Below, piece after piece: positions 1 to 64,000 of a stretch of DNA of 64,000 nucleotides. Position 1 is the stretch's first letter. The number at the start of each line of letters is the position of its first letter. This DNA is from Oscillatoriophycideae cyanobacterium NC_groundwater_1537_Pr4_S-0.65um_50_18. GTDB taxonomy: Bacteria; Cyanobacteriota; Cyanobacteriia; Elainellales; Elainellaceae. The DNA is taken from assembly GCA_016208305.1 (NCBI GenBank), contig JACQYI010000006.1, positions 186,001-250,000 of the forward strand, read 5' to 3'. The translations under genes and the position numbers were made by a program. The notes under the pieces are model-generated. The model had not been told where the DNA came from, did no database searches, and saw only the letters and a list, made by a program, of their open reading frames with translations.

Positions 1-456
1 CTGAGAAATAAGGTGAAGTTGCCAGCGCACTGGAATCAAAGTCGCTAGGGTCATAAAAGCAAGCGTCCAGGCGTAAAGCCCTGGAAAGGCAATACCGCTT
101 AGCGTTGCCCAAACCTGCTCTAGGATAGTGATTGACCAAGATCCAGCCAAAAATAGCAGCGCTGGGCGATCGCGTCCTATCTGGGTGCGGCTGAGCCATA
201 AGCAGCCCACCAGACTGATTTCTGAGACAAACGCCATGAAAAACCAGACGCTATCCCATTCGTTAGGGTAGATCAGGCCGCGAATCAGCTTGACTCCCAT
301 AAACGTGGGATAGGCAGCGATCGCAATCCGTAAGCCCCAGCGCAATCGCTGCTTAAAAAACTGCTGCTGCCAAGCTTGGTAGGCGATCGCATCAGGATTC
401 AGTCTTGCGGTGGGTAGGCAGGTCAAACGAGTGCCGAGGGTGATTCTACTTGCCAC
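1..456 (-). CDS. N-terminal part of a multi-pass membrane protein (truncated by window edge)
   Basis: An open frame of 152 codons runs off the left edge. I take the GTG at 456 as start because AGGGG lies just upstream on the minus strand and no ATG precedes it in frame. The product opens with a hydrophilic stretch rich in Gln, Trp and basic residues (around AYQAWQQQFFKQRLRWG), then about four hydrophobic segments (for example GLRIAIAAYPTFMGVKLI and SVWFFMAFVSEISLVGCLW). This resembles the membrane-sensor N-terminus of cyanobacterial cyclases, diguanylate cyclases and histidine kinases, but the catalytic part is outside the window, so no function is assigned. It is divergently oriented to nothing visible; rph lies upstream on the same strand. 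Confidence 0.6.
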   Translation of the reverse strand, partial: MASRITLGTRLTCLPTARLNPDAIAYQAWQQQFFKQRLRWGLRIAIAAYPTFMGVKLIRGLIYPNEWDSVWFFMAFVSEISLVGCLWLSRTQIGRDRPALLFLAGSWSITILEQVWATLSGIAFPGLYAWTLAFMTLATLIPVRWQLHLISQ

Positions 457-701
457 TGAACCCCTATATATTCAAAAATAATGCAACAAAAATTGGTAGA
501 AGCCATTCAGCGTCAAGATTGTTGCCCGTCGGTCGATGACAGCAATCTTTTAGCGAATCAATCCAGTAGCGCACCCTTGTCTAGAGCTTAACATTGCCTT
601 GAAGCTGAAGCACAGGCTACAGGTGGGACAGAGCGCATCTAGCGAAAGGAGTGAGTAGGCCAATTTAAGCGCAAATTTTCAGACACGACCGTTCAGGTGG
701 G

Positions 702-1424
702 TCAGGGCGTTGCTAAACTCAACTGCTGCAATTCCATGAGTTCTTTGATGCCTTTCTCAGCTAAATCCAAAATTTGATTGAGCTGAAAGCGGCTAAAGCT
801 GCCTTCTTCGGCAGTACCTTGGAGTTCAATGACTTCTAGCCGATCGTTGAGAACAATATTGCAATCTGTTGAGGCGGCAACATCTTCGGGATAGTTCAAG
901 TCTAGGAAAGCCTCACCGTCTAGCAGCCCGATCGACACGGCAGCAATTTGGTGGCAAATGGGCGATCGCTCAAGCTCACCGCTTTGCAGAAGCTTGTCAA
1001 TGGCATCGCATAACGCGACATAACCACCTGTGATGGCTGCTGTGCGGGTGCCTGCATCAGCTTGCAGCACGTCAGCATCAACTGTAATCGTATGCTCGCC
1101 TAAGATTTCCATGTCGAGGGCAGCCCGTAAGCTTCGCCCAATCAAACGCTGAATTTCCTGCGTTCGCCCTGAGAGCTTCATAAATTCACGCGTTTGGCGA
1201 GGAGATGTAGCCGTGGGCAGCATCCGATACTCTGCCGTCAGCCAGCCTTGCCCTGTTCCTTCTAGAAATCTGGGCACTCCAGGCTGAATGCTGACCGTAC
1301 AAAGCACCTGGGTATCGCCGCAATGGGTCAGCACAGAGCCAGCCGCAAAGCGAGTAAAATTCCGCTCAAACTGAACGGGACGAAGCTGATCGGATTGCCG
1401 ACCATCTGGACGCTGCCAAACCAT
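702..1424 (-). CDS. rph: Ribonuclease PH
   Basis: Phosphorolytic 3'-5' exoribonuclease that trims tRNA 3' extensions, releasing nucleoside diphosphates; it forms a cytoplasmic hexamer. At 240 residues it is the usual family length. Visible family marks are the N-terminal [13 protein letters not shown], the phosphate-binding [12 protein letters not shown] (Thr126-Arg127) and the acidic [16 protein letters not shown] segment, whose Asp182 and Asp188 match the metal-site acids. The ATG start gives MVWQRPDGR, as expected. Nothing is co-oriented close by except the truncated membrane gene 245 bases downstream, so it is probably a single-gene transcript. Confidence 0.97.
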
Positions 1425-1762
1425 GATGCTTTCCTCAAAACCCTCACTCAGGATACTCGGGATCGCTAACCAGGTCTAGAACATCCCCTGCTGCTGATCC
1501 TGATCGAGCCATTGGCGGTTATATTACATATAGTGTTTTCCAGAGGGGAGAATTGAGGAGTGGCGCTATATTTGCTCCATTAAATAAAATGGCGATCGTT
1601 TGGCACAGACCCAATCTTTGCCGCGCCCGATCGTCCTCATTTGTTGCCCTAAGGGTAATTTTGAAAACTATGCCGTTGATTTTTAGGGTGGGAGACATCC
1701 CTGCTCTAAAAAAGTAAGCCGCATTCTAAAACCTGTTCAGTCCTGTAGTTTGGAATAGCCCT
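1425..1762. other. Divergent intergenic region, rph / CobA-like gene
   Basis: 338 bases between two divergently transcribed genes, which should hold both promoters. It is AT-rich with one GGCGATCG site. I see no hairpin, repeat or RNA gene that I can support. Confidence 0.5.
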
Positions 1763-2299
1763 ATGGTTTCCCAACTTGAAGTCCCGAATCGTAGCCTGCC
1801 CATCGCTCTGCCTCATGCGATCGAAGGCATTATCCAAGTTTTTACTAGCACGCATCGCAGTTTTTTCACCACGGTCATGGCGCAGGCCCTACGGATTGCT
1901 GGCCAAGGAACCTCTGTCTTGGTGGTGCAGTTTCTTAAAGGCGGTATCGGGCAAGGCTATCAGCACCCTGTACAGCTCGGACAGAATCTAGACTGGATTC
2001 GCTGTGACCTGCCCTACTGTATTGACTCGCCTAATGTTGAAGCAGGTGAGGCGATCGCTATTAGAGATCTCTGGAATCACACCCAATCCGTCGTTTCTAG
2101 TGGGCAATATTCGATGGTGGTTTTGGATGAGCTAAGTCTAGCAATCAACTTTGGTCTCATCTCTGAAATGGAAGTGCTGAATTTCCTGAAGCAGCGTCCC
2201 GCTCAGGTAGATGTAATCTTGACAGGCCCTGACATGCCTCAGCCAATTTTGGACATTGCCGATCAAATTACCGAGCTACGGCGAACGCGTCGGGCATAG
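1763..2299 (+). CDS. CobA/BtuR-family P-loop-like protein with degenerate Walker A
   Basis: 178 residues with the overall fold pattern of ATP:corrinoid adenosyltransferases (BtuR/CobO): an N-terminal IIQVFT strand, VLVVQFLKGG, the Walker-B-like MVVLDELSLAINFGLI and the C-terminal VDVILTGPDMPQPILDIADQITEL. In true enzymes the first strand is followed by GxGKGKTTA. Here that segment (about residues 28-37) reads STHRSFFTT and has neither the glycines nor the Lys, so ordinary P-loop ATP binding looks lost. The ATG start is preceded by a weak GGAA. It faces the GH57 gene and shares a terminator hairpin with it. It may be a regulatory or structural paralogue rather than an adenosyltransferase. Confidence 0.8.
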   Translation: MVSQLEVPNRSLPIALPHAIEGIIQVFTSTHRSFFTTVMAQALRIAGQGTSVLVVQFLKGGIGQGYQHPVQLGQNLDWIRCDLPYCIDSPNVEAGEAIAIRDLWNHTQSVVSSGQYSMVVLDELSLAINFGLISEMEVLNFLKQRPAQVDVILTGPDMPQPILDIADQITELRRTRRA

Positions 2300-2323
2300 A
2301 ATGACCGATCGATTCACCTGACA

Positions 2324-2362
2324 TGATTTTTTGAAAAAGCCGATCGCCTGGCCAAAAAATCA
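2324..2362. terminator. Bidirectional terminator hairpin between convergent genes
   Basis: Perfect 10-base inverted arms TGATTTTTTG (2324-2333) and CAAAAAATCA (2353-2362) enclose a GCC...GGC inner stem. T and A tracts lie within the arms, so either strand would end in a U-rich run. It sits between the convergent CobA-like and GH57 genes. Confidence 0.65.
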
Positions 2363-2439
2363 CTTAGTTTTGTTAATTTTGCGAACCTAAGCTCTTGAAA
2401 ATTCTGGGCTTGTGGAAATCCTGGGCTTTTGAAAAAACT

Positions 2440-4698
2440 TTAGGGCACCTGCACCTGAATCAATTCATCCTCTGGCAAATAGCTCACATATCGCCCCTCA
2501 TCTGCCAAAACCATGACTAGATGCAGCGACCAGTCCGGTTCAACGAGCTGTAAATCTGCCCAGGGTATTGCGATCTCTAGGCAAGTATCAAAAGCGGCTT
2601 TGGCGCGGGTCAAGCGAGACTGCCATTGAGCGCGATCGCCCACTTCTTGAAACCAGAGGGATTGGGTGAGTAAGTTGATGCCCAAATGGTGACGAAATTC
2701 ATAGTTGAGCGGAGGCTGATTGGGCAGGTCTTGCAAGGGGGCAGGGCAGGTCATCATGGTGCGATCGGGATAAAACCACAGCAGATGCAGCTCTAGAGGG
2801 AAATTTACGCCAGGCTGTGCGCCTGTCTTTAAGTCTAAGCGCAGGTAAAGATTGAGGTGATTAACCCCATACCAAAGTCGCTGCACAAGGCTGCTGCGGT
2901 GCATGGTGCCCGATGCGCCACCGATCTCAATGCAGCCTGCTTTTTCCCAATCTTGCTCATCGCCACTGCCGTCAATGTTGGGATGAATGAAGCTTTGGGG
3001 ACGATGCTCTCGTTTGTTGAGGTGATCTTCAATGGGCGATCGCACCTCCATCGGAATAGGCTCATTTAAAGCGCTGTAGAGCGTAGCCAGATGTTCTCGA
3101 AATAGCTGATCAAACATGGCGTCATGGCTGGAGGTATGCCCATCGCCAAACCACCAAAACCAGTCGGAGCCTTCTGCCGCATAGAGCGCTTCCCAAGCTT
3201 CAGGATTGTCTTCTTCGGTCGCTTCTGGATGCTTGGCTAAGGTTTGTCTAGCGGCTGTTAGCAAATCCCAGGCGCGGTTTTTGGCGCGATCGCCAATCCA
3301 GGTAGAAAAGCTGCCATCGACCCAAGAGCCGCTGTGAAGTTTTTGGGCGGGTAGGGTGGCAGTGGGTGGAAACGATTCTAAAAACTCTGAAACCGTGACT
3401 AGCTTTAGGCTGGGGTGGTCGCTGAGGATACGATAGAGATGTTCCAAAAACGGCTTACCGTCCTGCACATAAGACTCCCAGCAATTTTCACCATCCAGAG
3501 CGATCGTCACTATCCAGGGTTGATCTAATCCCCCACCAGATTGGCTACCCCTAGACTGGCTGCCGTCAGACTGATGGACTTTGAGAGAACGAGAGATCGC
3601 TTCGAGATGCCCAATCAGGTCAATGGCGGCGCGTCGAGGCTCCATAGCGCTATAGGTGAAACCGATTAAATCAGAAAGGCGGTGATCGCGAAAGACGATC
3701 GCCAAATCTCCCTGACTGGTTTCTAGCCGATAGGGACGATATAGCACCTCAGGCTCTTCTAGCGTGCCCGAACTGTCACGGTGAAAGGTATGGTTTAGCG
3801 TCCAGCCCAAGACGGCCTCATCAGAACACAGCCACTGAAAGCCCTGAGCTGCCACCTCAGGCAAAATCGCAGGACTGACTGACTGCTCTGAAGGCCATAG
3901 CCCCTTGGGGTCGCAGCCAAATCGCTCTCGATAAATCTGCTTGGCTTTATATAAGTGTCGAGGAATATCTTCTGCCCACTGAAAGCGCTGCTCTGGCAGC
4001 ACCATTTTGGGTAATGCCACCCGACCAGAGGTTGTATCTGCCAGCAGCGGCAAAATGGGGTGAGTATAGGGTGTAGTGGTAATTTCTAGCTGACCGCTGG
4101 CTTGCATCTTGCGGTGTTGCGGAATGATGCGGCTGATAATCTGCCGCTGCTTAGAATAGATGCGCTGGCGATCGCTTAAGGTGAACCCACGACCCTGTGC
4201 CAGCCAGCCTGCAATTTCAGGATCATCCCAAAACAAAGGATCAATCCAGGCAAGATTATGCCATGCCAGCAGATCGCTGTAGTCTGACGCTTCCCAATGC
4301 TGCAAACACCATTCTTTGCCTAGGTCATGTCGCTGCTCATATAGCTCTGCGTAGCGGGGATGCGGATCAATCAGCGTATGGTGATTGGCATCAAAAAACC
4401 GCTCAATGATAAAGTGGCGCTGGCTTTCGTCAAGATTGGCGATCGGCTGAAGAGCCAAGGTCAAATAGGGATCAAAGGCAGTTCCAGCTGCATAATCTTC
4501 AAGCTGCAAAATCAACGAAGGAACCAGATTTACCGTCTGATGTAGTTTGGGGTAGCGTTCTAGCAGCAGCACCAGATCGAGGTAATCTTTTGTACCATGC
4601 AAGCGTACCCAGGGTAGCCGATAGTTGCCTTGAGTAGAGCTTTTGTAGAGCGGCTGATGCTGATGCCAGACAAAAGCGACGTAAAGAGGATGCGCCAT
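2440..4698 (-). CDS. GH57 family glycoside hydrolase (alpha-amylase/amylopullulanase type)
   Basis: Retaining alpha-glucan hydrolase or transferase of family 57, about 752 residues. The GH57 conserved regions are readable: HQHQPLY near residue 12; GLWPSEQSVS with the expected nucleophile Glu271; and ALDGENCWESY with the expected acid Asp402. The C-terminal 200 residues (WEKAGCIEIGG through LEIAIPWADL) look like the beta-rich domain common in long GH57 enzymes. I use the ATG at 4698 (MAHPLYV) because the upstream extension starts with TTG and has no ribosome site. It probably acts on glycogen or maltodextrin in the cytoplasm, as no signal peptide is visible. The exact substrate cannot be read from sequence. 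Confidence 0.9.
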   Translation of the reverse strand: MAHPLYVAFVWHQHQPLYKSSTQGNYRLPWVRLHGTKDYLDLVLLLERYPKLHQTVNLVPSLILQLEDYAAGTAFDPYLTLALQPIANLDESQRHFIIERFFDANHHTLIDPHPRYAELYEQRHDLGKEWCLQHWEASDYSDLLAWHNLAWIDPLFWDDPEIAGWLAQGRGFTLSDRQRIYSKQRQIISRIIPQHRKMQASGQLEITTTPYTHPILPLLADTTSGRVALPKMVLPEQRFQWAEDIPRHLYKAKQIYRERFGCDPKGLWPSEQSVSPAILPEVAAQGFQWLCSDEAVLGWTLNHTFHRDSSGTLEEPEVLYRPYRLETSQGDLAIVFRDHRLSDLIGFTYSAMEPRRAAIDLIGHLEAISRSLKVHQSDGSQSRGSQSGGGLDQPWIVTIALDGENCWESYVQDGKPFLEHLYRILSDHPSLKLVTVSEFLESFPPTATLPAQKLHSGSWVDGSFSTWIGDRAKNRAWDLLTAARQTLAKHPEATEEDNPEAWEALYAAEGSDWFWWFGDGHTSSHDAMFDQLFREHLATLYSALNEPIPMEVRSPIEDHLNKREHRPQSFIHPNIDGSGDEQDWEKAGCIEIGGASGTMHRSSLVQRLWYGVNHLNLYLRLDLKTGAQPGVNFPLELHLLWFYPDRTMMTCPAPLQDLPNQPPLNYEFRHHLGINLLTQSLWFQEVGDRAQWQSRLTRAKAAFDTCLEIAIPWADLQLVEPDWSLHLVMVLADEGRYVSYLPEDELIQVQVP

Positions 4699-4714
4699 GA
4701 GAGAAGCCAAAAAG

Positions 4715-4778
4715 AAAAAGGCAGAAGATCGGTACTGGGAGTACTTTTTTACCTTACAGCCTAGCTCCTGCCTTTTTT
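4715..4778. terminator. Inverted repeat with T tracts upstream of GH57 start
   Basis: Arms AAAAAGGCAG (4715-4724) and CTGCCTTTTT (4768-4777). On the minus strand the stem ends in a T-rich run, fitting termination of the upstream NifU-like transcript. A smaller GTACT-GGG-AGTAC hairpin followed by six Ts lies inside on the plus strand. Confidence 0.45.
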
Positions 4779-4910
4779 CTTCGGGGCTTTAAAGGATTTG
4801 CAATATCTAGGATTCAGTAGATAGAGCGCTCGATCCGCTCAGGGGCAGCCTGCCCCTCATTCCTTACCTATTGATACCCGCTTCGATCGCCCAGTTGAGA
4901 AAGCAGATTT

Positions 4911-5150
4911 TTAGTAGACTTGCTCAACTTCGGCAATTTCAGGGATAAATTCGCGAAGACGACGCTCAATTCCCATTCGTAGCGTCATGGCAGAGCTAGG
5001 GCAAGAACCGCATGCGCCCTGAAGCTTGAGCTTAACGACAGGCCCATCAATTTCGACTAGCTCGACGTTGCCGCCATCTGACATCAGATAGGGGCGCAAA
5101 TCATCTAGCACCTTTTCAACATTGGCGTTGGTTAACTCTAGCGTTTCCAT
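4911..5150 (-). CDS. NifU-like C-terminal domain Fe-S scaffold
   Basis: 79 residues, consisting only of the NifU C-terminal (Nfu) domain. Such proteins hold a transient 4Fe-4S cluster between two subunits and pass it to target apoproteins; cyanobacterial and plastid versions supply photosystem I and ferredoxin. The ligand motif GACGSCPSS is intact with Cys47 and Cys50. The N-terminal [25 protein letters not shown] is the family signature. The start is ATG. It is monocistronic, with a terminator-like inverted repeat downstream. Confidence 0.95.
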
Positions 5151-5470
5151 AGCGTGCCTACCTAATTTTTGATTTATCTTGTGCTTGGGGTTTCTGATTG
5201 TTAGCTACGAATTGTATTGCAAGAGGAGATCTGGGTGAGATTCCTAAAATACAATTCATTCCTAAAATGCAATTCATAGCCAAACTAAGCGGTGCCTTGC
5301 TTCTTTCATCCTATCCCGATCGCCTGAGAATGTGCTGAGGAATAGGATGACGTGGCTGCGTTTTTGTCTAGAAAACCTATTGTCTCTGGGTTTGAGGAGT
5401 GTGCAGCCGACCCTCAAACCCAATCAATAGCCTTAAAATATCAAGCGCTAGAAAGGTCAAGCGCTAGTGC
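5151..5470. other. Intergenic region with tandem repeat and hairpin
   Basis: Holds a direct repeat of TTCCTAAAATRCAATTCA (about 5241-5277, two copies) in the presumed promoter region of the NifU-like gene, and the 11-base hairpin listed separately. Nothing coding is seen. Confidence 0.5.
5387..5422 (-). terminator. Hairpin downstream of the DUF3386 gene
   Basis: Perfect inverted arms TGGGTTTGAGG (5387-5397) and CCTCAAACCCA (5412-5422), about 50 bases past the DUF3386 stop on the minus strand. The U-tract is poor, so it may stabilise the RNA 3' end rather than act as a classical terminator. Confidence 0.5.
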
Positions 5471-6187
5471 CTAGTCCAGCAAGGTGATATTCGAGAATAA
5501 AAACTCGCTAGTTACAGACTTGCCCTCTTGATCGGCTGTGATGGCGCGACGGCTGAGAATGTAGTAGCCACGCACTTTTTCATACTCATCTTCAAAGACT
5601 TGAGAGCCTTTAGATTCGCCTGTCTTGACATCGTGATACACAGAGTCGTACCGATGCGACAGATAGCCTTCCTCTGTTTGATGGCTGCTCAAAGTGTTGA
5701 TCGTAACCACGACGCTGCGAATGTGGCGATGCACCAGACTTACTTCATTGTTGTGAATCTTATAGCGATCGCCCATTGACTTACCGTTTACCAAAATCTC
5801 GACTGCTCCCGTGTCGTCGGTTGCACCCAAGGTAAACAGATTCTTGCCGTGGCTTTCCTCAAAGGTTCGGCGCTGACGGTGTACCGCAATTTCCCAAGCT
5901 TGTCCGGCGATAGCTTTTTGGGCTTCTTCGTCAGCCACTTCTGTGACTTCATGGCTCAAGTTGCCCGTAGCATCAGGCGTAATGCGCAGCTTACCCGTGT
6001 GAACTTTCTCGCCTTCTCGCAGGGTTACATCTGCGGTATAGCCCGGAAATTTTGCATCCCAGGTATAGCGGTTTTCGTATGCCGCCTGAAACAAAGCCCG
6101 AGCTTCTGGCTGCTCTGCGGTTTGCTCAGCAGCTTGTCCAGTTACTTGCTCAATTACTTGCTCAGTCATCCTAACTCTCGCTGACAT
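5471..6187 (-). CDS. DUF3386 domain-containing protein
   Basis: About 238 residues matching the cyanobacterial/plastid DUF3386 family, recognised from ARALFQAAYENRYTW, FPGYTADVTL and GKLRITPD. Function is unknown in the family. No signal peptide or membrane span is visible. The first 30 residues carry a low-complexity run of Glu-Gln repeats (EQVIEQV, EQTAEQ) that is likely unstructured. I choose the ATG at 6187, which has AGGA six bases upstream, over the TTG at 6190. The family domain would also be intact from the ATG at 6169. It lies 85 bases downstream of the kinase gene on the same strand, so the two may be co-transcribed. Confidence 0.88.
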   Translation of the reverse strand: MSARVRMTEQVIEQVTGQAAEQTAEQPEARALFQAAYENRYTWDAKFPGYTADVTLREGEKVHTGKLRITPDATGNLSHEVTEVADEEAQKAIAGQAWEIAVHRQRRTFEESHGKNLFTLGATDDTGAVEILVNGKSMGDRYKIHNNEVSLVHRHIRSVVVTINTLSSHQTEEGYLSHRYDSVYHDVKTGESKGSQVFEDEYEKVRGYYILSRRAITADQEGKSVTSEFLFSNITLLD

Positions 6188-6275
6188 CAATTCCTAGTGT
6201 AGCGAGATTGGGGTAGCAGTCGTGGCATTTTTTGAGTCTGACAGGTTTCACAGCGCTTTTAGCAAGGCTGTCTAC

Positions 6276-8240
6276 TTACCCACCCAGGATGGTTTTCACC
6301 TCTTCCCGGAGTCTTCGAGCTTCAGGGTCTTTAGGTTTAAGCTGGAGGGCTTTATCGAGTACAACGGTCGCCTCGTTGTAGCGCTGAAGATTAATCAAAG
6401 CCTCACCTTTGGTTCGCCAAGCCTCAGCAGAATTACGCTGAATCCGGATACCTTCATCCAGAGCATTGAGGGCTTCAGCCGATCGTCCTAGCTTTTGTAG
6501 GGCTACTCCACGCTTGACCCAGCCTTCGGCAAACTTAGGCTTGGCTGCGGTGACTTCTTCATAGATGCTTAAGGCTTCATAGGTGCGGTTTTGCTGAAGC
6601 AGGGCATTGCCTTTGCTCCACAGGGCTTCTGGGTAGTTAGGTTTAAAGGCAAGCGCATCATTGCAAGAAACGATCGCTTCTTCGGGGCGCTTAAGCTGGT
6701 TCAACGTTTCGCATCGTCCTGCATAGGCTTCGGCATAGTTCGATCGAATAGCCAGCGCTTGGTCATAGACCTTAATTGCTTCTTCGTTCTTCCATTGCAG
6801 CCGCAGGTCATTCGCTTGATTGAGCAAAACCGCTGCCTTTTGGTTGGGGTCGGTAGGGACAGGCTGACCCTCATTAGGACTGGACAAGGTGATGGGGATT
6901 AGTCCAGGCTGGACAGCCTCTTTGCGGGGTTGAACCGTTTGAGTTAGTACTAGACCTAGCCCCACAGTCGCAGCGATCGCCGCTGTGAGCTTGACCCAGC
7001 TCGGCGTGGCTATGCGTTTCCCGCCCTGTGTTGGGGATGGCGTCGGCGTTGAAGGGCTAACAACCTGGGTAATGCCTGTATTAAGCCCTGCGTGAATGCC
7101 GGAGTCGTGGGAAATATTCTTGTTGAGAGCCGAATCCTGGGTCAGTGGCTCTTCTGATGGTACGGTCTCATCCTGAAGCTGGGTTTTGGCCGCTTCGCTG
7201 TCCATGCCGTTGTCAGAGCGATCCCAAACAGCCGTAGACATTAAATCTTCGTCAGCCATAGTGAAATCGGCTGAGCTAAATTCAGGAATAGGGCGTGAAA
7301 ATTCTCTGAGGTTGGCTGTGGTACCTGCCTCAATGCTGCTGCCGTTGGTGCCCACGTAGGGCGGAAATAGGATGAACGGGTCGGTGACGGCAACAGGCAC
7401 TTGCTCTAGCGCTTCTAGAGTTTCTATTGCCGTTGGAAAGCGTTCGCGAAAGTCGTAGCGCACCATCTGATCTATCACTTTAATCAGCTCTGGATGCAGT
7501 TCGGGTGCCAGATGGTGCCAGGCAATTTCGCCCTCTAGATCTTCACCCAAATGCCGGGGGTGAATACCCGTTAGCGCCTGGATACCCAAAATTCCCACTG
7601 CGTATATATCGCTACTAAAGCGGGGTTTGCCAGCCACTTGCTCATTGGGCATGTAGCCCTGCGTGCCGATAGAAATGGTGATATTGGTCAAGCCTTGCTC
7701 AGGATCGATGCCCTGAGTGCTAACTTGCTTAACGGCACCAAAGTCGATGAGCACAATGCGGCGATCGTGGCGGCGGCGAATCAAGTTAGAAGGCTTGAGA
7801 TCACGATGAATCACTTGGCGCTGATGCACAAACGCCAAAACCTTCAAAATATCCTGCATCCAAAAGACCACCTGATTCTCTGACCAGGTTTTGCCTTCGA
7901 CAAATTCTTTGGTTAGCGGCTCTCCTTCAACAAATTCTTGAGCCAGATAAAATTCTTGATTATCTTCAAAGTGAGCCAGCAGACGCGGAATCTGATCGTG
8001 AATTCCAAGCTGGTACAGGACTTGTGCTTCTGTATTAAAGCAACGCCTAGCCATCTGCAACGCATCGTCGCTGCTGAGCTGAGGCTTGAGCTGCTTGATC
8101 ACACATTGAGGATGACCTGGCAAATGCAAGTCTTCTGCCAGAAAAGTTCGACCAAACCCGCCTACTCCCAACTGGCTAGTTATTTTGTACCGTCCGCCCA
8201 GAGGTCTATCTGAGCTGATCAGAGAAAATGAGCGACTCAT
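6276..8240 (-). CDS. Serine/threonine protein kinase with C-terminal TPR repeats
   Basis: Hanks-type kinase of 654 residues. The catalytic domain (about 17-280) has the glycine loop GVGGFGRTF, Lys49 in VIKQLKP, HRDLKPSN with Asp147 and the metal-binding DFG Asp166, so it should be active. A Ser/Thr/Pro-rich linker follows, then one membrane span near 415-435 (AAIAATVGLGLVL) and four or five TPR units to the end (AEAYAGRCETLNQLKRPEEA and similar). The predicted topology is a cytoplasmic kinase with periplasmic or lumenal TPRs, a layout common in cyanobacteria. Substrates are unknown. The start is ATG. DUF3386 lies immediately downstream. Confidence 0.95.
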   Translation of the reverse strand: MSRSFSLISSDRPLGGRYKITSQLGVGGFGRTFLAEDLHLPGHPQCVIKQLKPQLSSDDALQMARRCFNTEAQVLYQLGIHDQIPRLLAHFEDNQEFYLAQEFVEGEPLTKEFVEGKTWSENQVVFWMQDILKVLAFVHQRQVIHRDLKPSNLIRRRHDRRIVLIDFGAVKQVSTQGIDPEQGLTNITISIGTQGYMPNEQVAGKPRFSSDIYAVGILGIQALTGIHPRHLGEDLEGEIAWHHLAPELHPELIKVIDQMVRYDFRERFPTAIETLEALEQVPVAVTDPFILFPPYVGTNGSSIEAGTTANLREFSRPIPEFSSADFTMADEDLMSTAVWDRSDNGMDSEAAKTQLQDETVPSEEPLTQDSALNKNISHDSGIHAGLNTGITQVVSPSTPTPSPTQGGKRIATPSWVKLTAAIAATVGLGLVLTQTVQPRKEAVQPGLIPITLSSPNEGQPVPTDPNQKAAVLLNQANDLRLQWKNEEAIKVYDQALAIRSNYAEAYAGRCETLNQLKRPEEAIVSCNDALAFKPNYPEALWSKGNALLQQNRTYEALSIYEEVTAAKPKFAEGWVKRGVALQKLGRSAEALNALDEGIRIQRNSAEAWRTKGEALINLQRYNEATVVLDKALQLKPKDPEARRLREEVKTILGG

Positions 8241-8570
8241 GATGGAATTGGCTTTGTTGAAGTTCAGTCACAATCAAGCCTCAAAGGCGTTCTAGAGTTT
8301 TTGTCCCCACTCAACTCTGTTAATGGGGCAACCTATCGCTTAAATGTAGATGCATGAAATAGACCACCCCTGCAAACCTCACTCCAGCATAAAGAAGGAA
8401 TTTGGATTCGTAACGCTCTCACCCTGTAACCTTTACTACCTGTAAGACTGAGCTAGGAGGATCAGATTTTTATACCTCATCCTAATCTTAGTCTTTGTTG
8501 ATTAGGAGTACCCACTGAGGGAATCTTGCCGAGGATACCTTGTAGTTCCCACCTTAACCTACTGTACTGG
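8241..8570. other. Intergenic region upstream of the kinase
   Basis: 330 bases that should contain the kinase promoter and the 3' end of the thioredoxin-fold gene transcript. I see no convincing hairpin, repeat or small gene. Confidence 0.4.
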
Positions 8571-9122
8571 CTACTGCACAAGCTCTGTATTGACTTCGTT
8601 AACTTGCCGTCGCTTCAGCTCCGTAGACTCCGATCGCGGCAATAGATCAAAGACTTGCCGGAACGCATCATCTACCTGTTCAAAGGCGATTGCCCCTTTC
8701 TGGTTGAAGACGACCTTGCCCGATTGATCCAGCAAAACCGTTTGTGGCACGAAGCCCTTGTAGTAGTAGCCTGCTTCAGTGGGGTCGTAGCTCGGTTGAG
8801 GGGGAATGGCATCGACACTAACAGGAATGAACCCTGCGGCTCGTCCATAGAAAGAGTCGAGTTGGGAGACGACCGACGAATATTTTTTGCAATCTGCACT
8901 GTCGTCTATATAGAAAACCAGCAAAGCGGGCAACTGGCGCTGACGGGCTTCTGCCAGGGTGATTCTAGGGGGCACTAGAGATCCATTGCCAGCATAGAGT
9001 GGAAAAATATTACCCTCATAACGATCGTCGTTTAAACCCGCCCATGCTGGAGAAGCTCCGGGGATTGCCCACAGAGCGGCACTAAACACTAGCCCCAAAA
9101 CCAGGCAGGCGATCGACCGCAT
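8571..9122 (-). CDS. Secreted/lumenal thioredoxin-fold protein with a single active-site Cys
   Basis: With the ATG at 9122 the product starts MRSIACLVLGLVFSAALWA and looks like a cleavable signal peptide ending near ASPAWA. An upstream ATG at 9242 would add 40 residues that spoil the signal peptide. The mature part follows a thioredoxin pattern: LPALLVFYIDD, then DSADCKKYS where the CxxC would be, then FVPQTVLLDQSGKVVF with the cis-Pro region. Only one Cys is kept, so classical disulfide exchange is unlikely. From memory, similar cyanobacterial proteins are named photosystem I accumulation factors; I cannot confirm that here. Location in the thylakoid lumen or periplasm is inferred. Confidence 0.75.
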   Translation of the reverse strand: MRSIACLVLGLVFSAALWAIPGASPAWAGLNDDRYEGNIFPLYAGNGSLVPPRITLAEARQRQLPALLVFYIDDSADCKKYSSVVSQLDSFYGRAAGFIPVSVDAIPPQPSYDPTEAGYYYKGFVPQTVLLDQSGKVVFNQKGAIAFEQVDDAFRQVFDLLPRSESTELKRRQVNEVNTELVQ

Positions 9123-9415
9123 CCCTAGCTTTAGCCAGCCGTTTAGCCAGCGATTAACCCATAAATCTTTTAAACAAAAGATCTCTTTAAAGGACGTGCT
9201 CAAAACCGTCGAACCCACAGAGAACCAACAACGAACCTTCATCTAAACTGCGCCCAAATTGTGAGGATGCTATCTAAGCCATTTTGCAACATCTGGGGAC
9301 GATCGCACCAAATCGCGATCGATCCAGGGAGGTACAGATACGAATGACATAAATCCTAGCGGCTCCACAGGCTGCACCTTTATAAGTACGGCGGCAGACA
9401 CAAATAGGTTTCACC

Positions 9416-11266
9416 CTAACGCTTAAATCTAGGATCTTGCCAAGCATTCCCTAGCCCTTTCAAAATACCTCGCCCAATCAACCCTAGCCCACGTCCGACC
9501 ACTTCTGTAAGGACATAGATCACACCATTGCCTACCAAAGAAACCACCGACCGTAGGCGTGGGGCGATCGCATCTCGCGTTTCTAGAGCTAGTGTTACAG
9601 CAAGCTGAATGCCCGAAAGTTCCTCTAGCTCTGGGTTGCGGGGAGCATAAATCGAGGTTTTCTGGATACCTTTCCAGGACAAAACATAGATGGCATATTG
9701 GCTCTCAAAGATATTTTGGGGTTCTCGAAAATATTTCTCCAGCCGATATTTCCAAGACAAATCGTTGCGAAATCGCTCAATTTCTCGGTTAGAAAGCAGT
9801 TTGCGGCTGTAGAGGGCTTGCTTGATGCCCTCTACACTGGCGAATCGATTAAGCAGGGGTTGCAGGACGGCATTGGCTAGCTGAATGATAAGATTCTCGG
9901 TCAAAATACCTGCACGACCCAAAGCTTCTGGGTTGCCGGGGGCGTAGGGCACGCTGTCTACGGCAAGCGGCATTTGAAAGAGCAAATGCTTCAACAATTC
10001 CACCACCCCTGGAATTTTGTTAAGAATCTCTAACTGAACGATCGCTGCATCTTCAAGCAAGGTTGCCACGACTTCTACAGACGCTTGATCAACGGTAAGG
10101 GTGTAGTATTTGCCAAAAAACTCTGTGGTTACAGCCTGCCAGAGATCAAGCAGAATGGTCGATCGCTTTGACTCAAGCTGCTCTGGCTGTACTGCTGAAT
10201 GGTGCAACTCGCCAAGGGAATTTTCTAACTGGCGCAAGACCAAATAAAGCAGCTCTCGCTTTTTCTCCTCTCTTAAAATGTCAATCTCCATCGGCGTTTC
10301 AGTACCGTTGTCTAGACTCGATTGCAGCTTCTCTAGGACGGTGTCGAACAGGACAGATTGCAGTCTGCGCGAGCGCACAAGGGCATTTTCTGAAGAGGAG
10401 GCTGTCTCTAAAGCGCTAGGCGATCGATCCAGTGAAAGGTCTGAACCGGAAGCTAGAGAAGCGTCCAGCCGATTGTCCGTCTGGCGCTCTGTGGGTGCAG
10501 TTGTTCTATCTGAGATGATTCTGCCTGCTCCAGGCGTATTTTCAGTCGGCAGGCTTGGCGTTGCCCACATCCAACCCATGAGCTTGCGAGCAACCCGCAG
10601 TTCTCGTTGTCTTCCGGCCAGAATAGCGCGATCGACCAGAGAGAGTTCTGGTCGGCGGAGTTGGGCGTTGACTGTGGCTAAGGTGGCATCAATTTGCTGA
10701 AGGCTCGACTGGCGAAGACTGCGGCGGAAATACGCTAGGGGCGCAGGCGATAGAGAGGGGGAGGAGGGGAGAGCCGGAGGGGTGGGAGTAAGAGCCGGAG
10801 GGGTGGCGGAGGTTAAATTCCAAAAAAACGATCGCCCACTTGCAACGCGGCGCAGGATATTTGCCAGATTCTCTGGTTCTATATTTTTGGGACAATAGCC
10901 CGCTGCTCCGGCTTGCTGAGCGGCTGCCCCCAGTAAGGGTTCTGCTGTAGCACTCAGGATTAAAACCTGTAGCGTGGGATAATCTGCCTTTAACCGTTGA
11001 CAGAGGGTGAGTCCCTGGATGCGATCAGGATGCGATCGCCCCAATTCGATATCTAGGATCGCTAAAGAAATCTCTAAATTTTCTACCCGCTCTAAATTTT
11101 CTGCTAGCCAGTGCAGCGCTGCTTCGCCTGTTTCGACCGCCGCTACCATGCTGAGATCGGCGTATCGTTCAAGCCAGACCTGTAGCCCCAGACGAAAAAC
11201 TGGATCTTCGTCAATGATCATCAGTCCATAGGGACGGCTGGCAGCAGGTTGGGCTTCAACACTCAT
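9416..11266 (-). CDS. Response regulator receiver with C-terminal DUF3685
   Basis: 616 residues. Residues about 12-145 are a receiver domain: acidic pocket IIDEDP (Asp19 to Asp21), phosphoacceptor Asp72 in LAILDIELG and the Lys in GYCPKNIEPENL. A low-complexity Pro/Thr/Ser linker (PALTPTPPALPSSPSLSP) leads to a long helical C-terminal region of the cyanobacterial DUF3685 type, with IPGVVELLKHLLFQMPL and a hydrophobic tail near LRSVVSLVGNGVIYVLTEVVGRGLG. There is no DNA-binding output domain, so the response is probably through protein or membrane interaction. No kinase gene is adjacent. The start is ATG. Confidence 0.9.
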   Translation of the reverse strand: MSVEAQPAASRPYGLMIIDEDPVFRLGLQVWLERYADLSMVAAVETGEAALHWLAENLERVENLEISLAILDIELGRSHPDRIQGLTLCQRLKADYPTLQVLILSATAEPLLGAAAQQAGAAGYCPKNIEPENLANILRRVASGRSFFWNLTSATPPALTPTPPALPSSPSLSPAPLAYFRRSLRQSSLQQIDATLATVNAQLRRPELSLVDRAILAGRQRELRVARKLMGWMWATPSLPTENTPGAGRIISDRTTAPTERQTDNRLDASLASGSDLSLDRSPSALETASSSENALVRSRRLQSVLFDTVLEKLQSSLDNGTETPMEIDILREEKKRELLYLVLRQLENSLGELHHSAVQPEQLESKRSTILLDLWQAVTTEFFGKYYTLTVDQASVEVVATLLEDAAIVQLEILNKIPGVVELLKHLLFQMPLAVDSVPYAPGNPEALGRAGILTENLIIQLANAVLQPLLNRFASVEGIKQALYSRKLLSNREIERFRNDLSWKYRLEKYFREPQNIFESQYAIYVLSWKGIQKTSIYAPRNPELEELSGIQLAVTLALETRDAIAPRLRSVVSLVGNGVIYVLTEVVGRGLGLIGRGILKGLGNAWQDPRFKR

Positions 11267-11290
11267 GGGGGTAAGGCATTACAACAGCAT

Positions 11291-11314
11291 GGGTTTTATT
11301 TAATCCATGATCCT
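11291..11314. repeat. Possible solo end of the dispersed palindromic element
   Basis: The stretch TTATTTAATCCATGATCCTTA closely matches the right terminus of the element at 59082-59240 (TTATTTAATCCACGATCCTAA). No matching left end is found nearby, so this may be a relic or chance. Confidence 0.3.
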
Positions 11315-11339
11315 TAATAATGGCAAATTGAATAAACCC

Positions 11340-11384
11340 AAAGATTTTTTCAAAGAAGTCGGCTACTTTTTCAAAAAAATCTTT
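11340..11384 (-). terminator. Terminator after the helical-repeat gene
   Basis: Arms AAAGATTTTTT (11340-11350) and AAAAAATCTTT (11374-11384) with an inner GAAGT/ACTTT pairing. It lies downstream of the 11463 stop on the minus strand and would separate this gene from the response regulator. Confidence 0.6.
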
Positions 11385-11462
11385 CAGGTTATTTATCCAC
11401 GATCGTGAGCAGAGATCGCATGGCTTTCAGAGCTAACCAACGGGTATTCGACACAAAACTAT

Positions 11463-13700
11463 CTACTGGGAATCTTGATAGTATCGCTGATCATAATAGC
11501 CGTCATAGGTCGCTCGCGGTCTCAGAGGTTGCAGTTCTTCAGTCGGCGCTTCCAGAGACTGAGGTTCTACGATGATAGGGGGGCGATCGCCCTCTTCTGC
11601 GGAATCTGAGGGATAGTCTGACGCGGGAGGCAGGGTGCTGGGATCGACCAATTCAATGCTGGGCAAAGGCTCAGGCTCTACAGGCGAGTTAGGCGTAGGA
11701 GATTCATCAAGGGGCGAAGGGGTTGAGTCAGATTCAGCAGATTGGGGTTCAGAAGATTCTGCTTCAGGTGAAGGGCGATCGTAGTCGCGAGGGTTGAGAA
11801 TGCTGTCTCGTTCGGCACGCCACCGGGCGATCGCCCCTTGTGCCTGACCAAAGAGCACCCGTCCAGGCGAAATTTGAGCCGCTGTACTGATGGCTAGCGA
11901 CAGGTCGCCCCTGCTGGCTAAAGCACTGGCGCGGTCTAGAATGGGCTGGTCAACAGCGATTTGAGCATTGACGATGATTTGGTATTGCCAATCGCCAATC
12001 TTAGTTTGAGCCTGGGCATAGAGCGCTCGACCCGTCTGAATTTTCTTGGCGCGCTCAATCGCTTCAGCCAAACTTCCTTGCTCTGCCAGAGCGATCGCCT
12101 GATTGAGAATCGGCTGATCTTCTAAAGTCTCGATCTGGGCTTGCCAAGAGGCGATCAGGTCTTGCGAATGCTTGCTGAGGGTGCGATTAGCGGCAATTTT
12201 TTTGGCTTCAGCGATCGCTGCCTTTAGATCTGGAATTTGCCCCGATTGCGCTAGGGCGGTAGCACGGGCTAGGTAAGGCTGATCTTCAATCCGTTGTACC
12301 TCGCCTGTCCAGAAGAAGATCAGCGTTTGCGCCTGTTTACGACGGGGACGATCAAGGCCAATTTTCTGGGCTTGGCCGATGGCAAACCGCAGGCTGTCGC
12401 GCTGCCCCAAGCTGGCTATCGCCGAGGCATATTGCAGCTGAATCATGTCCTGAAGCTGCGCTTGCCAGTTACTTTGATGAATTTTCGCCTGCTGATAAAA
12501 GGGGCTATCGGGTTTGACTTGCTGAATGGCGGCGATCGCTTCTCGCATATCCCAAATCTGCTGCATAGAGGGCAGCCAGCGAGAGCTAATTCGGCCTGCT
12601 AGACGATAGGCTCCGCCAAACTGCATCAGATCAGCCATCTCAGGAGCCAGTTCTGGCAAAACAGTAGCGCTTTCAGGCAGCCGCAGCAGGGTCGCGGCAG
12701 AAGTGGTATCGCCCTGTTTCCATTTGGCAATGCCCATGATCAGAAGCTTTTGGCTCCACTGCTTCACCTGGATATGGTTTTCGGCCTGGGCGTAAGTATC
12801 AGGAGGCACCTGCTGCGCCAGAGCGATCGCCTGACTGAGTTGATGGGGTGCGCCCCCAGCAGCTACTTTCTTGGCCTGATTGAGAATTTGCCACGCCTGC
12901 CTTTCGGCTCCAAGCTGCTGGGCGAGTGCCACCGATCGATTGAGTCGCCAATAGTCATAGTTAGACTCGTTCAATATGGCAATTTGCGTGTAGGCTTCAT
13001 CCCATTTCTGCTGTTTCATCGCAGTCTGAGCTTTGGCGGCGATTGCCTCCCCGGCTGCCCACTGCTTTTTCCAGCGCGTTACGGCTTCCTGAACATCGGC
13101 GTAAATTTCGGTGTTTTTGGGAATATGGCTGATGATGGCCATTGCCCCTGGCATGTCGCTCTGATCAACCTTATTGCGGGCAATCATAAACAGATGCTTT
13201 GACCATTCTTCTCGCAGGTTTTGAGCCTCTCCCTGCAAGGGGTGGTCTTCGTCCCAGGTCTTGACCAGATCGAGTCCGGCAATGAGCTGAGGCAGTTCGC
13301 CCGATCGCGCTGCTTCGCGGGCACAGTAGAGGCGCTCGCCATCCAAAGTCAGCTTGGTAGGATTTTGGCAGTCTATTGGGGGAGGCAGCGTGACCAACCA
13401 CAGCAGTGCCGCAGTGCCCATGCCGCCAAAGACGCCTAGCATCGCCAGCCAAGCTAACGACCAATTCCAAGCCTTGGGCTTGCCAGAAGGAGGTTTGCCC
13501 GAAGAAGACGGTTCAGCAGGAGGCTTATCAGCGGCAATGCTGCCTGGAATTTCTTCTACCAGCCGAGCCGATGGCTCCACCAGTCGCCCTAGGTGCCAAC
13601 TCTTGCGAGACAACAGTCGATGCAGGGAAATCCCTGAAGCCGAGTTCTCGGAGGTCTGATTCTGTTCTAAAGGACTCGGTTCAAACTTTTGTTCAGCCAT
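11463..13700 (-). CDS. Single-span membrane protein with helical repeats (paralogue A)
   Basis: About 745 residues from the ATG at 13700 (the longer frame begins with TTG). Layout: a polar N-terminus, one membrane span near 81-104 (LAWLAMLGVFGGMGTAALLW), a Pro/Cys segment (PPPID then Cys), then about eight degenerate 60-70 residue helical units with the pattern LAQ-G-AI-A-I-R-LY-AQ-I-W. The last 120 residues are Pro/Ser/Glu-rich. The repeats resemble TPR-like solenoids but lack the TPR consensus. Homologues are often labelled chromosome segregation ATPases; no nucleotide-binding motif is visible here, so I reject that name. The repeats likely face the periplasm or lumen. It is a tandem paralogue of the gene at 14146. 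Confidence 0.85.
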   Translation of the reverse strand: MAEQKFEPSPLEQNQTSENSASGISLHRLLSRKSWHLGRLVEPSARLVEEIPGSIAADKPPAEPSSSGKPPSGKPKAWNWSLAWLAMLGVFGGMGTAALLWLVTLPPPIDCQNPTKLTLDGERLYCAREAARSGELPQLIAGLDLVKTWDEDHPLQGEAQNLREEWSKHLFMIARNKVDQSDMPGAMAIISHIPKNTEIYADVQEAVTRWKKQWAAGEAIAAKAQTAMKQQKWDEAYTQIAILNESNYDYWRLNRSVALAQQLGAERQAWQILNQAKKVAAGGAPHQLSQAIALAQQVPPDTYAQAENHIQVKQWSQKLLIMGIAKWKQGDTTSAATLLRLPESATVLPELAPEMADLMQFGGAYRLAGRISSRWLPSMQQIWDMREAIAAIQQVKPDSPFYQQAKIHQSNWQAQLQDMIQLQYASAIASLGQRDSLRFAIGQAQKIGLDRPRRKQAQTLIFFWTGEVQRIEDQPYLARATALAQSGQIPDLKAAIAEAKKIAANRTLSKHSQDLIASWQAQIETLEDQPILNQAIALAEQGSLAEAIERAKKIQTGRALYAQAQTKIGDWQYQIIVNAQIAVDQPILDRASALASRGDLSLAISTAAQISPGRVLFGQAQGAIARWRAERDSILNPRDYDRPSPEAESSEPQSAESDSTPSPLDESPTPNSPVEPEPLPSIELVDPSTLPPASDYPSDSAEEGDRPPIIVEPQSLEAPTEELQPLRPRATYDGYYDQRYYQDSQ

Positions 13701-14145
13701 GAAAGCCCATCCAATCCCACACCACTCCAAAAGATGGCTGTTGCCCTGTCAGCCTAGCTAACAGTAGCGCAGCAAAGTCAAGTTTTGCCGTTATTGTCTC
13801 GGTACGGCTGTTCATTGCCTGAGAGGGGTTACACCTGTCCCAAAAAACAAACAGCCTAGAAAATAAATAAACAGCCTAGCTACGGCAAGAGCAGAATTGC
13901 GAAATTGTTGACTTTTCTCAATTTTGGTAGCTACAACCTTAAGGTTTTTACTTTCCACAGACTATTTACACAAGTTAATTAGACTCATTAATTGCATAGG
14001 AATATATGGAACTTGTAGCGCAATTCAGCTTGATTAAGAATTTCTAGCCCCAAAATTGCCGTATCTAACGCAGCAGGTTGCTCAACCCTTTACAGGCTAG
14101 ATTCCTAGGCTGGCGATCGCCCTAGTCTCTAACTGCACCAATCCG
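13701..14145. other. Spacer between the tandem paralogues
   Basis: 445 bases with promoter-like AT-rich sequence. It contains a short direct repeat of AAACAGCCTAG (about 13847-13879, two copies). No small gene or clear hairpin is seen, so each paralogue may have its own promoter. Confidence 0.4.
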
Positions 14146-16443
14146 CTACTCTACAAATTCATCTCCCACTTCGGTCAATTCATCTTCTGCCTCTGACGAT
14201 TCTAGTGATTCTGCTCTCCAGACTTCGGCACGTTCTGCGGCCCAACTTCTGATTGAGAACTGTGCCTGATCGTAAAGAGCGCGATTAGGCGCAATTGCAG
14301 ATGCCGCTTCGATTGCCAGGGTGAGCCGTCCTCTAGCGGCTAGTGCGTTGGCTTGGTCTAAAATCGGCTGGTCTTCAGCCGTCTGAACTTTACGAATTTG
14401 AGCTTGCCAGGAGCCAATTGCATTTTGAGCGGCTGCATAGAGGGCGCGATCGGTATGAATTTTGCCAGCCGCTTCGATCGCTTCAGGATATTTTCCCTGC
14501 TGAGCTAGATGCTTAGCTTGATCAAAAAACGGCTGATCTTCAATCACTTCAATTCGATCTGCCCAGGCCGCGATTTGCGGTTGAGCCTCTTTCCAGAGCG
14601 CTCGGTTTTGGGGAATTTCTTGAGCTTGAGCGATCGCCCGCTTCAAGCCTGCCACCGTTTCCGATTTCGCCATCTCCTGTGCCCAGATAAGATACTGTCG
14701 GTCTTCAAGCTTCTGAAGTTCCTGATTCCAGCGAGCAATCAGCGATTGAGCTGAGAGCCGCCCTGGGCGATCGGGCGTCACGGTTTTGGCTTGGTCAATG
14801 GCTGTTCGCAGCGAGGCCGAGTCTCCCAGGTTGGCTAGGACGTTTGCATACTGGAGCTGAATCATATCCTGAAGCCGCGCTTGCCAAATTTGCGATCGCC
14901 CCTGCGCTAAGGCATAAACTGGGCTATCAGGCGAAATTTTCCCTACGGCTGAGGTGGCTTCTAGCAAATTCCAGAGCTGCTCGGCTAGCCCCTGCTGCTG
15001 AATATTGTCGGTTCGCTGCTGGGCATGGCTGAACTGAATGAGATCTTTTCCAGCGATCGGCAAGCTGGGATCAAACGGAATCTTTTGCGCTGTAGCAAGC
15101 GCTAGATCGATATTACCCTGCTGCCATTGCTGCATCGCCCAATCGAGCAACGCCTGACTCCAGTCTGTTAGAGCTGCCTTGGCTTCTGGAAAGGCCAGCG
15201 TTCCGGAGGGGACATTTTGCACCAGAGCGATCGCTTCTCCCAGCTTGCCTGGATCAACTTGCTTCAGATCAATCTGGCTAAGCTCTTTACCTGAGTCGAG
15301 ATTTGAATCAGCTTGGGTGAGATTGGCATCGCGATCGGCATTGCGATCGGCATCATAACCAAGGCGGGGCTGCTTACCTCTGATTAGCTTTTGAGCCTGG
15401 GTCAGCGCCTGTCTTGCCTCTTTTTCTCTCAAAATCCGCTTAGATAGGCCGTCTGCTTGCTGAAGCCGCCAATACTCGTGATCCATGTAGCCCATCTCGA
15501 CGACCTGTGCGGCTGCCTCTTTCCAGTTTTGCGTCCGAATGGCAATTTCGGCCTTGGCGTACAGCACATCTCCCTTGTGCCACTGGGCTTTCCAGGCCGC
15601 GATCGCTTTTTGGGCTTTGCCATACACCGGGCTAGACACCGGAACCTGATTAGCCGCAGCGATCGCCCCTGGCAGATCATTTTGATCGATCTTGCTTTGG
15701 GCGCTCAGCAACACTAGCTCAGACCAATCGTTGACGAGTTCCTGTGCCTGCCCATAAAAAGGCTGATCGGGTGACCAATCTTTGAGCAGGGCAATTGCCT
15801 TGAGCAAATCAGGCAGCTTGGCCGATCGTGCAGTCTGCTGGGCGCAATAGAGGCGGGGCATTCCGGAGGTTTCTGCTGAAAGATCACCGCAGTTGGGCAA
15901 GGGGGGCAGTCCTGTCAGCCACAGCAGTGCCGAAGTGCCCATGCCACCAAAGATGCAAAGAACGCTGAGCCACAAAATCAGCCAGTTCCACTGGGTCTTT
16001 TTGAGCTGAAACTGCAAGGGGAAAGCGATTTTTTGAACAGAGGCGATTTGGAACGATCGCCCTTTTACTAAAACGGGTGAGGCAGCATCCGTCTGTGTCT
16101 CTGGCTGGGCTTCTAGCTGGGCATCTGGCTGAGTTTTTGGTGGCTCCTCCAGGTTTGAAGGATGGAGGGCTAAAGGGGCGATCGCCGCCAGAGATTCGGG
16201 CTGGGGAGGTTTAGCGCTAGATGTAGCGTTAAAAGAAGTCTTTAAAGCACTCTGTATCTGCTGTTTGGCATCGGTTTGCGCTTCAGTAGAGGAGCTATGC
16301 TCAGGCAAAACTCGGTTTTGATGCCCTGTGTGAGACAGCCTCAAAGGTTGAATGGGTGAGGAATTTCCTATTCTTTTGAGGGGTTTCAAGTTAATTTTGC
16401 GGGTTTCTTGCGCTATGGCTTGATCAAGCTGCTTTTTTCCCAT
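14146..16443 (-). CDS. Single-span membrane protein with helical repeats (paralogue B)
   Basis: 765 residues, ATG start. It has the same architecture as its downstream neighbour: a long polar N-terminal region (about 150 residues with Gln/Glu/Thr runs such as QPETQTDA), a span near 154-177 (LWLSVLCIFGGMGTSALLWL), a Cys just after the span (Cys185), a second Cys in RLYCAQQTA, then repeated units ending AQ-I-W (for example RALYDQAQFSIRSW). The C-terminus is acidic. The shared span, paired cysteines and repeat pattern show duplication. A disulfide between the two conserved cysteines on the outer face is plausible. Function is unknown; no enzymatic motif is seen. Confidence 0.85.
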   Translation of the reverse strand: MGKKQLDQAIAQETRKINLKPLKRIGNSSPIQPLRLSHTGHQNRVLPEHSSSTEAQTDAKQQIQSALKTSFNATSSAKPPQPESLAAIAPLALHPSNLEEPPKTQPDAQLEAQPETQTDAASPVLVKGRSFQIASVQKIAFPLQFQLKKTQWNWLILWLSVLCIFGGMGTSALLWLTGLPPLPNCGDLSAETSGMPRLYCAQQTARSAKLPDLLKAIALLKDWSPDQPFYGQAQELVNDWSELVLLSAQSKIDQNDLPGAIAAANQVPVSSPVYGKAQKAIAAWKAQWHKGDVLYAKAEIAIRTQNWKEAAAQVVEMGYMDHEYWRLQQADGLSKRILREKEARQALTQAQKLIRGKQPRLGYDADRNADRDANLTQADSNLDSGKELSQIDLKQVDPGKLGEAIALVQNVPSGTLAFPEAKAALTDWSQALLDWAMQQWQQGNIDLALATAQKIPFDPSLPIAGKDLIQFSHAQQRTDNIQQQGLAEQLWNLLEATSAVGKISPDSPVYALAQGRSQIWQARLQDMIQLQYANVLANLGDSASLRTAIDQAKTVTPDRPGRLSAQSLIARWNQELQKLEDRQYLIWAQEMAKSETVAGLKRAIAQAQEIPQNRALWKEAQPQIAAWADRIEVIEDQPFFDQAKHLAQQGKYPEAIEAAGKIHTDRALYAAAQNAIGSWQAQIRKVQTAEDQPILDQANALAARGRLTLAIEAASAIAPNRALYDQAQFSIRSWAAERAEVWRAESLESSEAEDELTEVGDEFVE

Positions 16444-16597
16444 AGTTTCTGCCTAAACTAACTTGTGATATTGCGATTCGCGTAGGGTATGCCTGCGAAG
16501 CTAGTCCAGCTTACTCACAAATTTAGGATTTGAATCAAAAATCTGAATGAATTCTATGGGTGGTGTATCCGGGAAAGTCAGCTTTAAATAAAACCGC

Positions 16598-16629
16598 AAA
16601 AAAGTAGGGACGCTTGATGGAGCATCCCT
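16598..16629 (-). terminator. Intrinsic terminator of the Fur-family gene
   Basis: Read on the minus strand, the stem AGGGATGC / GCGTCCCT (16629-16622 and 16613-16606, one G-U pair) is followed by six Ts (16603-16598). It lies about 160 bases past the Fur-family stop. Confidence 0.7.
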
Positions 16630-16790
16630 GTACTTGGGGATCATGAATTGGGGATCATAAGCTTAATCACACTCAAGCCTGCTTAAAGCAGGAGGAGACT
16701 GCCCAAGAAGTTCTTGGGGTTGACTTGCGCTCCTTAATCCTTGAGATGCAAAAAGATGCAAATCGGGTGAGGGATATGAGGCGGCTAGAC

Positions 16791-17252
16791 CTAACTTTGG
16801 GCATCAGCCACCGATTGTGGAGCGCGATGGCCGTAAAAATCAATTGTGTAATTGGTGATGCGCACGCCCGTTTGTTCTTCAACCTGACGCAGCAACTCAG
16901 CGGGTAGCTCAATATGCACATCCATAATCTTTTGAGTGTCTAGGCAGTTGACATGGCTATGGGGATCGCTAATGTTGCCGTATAGCCGACCGTCCGATCG
17001 CTCCACACATTCAATTACACCCTGTGCCGACAGTGCCTCCAGGTTTTGGTAAACGGAGGTATGCCCAATATCTTTGCCGCGCTGATTGAGGCGATCGTAT
17101 ATTTCGCGCGCTGATAGATGCTCTTTTTCTTGCCAGAGCAGTTCCAAAATAAATCGGCGTTGCTTGCTCAAACGCATTCCTAACGTCTGGCAATAATCCA
17201 AAGCATCTTCTAAAGAGCGAATCGGTTTTCTTCCTTCTGCTTCAACCTGCAT
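16791..17252 (-). CDS. Fur-family regulator, PerR/FurC type
   Basis: 154 residues from the ATG at 17252 (MQVEAEGRKPIRSLEDAL); the longer frame opens with TTG, and ATG 17261 is a possible alternative. The N-terminal winged helix is clear (LSKQRRFILELLWQ, HLSAREIYDRL, GHTSVYQNLEAL). The metal-sensing region DPHSHVNCLDTQKIMDVH keeps the His residues but has only one Cys, so the structural CxxC zinc sites of classical Fur are absent. This matches the cyanobacterial FurC/PerR group that senses peroxide, as I recall it for Anabaena. A terminator follows. The target genes cannot be inferred from position. Confidence 0.9.
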   Translation of the reverse strand: MQVEAEGRKPIRSLEDALDYCQTLGMRLSKQRRFILELLWQEKEHLSAREIYDRLNQRGKDIGHTSVYQNLEALSAQGVIECVERSDGRLYGNISDPHSHVNCLDTQKIMDVHIELPAELLRQVEEQTGVRITNYTIDFYGHRAPQSVADAQS

Positions 17253-17758
17253 AGCTACCATCCCTAACCCAATTCCGAAAGAATTTATTGTGCTGACTTC
17301 ACTGCTCAATCTTTATAACTTTCTACCTTAATTCAGCAGAACTTGCGTAAGTTCTCTCAAGGTTATGGATAAGCTGATTGAAGTGCTAAATCAAACTCAC
17401 TACCACTTTAACTTAGAAGAGTCAAGAATGTCTACCTGAGCAAAATCCCCCAAAGCCTCTCAAATAATGGATTAGATTCGACTGGCTTGGGCAGAATCGC
17501 TTTGGGTTTAAGGCTGCTTTTTGAAAAAATTGATGATTTGTCACAAAACCCTAGAGAATTCTCTTTTTCTAAACGTTCTACAGCTACAGCCCTAGACTTT
17601 ACTGATTTTCTTAGGGTTAGAGCGCCAAAGCGATCGCTCCTAGCCTCAAATCTACGCATTCAGACCCTTCTCTCAAATTCAAAAACTGAGTAAACAGAAG
17701 CAATACAGCGCAAAAAAGAGATTGAGACTCACAAAAGCCAATTTTAGAGATTTTGACT

Positions 17759-17777
17759 CTGCAAAACGGTTTTGCAG
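17759..17777. promoter_or_regulatory. Near-perfect 19-base palindrome, possible operator
   Basis: CTGCAAAAC and GTTTTGCAG are exact inverted arms around a single central G. The short spacing is typical of a dimeric regulator site rather than an RNA hairpin. It lies about 330 bases before chlL and about 500 bases before the Fur-family start. Confidence 0.35.
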
Positions 17778-18030
17778 CTTTAATTGCGATTTGAACGTTT
17801 CAACCTAGTTTCACGAGAAAGTAGTCCTTTATTTTTTGTCTTTTGTTCCTTTTAACTAAATAAAGGCACTCCAAAAAAGCTTTTAGACTAAATTTTCACT
17901 CCAGGGCTATTGGCTATGGCTCTGAACCGTTATGATTCATTTTGATAGCTTTAGCTCTGATATACTGCAAGAACTAATCTTTATCCCCCTTCCCCTCTGC
18001 CCAAAATTCGACAATAATGCTTGCATGAAC

Positions 18031-18078
18031 CGTCCGTGAGCCGGACAAGGGCATTGCCCCGATCGCTGAATCCGATCG
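18031..18078 (+). promoter_or_regulatory. Three consecutive hairpins in the chlL leader
   Basis: GTCCG/CGGAC (18032-18046), GGGC/GCCC (18049-18059) and CGATCG/CGATCG (18060-18078) follow one another directly. They end about 30 bases before the chlL GTG. The short stems might control translation or RNA stability; this is inferred from pairing only. Confidence 0.35.
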
Positions 18079-18110
18079 CTTTATAAGACAAACTTACTAG
18101 GAGACATGCT

Positions 18111-18971
18111 GTGAAATTAGCTGTTTACGGAAAAGGCGGGATTGGTAAATCCACAACAAGCTGTAATATTTCGGTCGCTCTGGCTCGACGCGGCAAAAAA
18201 GTTCTGCAAATTGGCTGCGATCCAAAGCACGACAGCACCTTTACCCTGACAGGCTTTTTGATTCCTACCATCATCGACACGCTTCAGGAAAAGGACTATC
18301 ACTACGAAGATGTCTGGCCGGAAGATGTGATTTATAAGGGCTATGGCGGCGTAGATTGCGTTGAGGCAGGTGGGCCTCCGGCGGGCGCAGGCTGCGGTGG
18401 CTATGTGGTTGGCGAAACCGTCAAGCTGCTGAAAGAGCTGAACGCCTTTGATGAATACGACGTGATTTTGTTTGACGTGTTGGGCGACGTGGTTTGCGGC
18501 GGCTTTGCGGCTCCGCTCAACTATGCCGACTACTGCATGATTGTCACGGATAACGGCTTTGACGCTCTGTTTGCTGCCAACCGGATTGCCGCCTCTGTGC
18601 GCGAAAAAGCTCGGACTCACCCGCTGCGTCTGGCAGGTCTGATCGGCAACCGCACCTCTAAGCGTGACCTGATCGACAAATATATTGAGACAGTGCCGAT
18701 GCCCGTGCTGGAAATTTTGCCGCTGATTGAAGACATTCGCGTCTCCCGCGTCAAGGGTAAGACTTTGTTTGAGATGGCAGAATCTGACCCCTCTCTCAAC
18801 TATGTCTGTGACTACTACCTCAACATTGCCGACCAGATTTTGTCTCGTCCTGAAGGGGTTGTGCCCAACGACACGCCCGATCGCGATCTGTTTAGTCTGC
18901 TGTCGGACTTCTATCTCAACCCAGCTGCGCCCCAGGTCAGATCTGAAGAGAACGATTTGATGATGGTGTAG
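18111..18971 (+). CDS. chlL: Light-independent protochlorophyllide reductase, ATPase subunit ChlL
   Basis: 286-residue homodimeric Fe protein that passes electrons, with ATP hydrolysis, to the ChlN-ChlB catalytic unit to reduce protochlorophyllide without light. It is nitrogenase NifH-like. The Walker [10 protein letters not shown] spans residues 7-15, and the 4Fe-4S ligands are Cys95 (AGCGGYVV) and Cys129 ([10 protein letters not shown]). Length and sequence are typical of the family. The GTG start is set by AGGAG eight bases upstream. A DUF5331 gene and chlN follow on the same strand; chlB is not in this window. The upstream leader holds several small hairpins. Confidence 0.98.
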
Positions 18972-19093
18972 AGCGATCGACGATAAGAGATGGGAGTCAA
19001 AAGTTTTGAATTCTCAGGTCTGAATGCTCATATGAGCCGCTAAACTCAGAATTCGTGGCTTGTGACTCTCTAAACTCTTATCTCGTTAGTTTT

Positions 19094-19960
19094 ATGAATA
19101 TTGAACACCTGCGTCGATCGCTCAAAGTCCAGTGGCTAGACTACTACCGAGAAAATCGTGTCTGGCTGACGCGATTGGGGGTATGGGTGAACTGTGAGGG
19201 CAATCGCCGTCCATCCTCTAGCTTTATTCTGGCAACGCTATCTGTGCTGGAGCCGCAGCTCACGCAGATGTTGCCCCTGGTGGTAGATCTCAGCAGCAAT
19301 CCCGATCGCATTGTTATAGCCCTAGGGCTGAACTTCAACCCTGATGAAGAGTTAACGGCGATCGAGCAAGCCTCTCCCGAAGAACTCAAGCTGCTGCCCT
19401 CTTTTGGTGTGGCGCTGCCCCGACTGGTTCAGCCCCTAGAGGCTCAATCTATAGAAGCGCAGGCTACAGAGGTAAAGCCCCCAACCCAGGCTCCTAAAGC
19501 ACAGCCTATAGAAGCTCAGGCACCCAAGGCGCAGCAAAAAGAGCGATCGAGCGACAGTTCATCTTTCAGTCAGCCGATTAACAAGCCAACGCAGCCCAGC
19601 CAACCTGAGCCGCATAAAGCCGCATCTCACTCATCGGGTCTATCGGCAAATCTATCGGCAAAGCAGCAGGATGCACAGTCTAACCAACCCCTCGATTCTG
19701 TTAAATCCAGTAAATCCAGTAAACCCAGCCCCGATAAATCCAGCCCAGACAAGCCTGAGATATCGACTGCTTCACCTTCCCCTGCACCTAAGCCTGTGTT
19801 GCTAGAGAAGCCCAAGCCCCCTGCCCCCTCCTTTGGCGAGCCTGTCGTTAAGCAGCGTCCGCCTATGGATACCGCAGAACTTGCCCAAGGACAGCAGCCC
19901 GACCGAGGCACAACCCGCAAGCGAAAAGGCGATCGCCCAGCACCTCCCGATCGCACCTAA
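19094..19960 (+). CDS. DUF5331-type protein between chlL and chlN
   Basis: 288 residues from the ATG at 19094; the GTG at 19055 would add 13 unconvincing residues. The first 110 residues ([27 protein letters not shown] and [11 protein letters not shown]) form a compact domain conserved in cyanobacteria, where I recall it as DUF5331 near chlL and chlN. The rest is disordered: repeats of (I)[17 protein letters not shown] and Lys/Pro/Ser runs, ending in a basic tail. No signal peptide or catalytic motif is seen. Its position suggests a role linked to dark chlorophyll synthesis, but that is inference from gene order. Confidence 0.85.
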
Positions 19961-21415
<1,455 letters not shown>

Positions 21416-21462
21416 GCAGACTTTTGGCGGGGCGTAGCCCCTGCTGATTTTAGCTATGAAGT

Positions 21463-21494
21463 TTATTGGGGGAGGCGCACGTCTCCCCCAATAA
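21463..21494 (+). terminator. Terminator of the chlL-chlN transcript
   Basis: Perfect 12-base arms TTATTGGGGGAG (21463-21474) and CTCCCCCAATAA (21483-21494) with an 8-base loop. A smaller GGGGC-GTA-GCCCC hairpin precedes it near 21429-21441. There is no long T tract after the stem. Confidence 0.65.
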
Positions 21495-21573
21495 GCTTGC
21501 CGCGTGGAACGCTGGCTCTGTCTAGCCAAAATCACGCCTAGAATAGGATCATTACTCCCAAATGGAGGATGTG

Positions 21574-22182
21574 ATGACTGGCTTCACGATCGCCCTTGAG
21601 CCGTTTGTTCACCTGACAGACGAGCAGTTCTTTCAGATTTGTCAGGCTAATCGAGAAGTCAAATTTGAGCGATCGCCTCAAGGAGAGCTAATCATCATGC
21701 CTCTTACGGGCGGAGCAACCGGGAAGTATAACGCTAATCTCAATGCTCAGCTCTGGAACTGGAATGAGCAAGCGCGACTTGGAGAAGTGTTTGATTCTTC
21801 TACCTGCTTTCGGCTACCTAACGGCGCTGATCGCTCCCCAGACGCAGCTTGGGTTCAGTTTGAGCGCTGGAATAGTCTGACGCTAGAGCAGCAAGAAAAA
21901 TTTCCGCCCATTTGTCCTGATTTTGTGGTGGAGTTGCGCTCTCCGAGCGATTCTCTTCAGTCTTTGCAGGCAAAAATGCAGGAGTATAGGGAGAATGGTG
22001 CTCAGTTGGGGTGGCTGATTAATTGCCAAGATTGTCAAGTTGAAATTTACCGATCAGGACAGCCTGTAGAAATTTTGCAGTCTCCAGCCACGATTTCAGG
22101 GGAATCAATTCTTCCAGGGTTCTACTCTCCTTGCAGCGGTTTTGGGAGCAACCCTTGGACGCTGAGGAAGGTAGGCGGCTAG
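21574..22182 (+). CDS. Uma2 family protein (DUF820, PD-(D/E)XK nuclease fold)
   Basis: 202 residues from the ATG at 21574, chosen because GGAGG lies six bases upstream; the ATG at 21562 would overlap that site. Family features are FEQSPQGELIIMPLTGG-like text (here FERSPQGELIIMPLTGG), the Asp in GADRSPDAAWV, and FVVELRSPSDS with Glu, together forming the PD-(D/E)XK-like active site, then GWLIN. The family is greatly expanded in cyanobacteria and its biological role is unresolved; nuclease activity is predicted only from fold. The stop overlaps the convergent Fe-S carrier gene by four bases. Confidence 0.9.
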   Translation: MTGFTIALEPFVHLTDEQFFQICQANREVKFERSPQGELIIMPLTGGATGKYNANLNAQLWNWNEQARLGEVFDSSTCFRLPNGADRSPDAAWVQFERWNSLTLEQQEKFPPICPDFVVELRSPSDSLQSLQAKMQEYRENGAQLGWLINCQDCQVEIYRSGQPVEILQSPATISGESILPGFYSPCSGFGSNPWTLRKVGG

Positions 22183-22520
22183 GAAGGACGATCGCCCACC
22201 GCAAATGAATTGCCACAGCCGCAGCTACTCGCAGCATTGGGGTTGTCAAACCGGAAGCCCCCGCCCATGAGATCTTCGGTATAGTCCAACCTTAAGCCTT
22301 CTAAATAAGGCCAGCTCTGGGCATCGATCGCGACCTGAATTCCTTCGCAATTAATGAGGCGATCGCCCACGGGCACGGCTTCTTCCAGCGACAGAATGTA
22401 GTGGAACTCTGCACAGCCGCCTGCCTGTACGCCCAGCCGAAACACCGTCTCAGGATTGGGGTGTTTAGAGCGGATTCGGTTGACTTCTGCGATCGCCGCA
22501 GGGCTAAGTTGCACGGTCAT
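22179..22520 (-). CDS. A-type iron-sulfur cluster carrier (HesB/IscA family)
   Basis: 113 residues. A-type carriers accept clusters from the Suf or Isc scaffold and deliver them to target enzymes. The three ligand cysteines are present: Cys36 in AGGCAEFHY, and Cys100 and Cys102 in SSCGCGNSF. The central segment LRLDYTEDLMGGGFRFDNPNA is diagnostic of the family. The ATG start gives MTVQLSPAAIAEV. It is convergent with the Uma2 gene and overlaps its last codon, so no terminator can lie between them. Confidence 0.95.
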   Translation of the reverse strand: MTVQLSPAAIAEVNRIRSKHPNPETVFRLGVQAGGCAEFHYILSLEEAVPVGDRLINCEGIQVAIDAQSWPYLEGLRLDYTEDLMGGGFRFDNPNAASSCGCGNSFAVGDRPS

Positions 22521-22652
22521 AAAGAGAATTTTCTGCTGTCTTTCACCCTATTTTACAGCGGTTGACCCATCTGGCAGTGCTCAACTGAGGCAGGCTTTAA
22601 CCCAAACAGAGGCTTACTCTATAAATTCAGAATTTTATAGCGACTCTTGACT

Positions 22653-22681
22653 TTGAAAGCCTCGCTCTGCGAGGCTTTCAA
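22653..22681 (-). terminator. Hairpin downstream of the cupin gene
   Basis: Perfect 13-base arms TTGAAAGCCTCGC (22653-22665) and GCGAGGCTTTCAA (22669-22681) around a TCT loop. It lies 60 bases beyond the cupin stop on the minus strand. No T tract follows. Confidence 0.55.
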
Positions 22682-22740
22682 GAGACAATCTGGTTTTAGC
22701 CAAGTGCTATGGCGCTAGTCAAGCCCAAACCCAGGGCAGC

Positions 22741-23160
22741 TTAGTCTTGCGTCCGGGCATAGTCGTCTTGGTAACGGATGATGTCATCTTCGCCCAAATA
22801 TTCACCGTTTTGAACTTCAATTAAGATAAGGGGAATCACGCCAGGATTTTCCAGACGGTGCCGCGTGCAGGCAGGCACATAGGTGGATTGGTTACAGAAC
22901 AGCAGCTTTTCTTGATCACCACAGGTCACTTTTGCCGTGCCGCAAACGACGATCCAATGCTCGCTGCGGTGGTGGTGCATTTGTAGGCTGAGGCGATGTC
23001 CGGGCTTGACCTCAATTCGCTTAATTTTATAGCCTTGTGCTTCCTCAAGAATCGTAAAAGAACCCCAGGGGCGCAGTTCTGTCGCCGCTACGCTTTGGAG
23101 CATGGGGTTTGTTAACGAGAGAGCAGCAGAGGTTTGAGGTGCTTCTTTGGGTTGAGCCAC
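22741..23160 (-). CDS. Mannose-6-phosphate isomerase type cupin protein
   Basis: 139 residues. The single cupin domain matches the C-terminal isomerase half of bifunctional mannose-1-phosphate guanylyltransferase/isomerases: ELRPWGSFTILEEAQGYKIKR, then the metal motif SLQMHHHRSEHWIVVCG, then YVPACTRHRLENPG and LILIEVQNGEYLGEDDI. It likely interconverts fructose-6-phosphate and mannose-6-phosphate or acts on a related sugar. The GTG at 23160 is the best start because AAGGAG sits eight bases upstream; the longer ATG reading at 23202 runs back through a 15-base tandem repeat. No guanylyltransferase gene is adjacent. Confidence 0.9.
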   Translation of the reverse strand: MAQPKEAPQTSAALSLTNPMLQSVAATELRPWGSFTILEEAQGYKIKRIEVKPGHRLSLQMHHHRSEHWIVVCGTAKVTCGDQEKLLFCNQSTYVPACTRHRLENPGVIPLILIEVQNGEYLGEDDIIRYQDDYARTQD

Positions 23161-23570
23161 AATAGTTTCTCCTTGAGAGATGTAGAACGAACTTCTAGTC
23201 AACGAACTTCTAGTCTTAAACCCAACTTGCTTGAGCAGCAGGGGTCAGGTTGTCAAAACAGGCAGCTAATCGGGTTCAGCTAAACTTCAGTCAATCCAGT
23301 TCAACTACTCAGGTCAGGGGTAGCAACAGTGGTAGGTGAAGAGACCTCAGACAACATAACAGAATCAACTGCGCTTCTATGGCTCTTGCTACTCAAACGG
23401 ATAGATTCATATCCACTCTTCACAGGAGCCGATCGCATTTTAGACTAGCTTTAATTTTGGCAGTACCCCTGCTCAAGGGCACTCCAAGCGGGGAGATACT
23501 CTGAGGGCTATTCTGTAGGCTACTGAATCAACGGCGAGCTAAATGTTCAGAATGGGCTAAGCAGGCTAAG
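23161..23570. other. Intergenic region upstream of the cupin gene
   Basis: 410 bases. It holds a perfect tandem duplication of AACGAACTTCTAGTC (23186-23200 and 23201-23215) in the cupin leader. Nothing else coding or structured is convincing. Confidence 0.5.
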
Positions 23571-25469
23571 TCAGGGGCGGACAAATACCCCAATGCCATT
23601 GTGAACTAGGGCAGCGGTGCTGCTGGGGCGATCGAGCAATTGCCCGCCTAAGTAAAGCGCCGTTGAGCTGCCACCATCTAGATTGAGCGCATGAACAAAT
23701 CCCATTTGCTGCATGAGTTGGGCAGTTTCAGCCAGAGATGGCCCCCGGCCTTCAGGTCGATTGTGAATGGCCACTAAGACTAGGTTTCCCGCTGTCGTTG
23801 TGGCAATGACACTACGAGGGGCAGACTGCTGCACAAAAGCCGTTGAAAAACCCTCAGATTCCGCGTTAAGAACGTTTTGACCGTTCTGCAAGAGCAGCGG
23901 CCCTGCTCCCATAACTTCAGAATATTGGTCAAATTCTGCGGGCTGGGTGATTGAGTCAATCTGGATGGAAGTACCAACCGTTAGGGCATTGGCGATCTCA
24001 GCATTAGCCCGCACCACCAACAGATAGCCATCTGCGGGAATGGGAATGGTCGTTTTGCCAGCGGTGGCTGCGCGACGCTGGTCAGTGACCTGCTGGTTAC
24101 GCACCGTTATTAGCACTTCGTTATCCAAAATTGAGGTGTAGTTTGTCCCCCAGGCTTGGGTGTAGCGACAGATCCCCGCCCCTACAAAGCCGCTGTTGAG
24201 CGAAAGAATAGGAAACCGTTTGCCCGTAGTCGAGCCTGTCGCTGTGCTCGTCAGCGTTGCCGTTTCTATAAGGCTGAGATGTCCGACGATCGCCTCTCCC
24301 GACGGATTCCAGGCGATCGCCCCCCGGTTTAAAATCGGCCCTGAAATCCACTGATTTTCTGAGCGAATTGCGCCTAGAGGCATCTTTGTGTTGCGATTAA
24401 AAAATCCGCCATTGATGGCAGCCGCAGCCTGGGTGCGTTGAGCCGTACTGGTCAAAGAAGTGGTGCCCGTAACTGCCGCAGCATTGCTTAAAACTGGCTT
24501 GAGCGATACACCCGACTGGCGAGGATCAATTTCTAGCGACACAACGGGAAATTGCGTTCTCCCCAGAGACACCATCTGCTGCTGCCAACGAATGCCGGGT
24601 GCCCAATGGATAACTTGCTCTGTGAGGGAGTCAGGTCGAATATCAATTAATAGACGATTGGGGTTTGTGAGTGACCAGACCCTAGGGCGCAGCTCATCTG
24701 GAAAGGCCACTCTGATCAGGGTGCGATCGCCGCTTCTTTCGACCTTAACGGATTGCAGCCGACTGCCTGGACGGGAGCTAAATCCCCGTAGGGTAGCCGG
24801 ATCGATCTGAGCCTCGATGGCGATGACTGCCTCGCCCCGCTGCTCTGTCACCTGCCAAGGCGTAGGTTTATCGAGGTCAATGACGATGCGATCGCCCCAA
24901 CTCTGGCGACCCTGACGCACCTGCATCACTTGGGCTGCCGGAGTGGTGATTTGTAACGTGGATTGATGAGTCTGCACCTGCCAACCATAGCGTTGCGTTA
25001 GCTCTGTAATATCCAGATAGCGGTATTGACCTGTGAGCCAGGTCGGCAACGAGAGGGCTGCTGGCGCATCAGAAAACCAGGTAATAGGCTGTTGAGCCAC
25101 ATCGGGATTGCTCAGCAAATTGATGCCAAAGGTTTGGATCAGCCCCGCATCTGAAATGCCGATCTGCTGTTGCCGTTGGCTCCAATTTACAGGCAAAGCC
25201 TTACCGTTGAGCGTGATCTGATTGCCTTGCTGCGTGAGCGGAATGGCCTTTTGAGCCAGAGTAGGCACCCAGGAGGCGCTCAGAGCGGCGGGCTGAGTGA
25301 GGGCTTCGGCGCTCGTTTGCTGCTTGGTGAGCAAATGCAGGGTGACGATCAGCAAAGCCGACAGCAGCACAATCCGTAAGCGAGAAAAGGTTGGATAGAA
25401 AGGGCGATAAGCTTTTTGGAAGCGATGATGGCGCGATCGCCGTCTTCTACGAATGCGAGTGCTGACCAC
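23571..25469 (-). CDS. AMIN-like / phosphodiester glycosidase (NAGPA) family protein
   Basis: About 632 residues from the GTG at 25469; a TTG at 25499 is possible and the start is uncertain. A very basic N-terminus (RIRRRRRSRHHR) precedes one hydrophobic signal anchor (LRIVLLSALLIVTLHLL). An N-terminal region with the copper-amine-oxidase-like ITLNGKALPVNW is followed by an AMIN-like beta domain (SWGDRIVIDLDKPTPWQV, NPNRLLIDIRPD). The C-terminal NAGPA/DUF2233 domain has AAINGGFFNRNTKMPLGAI and HALNLDGGSSTALYLGG with its conserved Asp. It is predicted to be exported and to act on or bind envelope polysaccharide. The exact bond cleaved is unknown. Confidence 0.88.
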   Translation of the reverse strand: MVSTRIRRRRRSRHHRFQKAYRPFYPTFSRLRIVLLSALLIVTLHLLTKQQTSAEALTQPAALSASWVPTLAQKAIPLTQQGNQITLNGKALPVNWSQRQQQIGISDAGLIQTFGINLLSNPDVAQQPITWFSDAPAALSLPTWLTGQYRYLDITELTQRYGWQVQTHQSTLQITTPAAQVMQVRQGRQSWGDRIVIDLDKPTPWQVTEQRGEAVIAIEAQIDPATLRGFSSRPGSRLQSVKVERSGDRTLIRVAFPDELRPRVWSLTNPNRLLIDIRPDSLTEQVIHWAPGIRWQQQMVSLGRTQFPVVSLEIDPRQSGVSLKPVLSNAAAVTGTTSLTSTAQRTQAAAAINGGFFNRNTKMPLGAIRSENQWISGPILNRGAIAWNPSGEAIVGHLSLIETATLTSTATGSTTGKRFPILSLNSGFVGAGICRYTQAWGTNYTSILDNEVLITVRNQQVTDQRRAATAGKTTIPIPADGYLLVVRANAEIANALTVGTSIQIDSITQPAEFDQYSEVMGAGPLLLQNGQNVLNAESEGFSTAFVQQSAPRSVIATTTAGNLVLVAIHNRPEGRGPSLAETAQLMQQMGFVHALNLDGGSSTALYLGGQLLDRPSSTAALVHNGIGVFVRP

Positions 25470-26283
25470 AGGTATACAAAATCTAGCGATGGTGTACAAA
25501 GTGAAACGAAACCAGCGATATGAGCCTGAAACAGGCGATGAGGCTGCTCATGAAACCAGCCGTGACCGCTGAATAGGTGATGCACTTTTTAATCCCTTGT
25601 TTCAGGGTTCCTCAAACTCAGCCCATTTGCCGACCCATTTTCACAAATCGTTAGTCAAGCGACGATCGCCTAAAGCGGATCGTCCCAAAGTTTTTAGCAG
25701 TTAAGTCTTCAAGGATTTCTGCTATCTAGGCTACAAAAATGGTCTTGATCACCCTTTTTTTGAAATCGAGTTGAATAAAAACCTTGCCTTGCGATCGCCC
25801 TGTGGATTGAATTCACCGCAGCGGCAAGTCTAATGGCTTCAAAGCCCCACTAGGGATTGTCAACGCGATACACTTTCTATAAGATCCTACTCTGCCCCCT
25901 TACCTTCACATCTCGAAAAGTTTTCCTGGCAAAACTGCTTTTCAGGATCGTATTTGCGATCGTGGCTTCTTTGGCGATCGCTGAGATTGGGGTTGAGATC
26001 AGGCCGCCTTCGGGTCAGAACCTGTCGGTTTAAACTGCATAGACGAAGGCTCTAGCCACGATTAGGGCTGGGAGATATCGTCTGGGCTGTCCGATTCTTC
26101 TGCTTCGTAGCAGATGATTCGGAATTTTCTATTTCTTGCAACCTATTGTTCAAGTAGCGGACTAAGTTTTAAGGCGATTTAAGAGCTGAGATGAGAAATC
26201 TGTACCCATGATTCTTATTTAGAAATTTCTAGCCACTTGATTTTTCCTAGTTTCTTTCTTTCCTAGTTTCTTCCAGAGATCAC
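25470..26283. other. Long leader / divergent promoter region of gltS
   Basis: About 800 bases between the NAGPA gene and gltS. Three quarters is plain AT-rich sequence with several HIP1 sites. From about 26004 to 26122 it contains a run of strong hairpins, annotated separately. I find no coding frame here. Confidence 0.5.
26004..26122 (+). promoter_or_regulatory. Structured leader RNA candidate of gltS
   Basis: Three stems follow one another. The first, GCCTTCG (26006-26012) with CGAAGGC (26044-26050), is perfect and encloses AACC-TGTC-GGTT. A second pairs AGCC (26054-26057) with GGCT (26066-26069). The third is a 14-pair hairpin, 26091-26104 with 26109-26122, with a TCGT loop and two T-T mismatches. 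A T-rich run follows. The gene starts 160 bases downstream. The sequence does not show the conserved blocks of the cyanobacterial glnA/downstream-peptide glutamine riboswitches as I remember them. Confidence 0.45.
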
Positions 26284-29200
26284 ATGAATCGATTTAATAG
26301 CGGGGGTAATGAGAGCGTGAGTCAGGACACACAAAGCAATCAAGGCCATCAAGGCCATCAAGGCCATCAAGAATCGACAGCAGGGTTTGCAGGGCAGCCT
26401 TGGTTGGTGGAAGAGCGTGATGCCTGCGGCGTGGGCTTCATTGCCGATCTCCAGGGCAGAGCCAGTCATGACATCATCGCCAAGGCACTGCCCGCTTTGA
26501 CCTGCATGGAACATCGGGGTGGCTGTAGTGCCGATCGCGACTCAGGCGATGGTGCAGGGATTATGACTGCCGTACCCTGGGATCTGCTGAGCGACTGGCT
26601 AAACGCTCAAGGCATCACGCCACCTGCCGTTGAGCAGATGGGAGTTGGCATGTTCTTTTTGCCGCAGTCGGCAGAGGCAGCCGAGCTGTGCCGCAAAATT
26701 GTGGAGCAGGTGCTGGCAGAGGCTGATTTGAAAGTTCTAGGCTGGCGTAAAGTGCCCGTTAAGCCGGAGGTGTTGGGCATACAGGCGCGAGAAAATCAGC
26801 CTCAAATTGAGCAAGTTTTGGTGCATTCTGCTCAGGCTCAAGGTGAGGACTTAGAGCAGTTGCTCTATTGGAACCGTAAGCGGGTCAAAACAGCCATAAA
26901 TAACTCTCCTGAGAAGTTGCCTGGGCTGCCAGAATTTTACGTCTGCTCTTTTTCTAACCGCACGATCGTTTATAAGGGCATGGTGCGATCGGAGATTTTG
27001 GGGCAGTTCTACGAAGATTTAATCAATCCGGCCTACATCAGCCCCTTTGTCATTTACCATCGCCGCTTTAGCACCAACACCATGCCCAAGTGGCATCTGG
27101 CTCAGCCGATGCGTTACCTGGGGCACAATGGCGAAATTAACACGCTGTTGGGCAACATCAACTGGATGCATGCCAGAGAAGCTGATTTAGAGCATCCTTT
27201 TTGGGGCGATCGCCTAGAGGATCTGAAGCCTGTCGTGAATGATCAGCTCAGCGACTCTGCCAACCTGGACAATGCGATGGAGCTGCTGGTGCATTCGGGT
27301 CGTAGCCCGCTAGAGGCCATGATGATCATGGTGCCAGAAGCCTATCTCAATCAGCCAGATTTGGCGAATCATCCTGAGATTGTGGACCTCTATGAGTACT
27401 ACAGCGGCATCCAAGAGCCTTGGGATGGCCCAGCGCTGCTGGCATTTAGCGATGGCAAGATTGTCGGTTCCACGCTCGATCGCAATGGCCTGCGTCCGGC
27501 GCGATATTTCATCACCCGAGATGGGTTAGTGGTGGTGTCTTCTGAGGCAGGCGTGGTGGATGTGCCTGAGGCAGACATCATCGAAAAAGGGCGGCTGGGG
27601 CCTGGACAGGCGATCGCTGTGGATCTAGAAAGCCACGAAGTCTTGAAAAACTGGGAGATCAAGCAGCGGGTGGCCAGCGCCCGCCCCTATGGACAGTGGC
27701 TCCGCGACCAGCGCCAAACCTTAGAGCCACAGCCCTACCCAGAAGCTGCCCAAATGCCAGCAGATATTTTGCTGCGTCAGCAGACTGCCTTTGGCTACAC
27801 CACAGAAGATGTGGAAATGATCATTGAGGATATGGCGTCTCAGGGCAAGGAGCCAACCTTTTGCATGGGGGATGACATTCCTCTAGCGGTGCTGTCAGAC
27901 AAGCCTCGGCTGCTGTATGACTACTTTAAGCAGCGGTTTGCTCAAGTCACCAATCCGCCGATCGATCCGCTACGAGAAAGCCTGGTGATGTCGTTAGTGA
28001 CGCAGTTGGGCGCACGGGGCAACCTGCTGGAAGCCAAGCCAGAGAATGCCCATCTCCTTAAGCTGCAAACGCCTGTGCTTAACGATGGCGACCTAGCGCA
28101 GATTCGGCAATCTGGCTTTGAAACTGCCGACCTCTCGACCCTCTTTAGCCTGGCTGATGGCTCTGCCGGACTTCAAGAAGCCGTGACCCACCTATGTCAG
28201 GCGGCAACCGCAGCCGTGCGTCAGGGCAAACAGGTGCTGATTTTGAGCGATCGCCTCAGCCTTACCCACGAGCCAACGGTGCTCAGCGCTGATTTTAGCT
28301 ACATTCCGCCGATGCTGGCGGTCGGTGCGGTGCATCACCACCTCATCCGCCAGGGGTTACGGATGCGCGCTTCGATCGTAATTGACACCGCTCAGTGCTG
28401 GAGTACGCACCATTTTGCTTGTCTGCTGGGCTTTGGTGCCAGCGCAGTTTCGCCCTACCTGGCCTGGGAAACAGTGCGCCATTGGTGGGCAGACAACAAG
28501 ACCCAGAGCATGATGGAGCGGGGTAAGCTCGATAAGGCGAGCCTAACGGGAGCGCAATATAACTACCGTAAAGCGATCGAGGGCGGGCTGCTCAAAATCC
28601 TCTCGAAGATGGGCATCTCGCTGCTGTCGAGCTATCAAGGGGCACAGATTTTTGAGGCGATTGGCATTGGCACTGATTTGCTGAACCTGGCATTCAAAGG
28701 GACGGCATCTCGCTTAGGCGGTTTGAGCGTTACCGATTTAGCGCAGGAAGTGCTGATTATGCATAGCCGTGCTTTCCCAGAACTGTTGACGCGCAAGCTG
28801 GAAAACTTCGGCTTCTTTAATTACAAGCCCGGTGGCGAACACCACATGAACAGCCCCGAAATGGCGAAGTATCTGCACAAGGCGGTTGCTGATAAAAACT
28901 TCGACTATTACGAGCTGTACCAAAAGTACATGGCCAGCCGTCCTTTGACGGCATTGCGCGACCTGCTGGACTTGAAGAACGATCGCCCTTCGGTGCCCCT
29001 GGCAGAAGTGGAATCGGTGGAGGAAATCGTCAAGCGTTTTTGTACCGGAGCCATGTCTTTAGGCTCTCTATCCCGCGAGGCGCATGAAACGCTGGCGGTG
29101 GCTATGAACCGTCTGGGCGGCAAGTCAAACTGCGGCGAGGGGGGCGAAGATCCGCTGCGCTACATCAAGCTAGATGATGTGGATGCTGCCGGATTTTCGG

Positions 29201-30990
29201 CTAAGTTTCCGCATTTGAAGGGCTTACGCAATGGCGATACGGCTAGCTCTGCCATTAAGCAGGTGGCTTCCGGTCGATTTGGCGTCACGCCTGAGTATCT
29301 AATGAGCGGTAAACAGCTCGAAATCAAGATGGCTCAGGGAGCGAAGCCAGGTGAAGGCGGCCAGTTGCCTGGTAAAAAGGTGAGTCCTTATATTGCTATG
29401 CTGCGCCGCTCAAAACCCGGCGTGACGCTGATTTCGCCGCCGCCCCACCATGACATCTACTCGATCGAAGATCTGGCTCAGCTGATCTTTGACCTGCACC
29501 AGATCAATCCGGCGGCCAAAGTCTCGGTGAAGCTCGTGGCTGAGGTTGGCATCGGCACGATCGCCGCTGGGGTTGCCAAGGCCAACGCTGACATCATCCA
29601 GATCTCAGGACATGATGGCGGCACAGGAGCCTCGCCCCTTAGCTCGATCAAACATGCAGGCGTGCCCTGGGAGCTAGGTTTGACAGAAGTGCATCGCGTC
29701 TTGATGGAAAACAAATTGCGCGATCGCGTGCTGCTGCGCGCCGATGGCGGCATGAAGACGGGCTGGGATGTGATCATGGCGGCTCTGATGGGAGCTGAAG
29801 AATACGGCTTTGGCTCGGTTTCTATGATTGCCGAAGGCTGCATCATGGCGAGAATTTGCCACACCAATAACTGTCCGGTTGGCGTAGCCACACAGCAGGA
29901 AAAACTGCGGCAGCGCTTTACGGGCACCCCTGAGCATGTGGTGAACTTCTTCTACTTTGTGGCAGAAGAGGTGCGATCGCTGTTGGCGCGGTTGGGCTAC
30001 CGATCGCTGAAGGAGATCATTGGACGAGCGGATCTGCTGAAGGTGCGGGAAAACGTCAAGATTGCCAAGACCCAATCTCTCAATTTAGACTGCCTCACCC
30101 AACTGCCAGATACCCGCACCGATCGCGCTTGGCTAGAGCATGAAACGGTTCACAGCAATGGCGATGTCTTGGACGACGAGATTTTGGCCAATCCGCTCAT
30201 TCAGGCGGCAATTCGCGATCAAGGCATAGCTGAAATGTCTGTGCCAATGGTTAACACCGATCGCTCTGTGGCGACGCGGGTGTCGGGGGCGATCGCCAAG
30301 CAGTACGGCGACAGCGGATTTGGCGGACATCTCACCCTTAATTTCCAGGGTTCGGCAGGTCAAAGCTTTGGTGCATTCTTGCTACCCTGCATGACGCTAA
30401 CCCTCGAAGGCGAAGCTAATGATTACGTGGGTAAAGGTATGCATGGCGGCGAAATCATCATTCGCCCTTCAGATCAAGCGACCTTTGATCCTTCAGAAAA
30501 CGTCATTGTCGGCAATACTTGCCTCTATGGCGCAACGGGTGGCACGTTATTTGCCAGAGGTCAGGCAGGCGAACGGTTTGCAGTCCGCAACTCTTTCGGC
30601 AAAGCCGTGATTGAAGGCACAGGCGACCACTGCTGCGAGTACATGACGGGGGGTGTCATTGTCGTATTGGGCAAAGCAGGCCGCAACGTGGGTGCAGGCA
30701 TGACAGGCGGATTGGCCTACTTCCTAGATGAAGATGGCAGTTTCCCAACCAAGGTCAACCCTGAAATTGTCAAAGTGCAACGGGTAGTCGCGCCAACGGG
30801 CGAACAGCAGCTTAAAGAGCTAATTCAAGCGCATGCTGACAAGACGGGCAGTGCCAAGGCTCAGCAAATTCTCGATCGCTGGTCAGAGTATTTGCCCCAG
30901 TTCTGGCAGGTGGTACCCCCTTCAGAAGCCGATAGCCCTGAAGCGAACCCCAACGCCTCGACAGAAAAGGTGCTAAGCCCGATTCAGTAA
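26284..30990 (+). CDS. gltS: Ferredoxin-dependent glutamate synthase
   Basis: 1568 residues, the normal size for Fd-GOGAT. It converts glutamine plus 2-oxoglutarate to two glutamates with electrons from reduced ferredoxin, the main ammonium assimilation step after glutamine synthetase. Domain order: propeptide; class II amidotransferase beginning at the catalytic Cys48 ([11 protein letters not shown]); central domain; FMN/synthase domain with [12 protein letters not shown] and [10 protein letters not shown]; the 3Fe-4S motif [14 protein letters not shown]; and the C-terminal beta-helix rich in GG turns. The propeptide carries a GHQ triple repeat made by 9-base DNA repeats. Start ATG. A strong terminator follows. 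Confidence 0.98.
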
Positions 30991-31033
30991 ACCTCTTGCA
31001 GCTAGGAATCCTTTCGCAGAGGTAGCTTAAGCA

Positions 31034-31062
31034 AAAGGCGGGAGGCAATGCCTCCCGCCTTT
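31034..31062 (+). terminator. Terminator of gltS
   Basis: Perfect 13-base arms AAAGGCGGGAGGC (31034-31046) and GCCTCCCGCCTTT (31050-31062) with an AAT loop, 44 bases beyond the stop. Confidence 0.85.
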
Positions 31063-31151
31063 CTCGCGTCTCTTGTCTGTCAGTACGGTTCTCGCGCCTT
31101 AGAAATCGGCACGTAGGGTAAAGCCAAAGGCTGTGCCTGACTAGCTATACC

Positions 31152-31574
31152 TTAATGGACAATATCTGATGCCTTATCTTTGATACTGCGGATGCTTTCC
31201 TCAGCTCCAACTGAATACTCTTGGCCAAACTGCTTAAAGGCCTCTCCAGAATCTCGGATGATGTTTCCAACACGCTCATCTAGCGGTACACCGTCTCTAG
31301 CTTCTTGTTCAAATTCTCCGGTTGTTTTGGGTCTTTCGGAGTTGCGATCGGTTTCCTCAATCCGGTCACGCATCCGCTTCCCTAGTGAGTCATTTGAATA
31401 GTTGGAATTGGCACTATCCAGAGACAATTTAGGTGTAACTGTAGGTGATGCAGTAGCTAAGTTGGGATAGCTCATCCAAGCCATTGCTACCAGTGAAACT
31501 GCTAACATTGCGGTAAAAACCCGCTTGCTCAGCGTGTGGGTGCGATCAATCGCGCCAAGAATAAAACTTTTCAT
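31152..31574 (-). CDS. Small exported or membrane-anchored protein of unknown function
   Basis: 140 residues, ATG start. The N-terminal hydrophobic segment (VFTAMLAVSLVAMAWM) followed by LATASPT looks like a signal peptide. The mature part is short, polar and highly charged (KRMRDRIEETDRNSERPKTTGEF, GVPLDERVGNIIRDSGEAF) and probably helical. I do not recognise the family. It lies 234 bases downstream of the DUF1232 gene on the same strand. The helical, charged character recalls stress-induced small cyanobacterial proteins, but this is only a resemblance. Confidence 0.65.
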   Translation of the reverse strand: MKSFILGAIDRTHTLSKRVFTAMLAVSLVAMAWMSYPNLATASPTVTPKLSLDSANSNYSNDSLGKRMRDRIEETDRNSERPKTTGEFEQEARDGVPLDERVGNIIRDSGEAFKQFGQEYSVGAEESIRSIKDKASDIVH

Positions 31575-31807
31575 GCCGTATGCCTCTGTGGGGTCTAAAT
31601 TCTTTCAGGATTTTGTCCTCTTCCCGTAACAGAATAACGAAGACCCCACCTCTAACCCTCTGGCAAAAGTTGTATCCTGAGGCTTTATGGCTGTATTCAC
31701 AGCGGTTGGGACAGGACATTTTTCAGGCGTGCTCAAATAGGTTCTAAGCCCGATGACTAGGGCTATAGAAACAGCTAACAGCCCTCTAAAAGACAATCAA
31801 TTAATGA

Positions 31808-32260
31808 CTAATCAATAGGAATAACTCGAATCGGATCATCCTCGCTGGGTGCCTTGGGATCACTAGACTGCGGTGAATTCTCCCCAAACCAATCGTTGAC
31901 TTTCTGCTTTGCTGCATTCTTGACTTCGGGTGTGATGCAAAGCGCAACCGCCCCCAAAGCAGTCACTAGCGTTGCCAGATCATCGGCATAACCTGTGACT
32001 GGAATAAAGTCTGGGATGGCATCTGTAGGCAAGACGAAGTAGGCCAAGGCCGAATAGATGACGGTCTTTGCCCACAGCGGTGTCTCAGGACGCTGAGCCG
32101 CATAAAAGAGAATCAACGCTTTTTCGATCACCTCTTTTCCCGCAGTGCTTGCAAAGCCTTTGAGCTTTTGCCAAAGGTCTTGATCTTGTGCTGAACCTTG
32201 AGCTTCTGAACTCCGCTCAGCACTCTGCTCAGCACCTTGTCCAGTAGATTTTTCCGCCAT
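31808..32260 (-). CDS. YkvA family protein (DUF1232)
   Basis: 150 residues, ATG start. The DUF1232 core is clear at about 48-105: ALILFYAAQRPETPLWAK, then YFVLPTDAIPDFIPVTGYADD with its conserved Pro/Asp-rich turn, then LATLVTALGAVAL. The family is small and probably membrane-associated; no activity is known. The N-terminus is a low-complexity acidic/Gln/Ser stretch and the C-terminus is acidic. It is divergent from the DUF3536 GH57 gene. Confidence 0.9.
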   Translation of the reverse strand: MAEKSTGQGAEQSAERSSEAQGSAQDQDLWQKLKGFASTAGKEVIEKALILFYAAQRPETPLWAKTVIYSALAYFVLPTDAIPDFIPVTGYADDLATLVTALGAVALCITPEVKNAAKQKVNDWFGENSPQSSDPKAPSEDDPIRVIPID

Positions 32261-32620
32261 GTCGCCCTCTTATAAAACTTGTCTAAGTTACTTGTCTAAG
32301 TTAAAAGTTGCCTTGACCCAATCTAGCGTGCAGTTCAGGCGATCGGGCATTGGATGAGGGCAGGATTTTGCTAAAGCTGTAGTGCGGATTTCATCCCAAA
32401 GGATGATGGGTTGAGTTTAAGAAATCATTAAAAAAATCTGTTCAATATTATTAGTTTCCTGAGGTGAAACCTGCCTTACGGTATAGGGTTCACGGTTTTT
32501 ATGACACGCTGTAAGATCTCAAGGCGGATTAATCGCTTGGGTTAAAGTGCGGGTAGAGTTTGTAGTTTTGACAAAAAACAATCCCTATTCGATCGCGCCT
32601 CTGACTTTGGACAAGAATGC
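32261..32620. other. Divergent intergenic region, ykvA-like / GH57
   Basis: 360 bases that should carry both promoters. A direct duplication of TAAGTTACTTGTC is near 32284. No strong hairpin or small gene is seen. Confidence 0.4.
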
Positions 32621-35377
32621 ATGGTTTCCTCACACAATTTAGGATCTTCAAACAATCTAGGATCTTCAAGCAATTTGGGATCTTCCGATCTAGGATCTTC
32701 GCCCGATTTAGAACTCTCGACTCTTCAACTTAAACAAAACCAGGACGCTACATCCAATCATGGCAATGGTAAGGGCAACAATCCCGATTCTTCACGCAGT
32801 ACAGCCGAATCCAGTACAGCCGAATCCAGTACAGCCGAATTCAGTACAGCCGATGCTCAGGGTGCGATCGCTTCCGTAGAGACATCTGGGGTGTATGTGA
32901 CGGTACATGGACACTTCTACCAGCCACCTCGCGAAAATCCCTATCTCAACGCAATTGAGCGACAGCCCAGCGCTGCCCCTTTTCATGACTGGAATGAGCG
33001 AATTCATCAAGAATGCTATCGCCCCAATGCCTTTGCGCGAGTCGTCAGCGAACAGGGCGTCTTACTGAGCATCGTCAATAATTTTGAATACCTGAGCTTC
33101 AACATTGGGGCGACGCTGATGAGCTGGCTAGAGCGCCATGACCTTGAGGTGTACCAGCGAATTTTAGAAGCCGATCGTAAAAGTGCTGAACGGCTGGGTG
33201 GGCATGGCAACGCGATCGCTCAAGTCTATAACCACATCATCATGCCCTTGGCAAACGATCGCGATAAGCTAACCCAAATCCGCTGGGGTAAAGCTGATTT
33301 TCGATCGCGGTTTGGGCGTGATCCCGAAGGCATGTGGCTGGCAGAAACAGCGGTTGACTACCCCACCTTGGCGGCTCTGGTAGCAGAAGGGATCAAATTT
33401 ATTGTTCTGGCTCCTTCCCAAGCGCAGCGCTGCCGACCGCTAACTCAGGCCGCAAATCCTGACGCAGAATGGTTAGAGGTTGCCGATAATCAAATCGACC
33501 CGACCCGACCCTATCGCTGTTATGTCAAAGGTCTAGAAGGCGAGCAGGCGATCGACATCTTTTTCTACGATGGGCCGATCTCGCGAGACATGGGCTTCAA
33601 TGATGTCCTCAACAGCTCTCATCAGCTAGCAGATAGAGTGGGGGCGGCTGTACGACCCGATCATTCCCTAGCGCAGCTAGTGTCTGTGGCGACCGATGGC
33701 GAAACCTTTGGGCACCACCGGAGCGGCACTGAAAAGGCTCTGGCCTATGCCTTTACTGAAGAATTTCCTCGGCGAGGCTGGACAGTCACCAACTTTGCCC
33801 ATTACCTCAGCCTTAATCCACCAACCTGGGAAGTGGAGCTAAAGCCTGTGACTGCGTGGAGCTGCGCTCATGGCGTCGATCGCTGGCAAGACGACTGCGG
33901 CTGTGGAGGCGGGGGCGACTGGCACCAAAAATGGCGAAAGCCGCTACGGGAAAGCCTAGACTGGCTGCGCGATCAGCTTGTCAAAGTCTACGAAGAAAAC
34001 GGCAAGAAGCTGTTCCGTGATCCCTGGAAAACGCGAGATGAATATATTCAGGTGATTCTCGATCGCACACCTAGCACTGTCACCCGCTTTTTATCGCAGC
34101 ACCAAACCCACAGACTCAGCATTGCCGAACGAGCCGATGCCCTGCGGCTGCTCGAAATGCAGCGCCATGCCCATCTGATGTATACGAGCTGCGGCTGGTT
34201 TTTTGATGAACTCTCTCGTCCCGAAGGCACCCAAATCTTGCGCTATGCCGCTAGGGCGATCGAATTGGCAGGCGATGTGTCGGGCATTCAGCTGGAAAAG
34301 GGCTTTATCAAAAGGCTGGCCTTGGCTCCTAGCAACGTGACGGAGTTCTTTCAAAATGGGGCAGAAATCTATCGCCAGCTTGTGCTGCCTTCTCAGATCA
34401 GCCTAGAGCAGGTGGCGGCTCACTATGCCATTTTGTCCCTCTTTGGCACACGCGATCAGCATGTCTACTGCTATGCCGTCCATACTTTGGACTATCAGAT
34501 GCAGCGGCTGGGCGCACTGACGCTGGCCGTAGGGCAAATTCAGCTCACCTCTGAGATGACGCGAGAAACGAGCCAGATGGCTTTTGCAGTGCTGCACCTG
34601 GGCGGCTGGGATTTCCACTGCTGTATTCAGTCTTTTAGCGGACGGCGTGCCTATAGCCAAGCCAAAGAAAGCCTATTCAACGCTTTGGGGCAAGCTAGCG
34701 CTGCCCAAACTATTCTGACGATGAGCCGGATTTTTGGCAGTCAGTCTTTTGGCCTGCAAGATCTGTTTGCCGAAGAGCGGCATCGGATGATGCACCTGCT
34801 CAGTCAGGAAACCCTGACCCGCCTTGATCAGCTCTACACCCAGGTCTACCGAGACAACTACGGGGTTTTAATGGCATTTCACCGAGATGGGCTAGAAGTG
34901 CCGCAGGAGTTGCAGGTAGCAGCAGAGATTGCCATCAGCCATCGCGCCATCGACTTCTTGCAGACGCTGGAACGGGAAACGAGCGACTTTCCGTTTAACG
35001 ATCCGCAGCTTTGCCAAAGCCACCTGGCCGAGCTAGAGGCGATCGCCCATGAAGCAGATCATCTGCATTGCCAGATTAAAATGCCGCAGATCAAGCAAAT
35101 TATGGAGCGGCTGATTTGGCGATCGCTCTGGTCGATTTTGCCTGCTTCTAGCCCACCCGACTCTGAACCAGAATGGCTAGAAGGGCTAGATTGGGTGAAG
35201 CGCTTGATTGAATTGGGCGATCGGCTGCATTTATCACTGTCGCTCGATCGTGCTCAGGAACTATACCTCAGCCATTTGCAGAGCCGCAGCACCTTGCCGT
35301 CTCAGGCACAGTTTCTAGCGCTAGGGGAGAAATTGGCGATCGATGTCAGCCCTTGGCGAACGGCACACGCTGAATAA
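32621..35377 (+). CDS. GH57 family glycoside hydrolase with DUF3536
   Basis: 918 residues. From residue 91 the GH57 catalytic domain begins (VYVTVHGHFYQPPREN). The nucleophile motif GMWLAETAVDY gives Glu242 and the acid motif VATDGETFGHHR gives Asp359. The C-terminal half is the DUF3536 helical region. The first 90 residues are low complexity and encoded by tandem DNA repeats (a GGATCTTC-containing block near 32640-32700 and four 15-base units at 32796-32855), so they are likely disordered. No closer in-frame ATG exists; a GTG near 32891 would begin at the domain. Substrate is probably an alpha-glucan; this GH57 subgroup is poorly characterised. Confidence 0.9.
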   Translation: MVSSHNLGSSNNLGSSSNLGSSDLGSSPDLELSTLQLKQNQDATSNHGNGKGNNPDSSRSTAESSTAESSTAEFSTADAQGAIASVETSGVYVTVHGHFYQPPRENPYLNAIERQPSAAPFHDWNERIHQECYRPNAFARVVSEQGVLLSIVNNFEYLSFNIGATLMSWLERHDLEVYQRILEADRKSAERLGGHGNAIAQVYNHIIMPLANDRDKLTQIRWGKADFRSRFGRDPEGMWLAETAVDYPTLAALVAEGIKFIVLAPSQAQRCRPLTQAANPDAEWLEVADNQIDPTRPYRCYVKGLEGEQAIDIFFYDGPISRDMGFNDVLNSSHQLADRVGAAVRPDHSLAQLVSVATDGETFGHHRSGTEKALAYAFTEEFPRRGWTVTNFAHYLSLNPPTWEVELKPVTAWSCAHGVDRWQDDCGCGGGGDWHQKWRKPLRESLDWLRDQLVKVYEENGKKLFRDPWKTRDEYIQVILDRTPSTVTRFLSQHQTHRLSIAERADALRLLEMQRHAHLMYTSCGWFFDELSRPEGTQILRYAARAIELAGDVSGIQLEKGFIKRLALAPSNVTEFFQNGAEIYRQLVLPSQISLEQVAAHYAILSLFGTRDQHVYCYAVHTLDYQMQRLGALTLAVGQIQLTSEMTRETSQMAFAVLHLGGWDFHCCIQSFSGRRAYSQAKESLFNALGQASAAQTILTMSRIFGSQSFGLQDLFAEERHRMMHLLSQETLTRLDQLYTQVYRDNYGVLMAFHRDGLEVPQELQVAAEIAISHRAIDFLQTLERETSDFPFNDPQLCQSHLAELEAIAHEADHLHCQIKMPQIKQIMERLIWRSLWSILPASSPPDSEPEWLEGLDWVKRLIELGDRLHLSLSLDRAQELYLSHLQSRSTLPSQAQFLALGEKLAIDVSPWRTAHAE
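32796..32855 (+). repeat. Four 15-base tandem repeats inside the GH57 gene
   Basis: Units of CAGTACAGCCGAAT plus one variable base repeat at 32796, 32811, 32826 and 32841, encoding STAES-like pentapeptides. The period keeps the reading frame. Confidence 0.8.
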
Positions 35378-35390
35378 ACCCCAAAGCTCT

Positions 35391-35531
35391 CTAAGGAACG
35401 AGAACGAAATAAAACCGATATACCTGTAGGGGTTTAGCATTCGGCAGATGTGCCCTTGGTCGTAGCAAAGAGGGTTGCCCAAATGCTAAACCCTTACGCT
35501 TGAGTTTCCGGTGTTATTTAATTCACGATCC
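35391..35531. repeat. Dispersed near-palindromic element, copy 1 (MITE-like)
   Basis: 141 bases nearly identical to 59082-59240. The ends form imperfect terminal inverted repeats (left AAATAAAACCG, right CGGTGTTATTT). Internal 12-base arms GGGTTTAGCATT (35430-35441) and AATGCTAAACCC (35482-35493) are perfect. There is no coding capacity. It lies 14 bases past the GH57 stop and may also serve as a terminator. Confidence 0.75.
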
Positions 35532-35592
35532 ATAGCCTTAGATATAAAAGGATTATTCATAAATCCAGAGTTCAGGAATCCAATACAGTAGA

Positions 35593-36339
35593 ATGCGCGT
35601 AGATTCAAGGACTCAAGAGGAAAAAACAGCCATCATGGGGGAAAACAGCAAGCTGCTTCAGACATTGGCTATTGATATTGGCGGCAGCGGTATCAAAGTC
35701 ATGGTTTTAGATGAGCAGGGCAACCCGCTGACCGATCGCGATCGCCTAGAAACACCGCAACCTGCCACCCCCAATGCAGTGCTTGCAGCCATCGTAGAGT
35801 TAGCAAAAGATAAGGAGTTCGATCGGGTATCGGTTGGGTATCCCGGTGTTGTGCGGCAAGGCATCACCGAAACAGCAGCTAACATTAGCCCCGAATGGAT
35901 TGGTTTTGACCTCGGAAGTGCCCTGACCCGACACTTGGGCAAACCTGTTCGCATCGTAAACGATGCCGATATGCAAGGACTAGGGGCGGTTTCGGGTCAT
36001 GGCGTCGAGATGGTGATTACGTTAGGCACAGGTTTTGGTTCAGCTCTGTTTCTGAACGGAAGGCTGGTTCCAAACCTGGAAATGGGGCATCATCCCTTCC
36101 GCAAAGGCGAAACCTACGAGCAGCAGCTTGGACGCGCGGCCTTAGATGCCGTCGGCAAAAAGCGCTGGAATGAGCGTTTGGGGAAGGCGATCGCCACGCT
36201 TGAACACCTGTTTAACTACGACATGCTCTATATTGGCGGGGGCAATACTAAAAAGATTGAGCTAACGCTGCCTGCCAATGTCAAAGTGGTTGCCAATGTC
36301 TTGGGGTTGTTGGGCGGCATTACGCTTTGGAAAGAGTGA
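35593..36339 (+). CDS. ppgK: ROK family polyphosphate glucokinase
   Basis: 248 residues. It phosphorylates glucose, with polyphosphate or ATP as donor, feeding glycolysis. It has the ROK phosphate loop LAIDIGGSGIKVMVLD, the sugar-binding region with RIVNDADMQGLGA (catalytic Asp), the second phosphate motif ITLGTGFGSALF and EMGHHPFRKG. The sequence resembles the strictly polyphosphate-dependent type (short, no zinc CxCGxxGC motif of ROK repressors), but donor preference cannot be proved. Start is ATG 35593, or ATG 35635 (MGENSKLL). It follows a GH57 glucan enzyme, so released glucose could be rephosphorylated by it. Confidence 0.9.
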   Translation: MRVDSRTQEEKTAIMGENSKLLQTLAIDIGGSGIKVMVLDEQGNPLTDRDRLETPQPATPNAVLAAIVELAKDKEFDRVSVGYPGVVRQGITETAANISPEWIGFDLGSALTRHLGKPVRIVNDADMQGLGAVSGHGVEMVITLGTGFGSALFLNGRLVPNLEMGHHPFRKGETYEQQLGRAALDAVGKKRWNERLGKAIATLEHLFNYDMLYIGGGNTKKIELTLPANVKVVANVLGLLGGITLWKE

Positions 36340-36677
36340 GTCGTCAAGATTGGGCGATCGCTGTAGAACCGACCCCAATCCGCAAGATCAGCTATCAGAA
36401 TCCAGACCCCAAACATGGAAATCCCCGATCGTGATGACCGGGGACTTGTTTGGTGTGAGGAGTGCGTAATTGAAACTACATTTAAGATATCGATCGCCCA
36501 TGACATTCAAAGTACAGGTCTGTGACGGTCTTGTGACAATTGCAGGATTGTCCCCTAAAAGGCAGAGTGGCGTAATTTAAACAGCCGAATTGCTTAACCA
36601 ATGGGGCGCGATCGCTGTGCCGATCGAATTCATGGGCGATTTTAGCTGAGGCATGGATTAATCGTTGATAGCTTAAC

Positions 36678-36729
36678 AGCAGTACGGACTCCGTGCTCCT
36701 CAAACCCTGGCTGCGGCTGGGGCTTTTTT
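36678..36729 (+). ncRNA. Candidate Yfr1-like small RNA
   Basis: A 5' hairpin AGTACGG-ACT-CCGTGCT (36681-36697) is followed by GCTCCTCAAAC (36695-36705) and a 3' stem CCCTGGC-TGCG-GCTGGGG (36705-36722) with a C and six Ts to 36729. Yfr1 of cyanobacteria has two stem-loops flanking an unpaired ACTCCTCACAC; here 9 of 11 bases agree. The Yfr1 box is normally invariant, so the two changes lower confidence. No gene ends close upstream to explain the terminator. The 5' end is estimated. Confidence 0.35.
36705..36729 (+). terminator. Intrinsic terminator with no gene immediately upstream
   Basis: Stem CCCTGGC / GCTGGGG with two G-U pairs and a TGCG loop, then C and six Ts. The nearest stop (ppgK) is 365 bases away, so it most likely ends a small RNA. 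Confidence 0.65.
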
Positions 36730-36787
36730 AACGCTGCGGTCAAAGACGGGGTCGAACTAGCAAAGGTGCGAGCCATCCAATGGGGTC

Positions 36788-36826
36788 AGCCAAAATCCCA
36801 TAAGCCAAAATCCCATAAGCCAAATA
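36788..36826 (+). repeat. 15-base tandem repeat upstream of the DUF1565 gene
   Basis: AGCCAAAATCCCATA is present twice exactly (36788, 36803) and partially a third time (36818-36826). Confidence 0.85.
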
Positions 36827-36884
36827 GGTGAATCCGCAAGGCGAACTACGGTATGCTTCACCCGGAAGCAATAGGAACTTGGGC

Positions 36885-39413
36885 ATGGTTGAGGAGAAAG
36901 TTGGGGCGCAATTCTCGGCGGTACTGCATGTTAACCCTGTCAAAGGAGACGATCGCGCCACAGGTGAACCTACCGAACCCCTTAAAACGCTAACGGCAGC
37001 TTTGCAGCAGTCGGCTTCAGGTACTGAAATTCACCTGAGTCCCGGTCTGTATACGATCGAGAGTGGTGAGGTATTTCCCCTGACGATCGCGGCAGGTGTG
37101 ACAGTGGTGGGGCAACCTGCCAATCGCGGTAGAGGTATTGCCATCGTTGGCAGCGGCGAGTTTAATAGCCCGTCATTTGCGCTTCAGGCCGTGACGCTGC
37201 TGATGGCAGATGGGGCGCAGTTGCGAGGTGTAACCCTAACAAATCCGATCGCTAAAGGAACGGGCATTTGGATCGAATCGACTGAGCCAACGATTGTGAG
37301 CTGTACCCTCCGCCAATGTGGACGGGAAGGCATTTTTGTCACAGGCACCGCCCAGCCCGCGATCGCCAACTGTCTCTTTCAAGGAAATACGGCAGGTCTT
37401 GCCTTTGTGCGTCATGCCAAGGGTGAAGTGCGGCGCTGCGTGGTTTTAGACAATGGCATTGGCCTAGTGGTAAGCGATGCTGCGGCTCCACTGATCGTAG
37501 AGAACCAGTTTGCCGAAAATCTCTCAGGGCTGCGGCTGTCGGGCACAGCTTCTCCAGTTTTTCGCCACAATACAATCGAGCTAAATGTGCAGGAAGGGCT
37601 GGCGGTGTTTGGGGCGGCTCAGCCCGATCTGGGCAACCCTCAAGATGCCGCAGAGAACCGTTTAACGAACAATGGAACCTGTGACCTGTGCAATCAGACG
37701 GCGATCGCCCTGATCTCAGTTGGCAATTTGCTCAATCCGGCGCGGGTGAGTGGCTCCGTTGAGTTTCCGCCTCTGCAAAAGTTTGCGCCTTTTGGTGAGC
37801 GATCGCCTGCTCTTTTTGCCAAAGCCCACCCTCATTGGGCAGAGCCTTTTGTGCAGGCGTTAGCCAGCCAGAACAAGATGGCTGACTTCAGTAAAAACGG
37901 CTCTTTTCAGCCTTCGGCACCGCTGTCAGCAGCAGATTACCGAAGAATGCTTGGCGATATGCTCGACTTGCAGCTCCCTCCAGAGGCGCTATTGCAGTCT
38001 GAAGTCCCGCTGACGCGGCTACAGGCGATCGTCACGCTGGCGCAGCTCTTAGATTTACCTCCAGGCTATCCCGGTCTTCTCTCGGTCTATCGCGATCGCG
38101 CCCAAATTCCTAGCCAAACTGTGACCGCAGTGGCCGCCGCCACCCAAAATCGTTTGGTGGTTTTGTTTCCGCAGCGCGATCGGCTTAATCCGCTAGCGCC
38201 AATAACCCAAGCTGAAGCAGTTGCCATGATCTGCCAGGTCTGGGTGATGCAGGGCAAGATGCGGGCGATCGCCTCACCTCAAATTGTCTATCCTTTGCCG
38301 GATGGGGTGGCCTTTGCCGATACCCAGAGCCATTGGGCCAAATCATGGATTCAGGGTGCCGTTAGTCAAGGCTGGCTGGGGGGCGATCGCGAAGGCAGGT
38401 TCAATCCTGATGTGCCGATGCCTGTGGCGGAGTATGCCAAAGCTTTAAGCCAATGCTTTGGGGGTTCTTTGCCAATGGCAGATCAGCCTACGTCACGCCT
38501 TCAGGTGTGGCAGTCACTTTTGGCAGTGTTGCCGCCGCAGGTTGCGCAGGTCGCCCAGCTTGACCTGCTCGATCGCTACTCAGATGCCCAAGATCTGTCG
38601 CCCTCCGAGCAAGAGATAATCGCTCTGGCGACTCAATTGCAGTGGGTGATTAACTATCCTCAGCTACGCCAGCTCAACCCGCATCAGGCTGCTACAAGGG
38701 CTGAAATTGCGGCGATCGGCTATCAGGCTTTGATCCAGTTGCGGTCTTGTGCAGCGATCGCCTCTCCCTATCTCATTGATCCGAATCAACCCAACCAGCC
38801 CCAGCCCAGAGGCTCTGGTGCTCCTGGTGGCGCTCCAGTTCGCATTGTTTTGCAAGTGAATGTTCCCCCTGCCAACCTTCCCAACAGCTTGTTAATGCCG
38901 CAGTTGCCGACTCAACCATCGGCTCCGCTGTCAGCCACCGAAATTGTTTTGGCGATCGCGCAAGAGACGCTCAGCTTGCTTCAGTTTCAAGGGATGGAAG
39001 CTCTGCTGAGGCGATCGACCGATGAGCCAGCCTTGCCCGACTTGACCCAGATTTGGATCAGTCTTCAAATGGCGGTTCCCGATCGCCCACCAGAGATGGA
39101 TAACCTGGATGACATTAGCGGCATTGCCGTGTCTCATCCTGCCGACTCGCGGGAAAGTGCCCATCTGGCTCAGCTACTCCACAAAACCATCCTGCGCCAC
39201 ATTGATACCCGTAGCCACGGGGTACAGCCTGAAGCAAATTGGGCAAAATCTATGCCGCTTACTTTGCCCATGAGCTGTATTACGGTTGGTTTTGCCACAG
39301 GTCGGGAAGACGCTATTAACTTGAGCGATGCTGAATACCGCCGCTGTATGGCAAGGGCGATCGCTGAAGGCATTTTGCGCTATGTCCAATTTACTGCTGC
39401 TGAGGGTAGCTAG
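36885..39413 (+). CDS. DUF1565/beta-helix, SLH and amidase-like surface protein
   Basis: 842 residues from the ATG at 36885, which has AGGAA ten bases upstream; the GTG at 36828 is less likely. Residues about 10-290 are a DUF1565 right-handed beta-helix (LHVNPVKGDDRATGEPTEPLKTL, GVTVVGQPANRG). SLH-like units follow, such as FADTQSHWAKSWIQGAVSQGWLGGD. The last 100 residues (ESAHLAQLLHKTILRH through YRRCMARAIAEGIL) match the C-terminal half of N-acetylmuramoyl-L-alanine amidases, but the zinc-ligand N-terminal half is absent and the usual Glu before GF reads ITVGF. It probably binds peptidoglycan or wall polymers without cleaving. No clear signal peptide is seen, which is odd for an SLH protein. 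Confidence 0.85.
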   Translation: MVEEKVGAQFSAVLHVNPVKGDDRATGEPTEPLKTLTAALQQSASGTEIHLSPGLYTIESGEVFPLTIAAGVTVVGQPANRGRGIAIVGSGEFNSPSFALQAVTLLMADGAQLRGVTLTNPIAKGTGIWIESTEPTIVSCTLRQCGREGIFVTGTAQPAIANCLFQGNTAGLAFVRHAKGEVRRCVVLDNGIGLVVSDAAAPLIVENQFAENLSGLRLSGTASPVFRHNTIELNVQEGLAVFGAAQPDLGNPQDAAENRLTNNGTCDLCNQTAIALISVGNLLNPARVSGSVEFPPLQKFAPFGERSPALFAKAHPHWAEPFVQALASQNKMADFSKNGSFQPSAPLSAADYRRMLGDMLDLQLPPEALLQSEVPLTRLQAIVTLAQLLDLPPGYPGLLSVYRDRAQIPSQTVTAVAAATQNRLVVLFPQRDRLNPLAPITQAEAVAMICQVWVMQGKMRAIASPQIVYPLPDGVAFADTQSHWAKSWIQGAVSQGWLGGDREGRFNPDVPMPVAEYAKALSQCFGGSLPMADQPTSRLQVWQSLLAVLPPQVAQVAQLDLLDRYSDAQDLSPSEQEIIALATQLQWVINYPQLRQLNPHQAATRAEIAAIGYQALIQLRSCAAIASPYLIDPNQPNQPQPRGSGAPGGAPVRIVLQVNVPPANLPNSLLMPQLPTQPSAPLSATEIVLAIAQETLSLLQFQGMEALLRRSTDEPALPDLTQIWISLQMAVPDRPPEMDNLDDISGIAVSHPADSRESAHLAQLLHKTILRHIDTRSHGVQPEANWAKSMPLTLPMSCITVGFATGREDAINLSDAEYRRCMARAIAEGILRYVQFTAAEGS

Positions 39414-39471
39414 ATTGTCCGCTTTCTTACAAGTGCTTAACCTAAGATTGACAGACGATTAGATTCAACTC

Positions 39472-39795
39472 ATGATTCAACTGTCAACGTTATTGAGCTA
39501 TCAGCTGGTGCATGAGTTAGTTCGAGCCATACACCCTTTTCTTGTCCCTATCTGCTTTATTTTTGCTTGGGCGATCGTCTTGCTGACGGTGTGGAGCATC
39601 GTTAGCTCAGTTTGGGTAGGGATTGCCAGCGCCAGACAAATGCATCAGATTCCCTGCGCTAACTGTCAGTTTTTCACCCAAAACTACGCTCTCAAATGCC
39701 CTGTGCATCCTTCTAAGGCACTCTCAGACGAGGCGATTAACTGCCCTGACTTTGAGCCACAAGCCTACGCACATTCTTCCAACAGCGATCTCTAA
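39472..39795 (+). CDS. Small membrane protein with Cys-rich tail
   Basis: 107 residues, ATG start. One or two hydrophobic spans (about 20-50; FLVPICFIFAWAIVLLTVWSIVSSVWVGI) are followed by a cytoplasmic-type tail with four cysteines: PCANCQFFTQN, ALKCPVHPS and INCPDFEP. The spacing could bind zinc or a cluster. Similar small proteins are conserved among cyanobacteria as I recall, with no known function. The stop codon falls inside the first bases of the element at 39792. Confidence 0.75.
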   Translation: MIQLSTLLSYQLVHELVRAIHPFLVPICFIFAWAIVLLTVWSIVSSVWVGIASARQMHQIPCANCQFFTQNYALKCPVHPSKALSDEAINCPDFEPQAYAHSSNSDL

Positions 39796-39884
39796 GGATC
39801 GCCAATGAATTAACCTGCAATAGGTTGCTGGCGGTACCGCGCTTCCAGCAGGTTATAGGTCTTTATTGAATCCATGAGCCTAAA
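39792..39884. repeat. Diverged short relative of the dispersed element
   Basis: It begins CTAAGGATCG and ends TTTATTGAATCCATGAGCC, both matching the ends of the 141-159 base elements with a few differences (right end 18 of 21). The interior differs: a hairpin with AACCTGC/GCAGGTT and GCTGG/CCAGC arms. Interpretation as the same family is inference. Confidence 0.4.
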
Positions 39885-39928
39885 GATCTCTGGATCGATC
39901 GCATTTTTCTACATTCAATGGCTGCTCT

Positions 39929-40288
39929 ATGCTGATCCAAAAACTTTTAGATTGTCCAGAATTTGTGGCTGGAGATGGAACTCAGCTGCGGGAGCTGCTT
40001 CACCCTGACAAGCAAGCGGTGGCCATTGGCTACAGCTTGGCTCATGCGATCGTGCCACCCGGACAAACTTCGCTTCCTCATGCTTTGACCACCACTGAGG
40101 TGTACTACATTTTGAGCGGGGTCGGTGAAATGCACATCGGTGAAGAGGTGCAGCTAATAGAACCTGGCGATGCGGTTTATATTCCACCCAATGCCAAGCA
40201 ATTTGTTCGCAATCATGGCTCAGAGCCACTGATATTTATTTGCATGGTTGATCCTGCATGGCGCAAAGAGGACGAAGTTATTTACTAG
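39929..40288 (+). CDS. Cupin domain-containing protein
   Basis: 119 residues, ATG start. A single cupin barrel: motif 1 reads PPGQTSLPHALTTTEVYYILSGVGEMHIG (His and Glu metal ligands visible) and motif 2 reads GDAVYIPPNAKQFVRNHG, where the usual His is replaced or shifted (KQFVRNH). LIFICMVDPAW closes the fold. Substrate cannot be told. It stands alone between the small Cys protein and amt. Confidence 0.9.
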   Translation: MLIQKLLDCPEFVAGDGTQLRELLHPDKQAVAIGYSLAHAIVPPGQTSLPHALTTTEVYYILSGVGEMHIGEEVQLIEPGDAVYIPPNAKQFVRNHGSEPLIFICMVDPAWRKEDEVIY

Positions 40289-40317
40289 AAGCATGAAATG
40301 AAAAATTAAACATGCTT
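40289..40317 (+). terminator. Hairpin directly after the cupin stop
   Basis: Perfect 7-base arms AAGCATG (40289-40295) and CATGCTT (40311-40317), starting at the base after the cupin stop codon. The loop is AT-rich and the stem is followed by TAATATA. Confidence 0.45.
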
Positions 40318-40651
40318 TAATATACAGAACTTTAATACCGAAAGTTAGTACAGTTCCAAAGGGAAATTACTGAGGCATTTAAGCTTTGTTAATTTAGCCT
40401 ACAGGTTCAGTTTGTGCTGCCTTGAGAACAGGTGTCGTGCGGGATGAACTAGGGCTAGATTTGCGCAAGAGTGACCTCAAAGCTTCTTCAGGAAATCTGT
40501 AGGGGTTAAGAGGATTTGCCAGATGGGTCGGTCTATAAAGAGTCGAGCTAGAGGCAAATTCTGATTAATATTAAATGATCTAAAAGGCATGGCTTCTCGT
40601 TGAGTCATGACTTTTGGGGATAGTTGCACATCTCGGGAGGGTTGACCATAC
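40318..40651. other. Upstream region of amt
   Basis: 334 bases. I searched for an NtcA box (GTA-N8-TAC) because amt genes are usually NtcA-controlled. The nearest, GTTAATTTAGCCTAC at about 40387, has one base too many between half-sites. Nothing else is supported. Confidence 0.4.
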
Positions 40652-42298
40652 ATGTCTCAATTCATGCGCCGCAAGCCCAAAAAACGGGCAGGACGGCTAG
40701 CCTTTCAAAGGCAGCTCCAGGGGCAGACGGGTCGCAGATCAGTGAGTCGTCGGCTAACGGCAGAGCTGAGCCAATTCAGCTTTTCTACTCTGTTAGAGAA
40801 GCTGAAAATGATTCCGTCTTTGTCGCCAGCTTGGAGAGCCTGTGTGCCTTTGGCGGCTTTGATCGTAATTGTGTTTGCTTACTCTGCTTCAGCTCAAACA
40901 GGTACCAAAACGGTAGAACAGTTAGAGACTGAGCTAAAGGTGGGCATGGACACCATGTGGGTGATGATCGCCGCGATGCTGGTGATCTTCATGAACGCAG
41001 GGTTCTGCATGTTGGAGACTGGATTTTGTCGGCAGAAAAATGCCGTTAACGTCCTCTCCAAAAACCTCATTGTGTTTGCGCTGTCAACGATCGCCTTCTG
41101 GGTGATTGGCTTTGGCCTCATGTTTGGCAATGGCAACGGTTTTATTGGTTTAGAGGGTATTTTTGGCTTAACTGGCGTAGATAACAGTCCGGCTATAGGC
41201 GATGCCTACCAAGGAGCCTACGGTTCTTTGAACTGGACAGGGGTTCCCCTTGCGGCCAAGTTTTTCTTCCAGCTTGCGTTTGCTGGAACCGCAGCCACGA
41301 TCGTTTCGGGTGCTGTGGCAGAGCGGATTAAGTTCTTCGACTTTTTGATCTTTAGCCTTCTGCTTGTGGGCATTGCTTACCCCATCACCGGACACTGGAT
41401 CTGGGGCGGCGGCTGGCTGGCGCAAATGGGCTTTTTTGACTTTGCTGGCTCGACCGTTGTGCATGCGGTTGGCGGTTGGGCAGCGTTGATGGGCGCTGCT
41501 TTCTTGAAGCCTCGTTTGGGCAAATACAATGCTGATGGCAGCACCAATGCTCTACCAGGGCACAACATGAGCATTGCCACTTTGGGCTGTCTCATCTTAT
41601 GGCTCGGCTGGTTTGGCTTTAACCCTGGCTCAACTATGAGTGTAGGTAATGGAGCCGCAATCGCTCACATTGCGCTGACAACCAACATGGCTGGAGCGTT
41701 TGGCGGTGTAGCGGCAACGGCAACGGCATGGCTGGTGTTGGGTAAGCCTGACCTGTCTATGATCATCAACGGTATCTTGGCAGGTCTCGTAGCCATCACA
41801 GCTTCTTGTGCTTTCGTCACTCTGCCTGCTGCGGCAGTCATTGGGGCTATAGGCGGCATTTTGGTCGTCTTTGCCGTCACCTTTTTCGATCGCATCCGGA
41901 TCGATGATCCAGTAGGTGCAACCTCGGTTCACTTGGTCAACGGTATTTGGGGAACTCTGGCGCTGGGCTTATTTGCTGTTGGCCCCAGTGACGCTCCTAA
42001 CGCAATTTACAGTGCTGGCCCTGCGGCAGGTCTGCTTTTGGGCGGCGGCTTCGGTCAGTTGTGGGCGCAGATTGTGGGAACTTTGGCAGTTGGCGGTATG
42101 ACCGTTCTGCTTTCCTCCATTTTCTGGCTAGCGCTCAAGGCTTCGCTCGGCATTCGGGTTTCTCCAGAAGAGGAGTACATGGGTCTCGATATCAGCGAGC
42201 ATGGTATGGAGGCTTACAGCGGCTTCGTCAAAGATGCGAGTGGGTCTGCTGGTGCTTCATCTACGGTAGGTACTGCCTCTGGTTTGGCTGATTTCTAG
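40652..42298 (+). CDS. amt: Ammonium transporter (Amt family)
   Basis: 548 residues. It moves ammonium through a hydrophobic pore with twin histidines, here in [13 protein letters not shown] and [11 protein letters not shown]. About eleven membrane spans are visible; other marks are [20 protein letters not shown] and [24 protein letters not shown] is the usual cytoplasmic tail of cyanobacterial Amt1, relevant to PII control. The ATG at 40652 gives a basic N-terminal extension of about 52 residues before the signal-like segment starting [21 protein letters not shown] 40808 is the alternative start and fits family length better. A strong terminator follows. Confidence 0.95.
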
Positions 42299-42351
42299 CT
42301 GATTTCCAGGCGTATCTCAGACCATAGGCGATAGATCTATAGACCTTACTT

Positions 42352-42405
42352 AAGACCTTAACTTAGGGCTTTGTACCACACGGCGCAAAGCCCTAAGTTT
42401 TAGGT
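42352..42405 (+). terminator. Terminator of amt
   Basis: Inner perfect 13-base arms ACTTAGGGCTTTG (42361-42373) and CAAAGCCCTAAGT (42386-42398), extended by AAGACCT/AGGTCTT outside. T-rich sequence follows. Confidence 0.85.
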
Positions 42406-42551
42406 CTTTGGTCGTTTTGTACGGCTAGAGGCACAGGTGTAAGGACGAGGACAAGTTGCCCTGCGTAAAACGCAATGAAAATAGTTTTCACCTTGCAGAA
42501 AATTCAGTTCAGGGTATGATTGGCGATGTCAAATGCTGGTGGGTGTCCCCG

Positions 42552-43517
42552 ATGAGTTTTGAAGTTGTGCGCAATCGTCGTTCTGCCCAACGACTTGGCG
42601 ATCGCCGTCTTCGCTCGGCGACTAACTTTTTCAAGTTTTCTCCCCTGGTGCTGCGAATGCAGCTTTTGCCGGGTTGGGTGTTTTTGTCATTAGCCATCAA
42701 TGGGCTGTTGGCGGCAGCACTGGTGATGGTTCTGGGGCGATCGTCTCTATTCGCCACTGCCGCAAATCAGACTCCTAACCAGAATTCTAATCAGGCTCCT
42801 GCCGATGTGGCTGCTCAGCCGGAGGTGAGCTACTCTCCCTCGCCAGTCGTTTTAGGAGAGCGCCATCAGCTCACCTATCAGCAGTGGGTTGACCAGTTGC
42901 GGCAAGAGGCAAAGATTGCAACCGATCAAAAACCCGATCGCTTAACGGTTTTGGCAGGAGACTCCATTAGCCTCTGGTTCCCCCAAGATCTGCTGCCGAC
43001 AGAGCGATCGTGGTTGAACCAAGGCATTTCGGGTGAAACCTCTGCCGGACTGTTGAAGCGGCTAAGCTTGTTTGATCAGACTGTCCCTGAAACTATCTTT
43101 TTGATGATTGGCATCAACGACCTGATCAAAGGCATTGATGACAAAACCCTGCTGGATAATCAGGAAAAAATAATTCGTGATCTGAAGAATAACCACTCAA
43201 CCGCCCAGATTGTGGTTCAGTCGATCTTGCCTCACGGAGGCGATCGCGTGAAGTGGGAAGGGCGCGATCGCCTCTTGGCAATTCCGACGAGCCGCATTCA
43301 TAGCCTCAATCAAGAGCTAGAGGCTATTGCCCGCCAAGAAGGGGTTTACTACCTGGATCTTGAATCTGTGTTTGCCGATAGCGAGGGTAATATAAAGCCC
43401 GATCTGACCACCGATGGTTTGCACCTTAGCCCCCAAGGCTATCAAACTTGGAGCATTGCTCTTCAGGTCTATAGCCGCGAAGTGCTAGAACCCGATCGCG
43501 AAAAGGCACAGGGCTAG
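42552..43517 (+). CDS. SGNH/GDSL-family hydrolase, membrane-anchored
   Basis: 321 residues from the ATG at 42552; ATG 42516 and TTG 42456 are possible but less supported. After a basic N-terminus one hydrophobic segment (LPGWVFLSLAINGLLAAALVMVLG) should anchor or export it. The SGNH blocks are ordered: LTVLAGDSISLWFP (catalytic Ser), GISGETSAG (Gly), LMIGINDL (Asn) and TDGLHLSPQGY (Asp/His). It probably acts as an esterase on an envelope or extracellular acyl group. A perfect 14-base hairpin lies downstream. Confidence 0.9.
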   Translation: MSFEVVRNRRSAQRLGDRRLRSATNFFKFSPLVLRMQLLPGWVFLSLAINGLLAAALVMVLGRSSLFATAANQTPNQNSNQAPADVAAQPEVSYSPSPVVLGERHQLTYQQWVDQLRQEAKIATDQKPDRLTVLAGDSISLWFPQDLLPTERSWLNQGISGETSAGLLKRLSLFDQTVPETIFLMIGINDLIKGIDDKTLLDNQEKIIRDLKNNHSTAQIVVQSILPHGGDRVKWEGRDRLLAIPTSRIHSLNQELEAIARQEGVYYLDLESVFADSEGNIKPDLTTDGLHLSPQGYQTWSIALQVYSREVLEPDREKAQG

Positions 43518-43546
43518 AGCAAAGTCTCAGCATTGTATTTCATATC

Positions 43547-43579
43547 GGGGAGTTTGCGCCCTGCGGGCGCAAACTCCCC
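43547..43579. terminator. Strong hairpin after the GDSL gene
   Basis: Perfect arms GGGGAGTTTGCGCC (43547-43560) and GGCGCAAACTCCCC (43566-43579) around CTGCG. No T tract follows. Confidence 0.65.
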
Positions 43580-43663
43580 AACCAAAACCCGAAAACTGCA
43601 TCCTTGGTTTGATACGCTGAGATTGGTAGGACTTGACCAATCATGAAACCCACAAAAACCGGG

Positions 43664-44893
43664 ATGGACACAAAAGCCTTTAAGCGATCGCTCAACAGCT
43701 CTGACCTCTACCACCGTAAAGGCTTTGGTCACGAGGCAGAAGTCTCTGGGCAGATGCAGTCGGAATATCAGAGTGATTTAATCCAACAGATTCGAGAGAA
43801 TAGCTACACCCTGCAACAGGGCGACGTGACCATTCGTTTGGCAGAAGCCTTTGGGTTTTGCTGGGGGGTAGAACGGGCAGTTGCGATGGCCTACGAAACG
43901 CGGCAGCATTTTCCGACTGAGCGAATTTGGATTACGAATGAGATTATTCACAATCCCTCAGTGAATCAGCGCTTGCGACAAATGCAGGTGGGATTCATTC
44001 CCGTTGAGGCAGGCATCAAAGATTTTGGGGTGGTAGAGCAGGGAGATGTCGTGATCTTGCCTGCCTTTGGAGCCAGCGTTCAGGAAATGCAGCTCCTCAA
44101 TGACAAAGGCTGTACGATCGTGGATACCACTTGCCCCTGGGTTTCAAAAGTTTGGAACACGGTTGAGAAACATAAAAAAGTTAGCCACACTTCGATCATC
44201 CACGGCAAATACAACCACGAAGAAACGATCGCCACTAGCTCTTTTGCCGGAACTTATCTGATTGTCCTCAATCTTGCAGAAGCCCAGTATGTTGCTGACT
44301 ACATCTTGCAGGAGGGCGGATCTCCAGAAGAGCGGCTGCGTCAGCGCGATGCCTTTATGGCTAAGTTTAGTCGGGCTTGCTCAGAAGGCTTCGATCCCGA
44401 TCGCGATCTGCAATATGTGGGCATTGCCAACCAGACCACGATGCTAAAGGGTGAAACCGAGCAGATCGGTAAGCTCTTTGAGCATACGATGATGCGGAAA
44501 TATGGGCCTGACCAGCTCAATCAGCATTTCCTCAGCTTCAATACTATTTGCGATGCCACCCAAGAACGGCAGGATGCAATGTTCCAACTGGTCGATGAAA
44601 AGCTCGATCTAATGATGGTGATTGGCGGCTACAATTCCTCCAATACAACCCACCTTCAGGAAATCGCCATCGAACGTGGTATTCCTTCCTATCACATCGA
44701 CAGCGCCGATCGCATCCTCTCAGGCAACCGCCTAGAGCATAAGCCGCTGCACCGAGATCTGGAGATTCAAGAAAACTGGCTGCCAGCAGGGGCGATCGTA
44801 GTCGGCATTACCTCAGGAGCCTCTACTCCTGACAAAGTAGTAGCGCAGGTGATTGAGCAAATCTTTGCGCTCAAAGCAGCCGCGCAGGCATAG
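43664..44893 (+). CDS. ispH: 4-hydroxy-3-methylbut-2-enyl diphosphate reductase IspH
   Basis: Last enzyme of the MEP isoprenoid pathway, reducing HMBPP to IPP and DMAPP through a 4Fe-4S cluster. 409 residues from the ATG at 43664 ([10 protein letters not shown]...RKGFG), the start typical of cyanobacterial IspH; ATG 43643 would add seven. Cluster cysteines are Cys66 ([12 protein letters not shown]), the Cys in [10 protein letters not shown] and the one in [10 protein letters not shown]. Substrate-binding HGKYNHEET and [11 protein letters not shown] are present. The length, about 90 above the E. coli enzyme, is normal for cyanobacteria and plastids. Confidence 0.97.
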
Positions 44894-44921
44894 GAGATGC
44901 TTCAAACATGCCAGAGCCTCT

Positions 44922-45064
44922 TGCCCGCCTGGTAGCACCTCTCTCACCGAAGAAGCCAGAGGCTCACAAGACACTGAAAGGGCAGGGCGCGATCCTGACA
45001 AAATTAAAACCAAGAGCTTTTTTGAGCACGCGCGGCACTGTCGCACTCTCTCAGAAAAGCTCTT
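44922..45064. repeat. Two successive inverted repeats after ispH
   Basis: First, GAGCCTCT and AGAGGCTC near 44922 and 44972 bracket a C/T-rich loop. Second, AAGAGCTTTTTTGAG (45012-45026) and CTCAGAAAAGCTCTT (45050-45064) pair at 14 of 15 positions. Short frames crossing here on both strands have no start sites or family resemblance. It is possibly an intergenic repeat element or a compound terminator. Confidence 0.5.
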
Positions 45065-45200
45065 TACGTTCTTTCTGTGAAGATCCGTAGAAAAATAAAT
45101 AGGGCTAGACCATCGCCTCTCATTCTCAACCTCTAACCCTTGTGTGATAATGGCTAACATTCCAAAATGCCAAGTTAGCCCCTCATGGGAGTTTGTCACA

Positions 45201-46121
45201 ATGCACAACTTTTTGCCGATCGCCTATTTTGAAAATCAGTTTGTTCCGTTTGAGGAAGCAAAAGTGTCCATTGCCACCCATGCGTTGCATTACGGCACAG
45301 GGGCATTTGGCGGCATGCGGGGAATTCCTGACCCCCAAAATCCAGATCAAATTTTGTTATTCCGGCTCGATCGCCATTGCCAGCGGCTAAGCGACAGCGC
45401 TCGGTTTTTGATGTACGATTTGCCAGCCGATAAAATTCAGAGCACGATTGTTGAATTTGTTCAGAAGAATCGACCTTCGACCTCCTTCTACATTCGCCCC
45501 TTTGTTTACACCTCCGATCTGGGGATTGCCCCACGGCTTCATAACATTGAAAAGAACTTTTTTGTCTATGGGCTAGAGCTAGGCGACTACCTCTCTCCGG
45601 ACGGAGTAGCCTGTCGCATTAGCTCCTGGTATCGCCAAGAAGACCGCAGTCTACCGCTACGGGGCAAAATTAGCGGAGCCTATATCACCTCATCGCTGGC
45701 AAAAACCGAAGCTGTGGACTCTGGTTTTGACGAAGCGATTTTGATGAATTCTCAGGGCAAAGTCTGCGAAGCTTCAGGCATGAATGTCTTTATCGTGCGG
45801 CAAGGTAAGCTGATCACGCCAGGGTTTGAGCAAGATATTCTAGAAGGCATTACGCGGGACAGCATTTTGACGATCGCCCGCAATCTGGGCATTCCTGTTC
45901 TAGAGCGCCCCATCGATAAAACAGAATTGCTGATTGCCGATGAAGTGTTTTTAAGCGGTACAGCCGCCAAAATCACCCCTGTGCGTCGCGTTGAAAGCTA
46001 CGAGCTATCTACCGATCGCCCGATTACCAACAGCCTGCGAGAAAAGCTGTCTGCCATTACCGAAAATCGGGATGCCGACTACAAAGACTGGGTGCATGTA
46101 ATTCCCCTTAAGGAAACTTAG
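45201..46121 (+). CDS. ilvE: Branched-chain amino acid aminotransferase
   Basis: PLP enzyme that makes Leu, Ile and Val from their 2-oxo acids with glutamate. 306 residues from the ATG at 45201 (MHNFLPIAYFENQFVPFEEAKVS), with GGGAG ten bases upstream; the GTG at 45144 is less likely. Visible features: THALHYGTGAFGGMRG, IRPFVYTSDLGIA, the PLP-Lys in GAYITSSLAKTEA, EASGMNVFIV and DEVFLSGTAAKITPV. Fold type IV, normal length. No other branched-chain genes are near. Confidence 0.95.
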   Translation: MHNFLPIAYFENQFVPFEEAKVSIATHALHYGTGAFGGMRGIPDPQNPDQILLFRLDRHCQRLSDSARFLMYDLPADKIQSTIVEFVQKNRPSTSFYIRPFVYTSDLGIAPRLHNIEKNFFVYGLELGDYLSPDGVACRISSWYRQEDRSLPLRGKISGAYITSSLAKTEAVDSGFDEAILMNSQGKVCEASGMNVFIVRQGKLITPGFEQDILEGITRDSILTIARNLGIPVLERPIDKTELLIADEVFLSGTAAKITPVRRVESYELSTDRPITNSLREKLSAITENRDADYKDWVHVIPLKET

Positions 46122-46240
46122 GCTCTGGATGTTGAATTGCAGCCAAAACCTAAAATCTAAAATAAAACTGAATCATCCAGTGCGGTAGATTTAGGATCTA
46201 AATGGGTGGATTAAAAATTTAGCCGCTTGAAAGTTGAGCC

Positions 46241-46588
46241 ATGGGAGAATACTTGATCCGGCAAACTGTCCAGCGAAAAAGCTTTGAGTTTGCGCTCAGC
46301 GTCATCCGGCTTTATAAAAAATTGCAAGCGCGGCAGGAGTTTATTCTCTCTCCTCAATTGCTAAAGAGCGGCACAGGCATTGGCGTCAGTGTAGAGGAGG
46401 CGATCGCCGAACCTAATCGCGATGTCTTTGTCGATCGGGTGATGCTTGCCTCTAGAAGTGCTAGAGAAACGCGCTATTGGCTAAAGCTGCTGCAAGAGTC
46501 CAAGCTGGTCGATGTCGATGTCAGCGGCGAATTGGTACAAATTGACGATCTACTCAACCTTCTCAGCCACTTAACGCCTGACTCTTAA
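46241..46588 (+). CDS. Four-helix bundle protein (23S rRNA intervening-sequence protein family)
   Basis: 115 residues, ATG start. It matches the S23/IVP-type four helix bundle family: RKSFEFALSVIRLYKKLQ, QLLKSGTGIGVSVEEAIAE, FVDRVMLASRSARETRYWLKLLQES. These proteins form pentameric bundles and are often standalone genes in cyanobacteria; some are encoded in rRNA intervening sequences. No rRNA is adjacent here. Role unknown. Confidence 0.92.
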   Translation: MGEYLIRQTVQRKSFEFALSVIRLYKKLQARQEFILSPQLLKSGTGIGVSVEEAIAEPNRDVFVDRVMLASRSARETRYWLKLLQESKLVDVDVSGELVQIDDLLNLLSHLTPDS

Positions 46589-46950
46589 ACTCTTTTGCCT
46601 CTTCTATAGGAGCCGATAGGCAAATGGGCTAGGGCTGATGGCGATCGCTACAGGCGTTAGGACAGGGACATCTTTGTGGATGTGCAGTGCTTCCACAAAA
46701 GCTTTACGAAAAGGGGATCGCTATAGAAAAAACTAGAGCAAAAATTGATTCAAAGAATACCTCTTATTACGGATGCATCCGTTATTCTGTGCAATAGCGC
46801 TTGTCACAAAAGTCGTTTGTCATTTCACACCCATTCATCCTTCAACTCAGCAATCTCTAATAAAACGATCCAATAAGATCGCGAGAATGCTTGAGGGCTT
46901 TGGCTTAAGATGAAGTTAAGGGAATCGATAGAGCTGCCGGAGATGTCAAT
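46589..46950. other. Intergenic region
   Basis: 362 bases without a supportable gene. A TTACGGATGCATCCGTTATTC near-palindrome (ACGGATGCATCCGT) lies at about 46768-46781 and could be an operator or chance. Confidence 0.4.
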
Positions 46951-47148
46951 ATGTTGGTCATCGTCATGGAGAATCAACTCCTTCCCACTCACCAAGTGTG
47001 TCAGGCTTGCCTGATGGCCGATCAGAGTGGTCAGCCTCGTTGGCAACCCGGAAAACTTCGCTGCGGGCGTGCCTTGACGCAGACTACTGACAGCCAGCCT
47101 GAGCAATACGAGTGCCAAATGGGTTTTCGGATCGCCAATATTGATTGA
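46951..47148 (+). CDS. Small Cys-containing protein, possible zinc-binding
   Basis: 65 residues, ATG with GGAG nine bases upstream. Cysteines are spaced CQACLMADQSGQPRW, then LRCGRALTQ, then YECQMGFRI, a four-Cys arrangement that could bind zinc. I recall near-identical small proteins in other cyanobacteria, without a function. A longer frame exists on the opposite strand, but it has no convincing features. Confidence 0.65.
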   Translation: MLVIVMENQLLPTHQVCQACLMADQSGQPRWQPGKLRCGRALTQTTDSQPEQYECQMGFRIANID

Positions 47149-47633
47149 TAGCGTCAGGATTAATAGTTCAGCCAATGGCTGGCTCATCGCTTCGCAACTT
47201 AGGCGATCGCAGCAGGCTGACAAACTTTTGAAAAACCTTGAAACTCAAAACACCTTAAATCTCATAGATTGGGTTAGCATCGGCCTCATGTAGTGGAACC
47301 CACTCTAGGGTTGAGTTTTATGCTATTTTACCTCCATTTGCTGCTCTCCCTCATCCATAGCAGAAGCGGGATCAGGCAATCAATACTTAATTCGTGGTCT
47401 AGCCGCTCGAAGTAGCCAAGAGCACTAATTAAATATTGGGGAACAAAAATCGCTTCGATCGCTACATTTTAGATAGATATGGCTGATCCTGGACGCTACC
47501 GCTCTGCTAAAAGTAAAATGCGCAATCCCCGGTTTCTCCTCCAGGGTTGAGATTGCGTTATTCTATATGCTTAGCACTGTTGACCAGGCTTTAATTAACA
47601 TAGGTTTTAAGTTATTCCTCTGGAGAGTGCAAT
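47149..47633. other. Long intergenic region upstream of the Tic20-like gene
   Basis: 485 bases. Contains a GGAACCC/GGGTT hairpin near 47295-47312 and the inverted repeat at 47521. No protein gene is supported. Confidence 0.45.
47521..47557 (+). terminator. Inverted repeat upstream of the Tic20-like gene
   Basis: Arms CGCAATC (47521-47527) and GATTGCG (47551-47557) with inner CCC/GGG pairing, followed by TTATTCT. It is far from any annotated stop and may end an unannotated transcript. Confidence 0.35.
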
Positions 47634-48113
47634 ATGGCTTTGCCCGGTTCTACGACTCCCCTCGATCGCTTCTTTGCTTGCTTACCCTATCTTTTGCCGC
47701 TTCTGGATGGATTAACCTTTGCAGGGCCATTCTTTCAGCAGTTTCCCGCTCTCCAGCCTATTCTCTTGCCTCTGATTCCGCTGCTTAGCATCTATCGCGG
47801 CGTTCCTTTCATGGGGCTAATTATTTTCTTTGCCTTATTTTTATTGGTGGTTAGAAACGAGAATATCTCTCACTTCATCCGCTTTAATGCGATGCAAGCC
47901 ATCCTTTTCGATATTGTCTTGGTCTTGTGCAGCGTTACTGTAGATTACGTTTTGAAGGAGATATTAGGCGGAGGACTGCTGCTCGATACGCTGTTTAACG
48001 TTATTTTCTTGGGTACAGTAGCTGCGATCGTCTATTCGGCAGTTCAGTCGGCTATGGGACGCTACGCAGAAATTCCAACGATCTCCAATGCAGTACATAT
48101 GCAAGTGAGATAG
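47634..48113 (+). CDS. Tic20 family membrane protein
   Basis: 159 residues, ATG with GGAG upstream. Four hydrophobic spans: FFACLPYLLPLLDGLTFAGPF, GLIIFFALFLLVV, QAILFDIVLVLCSVTVDYVL and TLFNVIFLGTVAAIVYS, plus the family signature ISHFIRFNAMQAIL. Plastid Tic20 is part of the inner-envelope import channel; the cyanobacterial role is unsettled. It converges on the FAH-family gene with no visible terminator between. Confidence 0.92.
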   Translation: MALPGSTTPLDRFFACLPYLLPLLDGLTFAGPFFQQFPALQPILLPLIPLLSIYRGVPFMGLIIFFALFLLVVRNENISHFIRFNAMQAILFDIVLVLCSVTVDYVLKEILGGGLLLDTLFNVIFLGTVAAIVYSAVQSAMGRYAEIPTISNAVHMQVR

Positions 48114-48194
48114 ACACTATTTGACAATAGTTTGACACTTGCAGGCTAGGCGGTCTTTGCTCGTTCGACTGGACGATCGCTCAACTATCAACCG

Positions 48195-48977
48195 CTAGGG
48201 CAGAGGTCGAGAAGCAACCGTATTTTCCAGAGAGCCGATCCCCTCAATTTCGATACGGACGCGATCGCCTACCTGTAGTGCCCCCACACCTTCGGGGGTG
48301 CCTGTCAGCACGACATCTCCGGGCAGGAGTGTCATCACCTGGCTAATGTAAGACACCAGCATAGGGGGCGTGAACACCATCGTGCTGAGCGTTGCCGATT
48401 GTGCTGGCTTGAGTGCATCATTCAAGAAAGTTTGTAGTCGCGCTTCAGGGCTTAGCTCTCGCACGATCCAAGGCCCCAAGGGGCAGAAGGTATCAAAGCC
48501 TTTTGCCCTAGTCCATTGGCCATCAGTTTTCTGTAGATCTCTTGCTGTAACGTCGTTGGCGATCGTGTATCCCCAAATCTTAGTTTGTGCCTGCTCAGGA
48601 GTGCAGTCTACACAGCGATCGCCAATCACCAGCGCCAATTCTCCTTCGTAGTCTACACGCGCTGACTGAGGGGGATAGTAGATAGTGGCATCGGGGGCGA
48701 TCACCGTTGTTGGTGGCTTCAAAAACAGCAGGGGCTGCTTCGGCACTTCATTGCCTAGTTCAGCCGCATGTTGGGCGTAGTTTCGTCCAACCGCCACAAT
48801 CTTGGAAGGCGCGCAGGGAGCTAGCAAATAGTACTCATGGGATTCCAGCACTTCGTCAGTGGGCTGCCCGCTCAGCCAGGGAGGGGCATCTAATATCTGT
48901 ACTTTGCGATCGAGCTGGAGTAGCCCGTAGCAGAGCTTTCCCAAAACCTTTTGAAGCCGAACGTAGCGTTGCGCCAT
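48195..48977 (-). CDS. Fumarylacetoacetate hydrolase family protein
   Basis: 260 residues, ATG start. The FAH fold C-terminal domain has KIVAVGRNYAQHAAELG, DYEGELALVIGDRC (metal ligands), ANDVTARDLQ, GFDTFCPLGPWIV and the closing LLPGDVVLTGTPEGVG. Enzymes of this family include oxaloacetate tautomerases, acylpyruvases and isomerases acting on C4-C5 oxo-acids; substrate cannot be chosen. Ligand residues look intact. No pathway neighbours. Confidence 0.93.
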   Translation of the reverse strand: MAQRYVRLQKVLGKLCYGLLQLDRKVQILDAPPWLSGQPTDEVLESHEYYLLAPCAPSKIVAVGRNYAQHAAELGNEVPKQPLLFLKPPTTVIAPDATIYYPPQSARVDYEGELALVIGDRCVDCTPEQAQTKIWGYTIANDVTARDLQKTDGQWTRAKGFDTFCPLGPWIVRELSPEARLQTFLNDALKPAQSATLSTMVFTPPMLVSYISQVMTLLPGDVVLTGTPEGVGALQVGDRVRIEIEGIGSLENTVASRPLP

Positions 48978-49174
48978 AGTAAATCATCTCTATCCTGGTA
49001 TATGATTGTAAGTCCTTGCTTTTGATTCAAGAACCTCTCCCCCAGACATTCAAACAGCCGGAAATCACAAACTAGTGCAGTTAGCTCTAATTTTCAGTTG
49101 TTTCGGTTGCATGTCAAAGGGTTGAGTAACAAATCTTGCTGCAAAAGCCTTATGTCCATAAGGAGAAAACATCC

Positions 49175-49489
49175 GTGCCGCTTTACGAAACCATGTACAT
49201 TCTGCGTCCTGACTTAGGGGACGAGCTGACCGATCAAGCGATCGAGAAATATCAAGCCATCCTGCGAGAGCAAGGGGCTGAAGAGCTGGAAACTCAGCAT
49301 CGGGGCAAGCGCCGTCTAGCCTACGAAATTCAGAAGCACCGTGAAGGCGTCTACGTTCAAATGAACTATACAGCAGCCGGAAACACGGTAGCTATCCTAG
49401 AGCGGGCTATGCGCCTCAGTGATGATGTGATTCGTTTCCTGACGCTCAAACCCGAAGCTCCTGCGGTGGAAGAGGTCGCTGAAGCTTAA
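49175..49489 (+). CDS. rpsF: 30S ribosomal protein S6
   Basis: 104 residues from the GTG at 49175, where AAGGAG stands nine bases upstream; a longer frame from 49136 adds 13 residues absent from the family. The sequence [17 protein letters not shown] and [22 protein letters not shown] is diagnostic. S6 binds 16S rRNA of the small-subunit platform with S18; no rpsR or ssb follows, so the gene is monocistronic with its own terminator. Confidence 0.97.
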
Positions 49490-49504
49490 GCGATTTGCAA
49501 TTTT

Positions 49505-49529
49505 GAAGGGGGTGCTTGGCACCCCCTTC
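49505..49529 (+). terminator. Terminator of rpsF
   Basis: Perfect 11-base arms GAAGGGGGTGC (49505-49515) and GCACCCCCTTC (49519-49529) with a TTG loop, followed by AGAGTTTT. Confidence 0.85.
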
Positions 49530-49586
49530 AGAGTTTTAACCAGAGTTTTAGCCAGAGTAACGCTGACGGCTGGCCTAAGGTGAACC

Positions 49587-50504
49587 CTAAACTTGCCAAA
49601 CGCGAGGCATACAGACCGATCGCCCTAAATAGATAGGACGCAGCAAATTCCAGACCTGGGTAAACCACTGACGGGCTTCGGCAGTAGAGTTTCCTCTATA
49701 GCGACAGAGTAAGCCAGACATGAGACGAGTGGCTCCAACCTGGCTAGAGGAGGCTTGGCTGGAGGGCACCTGACGGGATGGAAATGCCGCAAGCGGAAAT
49801 AGCGATCGGATTTGGCTAACCAGCTCAGGCGAAACCGTTTGTCCGATTAGGGCAAAGCTGCCGATCACCGGACATTCTGCCAAGCCGTGAGGGCTGACTA
49901 GCATTTCGCTGCCGCCTACCAAATATTGAGGATCAATCCATAGGGGGCGACCCTGCTGCCAAACCTGAGTGCGCGATCGCCATTCGCCCCCCAAAAATTT
50001 TTCGCCGCGTGCCGTGCGCCCCAATCGCGTGATGTCCCACCCGACCCAAGTTGCGCCCGGAGCTAGCTCAACCTGCAAATCTTGACGATAAATTGCACCA
50101 TCAAAGACGATCGCCTCTTGAGGCAACCATTCTAGGCAAGCGCCAGCAGCCAAGTGAATCTGGACAGTTTGGGTGGCCTCTGCTCCGCTGCTGCGATAGA
50201 CTTTGGCCGCAGCTGCGGTCGTGATTAGAGCCAATGCGTCCGGATGGAGGTGGATATCTAAGGAAAGGCGATCGCCTCCCACAATGCCACCTGCTGTATG
50301 CAGCAGTACGGTATGGCAGACCTGACTCCCTTCAGGATAAAACGGGCGCTGCACTTTGAGCGGAGCCTGCGTTTGGCTACGGCTGATCACAGTTTCTGCT
50401 GCACCGTCCTGATTTAGGCTACGGCTAAATTCTATTTGTAGCTGCCCATGCCAGCGCTTAGAGGGAGAAGAGAGGAGATGTGGTTGAGAATGATTTAGAG
50501 TCAA
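49587..50504 (-). CDS. ureD: Urease accessory protein UreD
   Basis: 305 residues. UreD (UreH) binds apo-urease with UreF and UreG during nickel loading. Family signs: LLHTAGGIVGGDRLSLDIHL, ALITTAAAAKVYRS, ACLEWLPQEAIVFDGA, and TRLGRTARGE. The start is TTG, the only initiation codon near the upstream stop. No ureA, B, C, E, F or G lies in the window, so the urease genes must be elsewhere or absent; scattered ure genes are known in cyanobacteria. The upstream ArsA gene starts a separate unit 53 bases away on the same strand. Confidence 0.9.
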   Translation of the reverse strand: MTLNHSQPHLLSSPSKRWHGQLQIEFSRSLNQDGAAETVISRSQTQAPLKVQRPFYPEGSQVCHTVLLHTAGGIVGGDRLSLDIHLHPDALALITTAAAAKVYRSSGAEATQTVQIHLAAGACLEWLPQEAIVFDGAIYRQDLQVELAPGATWVGWDITRLGRTARGEKFLGGEWRSRTQVWQQGRPLWIDPQYLVGGSEMLVSPHGLAECPVIGSFALIGQTVSPELVSQIRSLFPLAAFPSRQVPSSQASSSQVGATRLMSGLLCRYRGNSTAEARQWFTQVWNLLRPIYLGRSVCMPRVWQV

Positions 50505-50557
50505 GGGGCGATCGGGTTGATGGATACGGCCAAGCTTGCACGCGAGTGATGCAAAAC

Positions 50558-52426
50558 TTAGAATAGCAGCTCTGCCGCTTGCTCAATCAGCATCAATGAA
50601 GGCACCCCGCGGGGCAGTTGGGGCAAACGGACGATCGTCTGAGCCGAAAAGTCTGCCGATAGCGATTGATCCGGCTCAAATCGGTTGTGGACAATATAGT
50701 GTTGGCTCACGCCCAAGGTTGCTAAAGAGTGCGTCAAGCGTTCGGCTTCTAAAACGATCGCTGACTGAGCCTGAAGTACACCCACAAACTCCGTATGATG
50801 GGCATCTTTGAGCTTCTTTTGGGTTTGCATGACGCGCTGGCGCAGGGTGCGCAGCCGCCCCATCAGTTCGGTGCGCCCCACCACATCCTGGTATTTAATC
50901 CAGAGTTTGAAAATCCAGGCCAGCCAGTCTGCCAGAGCGGTCGGCATTTCTAGAAATCGCAGCAAATGTCCTGTGGGTGCAGTGTCCAAAACAATCAGAT
51001 CCTGCTCGCCTCGCTCTAGCAGCTCCATAACCGTGATCAGCGACAACATTTCATCAATGCCGGGCAGCGCTTGTGCCACAATCTGCCGCCATGCCTGGGG
51101 CGTATAGGCAATTTGCAGCGACTCGTCACCCGTATCGCCACTCATCATTTCTGCCAGCTCCCACAGGTAATCTTCGCGAAATTGCTCCAGAACCTGTTTT
51201 GCATCTATTTCTTGGGCGCTGAGGTTTGCCGTAATTTGGGTCGGCTGATGAGCCAGAGGCATCGCCAGAGCATCCCCTAGTGAGTGAGCAGGGTCAATAG
51301 AGATGACGCGAATCTTTTTATCAGGATGATCTTGGGCTAAGCGCCAAGCGATCGCCCCGGCTACCGTTGTTTTGCCTACACCTCCTTTGCCGCCCACCAG
51401 AATTAGCCGCCGCCCTTGAACCAAGAAATTGGGCAGGCTGGGTAGCAGCTTCGTCGGTAGAGAAAATTCTGGCTTGACTGCCGGAGCCATTAGCAAAGCT
51501 GCATCTAGCGGCTGGAGTTGAGAAATGAGGTGATCGATCGCCGCAAATCCTACAGGTTCTTGAGGCTGTTGAGGGATGCCAAAACTAGGCTGCACGCCGA
51601 TTGCCTCAAATTTTTTCAGTAAATCCTGCTGCTCAGATGTGGGGCGATCGAGGCTAAGGTGATTAACAAACAGCCCACCCACCGGAATCTGAAGCGAGTG
51701 CAGCGCCTCGATAAATCGGTGAGTTTCCAAATAGCTCATTGGCTCTGCTATGGCTACCACACAACAGGCCGTTTGCAGAGGATCTTGCAGAAGCTGCCGT
51801 CCAGAAGCCAGATCGGCCTTCATCTCGGATAGGAAGCGATCGCTCTCATCGGCAGTGTAGCGTCCGGCAAAGCGCTGCGTCATCACCCGGTGCTTCTCCT
51901 GGAATAAATCTAATGCACCCAGAAACCCATCTAGAAAATCCATAAGGCCAAACAGATTGAGGGTATGCCCACTGGGAGCCATGTCTACCACGACGCGATC
52001 GGCTTCTTGCTCTCGTAGCAGCCGCTGAATCTCTAGGATGCCCATCAGTTCATCTAGCCCTGGCCAGCTCAGATCCCAAATGGGGCTGAGGTCTTCGCCC
52101 TGCACAAAGCTGCCCCGCTCCACCAAAATTTCTAGAACTTTACCGTAATCGGCTTTGAAGGCTTGCAATAGGGCTTGAGCATCGAGCGATCGCACCTGCA
52201 AGTTGGGCAGATCAGAGAGTGCCGTGGGGACATCGCCCACCGCAATCTGCAAGACATCACCCAGCGAATGTGCCGGATCGGTAGACAGCAGGAGAATGCG
52301 CTCCGTCGGAAAACGCTGTGCCCAGTTGCGAGCAAAGCCGCAGGATAAAGTGGTCTTGCCTACGCCCCCTTTGCCGCTAAAGAGAGCGAGGTGTAGAGGA
52401 TCAAAATGATACATAAGATGACTCAT
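50558..52426 (-). CDS. ArsA/GET3-family ATPase with two tandem domains
   Basis: 622 residues, ATG start. Two P-loop halves: domain 1 with FSGKGGVGKTTLS (about residues 16-28) and the signature VVDMAPSGHTLNLFG; domain 2 with VGGKGGVGKTTVAG (about 340) and VLDTAPTGHLLRFLE. In arsenite pumps ArsA powers ArsB and carries a Cys triad; I see no such triad, and no arsB, arsC or arsR is nearby. It may be a tail-anchored protein targeting or unknown ATPase. The first domain's DTAP reads DMAP. The next gene, ureD, follows on the same strand. Confidence 0.9.
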   Translation of the reverse strand: MSHLMYHFDPLHLALFSGKGGVGKTTLSCGFARNWAQRFPTERILLLSTDPAHSLGDVLQIAVGDVPTALSDLPNLQVRSLDAQALLQAFKADYGKVLEILVERGSFVQGEDLSPIWDLSWPGLDELMGILEIQRLLREQEADRVVVDMAPSGHTLNLFGLMDFLDGFLGALDLFQEKHRVMTQRFAGRYTADESDRFLSEMKADLASGRQLLQDPLQTACCVVAIAEPMSYLETHRFIEALHSLQIPVGGLFVNHLSLDRPTSEQQDLLKKFEAIGVQPSFGIPQQPQEPVGFAAIDHLISQLQPLDAALLMAPAVKPEFSLPTKLLPSLPNFLVQGRRLILVGGKGGVGKTTVAGAIAWRLAQDHPDKKIRVISIDPAHSLGDALAMPLAHQPTQITANLSAQEIDAKQVLEQFREDYLWELAEMMSGDTGDESLQIAYTPQAWRQIVAQALPGIDEMLSLITVMELLERGEQDLIVLDTAPTGHLLRFLEMPTALADWLAWIFKLWIKYQDVVGRTELMGRLRTLRQRVMQTQKKLKDAHHTEFVGVLQAQSAIVLEAERLTHSLATLGVSQHYIVHNRFEPDQSLSADFSAQTIVRLPQLPRGVPSLMLIEQAAELLF

Positions 52427-52755
52427 GAAAGGGGCTGATCAATGGCTTTGATCTAAAGGATTAATCTGTAGAGTTGATCCGTAGTGTAGATGAAAAGTGA
52501 GTAAAATTATTTACAGATGTTTTTCGTAAATATACGGACTTAAAATCCGCTACACAGCTTAGGCTTATCGGTCAATCAACTCTTAGAAACCCCTCTGGAA
52601 TTGAGCAATGATTGAACAAAGACCCAAACTGTAATTCTCGTGGGAATGCGCAGAAATGCATGCGCAAATCTTGCGTTCACAAATCTTGTACTTATTGTTC
52701 GTATTTATTATTCCCACCGTTGCATTCATAATTGCGTGATAGAGCGATCGTACCG
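52427..52755. other. Divergent promoter region, ArsA / histidine kinase
   Basis: 329 bases, AT-rich, no clear hairpin or repeat. It should hold both promoters. Confidence 0.4.
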
Positions 52756-53868
52756 ATGAACATTTCCCTGAACTTTTCTCAGTCTGGTGGTGTACAAAGC
52801 CTTAGTCGCGATCGAGAGCTAGAGCAGCTTCAGGCAAAGGTTGCGCTTCTAGAGCAGCTTTTAGAAACGCATGAGCAGGAAACGATTGAAAAATCCAATC
52901 GCCTAGAAAAAACGATGGCAGCACTTCAGGCCCATGCGCAGAGGCTGGCTGTCTCAGAACAGGCGCTGCGTCACTCAGAAGCAGCCTCCAGAGAACAGTC
53001 GAAGCAGCTTACGCGAACGCTGCATGAACTCAAGCATGCTCAAGCCCATCTCGTGCAAACTGAGAAAATGTCTAGCTTGGGACAAATGGTGGCAGGGGTT
53101 GCCCACGAAATCAACAACCCCGTCAACTTTATCCACGGCAATATCTCTCCGGCTGAGCATTACATTCAAGATTTATTGACGCTCGTAGAGCTATATCAGC
53201 ATCATTACCCCTGTCCGACTGCTGATATTCAAGACACCATTGAAGCGATCGACCTAGAGTTCCTCAAGAAAGATCTACCCCGCCTGCTGCAATCTTTGAA
53301 ACTTGGAGCCGATCGCATTCGCCAGATCGTGTTGTCCCTTCGCAATTTCTCGCGCTTAGATGAAGCTGCAAAAAAACCTGTTAACTTGCATGAGGGCATC
53401 GATAGCACATTGCTCATTCTGCAAAGTCGGCTGAAGGGCAGGTCTCACCGTCCTGAGATTCAAATCATCAAACAATATGACAATTTGCCTCTAGTCGAAT
53501 GTTTTGCAGGGCAGATGAATCAAGTATTTATGAACATTATCAGCAACGCAGTTGATGCACTGGAAGACTCTGCGCTGTCTTTTCAACCGACGATTACAAT
53601 CACGTCAACCCTAGAGGGTGAAACGACCAGTGCTGCCGTAGTCTTGATTAGCATCCGCGATAATGGGGCAGGGGTGGAAGATGCTATAAAAGAAAATCTG
53701 TTTGATCCTTTTTTCACGACGAAGCCGATCGGTAAAGGCACAGGCTTGGGTCTATATATCAGCTATCAGATTGTGGTAGACAAGCATAACGGCTCTTTGA
53801 AATGTATCTCAGCACCCAGCCAAGGGACTGAGTTTCAGATTAGAATCCCTCTGCGAGCAAGCATCTAG
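52756..53868 (+). CDS. Sensor-less histidine kinase (paralogue 1)
   Basis: 370 residues from the ATG at 52756; an in-frame TTG at 52732 would add eight. No input domain is present: residues 15-105 are a coiled coil ([20 protein letters not shown]). The dimerisation helix follows with [20 protein letters not shown] (phosphorylated His), then the HATPase domain with the N box [12 protein letters not shown]1 IRDNGAGV and [15 protein letters not shown]. All catalytic motifs are intact. It is highly similar to the kinase at 55225 through coiled coil and catalytic parts. It should be cytoplasmic. No response regulator is adjacent. Confidence 0.93.
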
Positions 53869-54260
53869 GTTTGGAAAGAGAATTTATAGCCGTAGCCATT
53901 ACTCTTAGGTTAGAACATGGGTTAGGCAGGCAGAGCGCGCCTCAAAAATGTCCTAACCCAACACTTGTGACTCCAGCCATAGAACAATCTACAGTTCTTG
54001 CCTGACAAGTTTTTTATGGCTAATTAATTAAATGGCATGATTTGAGCTGTCAGGACTGCAAGCAACGCATCAAGAAGGGGAACATTAGGGTTGAGCTTGT
54101 CAAAGTAAAGATGCCAAAGTAGAGATGCAAGAGCGGATATCTCAAGGTGAATTTCTTAGGGTGAATTTCTCAGGGTGAATCTCTCAGGGTGAATCTCTCA
54201 GGGTGAATCTGCTATCGGCCTTTGACCATAACCAGATGTCACGTTCCATTATCAAAGCCC
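53869..54260. other. Spacer before the sensor-like gene with 14-base repeats
   Basis: About 390 bases. The last third contains five copies of a 14-base unit (54141-54210). The rest shows no gene or clear hairpin. Confidence 0.5.
54141..54210 (+). repeat. Short tandem repeats, 14-base unit, five copies
   Basis: Variants of CTCAGGGTGAATCT start at 54141, 54155, 54169, 54183 and 54197. The period is not a multiple of three and no frame reads through. Confidence 0.9.
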
Positions 54261-55019
54261 ATGCCTCAGATGGGACAACATATGCATGACCTGACCAGAT
54301 TTACGCTGAAAAGCATGACGGAGTGCGGTGCTGAGCTACGAAAGCTAGGTGCCGGAGCCAGATCGATGGAAGAAGTGAGCAATCGCATTGTTCGCTATCT
54401 CTATGAAAGTTTTGTAGATGCAGAAACCCATCAACCCGCTTTTGCCCTCGTTCGCTTCTTCAAAACACATTCCTATAGTGAGCTTGAAGCCGAGCTGCAA
54501 CAGGTCGTTGCCGAGACGATCGCCACGATGTCAGCCCAACCGCCCGATCAAAATCTCAAATGTCTGACGCTGCTGGCTACTGCGGGCGATCAGCCCCATT
54601 GGGAATCTCGACAAACCTCACAAGGGCATCAGGCCATTCCCTTAGCTAGCGAACAAATTGTGGCGCAGTCGCCAATGATCTCTCAGTTGATCAAGCAATT
54701 TGGCCTAGAAATTAGCAGCGTGCTGTCGCCTGAGCCGGATCTTCTGGTCGATCTAGAACAGAAGACTTTTAATGTTTTTCATGTGCCAATGGCGATCGCC
54801 AGCCCTTATGTGCCTGCTCAACAAGAATTCGTCATCCCTCACGGCATTCAGTCGGTTTTGGGGTTTGGCGGTATGTTGCCATCCGGTAACATTATTGTGG
54901 TTATTCTCTTCTCCAAGGTTTCTATTTCTAGAGATACGGCAGACATGTTCAAAACATTAGCGCTCAATACGAAGATGGCGGTATTGCCGTTCGATCGAGG
55001 CGTTATTTTTAATCCGTGA
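54261..55019 (+). CDS. Soluble sensor-like protein of unknown function
   Basis: 252 residues from the ATG at 54261 (alternatives 54270 and 54282; the longer frame starts with TTG). No membrane span. The sequence begins DLTRFTLKSMTECGAELRKLGAG and ARSMEEVSNRIVRYLYESF, contains CLTLLATAGDQPHWESRQTS and FNVFHVPMAIASPYVPAQQEFVIPHGIQSVLGFGGMLPSGN, and ends in a strand-rich IIVVILFSKVSISRDTAD. This has the feel of a GAF-like ligand-binding domain and I recall it beside cyanobacterial histidine kinases. It may supply the input for the two flanking kinases; this is inference. Confidence 0.75.
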   Translation: MPQMGQHMHDLTRFTLKSMTECGAELRKLGAGARSMEEVSNRIVRYLYESFVDAETHQPAFALVRFFKTHSYSELEAELQQVVAETIATMSAQPPDQNLKCLTLLATAGDQPHWESRQTSQGHQAIPLASEQIVAQSPMISQLIKQFGLEISSVLSPEPDLLVDLEQKTFNVFHVPMAIASPYVPAQQEFVIPHGIQSVLGFGGMLPSGNIIVVILFSKVSISRDTADMFKTLALNTKMAVLPFDRGVIFNP

Positions 55020-55020
55020 T

Positions 55021-55090
55021 GATTAGAGAGGGTGATGATTAGAGAGGGTGAGAAATTGGCAGGGTGAGAAATTGAGAGGGTGAGAAATTG
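55021..55090 (+). repeat. Short tandem repeats, 16-base unit, about four copies
   Basis: Copies of a unit like GATTAGAGAGGGTGAT and later AAATTGAGAGGGTGAG recur every 16 bases between 55021 and 55090, directly after the sensor-like stop. Confidence 0.85.
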
Positions 55091-55224
55091 GGATTATTTA
55101 GAGAGGATTAGCCAATCTGGCCCAGTTTATTTCATGATCTTGAGCGTGAGGGGCGAAGAAGGAAATAACCGATCGCAAATGGCTATTCAGCAAACTTTGA
55201 GGAAACCTCTTAGGAAACAACCCA

Positions 55225-56793
55225 GTGAGTCAGACAGGGCAAAGCATCGAAGTTGAGCAGCTCAAAGCGCAGATTGATGCTTTAGAACAGCTGTTGGAGG
55301 TCTACGAGCAGGAGACCATTGAGCAATCCAACAGGCTGGAAAAAGCAATGAAAACGGTTCAAGAACATGCCCAGCAGTTGGTTCATTCTGAAGCTGCGCT
55401 CCAAGTCTTGAAGTCTATTTTGGACAGTATGGGTGAGGGGGTCATGGTGGCCGATCGCCAGGGCAAACTGCTGTTTGTCAATCCGGCGGCTGAGCAGATT
55501 TTGGGCGATCGCCATGTGCTGTTTCGTCAAAGTGGAGAAGGAGATGAGCCTGTAGAAGGTTTATTTTTAGCTGATCGGGTGACGCCTTACGCGATCGCAG
55601 ATTTGCCGCTGGTTCGGGCGATTCATGGAGAAGCTGTAGACTCTACCGAAATCTACGTACAGCCGGCTGCGGAGCCAAAAAGCGCAGGGCAGAAAGTATT
55701 AGATTCTAAAGGCATTTGGCTACGGGTGACGGCACGCCCCATTCGCGATCAAGATGGCAGCCTGCGAGGAGGGGTAGCGGTTTTCCACAACATTACAACA
55801 ATCAAAACCACTGAAGATGCTCTGCGCCAATCAGAAGCGCGATCGCGGCAGCAGGCACACCAGCTAGAGCAAACGCTGCTGGAACTGCAACAGACGCAAG
55901 CTCAGCTTATACAGACTGAGAAAATGTCTAGTCTGGGGCAGTTGGTCGCGGGAGTGGCGCATGAGATTAATAACCCTGTTAACTTCATCCACGGCAATCT
56001 TTGTCCTGCTGAGGTTTACATCCAAGACCTGCTGGGACTGATTGAGCTTTATCAACAGCACTATCCTTATCCCAATTCAGAAATTCAGGCAGAGATTGAC
56101 CGGATCGATCTACCATTTGTCAGAGAAGATATCCCCAATTTGCTGCAATCCCTCAAGATTGGAACCGATCGCATCCGTAAGATTGTCCTGTCTCTGCGAA
56201 ATTTTTCTCGTCATGATGAATCAGAGATGAAACCTGTTGATATCCACGAGGGCATCGATAGCACGCTGATGATATTGCGCGATCGCCTCAAGTCTAAAGC
56301 AGAGCTTCCAGGCATTCGGGTACATAAGACCTATGGAGCGTTGCCCTTGGTGGAATGCTATGCGGGGCAGCTCAATCAGGTGTTTATGAATATCTTGTCG
56401 AATGCGATCGATGCTCTGGAGATGAGTCTGGACGATCGTTTACTAGAGACGCCAACACCCTATCTCGATCCTGAACCCGCCATCCAGATTCAAACAAAAA
56501 AGACAGATTCGCACGTCATTATTTGTATTGCGGATAACGCAGGTGGTATGCCTGAATCCGTTCAGGCGAGGCTATTTGACCCGTTCTTCACGACAAAACC
56601 GATCGGTAAGGGCACTGGACTCGGTCTTTACATTAGCTATCAGATTGTTGTAGAGAAGCATGGCGGAACATTGAACTGTGTGTCTGCCCTGGGTCAAGGG
56701 ACAGAGTTTTGGATTGAAATTCCGATTGTGCCTGTCGCGGCTGAGCGGGAGCCTCCCCTGTTCGAGCGGATGTCGCTTGATTCAAAGTTTTAA
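55225..56793 (+). CDS. PAS-containing histidine kinase (paralogue 2)
   Basis: 522 residues, GTG start with AGGAAA nine bases upstream. An N-terminal coiled coil (VEQLKAQIDALEQLLEVYEQ) almost matches paralogue 1. A PAS domain is inserted at about 65-195 (LDSMGEGVMVADRQGKLLFVNPAAEQILG and GVAVFHNITT). The dimerisation helix has [20 protein letters not shown], then the HATPase domain with MNILSNAIDALEM, IADNAGGMP and [15 protein letters not shown]. It is cytoplasmic and likely active. The shared ends show that paralogue 1 and 2 arose by duplication with PAS gain or loss. No response regulator is adjacent. Confidence 0.95.
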   Translation: MSQTGQSIEVEQLKAQIDALEQLLEVYEQETIEQSNRLEKAMKTVQEHAQQLVHSEAALQVLKSILDSMGEGVMVADRQGKLLFVNPAAEQILGDRHVLFRQSGEGDEPVEGLFLADRVTPYAIADLPLVRAIHGEAVDSTEIYVQPAAEPKSAGQKVLDSKGIWLRVTARPIRDQDGSLRGGVAVFHNITTIKTTEDALRQSEARSRQQAHQLEQTLLELQQTQAQLIQTEKMSSLGQLVAGVAHEINNPVNFIHGNLCPAEVYIQDLLGLIELYQQHYPYPNSEIQAEIDRIDLPFVREDIPNLLQSLKIGTDRIRKIVLSLRNFSRHDESEMKPVDIHEGIDSTLMILRDRLKSKAELPGIRVHKTYGALPLVECYAGQLNQVFMNILSNAIDALEMSLDDRLLETPTPYLDPEPAIQIQTKKTDSHVIICIADNAGGMPESVQARLFDPFFTTKPIGKGTGLGLYISYQIVVEKHGGTLNCVSALGQGTEFWIEIPIVPVAAEREPPLFERMSLDSKF

Positions 56794-57093
56794 AGTCAGC
56801 GATCGATTAAACTCAATCTTGGATGCATCTCGTCGTTAGGGGAGCAGATATTTTGAGTGATGGGAGAGGGGGATGATGGGAGAGGGAGCAATGGCGATCG
56901 CATCATCTCACCCTCCCGCGCCCGTAACATTTAGAGGTTCCCCCAACTGCTAGATGCGCTCCTCAATCTCTTAATCAGCTTTGAAGGTTGGAGAGATTGA
57001 TTCTGCTTATTTGTGAGCTGAGCACGCCTCTTTACAAAAGAATGCAGTGTATGAATGGCGATCCCCAACCCAGAGGTCTAGCGTCTAGACTGG
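56794..57093. other. Intergenic region before the Cdc48-like gene
   Basis: 300 bases. Has a direct repeat of GATGGGAGAGGG (about 56859 and 56875) and a partly complementary CACCCTCCC run near 56920. No gene is seen. Confidence 0.4.
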
Positions 57094-59001
57094 ATGCACT
57101 ACCCAGATGCGATCGAAGCGGATCGGACCCGTATGCCGGACCCCATGAGTGATTTATTCAAAGGATTTGAAGAATTTGTAGAGTTTCTCTCTACGTTGGA
57201 TGAGAAAGTTGAGCGCGGAGAATTTTGGTCAGATTTTCAGGTTAATGCCCGCACCAGCAATATTCCCCGTCAAGGCAGCATTCCGCGCAACAATGTCAGC
57301 CGCCCCCCTGGCTCCCCTAGCGCCACCTCACCCCGCACCCCTGTTGACGCCCGCACCCCTGTTGACGATAGCGTCATCATCACGCCTCCTCCTAATGATC
57401 ATCGCAGCAGTCAAGATTCTACTGCCCGTGCGTCTTCTCGCACCATCGGCGGATTATCTGAAGTTTTGAATGAATTACGAGAGCTGGTTGAGATCCCCCT
57501 GAAGCACCCCCAGTTGCTCTCTAAACTAGGACTCGAACCTCCCCGAGGCGTTTTGCTAGTGGGTGCGCCCGGAACCGGAAAAACCCTGACAGCAAGAACG
57601 CTGGCGGAGGATCTAGGCGTAAACTACATTGCGATCGTTGGCCCTGAAATCATGGGCAAATACTACGGCGAGGCAGAATCGCGTTTGCGCAGTGTCTTTG
57701 AGAAGGCGACCAAGGCTGCCCCCTGCATTGTCTTTATCGATGAAATTGACAGTTTGGCTCCCGATCGCGCTAAGGTTGAGGGCGAAGTGGAGAAGCGCGT
57801 AGTGGCGCAGCTCTTAAGCCTCATGGATGGATTTGCCAAAACGAAAGGGGTGATTGTGTTGGCAGCCACCAACCGTCCTGATCATCTTGATCCGGCTCTC
57901 CGCCGCCCAGGACGGTTCGATCGCGAGGTGCAGTTTCGAGTGCCCGATCGCAATGGCCGACTGGAAATTCTCAACATCCAGACTCGCTTGATGCCGACGG
58001 ACGCCACCGTCAATTTGGGGGCGATCGCTGATCTGGCAGTAGGCATGGTGGGCGCTGATCTCAAAGCCGTCTGCCAAAAAGCCGCCTATACGGCCTTGCG
58101 CCGTCAAGTGCCCGATTTGCAAGCAGTTCACCCTGAAACCATGACGGTGACGCAGGCAGATTTTCTTCAGGCCATCCGGGAAGTTAAGCCTTCAGTATTG
58201 CGATCGCTGGAGATTGAATCACCTAACGTCAGCTGGGAAGATATTGGCGGTCTAGAGGCGGCCAAACAAATCCTGCAAGAGTCGGTAGAAGGGGCTTTGC
58301 TCTATCCTGAGCTATATCAGCAGACGGGCGCAAAGGCACCCAGGGGCATCTTGCTCTGGGGCGCACCGGGAACGGGTAAAACGCTGCTGGCAAAAGCGAT
58401 CGCCTCGCAGGCGCAAGCTAACTTTATTGCGGTCAATGGCCCTGAGCTGCTGAGCAAATGGGTCGGAGCCGCAGAGCAGGCGGTGCGTGAACTCTTTGCT
58501 AAAGCCCGACAGTCTGCACCCTGTGTGGTGTTTATGGATGAAATTGATAGCCTTGCACCTGTGCGGGGCAGTTTTCAAGGTGATTCAGGCGTGAGCGATC
58601 GCGTGGTGGGTCAACTTTTGACGGAGTTGGATGGGCTGCATGGCTGTGCTAACGTGCTGCTAGTGGCGGCTACCAATCGTCCAGATGCTCTAGATCCAGC
58701 TTTGCTGCGGTCGGGGCGCTTAGATTTGCAGCTCAAAATTGATTTGCCGGATGAAACCAGCCGTTTGGCTATTTTGCAGGTGCACAATGGCGATCGTCCC
58801 CTAACACAGGTCGATTTGCCCTATTGGGCAGCGCAAACAGAAGGCTGGAACGGAGCCGATTTGGCTCTTCTTAGCAATCAGGCAGCTTTGCAAGCTGTGC
58901 GGCGCTATCGTGCTCAAGGTCTCACCGATCCCAGCACTATTCGCATCACGACGGATGATTTCACGGCAGCATACCAGGCACTGCTCGAACAAAGACCTTA
59001 G
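57094..59001 (+). CDS. Cdc48/VCP-like AAA+ ATPase with two AAA modules
   Basis: 635 residues. Two AAA domains: the first with GAPGTGKTLTART (about 155), IVFIDEIDSLAP and the arginine-finger region NRPDHLDPALRRPGRFD; the second with GAPGTGKTLLAKA, VVFMDEIDSLAP and NRPDALDPALLRSGRLD. Walker A, Walker B and sensor residues are intact in both. The substrate-binding N domain of Cdc48 is missing; instead there is a 120-residue linker rich in Pro/Thr/Ser with an 18-base DNA duplication (RTPVDARTPVDD). Unfoldase activity is inferred from family. The start is ATG; MSDLFKGFEEFVEFL at 57145 is a later alternative. Confidence 0.93.
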   Translation: MHYPDAIEADRTRMPDPMSDLFKGFEEFVEFLSTLDEKVERGEFWSDFQVNARTSNIPRQGSIPRNNVSRPPGSPSATSPRTPVDARTPVDDSVIITPPPNDHRSSQDSTARASSRTIGGLSEVLNELRELVEIPLKHPQLLSKLGLEPPRGVLLVGAPGTGKTLTARTLAEDLGVNYIAIVGPEIMGKYYGEAESRLRSVFEKATKAAPCIVFIDEIDSLAPDRAKVEGEVEKRVVAQLLSLMDGFAKTKGVIVLAATNRPDHLDPALRRPGRFDREVQFRVPDRNGRLEILNIQTRLMPTDATVNLGAIADLAVGMVGADLKAVCQKAAYTALRRQVPDLQAVHPETMTVTQADFLQAIREVKPSVLRSLEIESPNVSWEDIGGLEAAKQILQESVEGALLYPELYQQTGAKAPRGILLWGAPGTGKTLLAKAIASQAQANFIAVNGPELLSKWVGAAEQAVRELFAKARQSAPCVVFMDEIDSLAPVRGSFQGDSGVSDRVVGQLLTELDGLHGCANVLLVAATNRPDALDPALLRSGRLDLQLKIDLPDETSRLAILQVHNGDRPLTQVDLPYWAAQTEGWNGADLALLSNQAALQAVRRYRAQGLTDPSTIRITTDDFTAAYQALLEQRP

Positions 59002-59016
59002 GGATGTGGATCAATT

Positions 59017-59070
59017 AACCCAAGATTTTTTGAAACCTTGAGCTACTGTTTCAAAAAACCTTGGGTTTTA
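59017..59070. terminator. Terminator after the Cdc48-like gene
   Basis: Arms of 19 bases (59017-59035 and 59049-59067) pair at 18 positions; each contains AACCCAAG or CTTGGGTT and a T/A run. It can act on both strands between convergent genes. Confidence 0.75.
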
Positions 59071-59081
59071 CTTGGGTTTTA

Positions 59082-59240
59082 CTAAGGAACAAGAACGAAA
59101 TGAAACCGATATACCTGTGGGGGTTTAGCATTCGGCAGATGTGCCCTTGGTCATAGCTGCGCCCTTGGTCGTAGCAAAGAGGGTTGCCCGAATGCTAAAC
59201 CCTGACGCTTGAGTTTCCGGTGTTATTTAATCCACGATCC
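59082..59240. repeat. Dispersed near-palindromic element, copy 2 (MITE-like)
   Basis: 159 bases matching copy 1 at 35391-35531; the 18 extra bases are a tandem duplication of CCCTTGGTC plus flank (about 59142-59169). The central arms GGGTTTAGCATTCGG and CCGAATGCTAAACCC pair over 15 bases. The terminal inverted repeats extend to CTAAGGA at the left and TCCTAAG at the right. It sits between convergent genes. Confidence 0.75.
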
Positions 59241-59277
59241 TAAGTTTCAGCCTGCGCCACAAAACCCTATTTGCGAG

Positions 59278-60462
59278 CTACTGAGATTCACTGTCCATTG
59301 CGGATTCATTCACATCTCGGTATAAATCCCGGAGATCTTGTTTGGTTGTGCGACGAGAGGGGCGGCGATATTTTTTCCGATCGAGCATGGGTTCTGTTTG
59401 CACCTGTCCTTCGCTGCGATTCTTTGCCTTTGTCGTAGACTCAGCATCGCCCGATCGATTAATTGCCGTTTGGTAAACGATCGCTTCTTCTAAAAAAGTT
59501 AGGTAGTACTCGTAACGCTCCCACTCTCCCCGCACAACACAGTTTGGCTCATCTCGGTGAAGGCAGTTGCTAAATTGACAGGAGGCTACCGCCAGTCGTT
59601 GACGGACTTCAGGAAAATACTGGGCGAGGTCAACCGGAGCGCAGGCCAGATCGGGTTGATTGAAGCCAGGAGTATCTGCTATCAGTCCGCCTGAAGGAAG
59701 CTGAAACAGCTCTACGTGCCGAGTGGTGTGGCGACCCCGGCTCAGCTTTCCAGAAACGGTGTTGACGCGCTGAGTGGTGTCAGGAATAAGGTAATTCGTC
59801 AAGCTGGACTTGCCAACTCCCGACGGCCCACACACTACCGTCATTCGATCGCTCAGATGGCTATGTAGCGTATCTAAACCGAGGTGGGCGCGAAGGCTGA
59901 CAATGACCGGGTCATAGCCCCAAGCTTGAAGGCGATCGCGCCACTGCTGACGGGCGGTAGCCGTAACCAGATCGCCTTTGTTGAGACACAGCAACACGGG
60001 TATATCTGTAGATTCGGCCTTGACCAGAAATCGGCTGAGCTGAAACGGGTCGATCGTCGGCTCCTCTAAAGCAAAGACCAGCAAGATCTGATCGGCATTG
60101 GCAATCGGTGGGCGATCGAGTTCTGTATGACGAGGCAACACTTGCGAGATAGCCGCCCTGCCATCTGTCCAATCCACTTCTTCTACTTGAACGCGATCGC
60201 CCACTGCCACCTGTTGACCCATTTTTTTGAGACGGGTGCGGCGAGTGCAGAGCAGGGTCAAATCTCCATGAGCAGGACGTTGTGCCTGGGCATCATGCTC
60301 ATGGGCATCAAGGCGCACCCAGTAATAATTGGCCTGGGCTGCTAAAACAATGCCCAACAAAACCTGAGATTCTGTCGGGTGAGATTCTGCTTGGTGAGTG
60401 CTGATCGAAGCCTCCAGATCATTTCCGCTCTGATCTTGGCTCATGAGATCTCGGCTCAGCAT
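59278..60462 (-). CDS. rsgA: Ribosome small subunit-dependent GTPase A
   Basis: 394 residues. Circularly permuted GTPase that assists 30S maturation. OB-fold N-terminal region, then the permuted G motifs: G4 NKGD (LLCLNKGDLV), G1 GPSGVGKSSL, G3 DTPGF, and the zinc segment with SCQFSNCLHRDEPNCVV. The C-terminal tail is basic. ATG 60462 overlaps the tusA end by seven bases; ATG 60444 (MSQDQSG) is an alternative. It is the third gene of a dnaJ-tusA-rsgA unit. Confidence 0.97.
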   Translation of the reverse strand: MLSRDLMSQDQSGNDLEASISTHQAESHPTESQVLLGIVLAAQANYYWVRLDAHEHDAQAQRPAHGDLTLLCTRRTRLKKMGQQVAVGDRVQVEEVDWTDGRAAISQVLPRHTELDRPPIANADQILLVFALEEPTIDPFQLSRFLVKAESTDIPVLLCLNKGDLVTATARQQWRDRLQAWGYDPVIVSLRAHLGLDTLHSHLSDRMTVVCGPSGVGKSSLTNYLIPDTTQRVNTVSGKLSRGRHTTRHVELFQLPSGGLIADTPGFNQPDLACAPVDLAQYFPEVRQRLAVASCQFSNCLHRDEPNCVVRGEWERYEYYLTFLEEAIVYQTAINRSGDAESTTKAKNRSEGQVQTEPMLDRKKYRRPSRRTTKQDLRDLYRDVNESAMDSESQ

Positions 60463-60719
60463 TCAGAGCTTGCAACAGCAGCAGGACGGCGGACTTGAAC
60501 GGCAAAAAAGTCAGCGCGATCGGCAATATGCTCAATGCTATAGCCTTCCATGGTTAGGCTATCGGGTACTTGCTCCATAGGTTCTCCAGGATCAAGCCAA
60601 ACTTCTAGCAAAGAACCGGGCGGCATCTTTTCCAATCGCAGCTTCGTGCGGACAAAATTGAGCGGACAGGGGGTACCGCGTAGATCAAGCTGGCCATCGG
60701 GTGAAGAGACTTGACTCAT
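60456..60719 (-). CDS. tusA: TusA-family sulfurtransferase
   Basis: 87 residues. The SirA/TusA-like fold relays persulfide sulfur. The active Cys is in [19 protein letters not shown], where the usual CPxP ends in Asn. The beta-strand [22 protein letters not shown] matches the family. ATG overlaps the dnaJ stop by four bases (coupled translation) and its own end overlaps rsgA. The operon link with DnaJ and RsgA recurs in cyanobacteria, as I recall. Confidence 0.93.
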
Positions 60720-61849
60720 CCGCGAAACAGTCCCCCTAGAAACTCATTGATGCCGCCTCCCTTGCTGAGGCGATCGCCCCGAATTTTTGCCAGTTTCTCC
60801 AATAGCTCTCGCTCTTCAGTGCTAATGCGCGTCGGAATATCAACGATGAGCGTAATCAGATGATCGCCTCGGCTCACCGGATTGCCTAGTCGAGGCACTC
60901 CTCGGTTTTCAAGGGTAATCACAGTATTGGGCTGCGTACCGGGTGCGATCGTCACTTCTACCGCCCCATCTACCGTACTGACCTCAATGCGATCGCCCAA
61001 GACCGCTTGTAGGTAGCTAATCTTAACTTCCGACAGAATATTGATGCCGTCGCGCTGGAACTCTGAATCTTCATTGACAAACAAATAGACATATAAATCG
61101 CCCGCAGGCCCTCCTCGCTGGCCTGAATCTCCCTCATTAGAGACTCTCAAGCGAGTGCCGTTGTCTACGCCAGGTGGAATAGTGATTTTGAGCTTTTTAG
61201 CTTCCTGCTTTTGCCCTGCGCCGCCGCAGACTTCACACTTATCTTCAATCACCTGACCGCTACCGTTACAGGTGGGGCAAGCCGAAACCTGCGTAAAGCT
61301 ACCAAAGGGGGTGCGGGTGGCACGACGAACTTGACCAGCACCGCTGCAAGTTGAGCAGACACGAGGCTGCGTTCCAGGCTTTGCGCCAGAACCCGTGCAA
61401 GTAGTACAGGTTTCTAGATGGCTGATGCGAATTTCTTTTTCGCCACCAAAAATGGCCTCTCGGAAATCCAGCTTTAGATCTAGGCGTAGATCATCTCCCC
61501 TGACAGGGCCACCTCGCCGCCGCGTTTGCTGCTGGCCGCCCATGCCGCCAAAGCCGCTGAAGAAGCTCTCAAAAATATCGGCAAAACCGCCCAAGTCGCT
61601 AAAGTCTTGATAGCCTGCTCCGGCAGCACCAGCCACGCCTGCTTCGCCAAAGCGATCGTATCGAGCGCGTGTCTCAGGCTCTGAGAGCACCTCATACGCC
61701 TTGTTAATTTCTTTAAAGCGCTCCTCTGCCCCCGGATCTTTGTTGATGTCCGGGTGGTATTTACGCGCTAGCTTGCGGTAGGCACGCTTAATTTCCTCTT
61801 TGTCTACACTGCGAGGAACGCCAAGGATTTCGTAGTAGTCACCTGCCAT
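60716..61849 (-). CDS. dnaJ: Molecular chaperone DnaJ
   Basis: 377-residue type I J-protein. J domain at 1-70 with HPD ([11 protein letters not shown]); Gly/Phe-rich linker; four zinc-finger repeats ([36 protein letters not shown]); then the C-terminal substrate and dimer domain. It stimulates DnaK ATPase. The first gene of the dnaJ-tusA-rsgA operon. No dnaK or grpE precedes it, and I see no CIRCE inverted repeat upstream, so heat regulation by HrcA at this promoter is not supported. Confidence 0.98.
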
Positions 61850-62187
61850 AAAGCGCCAGTTCGAGGATGAAGGGGATTAAGAGTGCAATTACACTTACGA
61901 TAGAGGCACGCGACCCAGGATGACAAGGCTGGATTACCGAATCTCTTACCGAATTCCCTGGGGGATTTCTCGGCAGTTTCCTCGACTTTTCGAGTCTTAA
62001 GAATAAATTTTGATAAGAGAGAAAAAATTGACCACTCTTTGACCCAAAAATTATCTCTGACTCAGCAATACTCTTGCCTCTATCCTAAGCCAACGGACAT
62101 TTTCTGTCCTAGGCTCTGTTTTTGAAGGTTGAATTTCTAGCGCGAAGCTTTAAAAAATCCATCTTCAGACAATTACACCTCTAAATC
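61850..62187. other. Upstream region of dnaJ
   Basis: 338 bases holding the dnaJ promoter and the downstream end of the next minus-strand gene. AT-rich; no CIRCE element, repeat or strong hairpin is seen. Confidence 0.45.
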
Positions 62188-62931
62188 CTACTCTAAGGTA
62201 CGCTCTAGCATAAGAACACCTGAACCGACGACAGGGCTACGCGCTAGCAGCACGCCTTCGGCATTAGTCAGTTCGAGCTGATTGAACTTGAGCTTTTGCG
62301 ATCGCTTCAAGACCTCATTGGCCAATTTGTCTTGCTGGTCAGGTTCTAGAGCATACCAGGCATTGCTGAGCGTTACCTTGAGGCGATTATGGCGGGTAGC
62401 CCGAACGGATTCCACCAGACCTTCAGAGTAAGGCATAGCAATTTCTGCAAGCTGATCTTGAATTTTGATCAGCCGATTAAAATCGGCGGTCTGAGCTGGC
62501 TTAGCAGGGGATGAATCACTGGGCAATCCATTGGGCGATCCACTAGACGGCACATATGGAGCTTCGACCAGAGCAGGCGGCTTTCCAGGCAGCAGCGCGA
62601 ACGTGATGGAAAGGAACGATAAGACAAATAGCAGCGCGATCGCGGTCAAAACTTGATTGGGCAACTTAGTTTTCCAGGGTTCTGGCAGTCCTGTCCGCAA
62701 TTTGGGCAAGATTACCACCCACCAAGATTGAAGAGCCTTTAACCCTTTAAACAAGAGCTGTGCCAGACGACGCAGCAGATTAAATGCCAACGGCAGGGCA
62801 GCAAACACAATCGCCAAAAGCTGCCCCATCATGCGGAAGAAGGCTGCGACCTTATTGCCAGAGGGCGTCGGTTGCGCGGGCTGAGCGGGCGGCTCTGTGG
62901 GGCGATCGTCAGGAGGCTGAGCTTGCGACAT
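62188..62931 (-). CDS. Conserved cyanobacterial single-span membrane protein
   Basis: 247 residues, ATG start. The N-terminus is Pro-rich; amphipathic stretches (MMGQLLAIVFAALPLAFNLLRRLAQLLFKGL) precede one clear span near 97-115 (ALLFVLSFLSITFALLPG). The soluble C-terminal part (about 145-247) has DQLAEIAMPYSEGLVESVRAT, NRLKVTLSNAWYAL and KRSQKLKFNQLELTNAEG. I do not recognise a named family. The outer-face domain may bind something; nothing catalytic is visible. Confidence 0.8.
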   Translation of the reverse strand: MSQAQPPDDRPTEPPAQPAQPTPSGNKVAAFFRMMGQLLAIVFAALPLAFNLLRRLAQLLFKGLKALQSWWVVILPKLRTGLPEPWKTKLPNQVLTAIALLFVLSFLSITFALLPGKPPALVEAPYVPSSGSPNGLPSDSSPAKPAQTADFNRLIKIQDQLAEIAMPYSEGLVESVRATRHNRLKVTLSNAWYALEPDQQDKLANEVLKRSQKLKFNQLELTNAEGVLLARSPVVGSGVLMLERTLE

Positions 62932-63254
62932 AAAGTTCCCTAAGAATGGGGCGGTTTGGTTTCATCTTTATTTAAATCTTGCCTTAGATGTTAGGCAATG
63001 GAGTTAAGAAATATAGTTTTGTCTGAGTTGGCAGCAATTTTTGATTTAGCCGATTGACCCAGCCAATCAGGAACAGGTTGATAAAGAGCTGAGCACGGCT
63101 TCGCCCTCGTCTAGCAGCCTCAACTGCGCGCAAGATGCAGCTCCATCGATTATTCCTAGAGATTGCTAGGAGATTTTTATGTCGCTAGCCGCTTGACATG
63201 GTAATAAGAGCATAGGTGCTGCATCAAACTGTCAAGTCACTGAGGGCTTACTTC
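62932..63254. other. Divergent region before the patatin-like gene
   Basis: 323 bases between divergent genes. A TCCTAG-AGATTG-CTAGGA hairpin at 63154-63171 lies next to a strong ribosome site and a five-codon frame (63179-63196, M-S-L-A-A-stop), described under findings. Confidence 0.45.
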
Positions 63255-64000
63255 ATGTCTGAATCAACCTCAAAAACCGGATCAACTACCAGCCATATCC
63301 CTTTTCGTCAGGAGTTTCGCCTGGGCTTAGTTGTATATGGCGGTGTTTCGTTAGCTGTGTATATGAACGGAGTTTGCCGCGAATTTTATAACGCGGTACG
63401 CGGTAGAGGCATCTATAAGCTGCTAAAAGCGCTAACCGATTCAGACATTATTGTAGATGTTCTTTCAGGTACATCGGCTGGAGGCATTAATGGCGTCTTG
63501 CTAAGCTATGCCTTGACTAACAGCACTGAAGGCAAAGGCGAAGAGAAAGGTAAAGTTTTTGATTTCAAAGACTTTGCTGATGTGTGGCGCGAAAGTGGCA
63601 ACATTAGTCAATTGCTACGAGAGCCAGAAGAACCTCTTAGCTCAGCTCAAGCATTTCCCTCCGGGAAAGCGGTAGATTCTATTCTAGACGGTGATAACTA
63701 TTACCAAAGCCAGTTAACCAATGCTTTTCAAACAGTTTGGAATAACAGCGCTGAACCCATTGTGGGCGAATGGTTTTCACCCAGTAGCGAACTCGATCTA
63801 TTTATTACGGGCACTGACTTATTAGGCAAAGTCTATAAGGCGTTTGACAACACAGGAAGCCTAATTGAAGTTAAAGAGCATCGCACAGTTTTTCATTTGA
63901 AATATCGCGAGGGTCGCAAACATGACTTTCAACCCGCAAGAGATCAGATTCCTCAAAAGGCTCTGGCAAAACTTTGTCGCATCACGTCTTGTTTCCCCGT
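63255..64000 (+). CDS. Patatin-like protein, N-terminal part (runs off window)
   Basis: 248 codons are present; no stop lies before the window end. It starts at ATG 63255. The oxyanion region reads LGLVVYGGVSLAVYMNG and the nucleophile elbow is SGTSAGGINGVLL with Ser74, so the lipase Ser is intact. DLFITGTDLLGKVYK agrees with the patatin fold; the catalytic Asp would lie beyond the window. The long insert rich in Lys/Glu (about 88-110) is typical of the large cyanobacterial patatin-like proteins. It probably acts on membrane lipids. Confidence 0.9.
   Translation, partial: MSESTSKTGSTTSHIPFRQEFRLGLVVYGGVSLAVYMNGVCREFYNAVRGRGIYKLLKALTDSDIIVDVLSGTSAGGINGVLLSYALTNSTEGKGEEKGKVFDFKDFADVWRESGNISQLLREPEEPLSSAQAFPSGKAVDSILDGDNYYQSQLTNAFQTVWNNSAEPIVGEWFSPSSELDLFITGTDLLGKVYKAFDNTGSLIEVKEHRTVFHLKYREGRKHDFQPARDQIPQKALAKLCRITSCFP

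Follow-up and report, generated by a model that had tools for sequence, protein, structure and literature searches.

The window, i.e., the whole 64,000-nucleotide stretch of cyanobacterial DNA analyzed here, contains two near-palindromic repeats, each located past the end of a gene. Copy 1 (137 bp; 35395..35531, plus strand) starts 17 bp past the stop codon of the reading frame at 32621-35377, and copy 2 (155 bp; 59086..59240, plus strand) starts 84 bp past the stop codon of the reading frame at 57094-59001. Both had been noticed, together with their position after gene ends, in a sequence-only reading of the window, and both lie where it placed them, except that the first four bases of its coordinates (CTAA) belong to the flank and target site and not to the element. 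It put the shared sequence at about 140 bases; over their shared positions, the two copies are 94-95% identical. Copy 1, which is 98.5% identical to the family consensus (see below), opens with a left terminal inverted repeat (GGAACGAGAACGAAATAAAACCG; 35395..35417, plus strand) and closes with a right terminal inverted repeat that is an ISAzo13-type end (GGATCGTGAATTAAATAACACCG; 35509..35531, minus strand). Between them lie the left (GTAGGGGTTTAGCATTCGG; 35426..35444) and right (CCAAATGCTAAACCCTTAC; 35479..35497) arms of a central hairpin, both on the plus strand. Copy 1 is preceded by TAA (35392..35394, no strand assigned) and followed by ATA (35532-35534), so that its target-site duplication is not intact. 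Copy 2 is bordered by a TAA target-site duplication on its left (59083..59085) and right (59241..59243) sides, likewise unstranded. Its stem is perfect over 15 bp (arms at 59121..59135 and 59188..59202, plus strand); a perfect central stem of 12 to 15 bases had been noted in the sequence-only reading. An 18-bp tandem duplication (59140..59175, plus strand; units 59140-59157 and 59158-59175) is carried by copy 2 and missing from copy 1, as had been described.

Neither copy contains an open reading frame of at least 80 amino acids, in agreement with the earlier view that they lack coding capacity, and no Rfam RNA family was found in the window. When compared with shuffled sequences, both window copies fold into far more stable structures (z of -5.4 and -5.0). 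Such a strong hairpin, together with the location of both window copies and several others just past gene ends, could be expected of a transcription terminator or 3'-end stem that was copied along with genes and is not itself mobile. However, no T-run follows the stem and no terminator-like site is present in either window copy. An intrinsic terminator, which would need a T-run behind a G+C-rich stem, was accordingly rejected, and the sequence lends no support to the additional suggestion of the sequence-only reading that the copies may end transcripts.

The host genome (G000) is a draft assembly of 6.94 Mb in 85 contigs, and a genome-wide search of it revealed approximately 16 dispersed copies of the family, far above chance. 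The family element is 137 bp long (GGAACGAG…CACGATCC), and the mean pairwise identity is 94% among 14 copies. When the copies are aligned with their flanks, they share sharp boundaries (GGAAC...GATCC), beyond which their sequences are unrelated. The shared ends are GGAACGAGAACGAAATAAAACCG and, on the opposite strand, GGATCGTGGATTAAATAACACCG; the terminal inverted repeats that had been reported are thus present but imperfect, with 17 of 23 positions matching and 6 of 23 differing between left and right. Two copies show rearrangements: the core is inverted relative to the ends in L016, and a further insert of roughly 100 bp is nested within L015. Since the copies differ by several percent, their sequences give no sign of very recent movement.

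Of the copies, 14 have ends that can be read; the 3-bp flanks are identical in 8 of these (TTA in five, TAA in two and CCA in one) and do not match in the other six. The excess of matching flanks in the host genome corresponds to a permutation p of 0.037, which on its own is modest evidence, given how rarely the target is anything but TTA or TAA. At least four further cyanobacterial assemblies contain related elements. In Scytolyngbya sp. HA4215-MV1 (G050), four related elements were found, and the 3-bp duplications are perfect in all four (TTT, TTA, TAA, TTA). The same two end types are also found in elements of Oscillatoriales Centralia_MAG_596, Lyngbya sp. HA4199-MV5 and Stenomitos frigidus ULC18. 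A duplicated terminator leaves the terminal repeats, the fixed boundaries and the target duplications unexplained; moreover, the flanks of the copies are unrelated and similar ends occur on transposase elements (see below). A non-mobile duplicated terminator is already largely refuted by the duplicated targets, together with the ends of ISAzo13 type, and we regard this reading as extremely improbable.

As far as the lists of open reading frames show, the copies are intergenic. In 5 of the 16, the neighboring reading frame ends exactly at the element, and its stop codon is either kept or rebuilt: in L002 and L004 the stop is the TAA of the target duplication, whereas in L007, L010 and L011 it is a TAG formed across the junction (TTA|GG). 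Judging from the sequence, the gene at L002 would encode a seryl-tRNA synthetase and that at L004 an ABC-transporter ATPase. In element-free genomes of the same genus, the counterparts of the L002, L004, L007 and L010 proteins have their C-terminus at almost the same residue, and therefore the coding sequence has not been truncated at these four loci. The gene-side empty sites in these genomes place the entry of the element at gene stop codons. A clean two-sided empty site was not found in same-genus genomes, where alignment is confined to the gene side and the sequence beyond the element has diverged. For the copies in the window, no empty site could be read, since the most complete genome of the genus has the two flanks on separate contigs. 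In the window, about 4% of the TTA/TAA sites between genes overlap a stop codon, and against this background the 5 of 16 observed are in excess (binomial 0.0003, with a single-window background and calculated after the pattern had been seen).

A transposase element with a matching end resides in the same genome. At the right end of the element (GGATCGTGGATTAAATAACACCGGA), 24 of 25 bases are identical to the end of a PF07592 transposase element at C84:78926; the C84 end is preceded by TAA and lies upstream of an ISAzo13-family (PF07592) transposase. Compared with its relatives, the C84 element lacks an internal segment, and it is cut off by the end of its contig. Additionally, four complete 1.3-kb insertion sequences of the ISAzo13-type group, with TAA or TTA duplications, were found in the host genome (C44:25250-26548, or L101 1473-2771; 1299 bp), in G012, in G026 and on the Calothrix sp. 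NIES-4101 plasmid AP018275. The host-genome element at C44 carries GGATCGTGGATTAAATAA at either end, with TAA duplicated at its target site, and both it and the C84 element score above the Pfam cut-off for the PF07592 transposase. The right-end matches between the family and the ISAzo13-type elements extend over 18 to 25 bases. The left end (GGAACGAG...) was found on no transposase element, and no full-length parent carrying both ends was found among the transposase elements, the other end of C84 being lost at the contig end. Thus, of the transposase with matching terminal repeats that was sought, the right end is accounted for within the same genome and the left is unmatched.

The left terminal repeat, unlike any transposase-element end found, and the presence in the genome of a second miniature family with similar ends would fit mobilization by a different DDE transposase that shares the GGATC...AAATAA end motif by chance. 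Nevertheless, the 18- to 25-base right-end matches, the same 3-bp TTA/TAA duplication and the co-residence point to ISAzo13, and we consider a different enzyme very unlikely.

In the C44 element, orfA and orfB appear to be full length. Both here and in the G012 element, the two frames overlap at DTKK in the -1 phase, the overlap reading A AAA AAA G or C AAA AAA G. Through a -1 frameshift, the two frames of C44 could thus be read as one whole transposase. The same overlap site is found in the C84, G026 and Calothrix elements; orfB is interrupted in G026, and C84 carries its deletion. The loci at which ISAzo13-type transposases show the -1 phase overlap at A AAA AAA G (DTKK) include, besides C44 (L101), L107, L110 and L181, which suggests that programmed frameshifting may be used in this group.

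The hairpin core (GTAGGGGYTTAGCATTCGG ... CCGAATGCTAARCCCYTAC) is conserved as a stem. In a cross-species alignment, 94% of cells are paired and compensatory changes are observed, with 6 of 19 pairs altered on both sides. The covariation score of the core was reached by none of 500 shuffles, and sliding the partner arm destroys the pairing. A literature search with the core sequence found nothing relevant. The same core is found between TAGAGGATGTTTGAAAAGT-type ends at four loci of two other genomes (G004 and G028), and in a second family of the host genome ISAzo13-type ends enclose another hairpin (AATAGTTTTTGGAAGTGCCGC...), so the parts of these elements look modular.

The members of this second miniature family include L086, L088, L091, L094 and L096, with ends GGATCATGGATTAAATAAAACCC / GGATCGCAAATTAATYAACC, and L086 shows a clear TTA duplication. 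In the window, a solo end of the family (GGATCATGGATTAAATAAAACCC, minus strand) lies at 11291-11313, and a stem-loop resembling a decayed member occupies 59002-59080 and adjoins copy 2 on its left side; copy 2 seems to have inserted at the edge of this stem-loop. As for the TAGAGGATGTTTGAAAAGT ends, more than 100 are present across the host genome (e.g., L059, L152 and L168), many as inverted pairs approximately 150-200 bp apart, and they constitute another abundant miniature family. No transposase was found between TAGAGGATGTTTGAAAAGT ends in the loci examined, where the ends alone were scanned.

The core also bears on whether a RAYT tyrosine transposase moves the element as a REP/REPIN-like palindrome. 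Its GTAGGGG...CCCCTAC sequence begins with GTAG, the border of GTAG-tagged REPs, which are reported from cyanobacteria (PMC3733652), and forms an inverted pair. The association of the core with other ends in other genomes would also fit this explanation, but each full core match in the host genome sits between ISAzo13-type ends, and the half-cores have no obvious hairpin of their own. Furthermore, target duplications would, to our knowledge, not be expected from RAYT movement, and this origin appears very improbable.

We therefore consider it very likely that the element is a miniature inverted-repeat transposable element (MITE), i.e., a non-autonomous element in which two ISAzo13-type terminal inverted repeats surround a hairpin core and which would be moved by an ISAzo13-family transposase. 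The sequence-only reading had recognized the form of a MITE, and the follow-up, which covered most of the checks that it called for, upholds this view through the copy count, the 3-bp duplications, the homologous elements in other cyanobacteria and the transposase element with a matching end. Since the ends match those of the ISAzo13 family, the MITE probably spreads by borrowing the enzyme of that family. Specifically, an ISAzo13-family DDE transposase supplied in trans by a full-length insertion sequence whose ends are similar would recognize the repeats of the MITE and move it, presumably by a cut-and-paste route, into TTA/TAA sites, with duplication of the 3 bp of the target. The structure of the hairpin core is probably what is being preserved: the stem may help transposition, or it may sit harmlessly at the 3' ends of transcripts.

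A further hypothesis, which we put forward tentatively and hold to be somewhat short of probable, is that the core is a module passed between cyanobacterial miniature elements whose ends are unrelated, and is itself selected as a structure, with one ISAzo13-type end set carrying at least two different hairpin cores. The ends would happen to keep or rebuild a stop codon upon insertion into one (TAA by duplication, TAG by TTA|GG), thus making stop codons a harmless landing place. Modular cores and landing at stop codons provide simple, testable ideas on how elements may spread without harming genes.

These results connect the ends of the ISAzo13 family with a palindromic repeat of a cyanobacterium and provide a candidate helper element; in the open-access literature searched, as far as its text was accessible, no description of a MITE with ISAzo13-type ends was found. 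Like other bacterial MITEs, the element is short and non-coding, has terminal inverted repeats and a target duplication, and is present in many dispersed intergenic copies. Nezha derives from an IS630-type element and has a TA target, and by this origin and target it would be a different family from the MITE described here. Nezha is likewise a cyanobacterial MITE (PMC10969869, PMC3733652). Similar to the GTAG-tagged REPs, the core of our MITE has GTAG/CTAC at its borders and folds into a stem; its hairpin, however, is much longer, has a 35-base interior and is enclosed by DDE-type ends with target duplications. With the ISAzo13-family insertion sequences (PF07592, DDE_Tnp_ISAZ013), the MITE shares the terminal repeat GGATCRTGGATTAAATAA at one end and the 3-bp TTA/TAA duplication, whereas it differs from them in having no transposase gene, in a left end that departs from its right end at 6 of 23 bases, and in an interior made of a hairpin that is absent from those examined.
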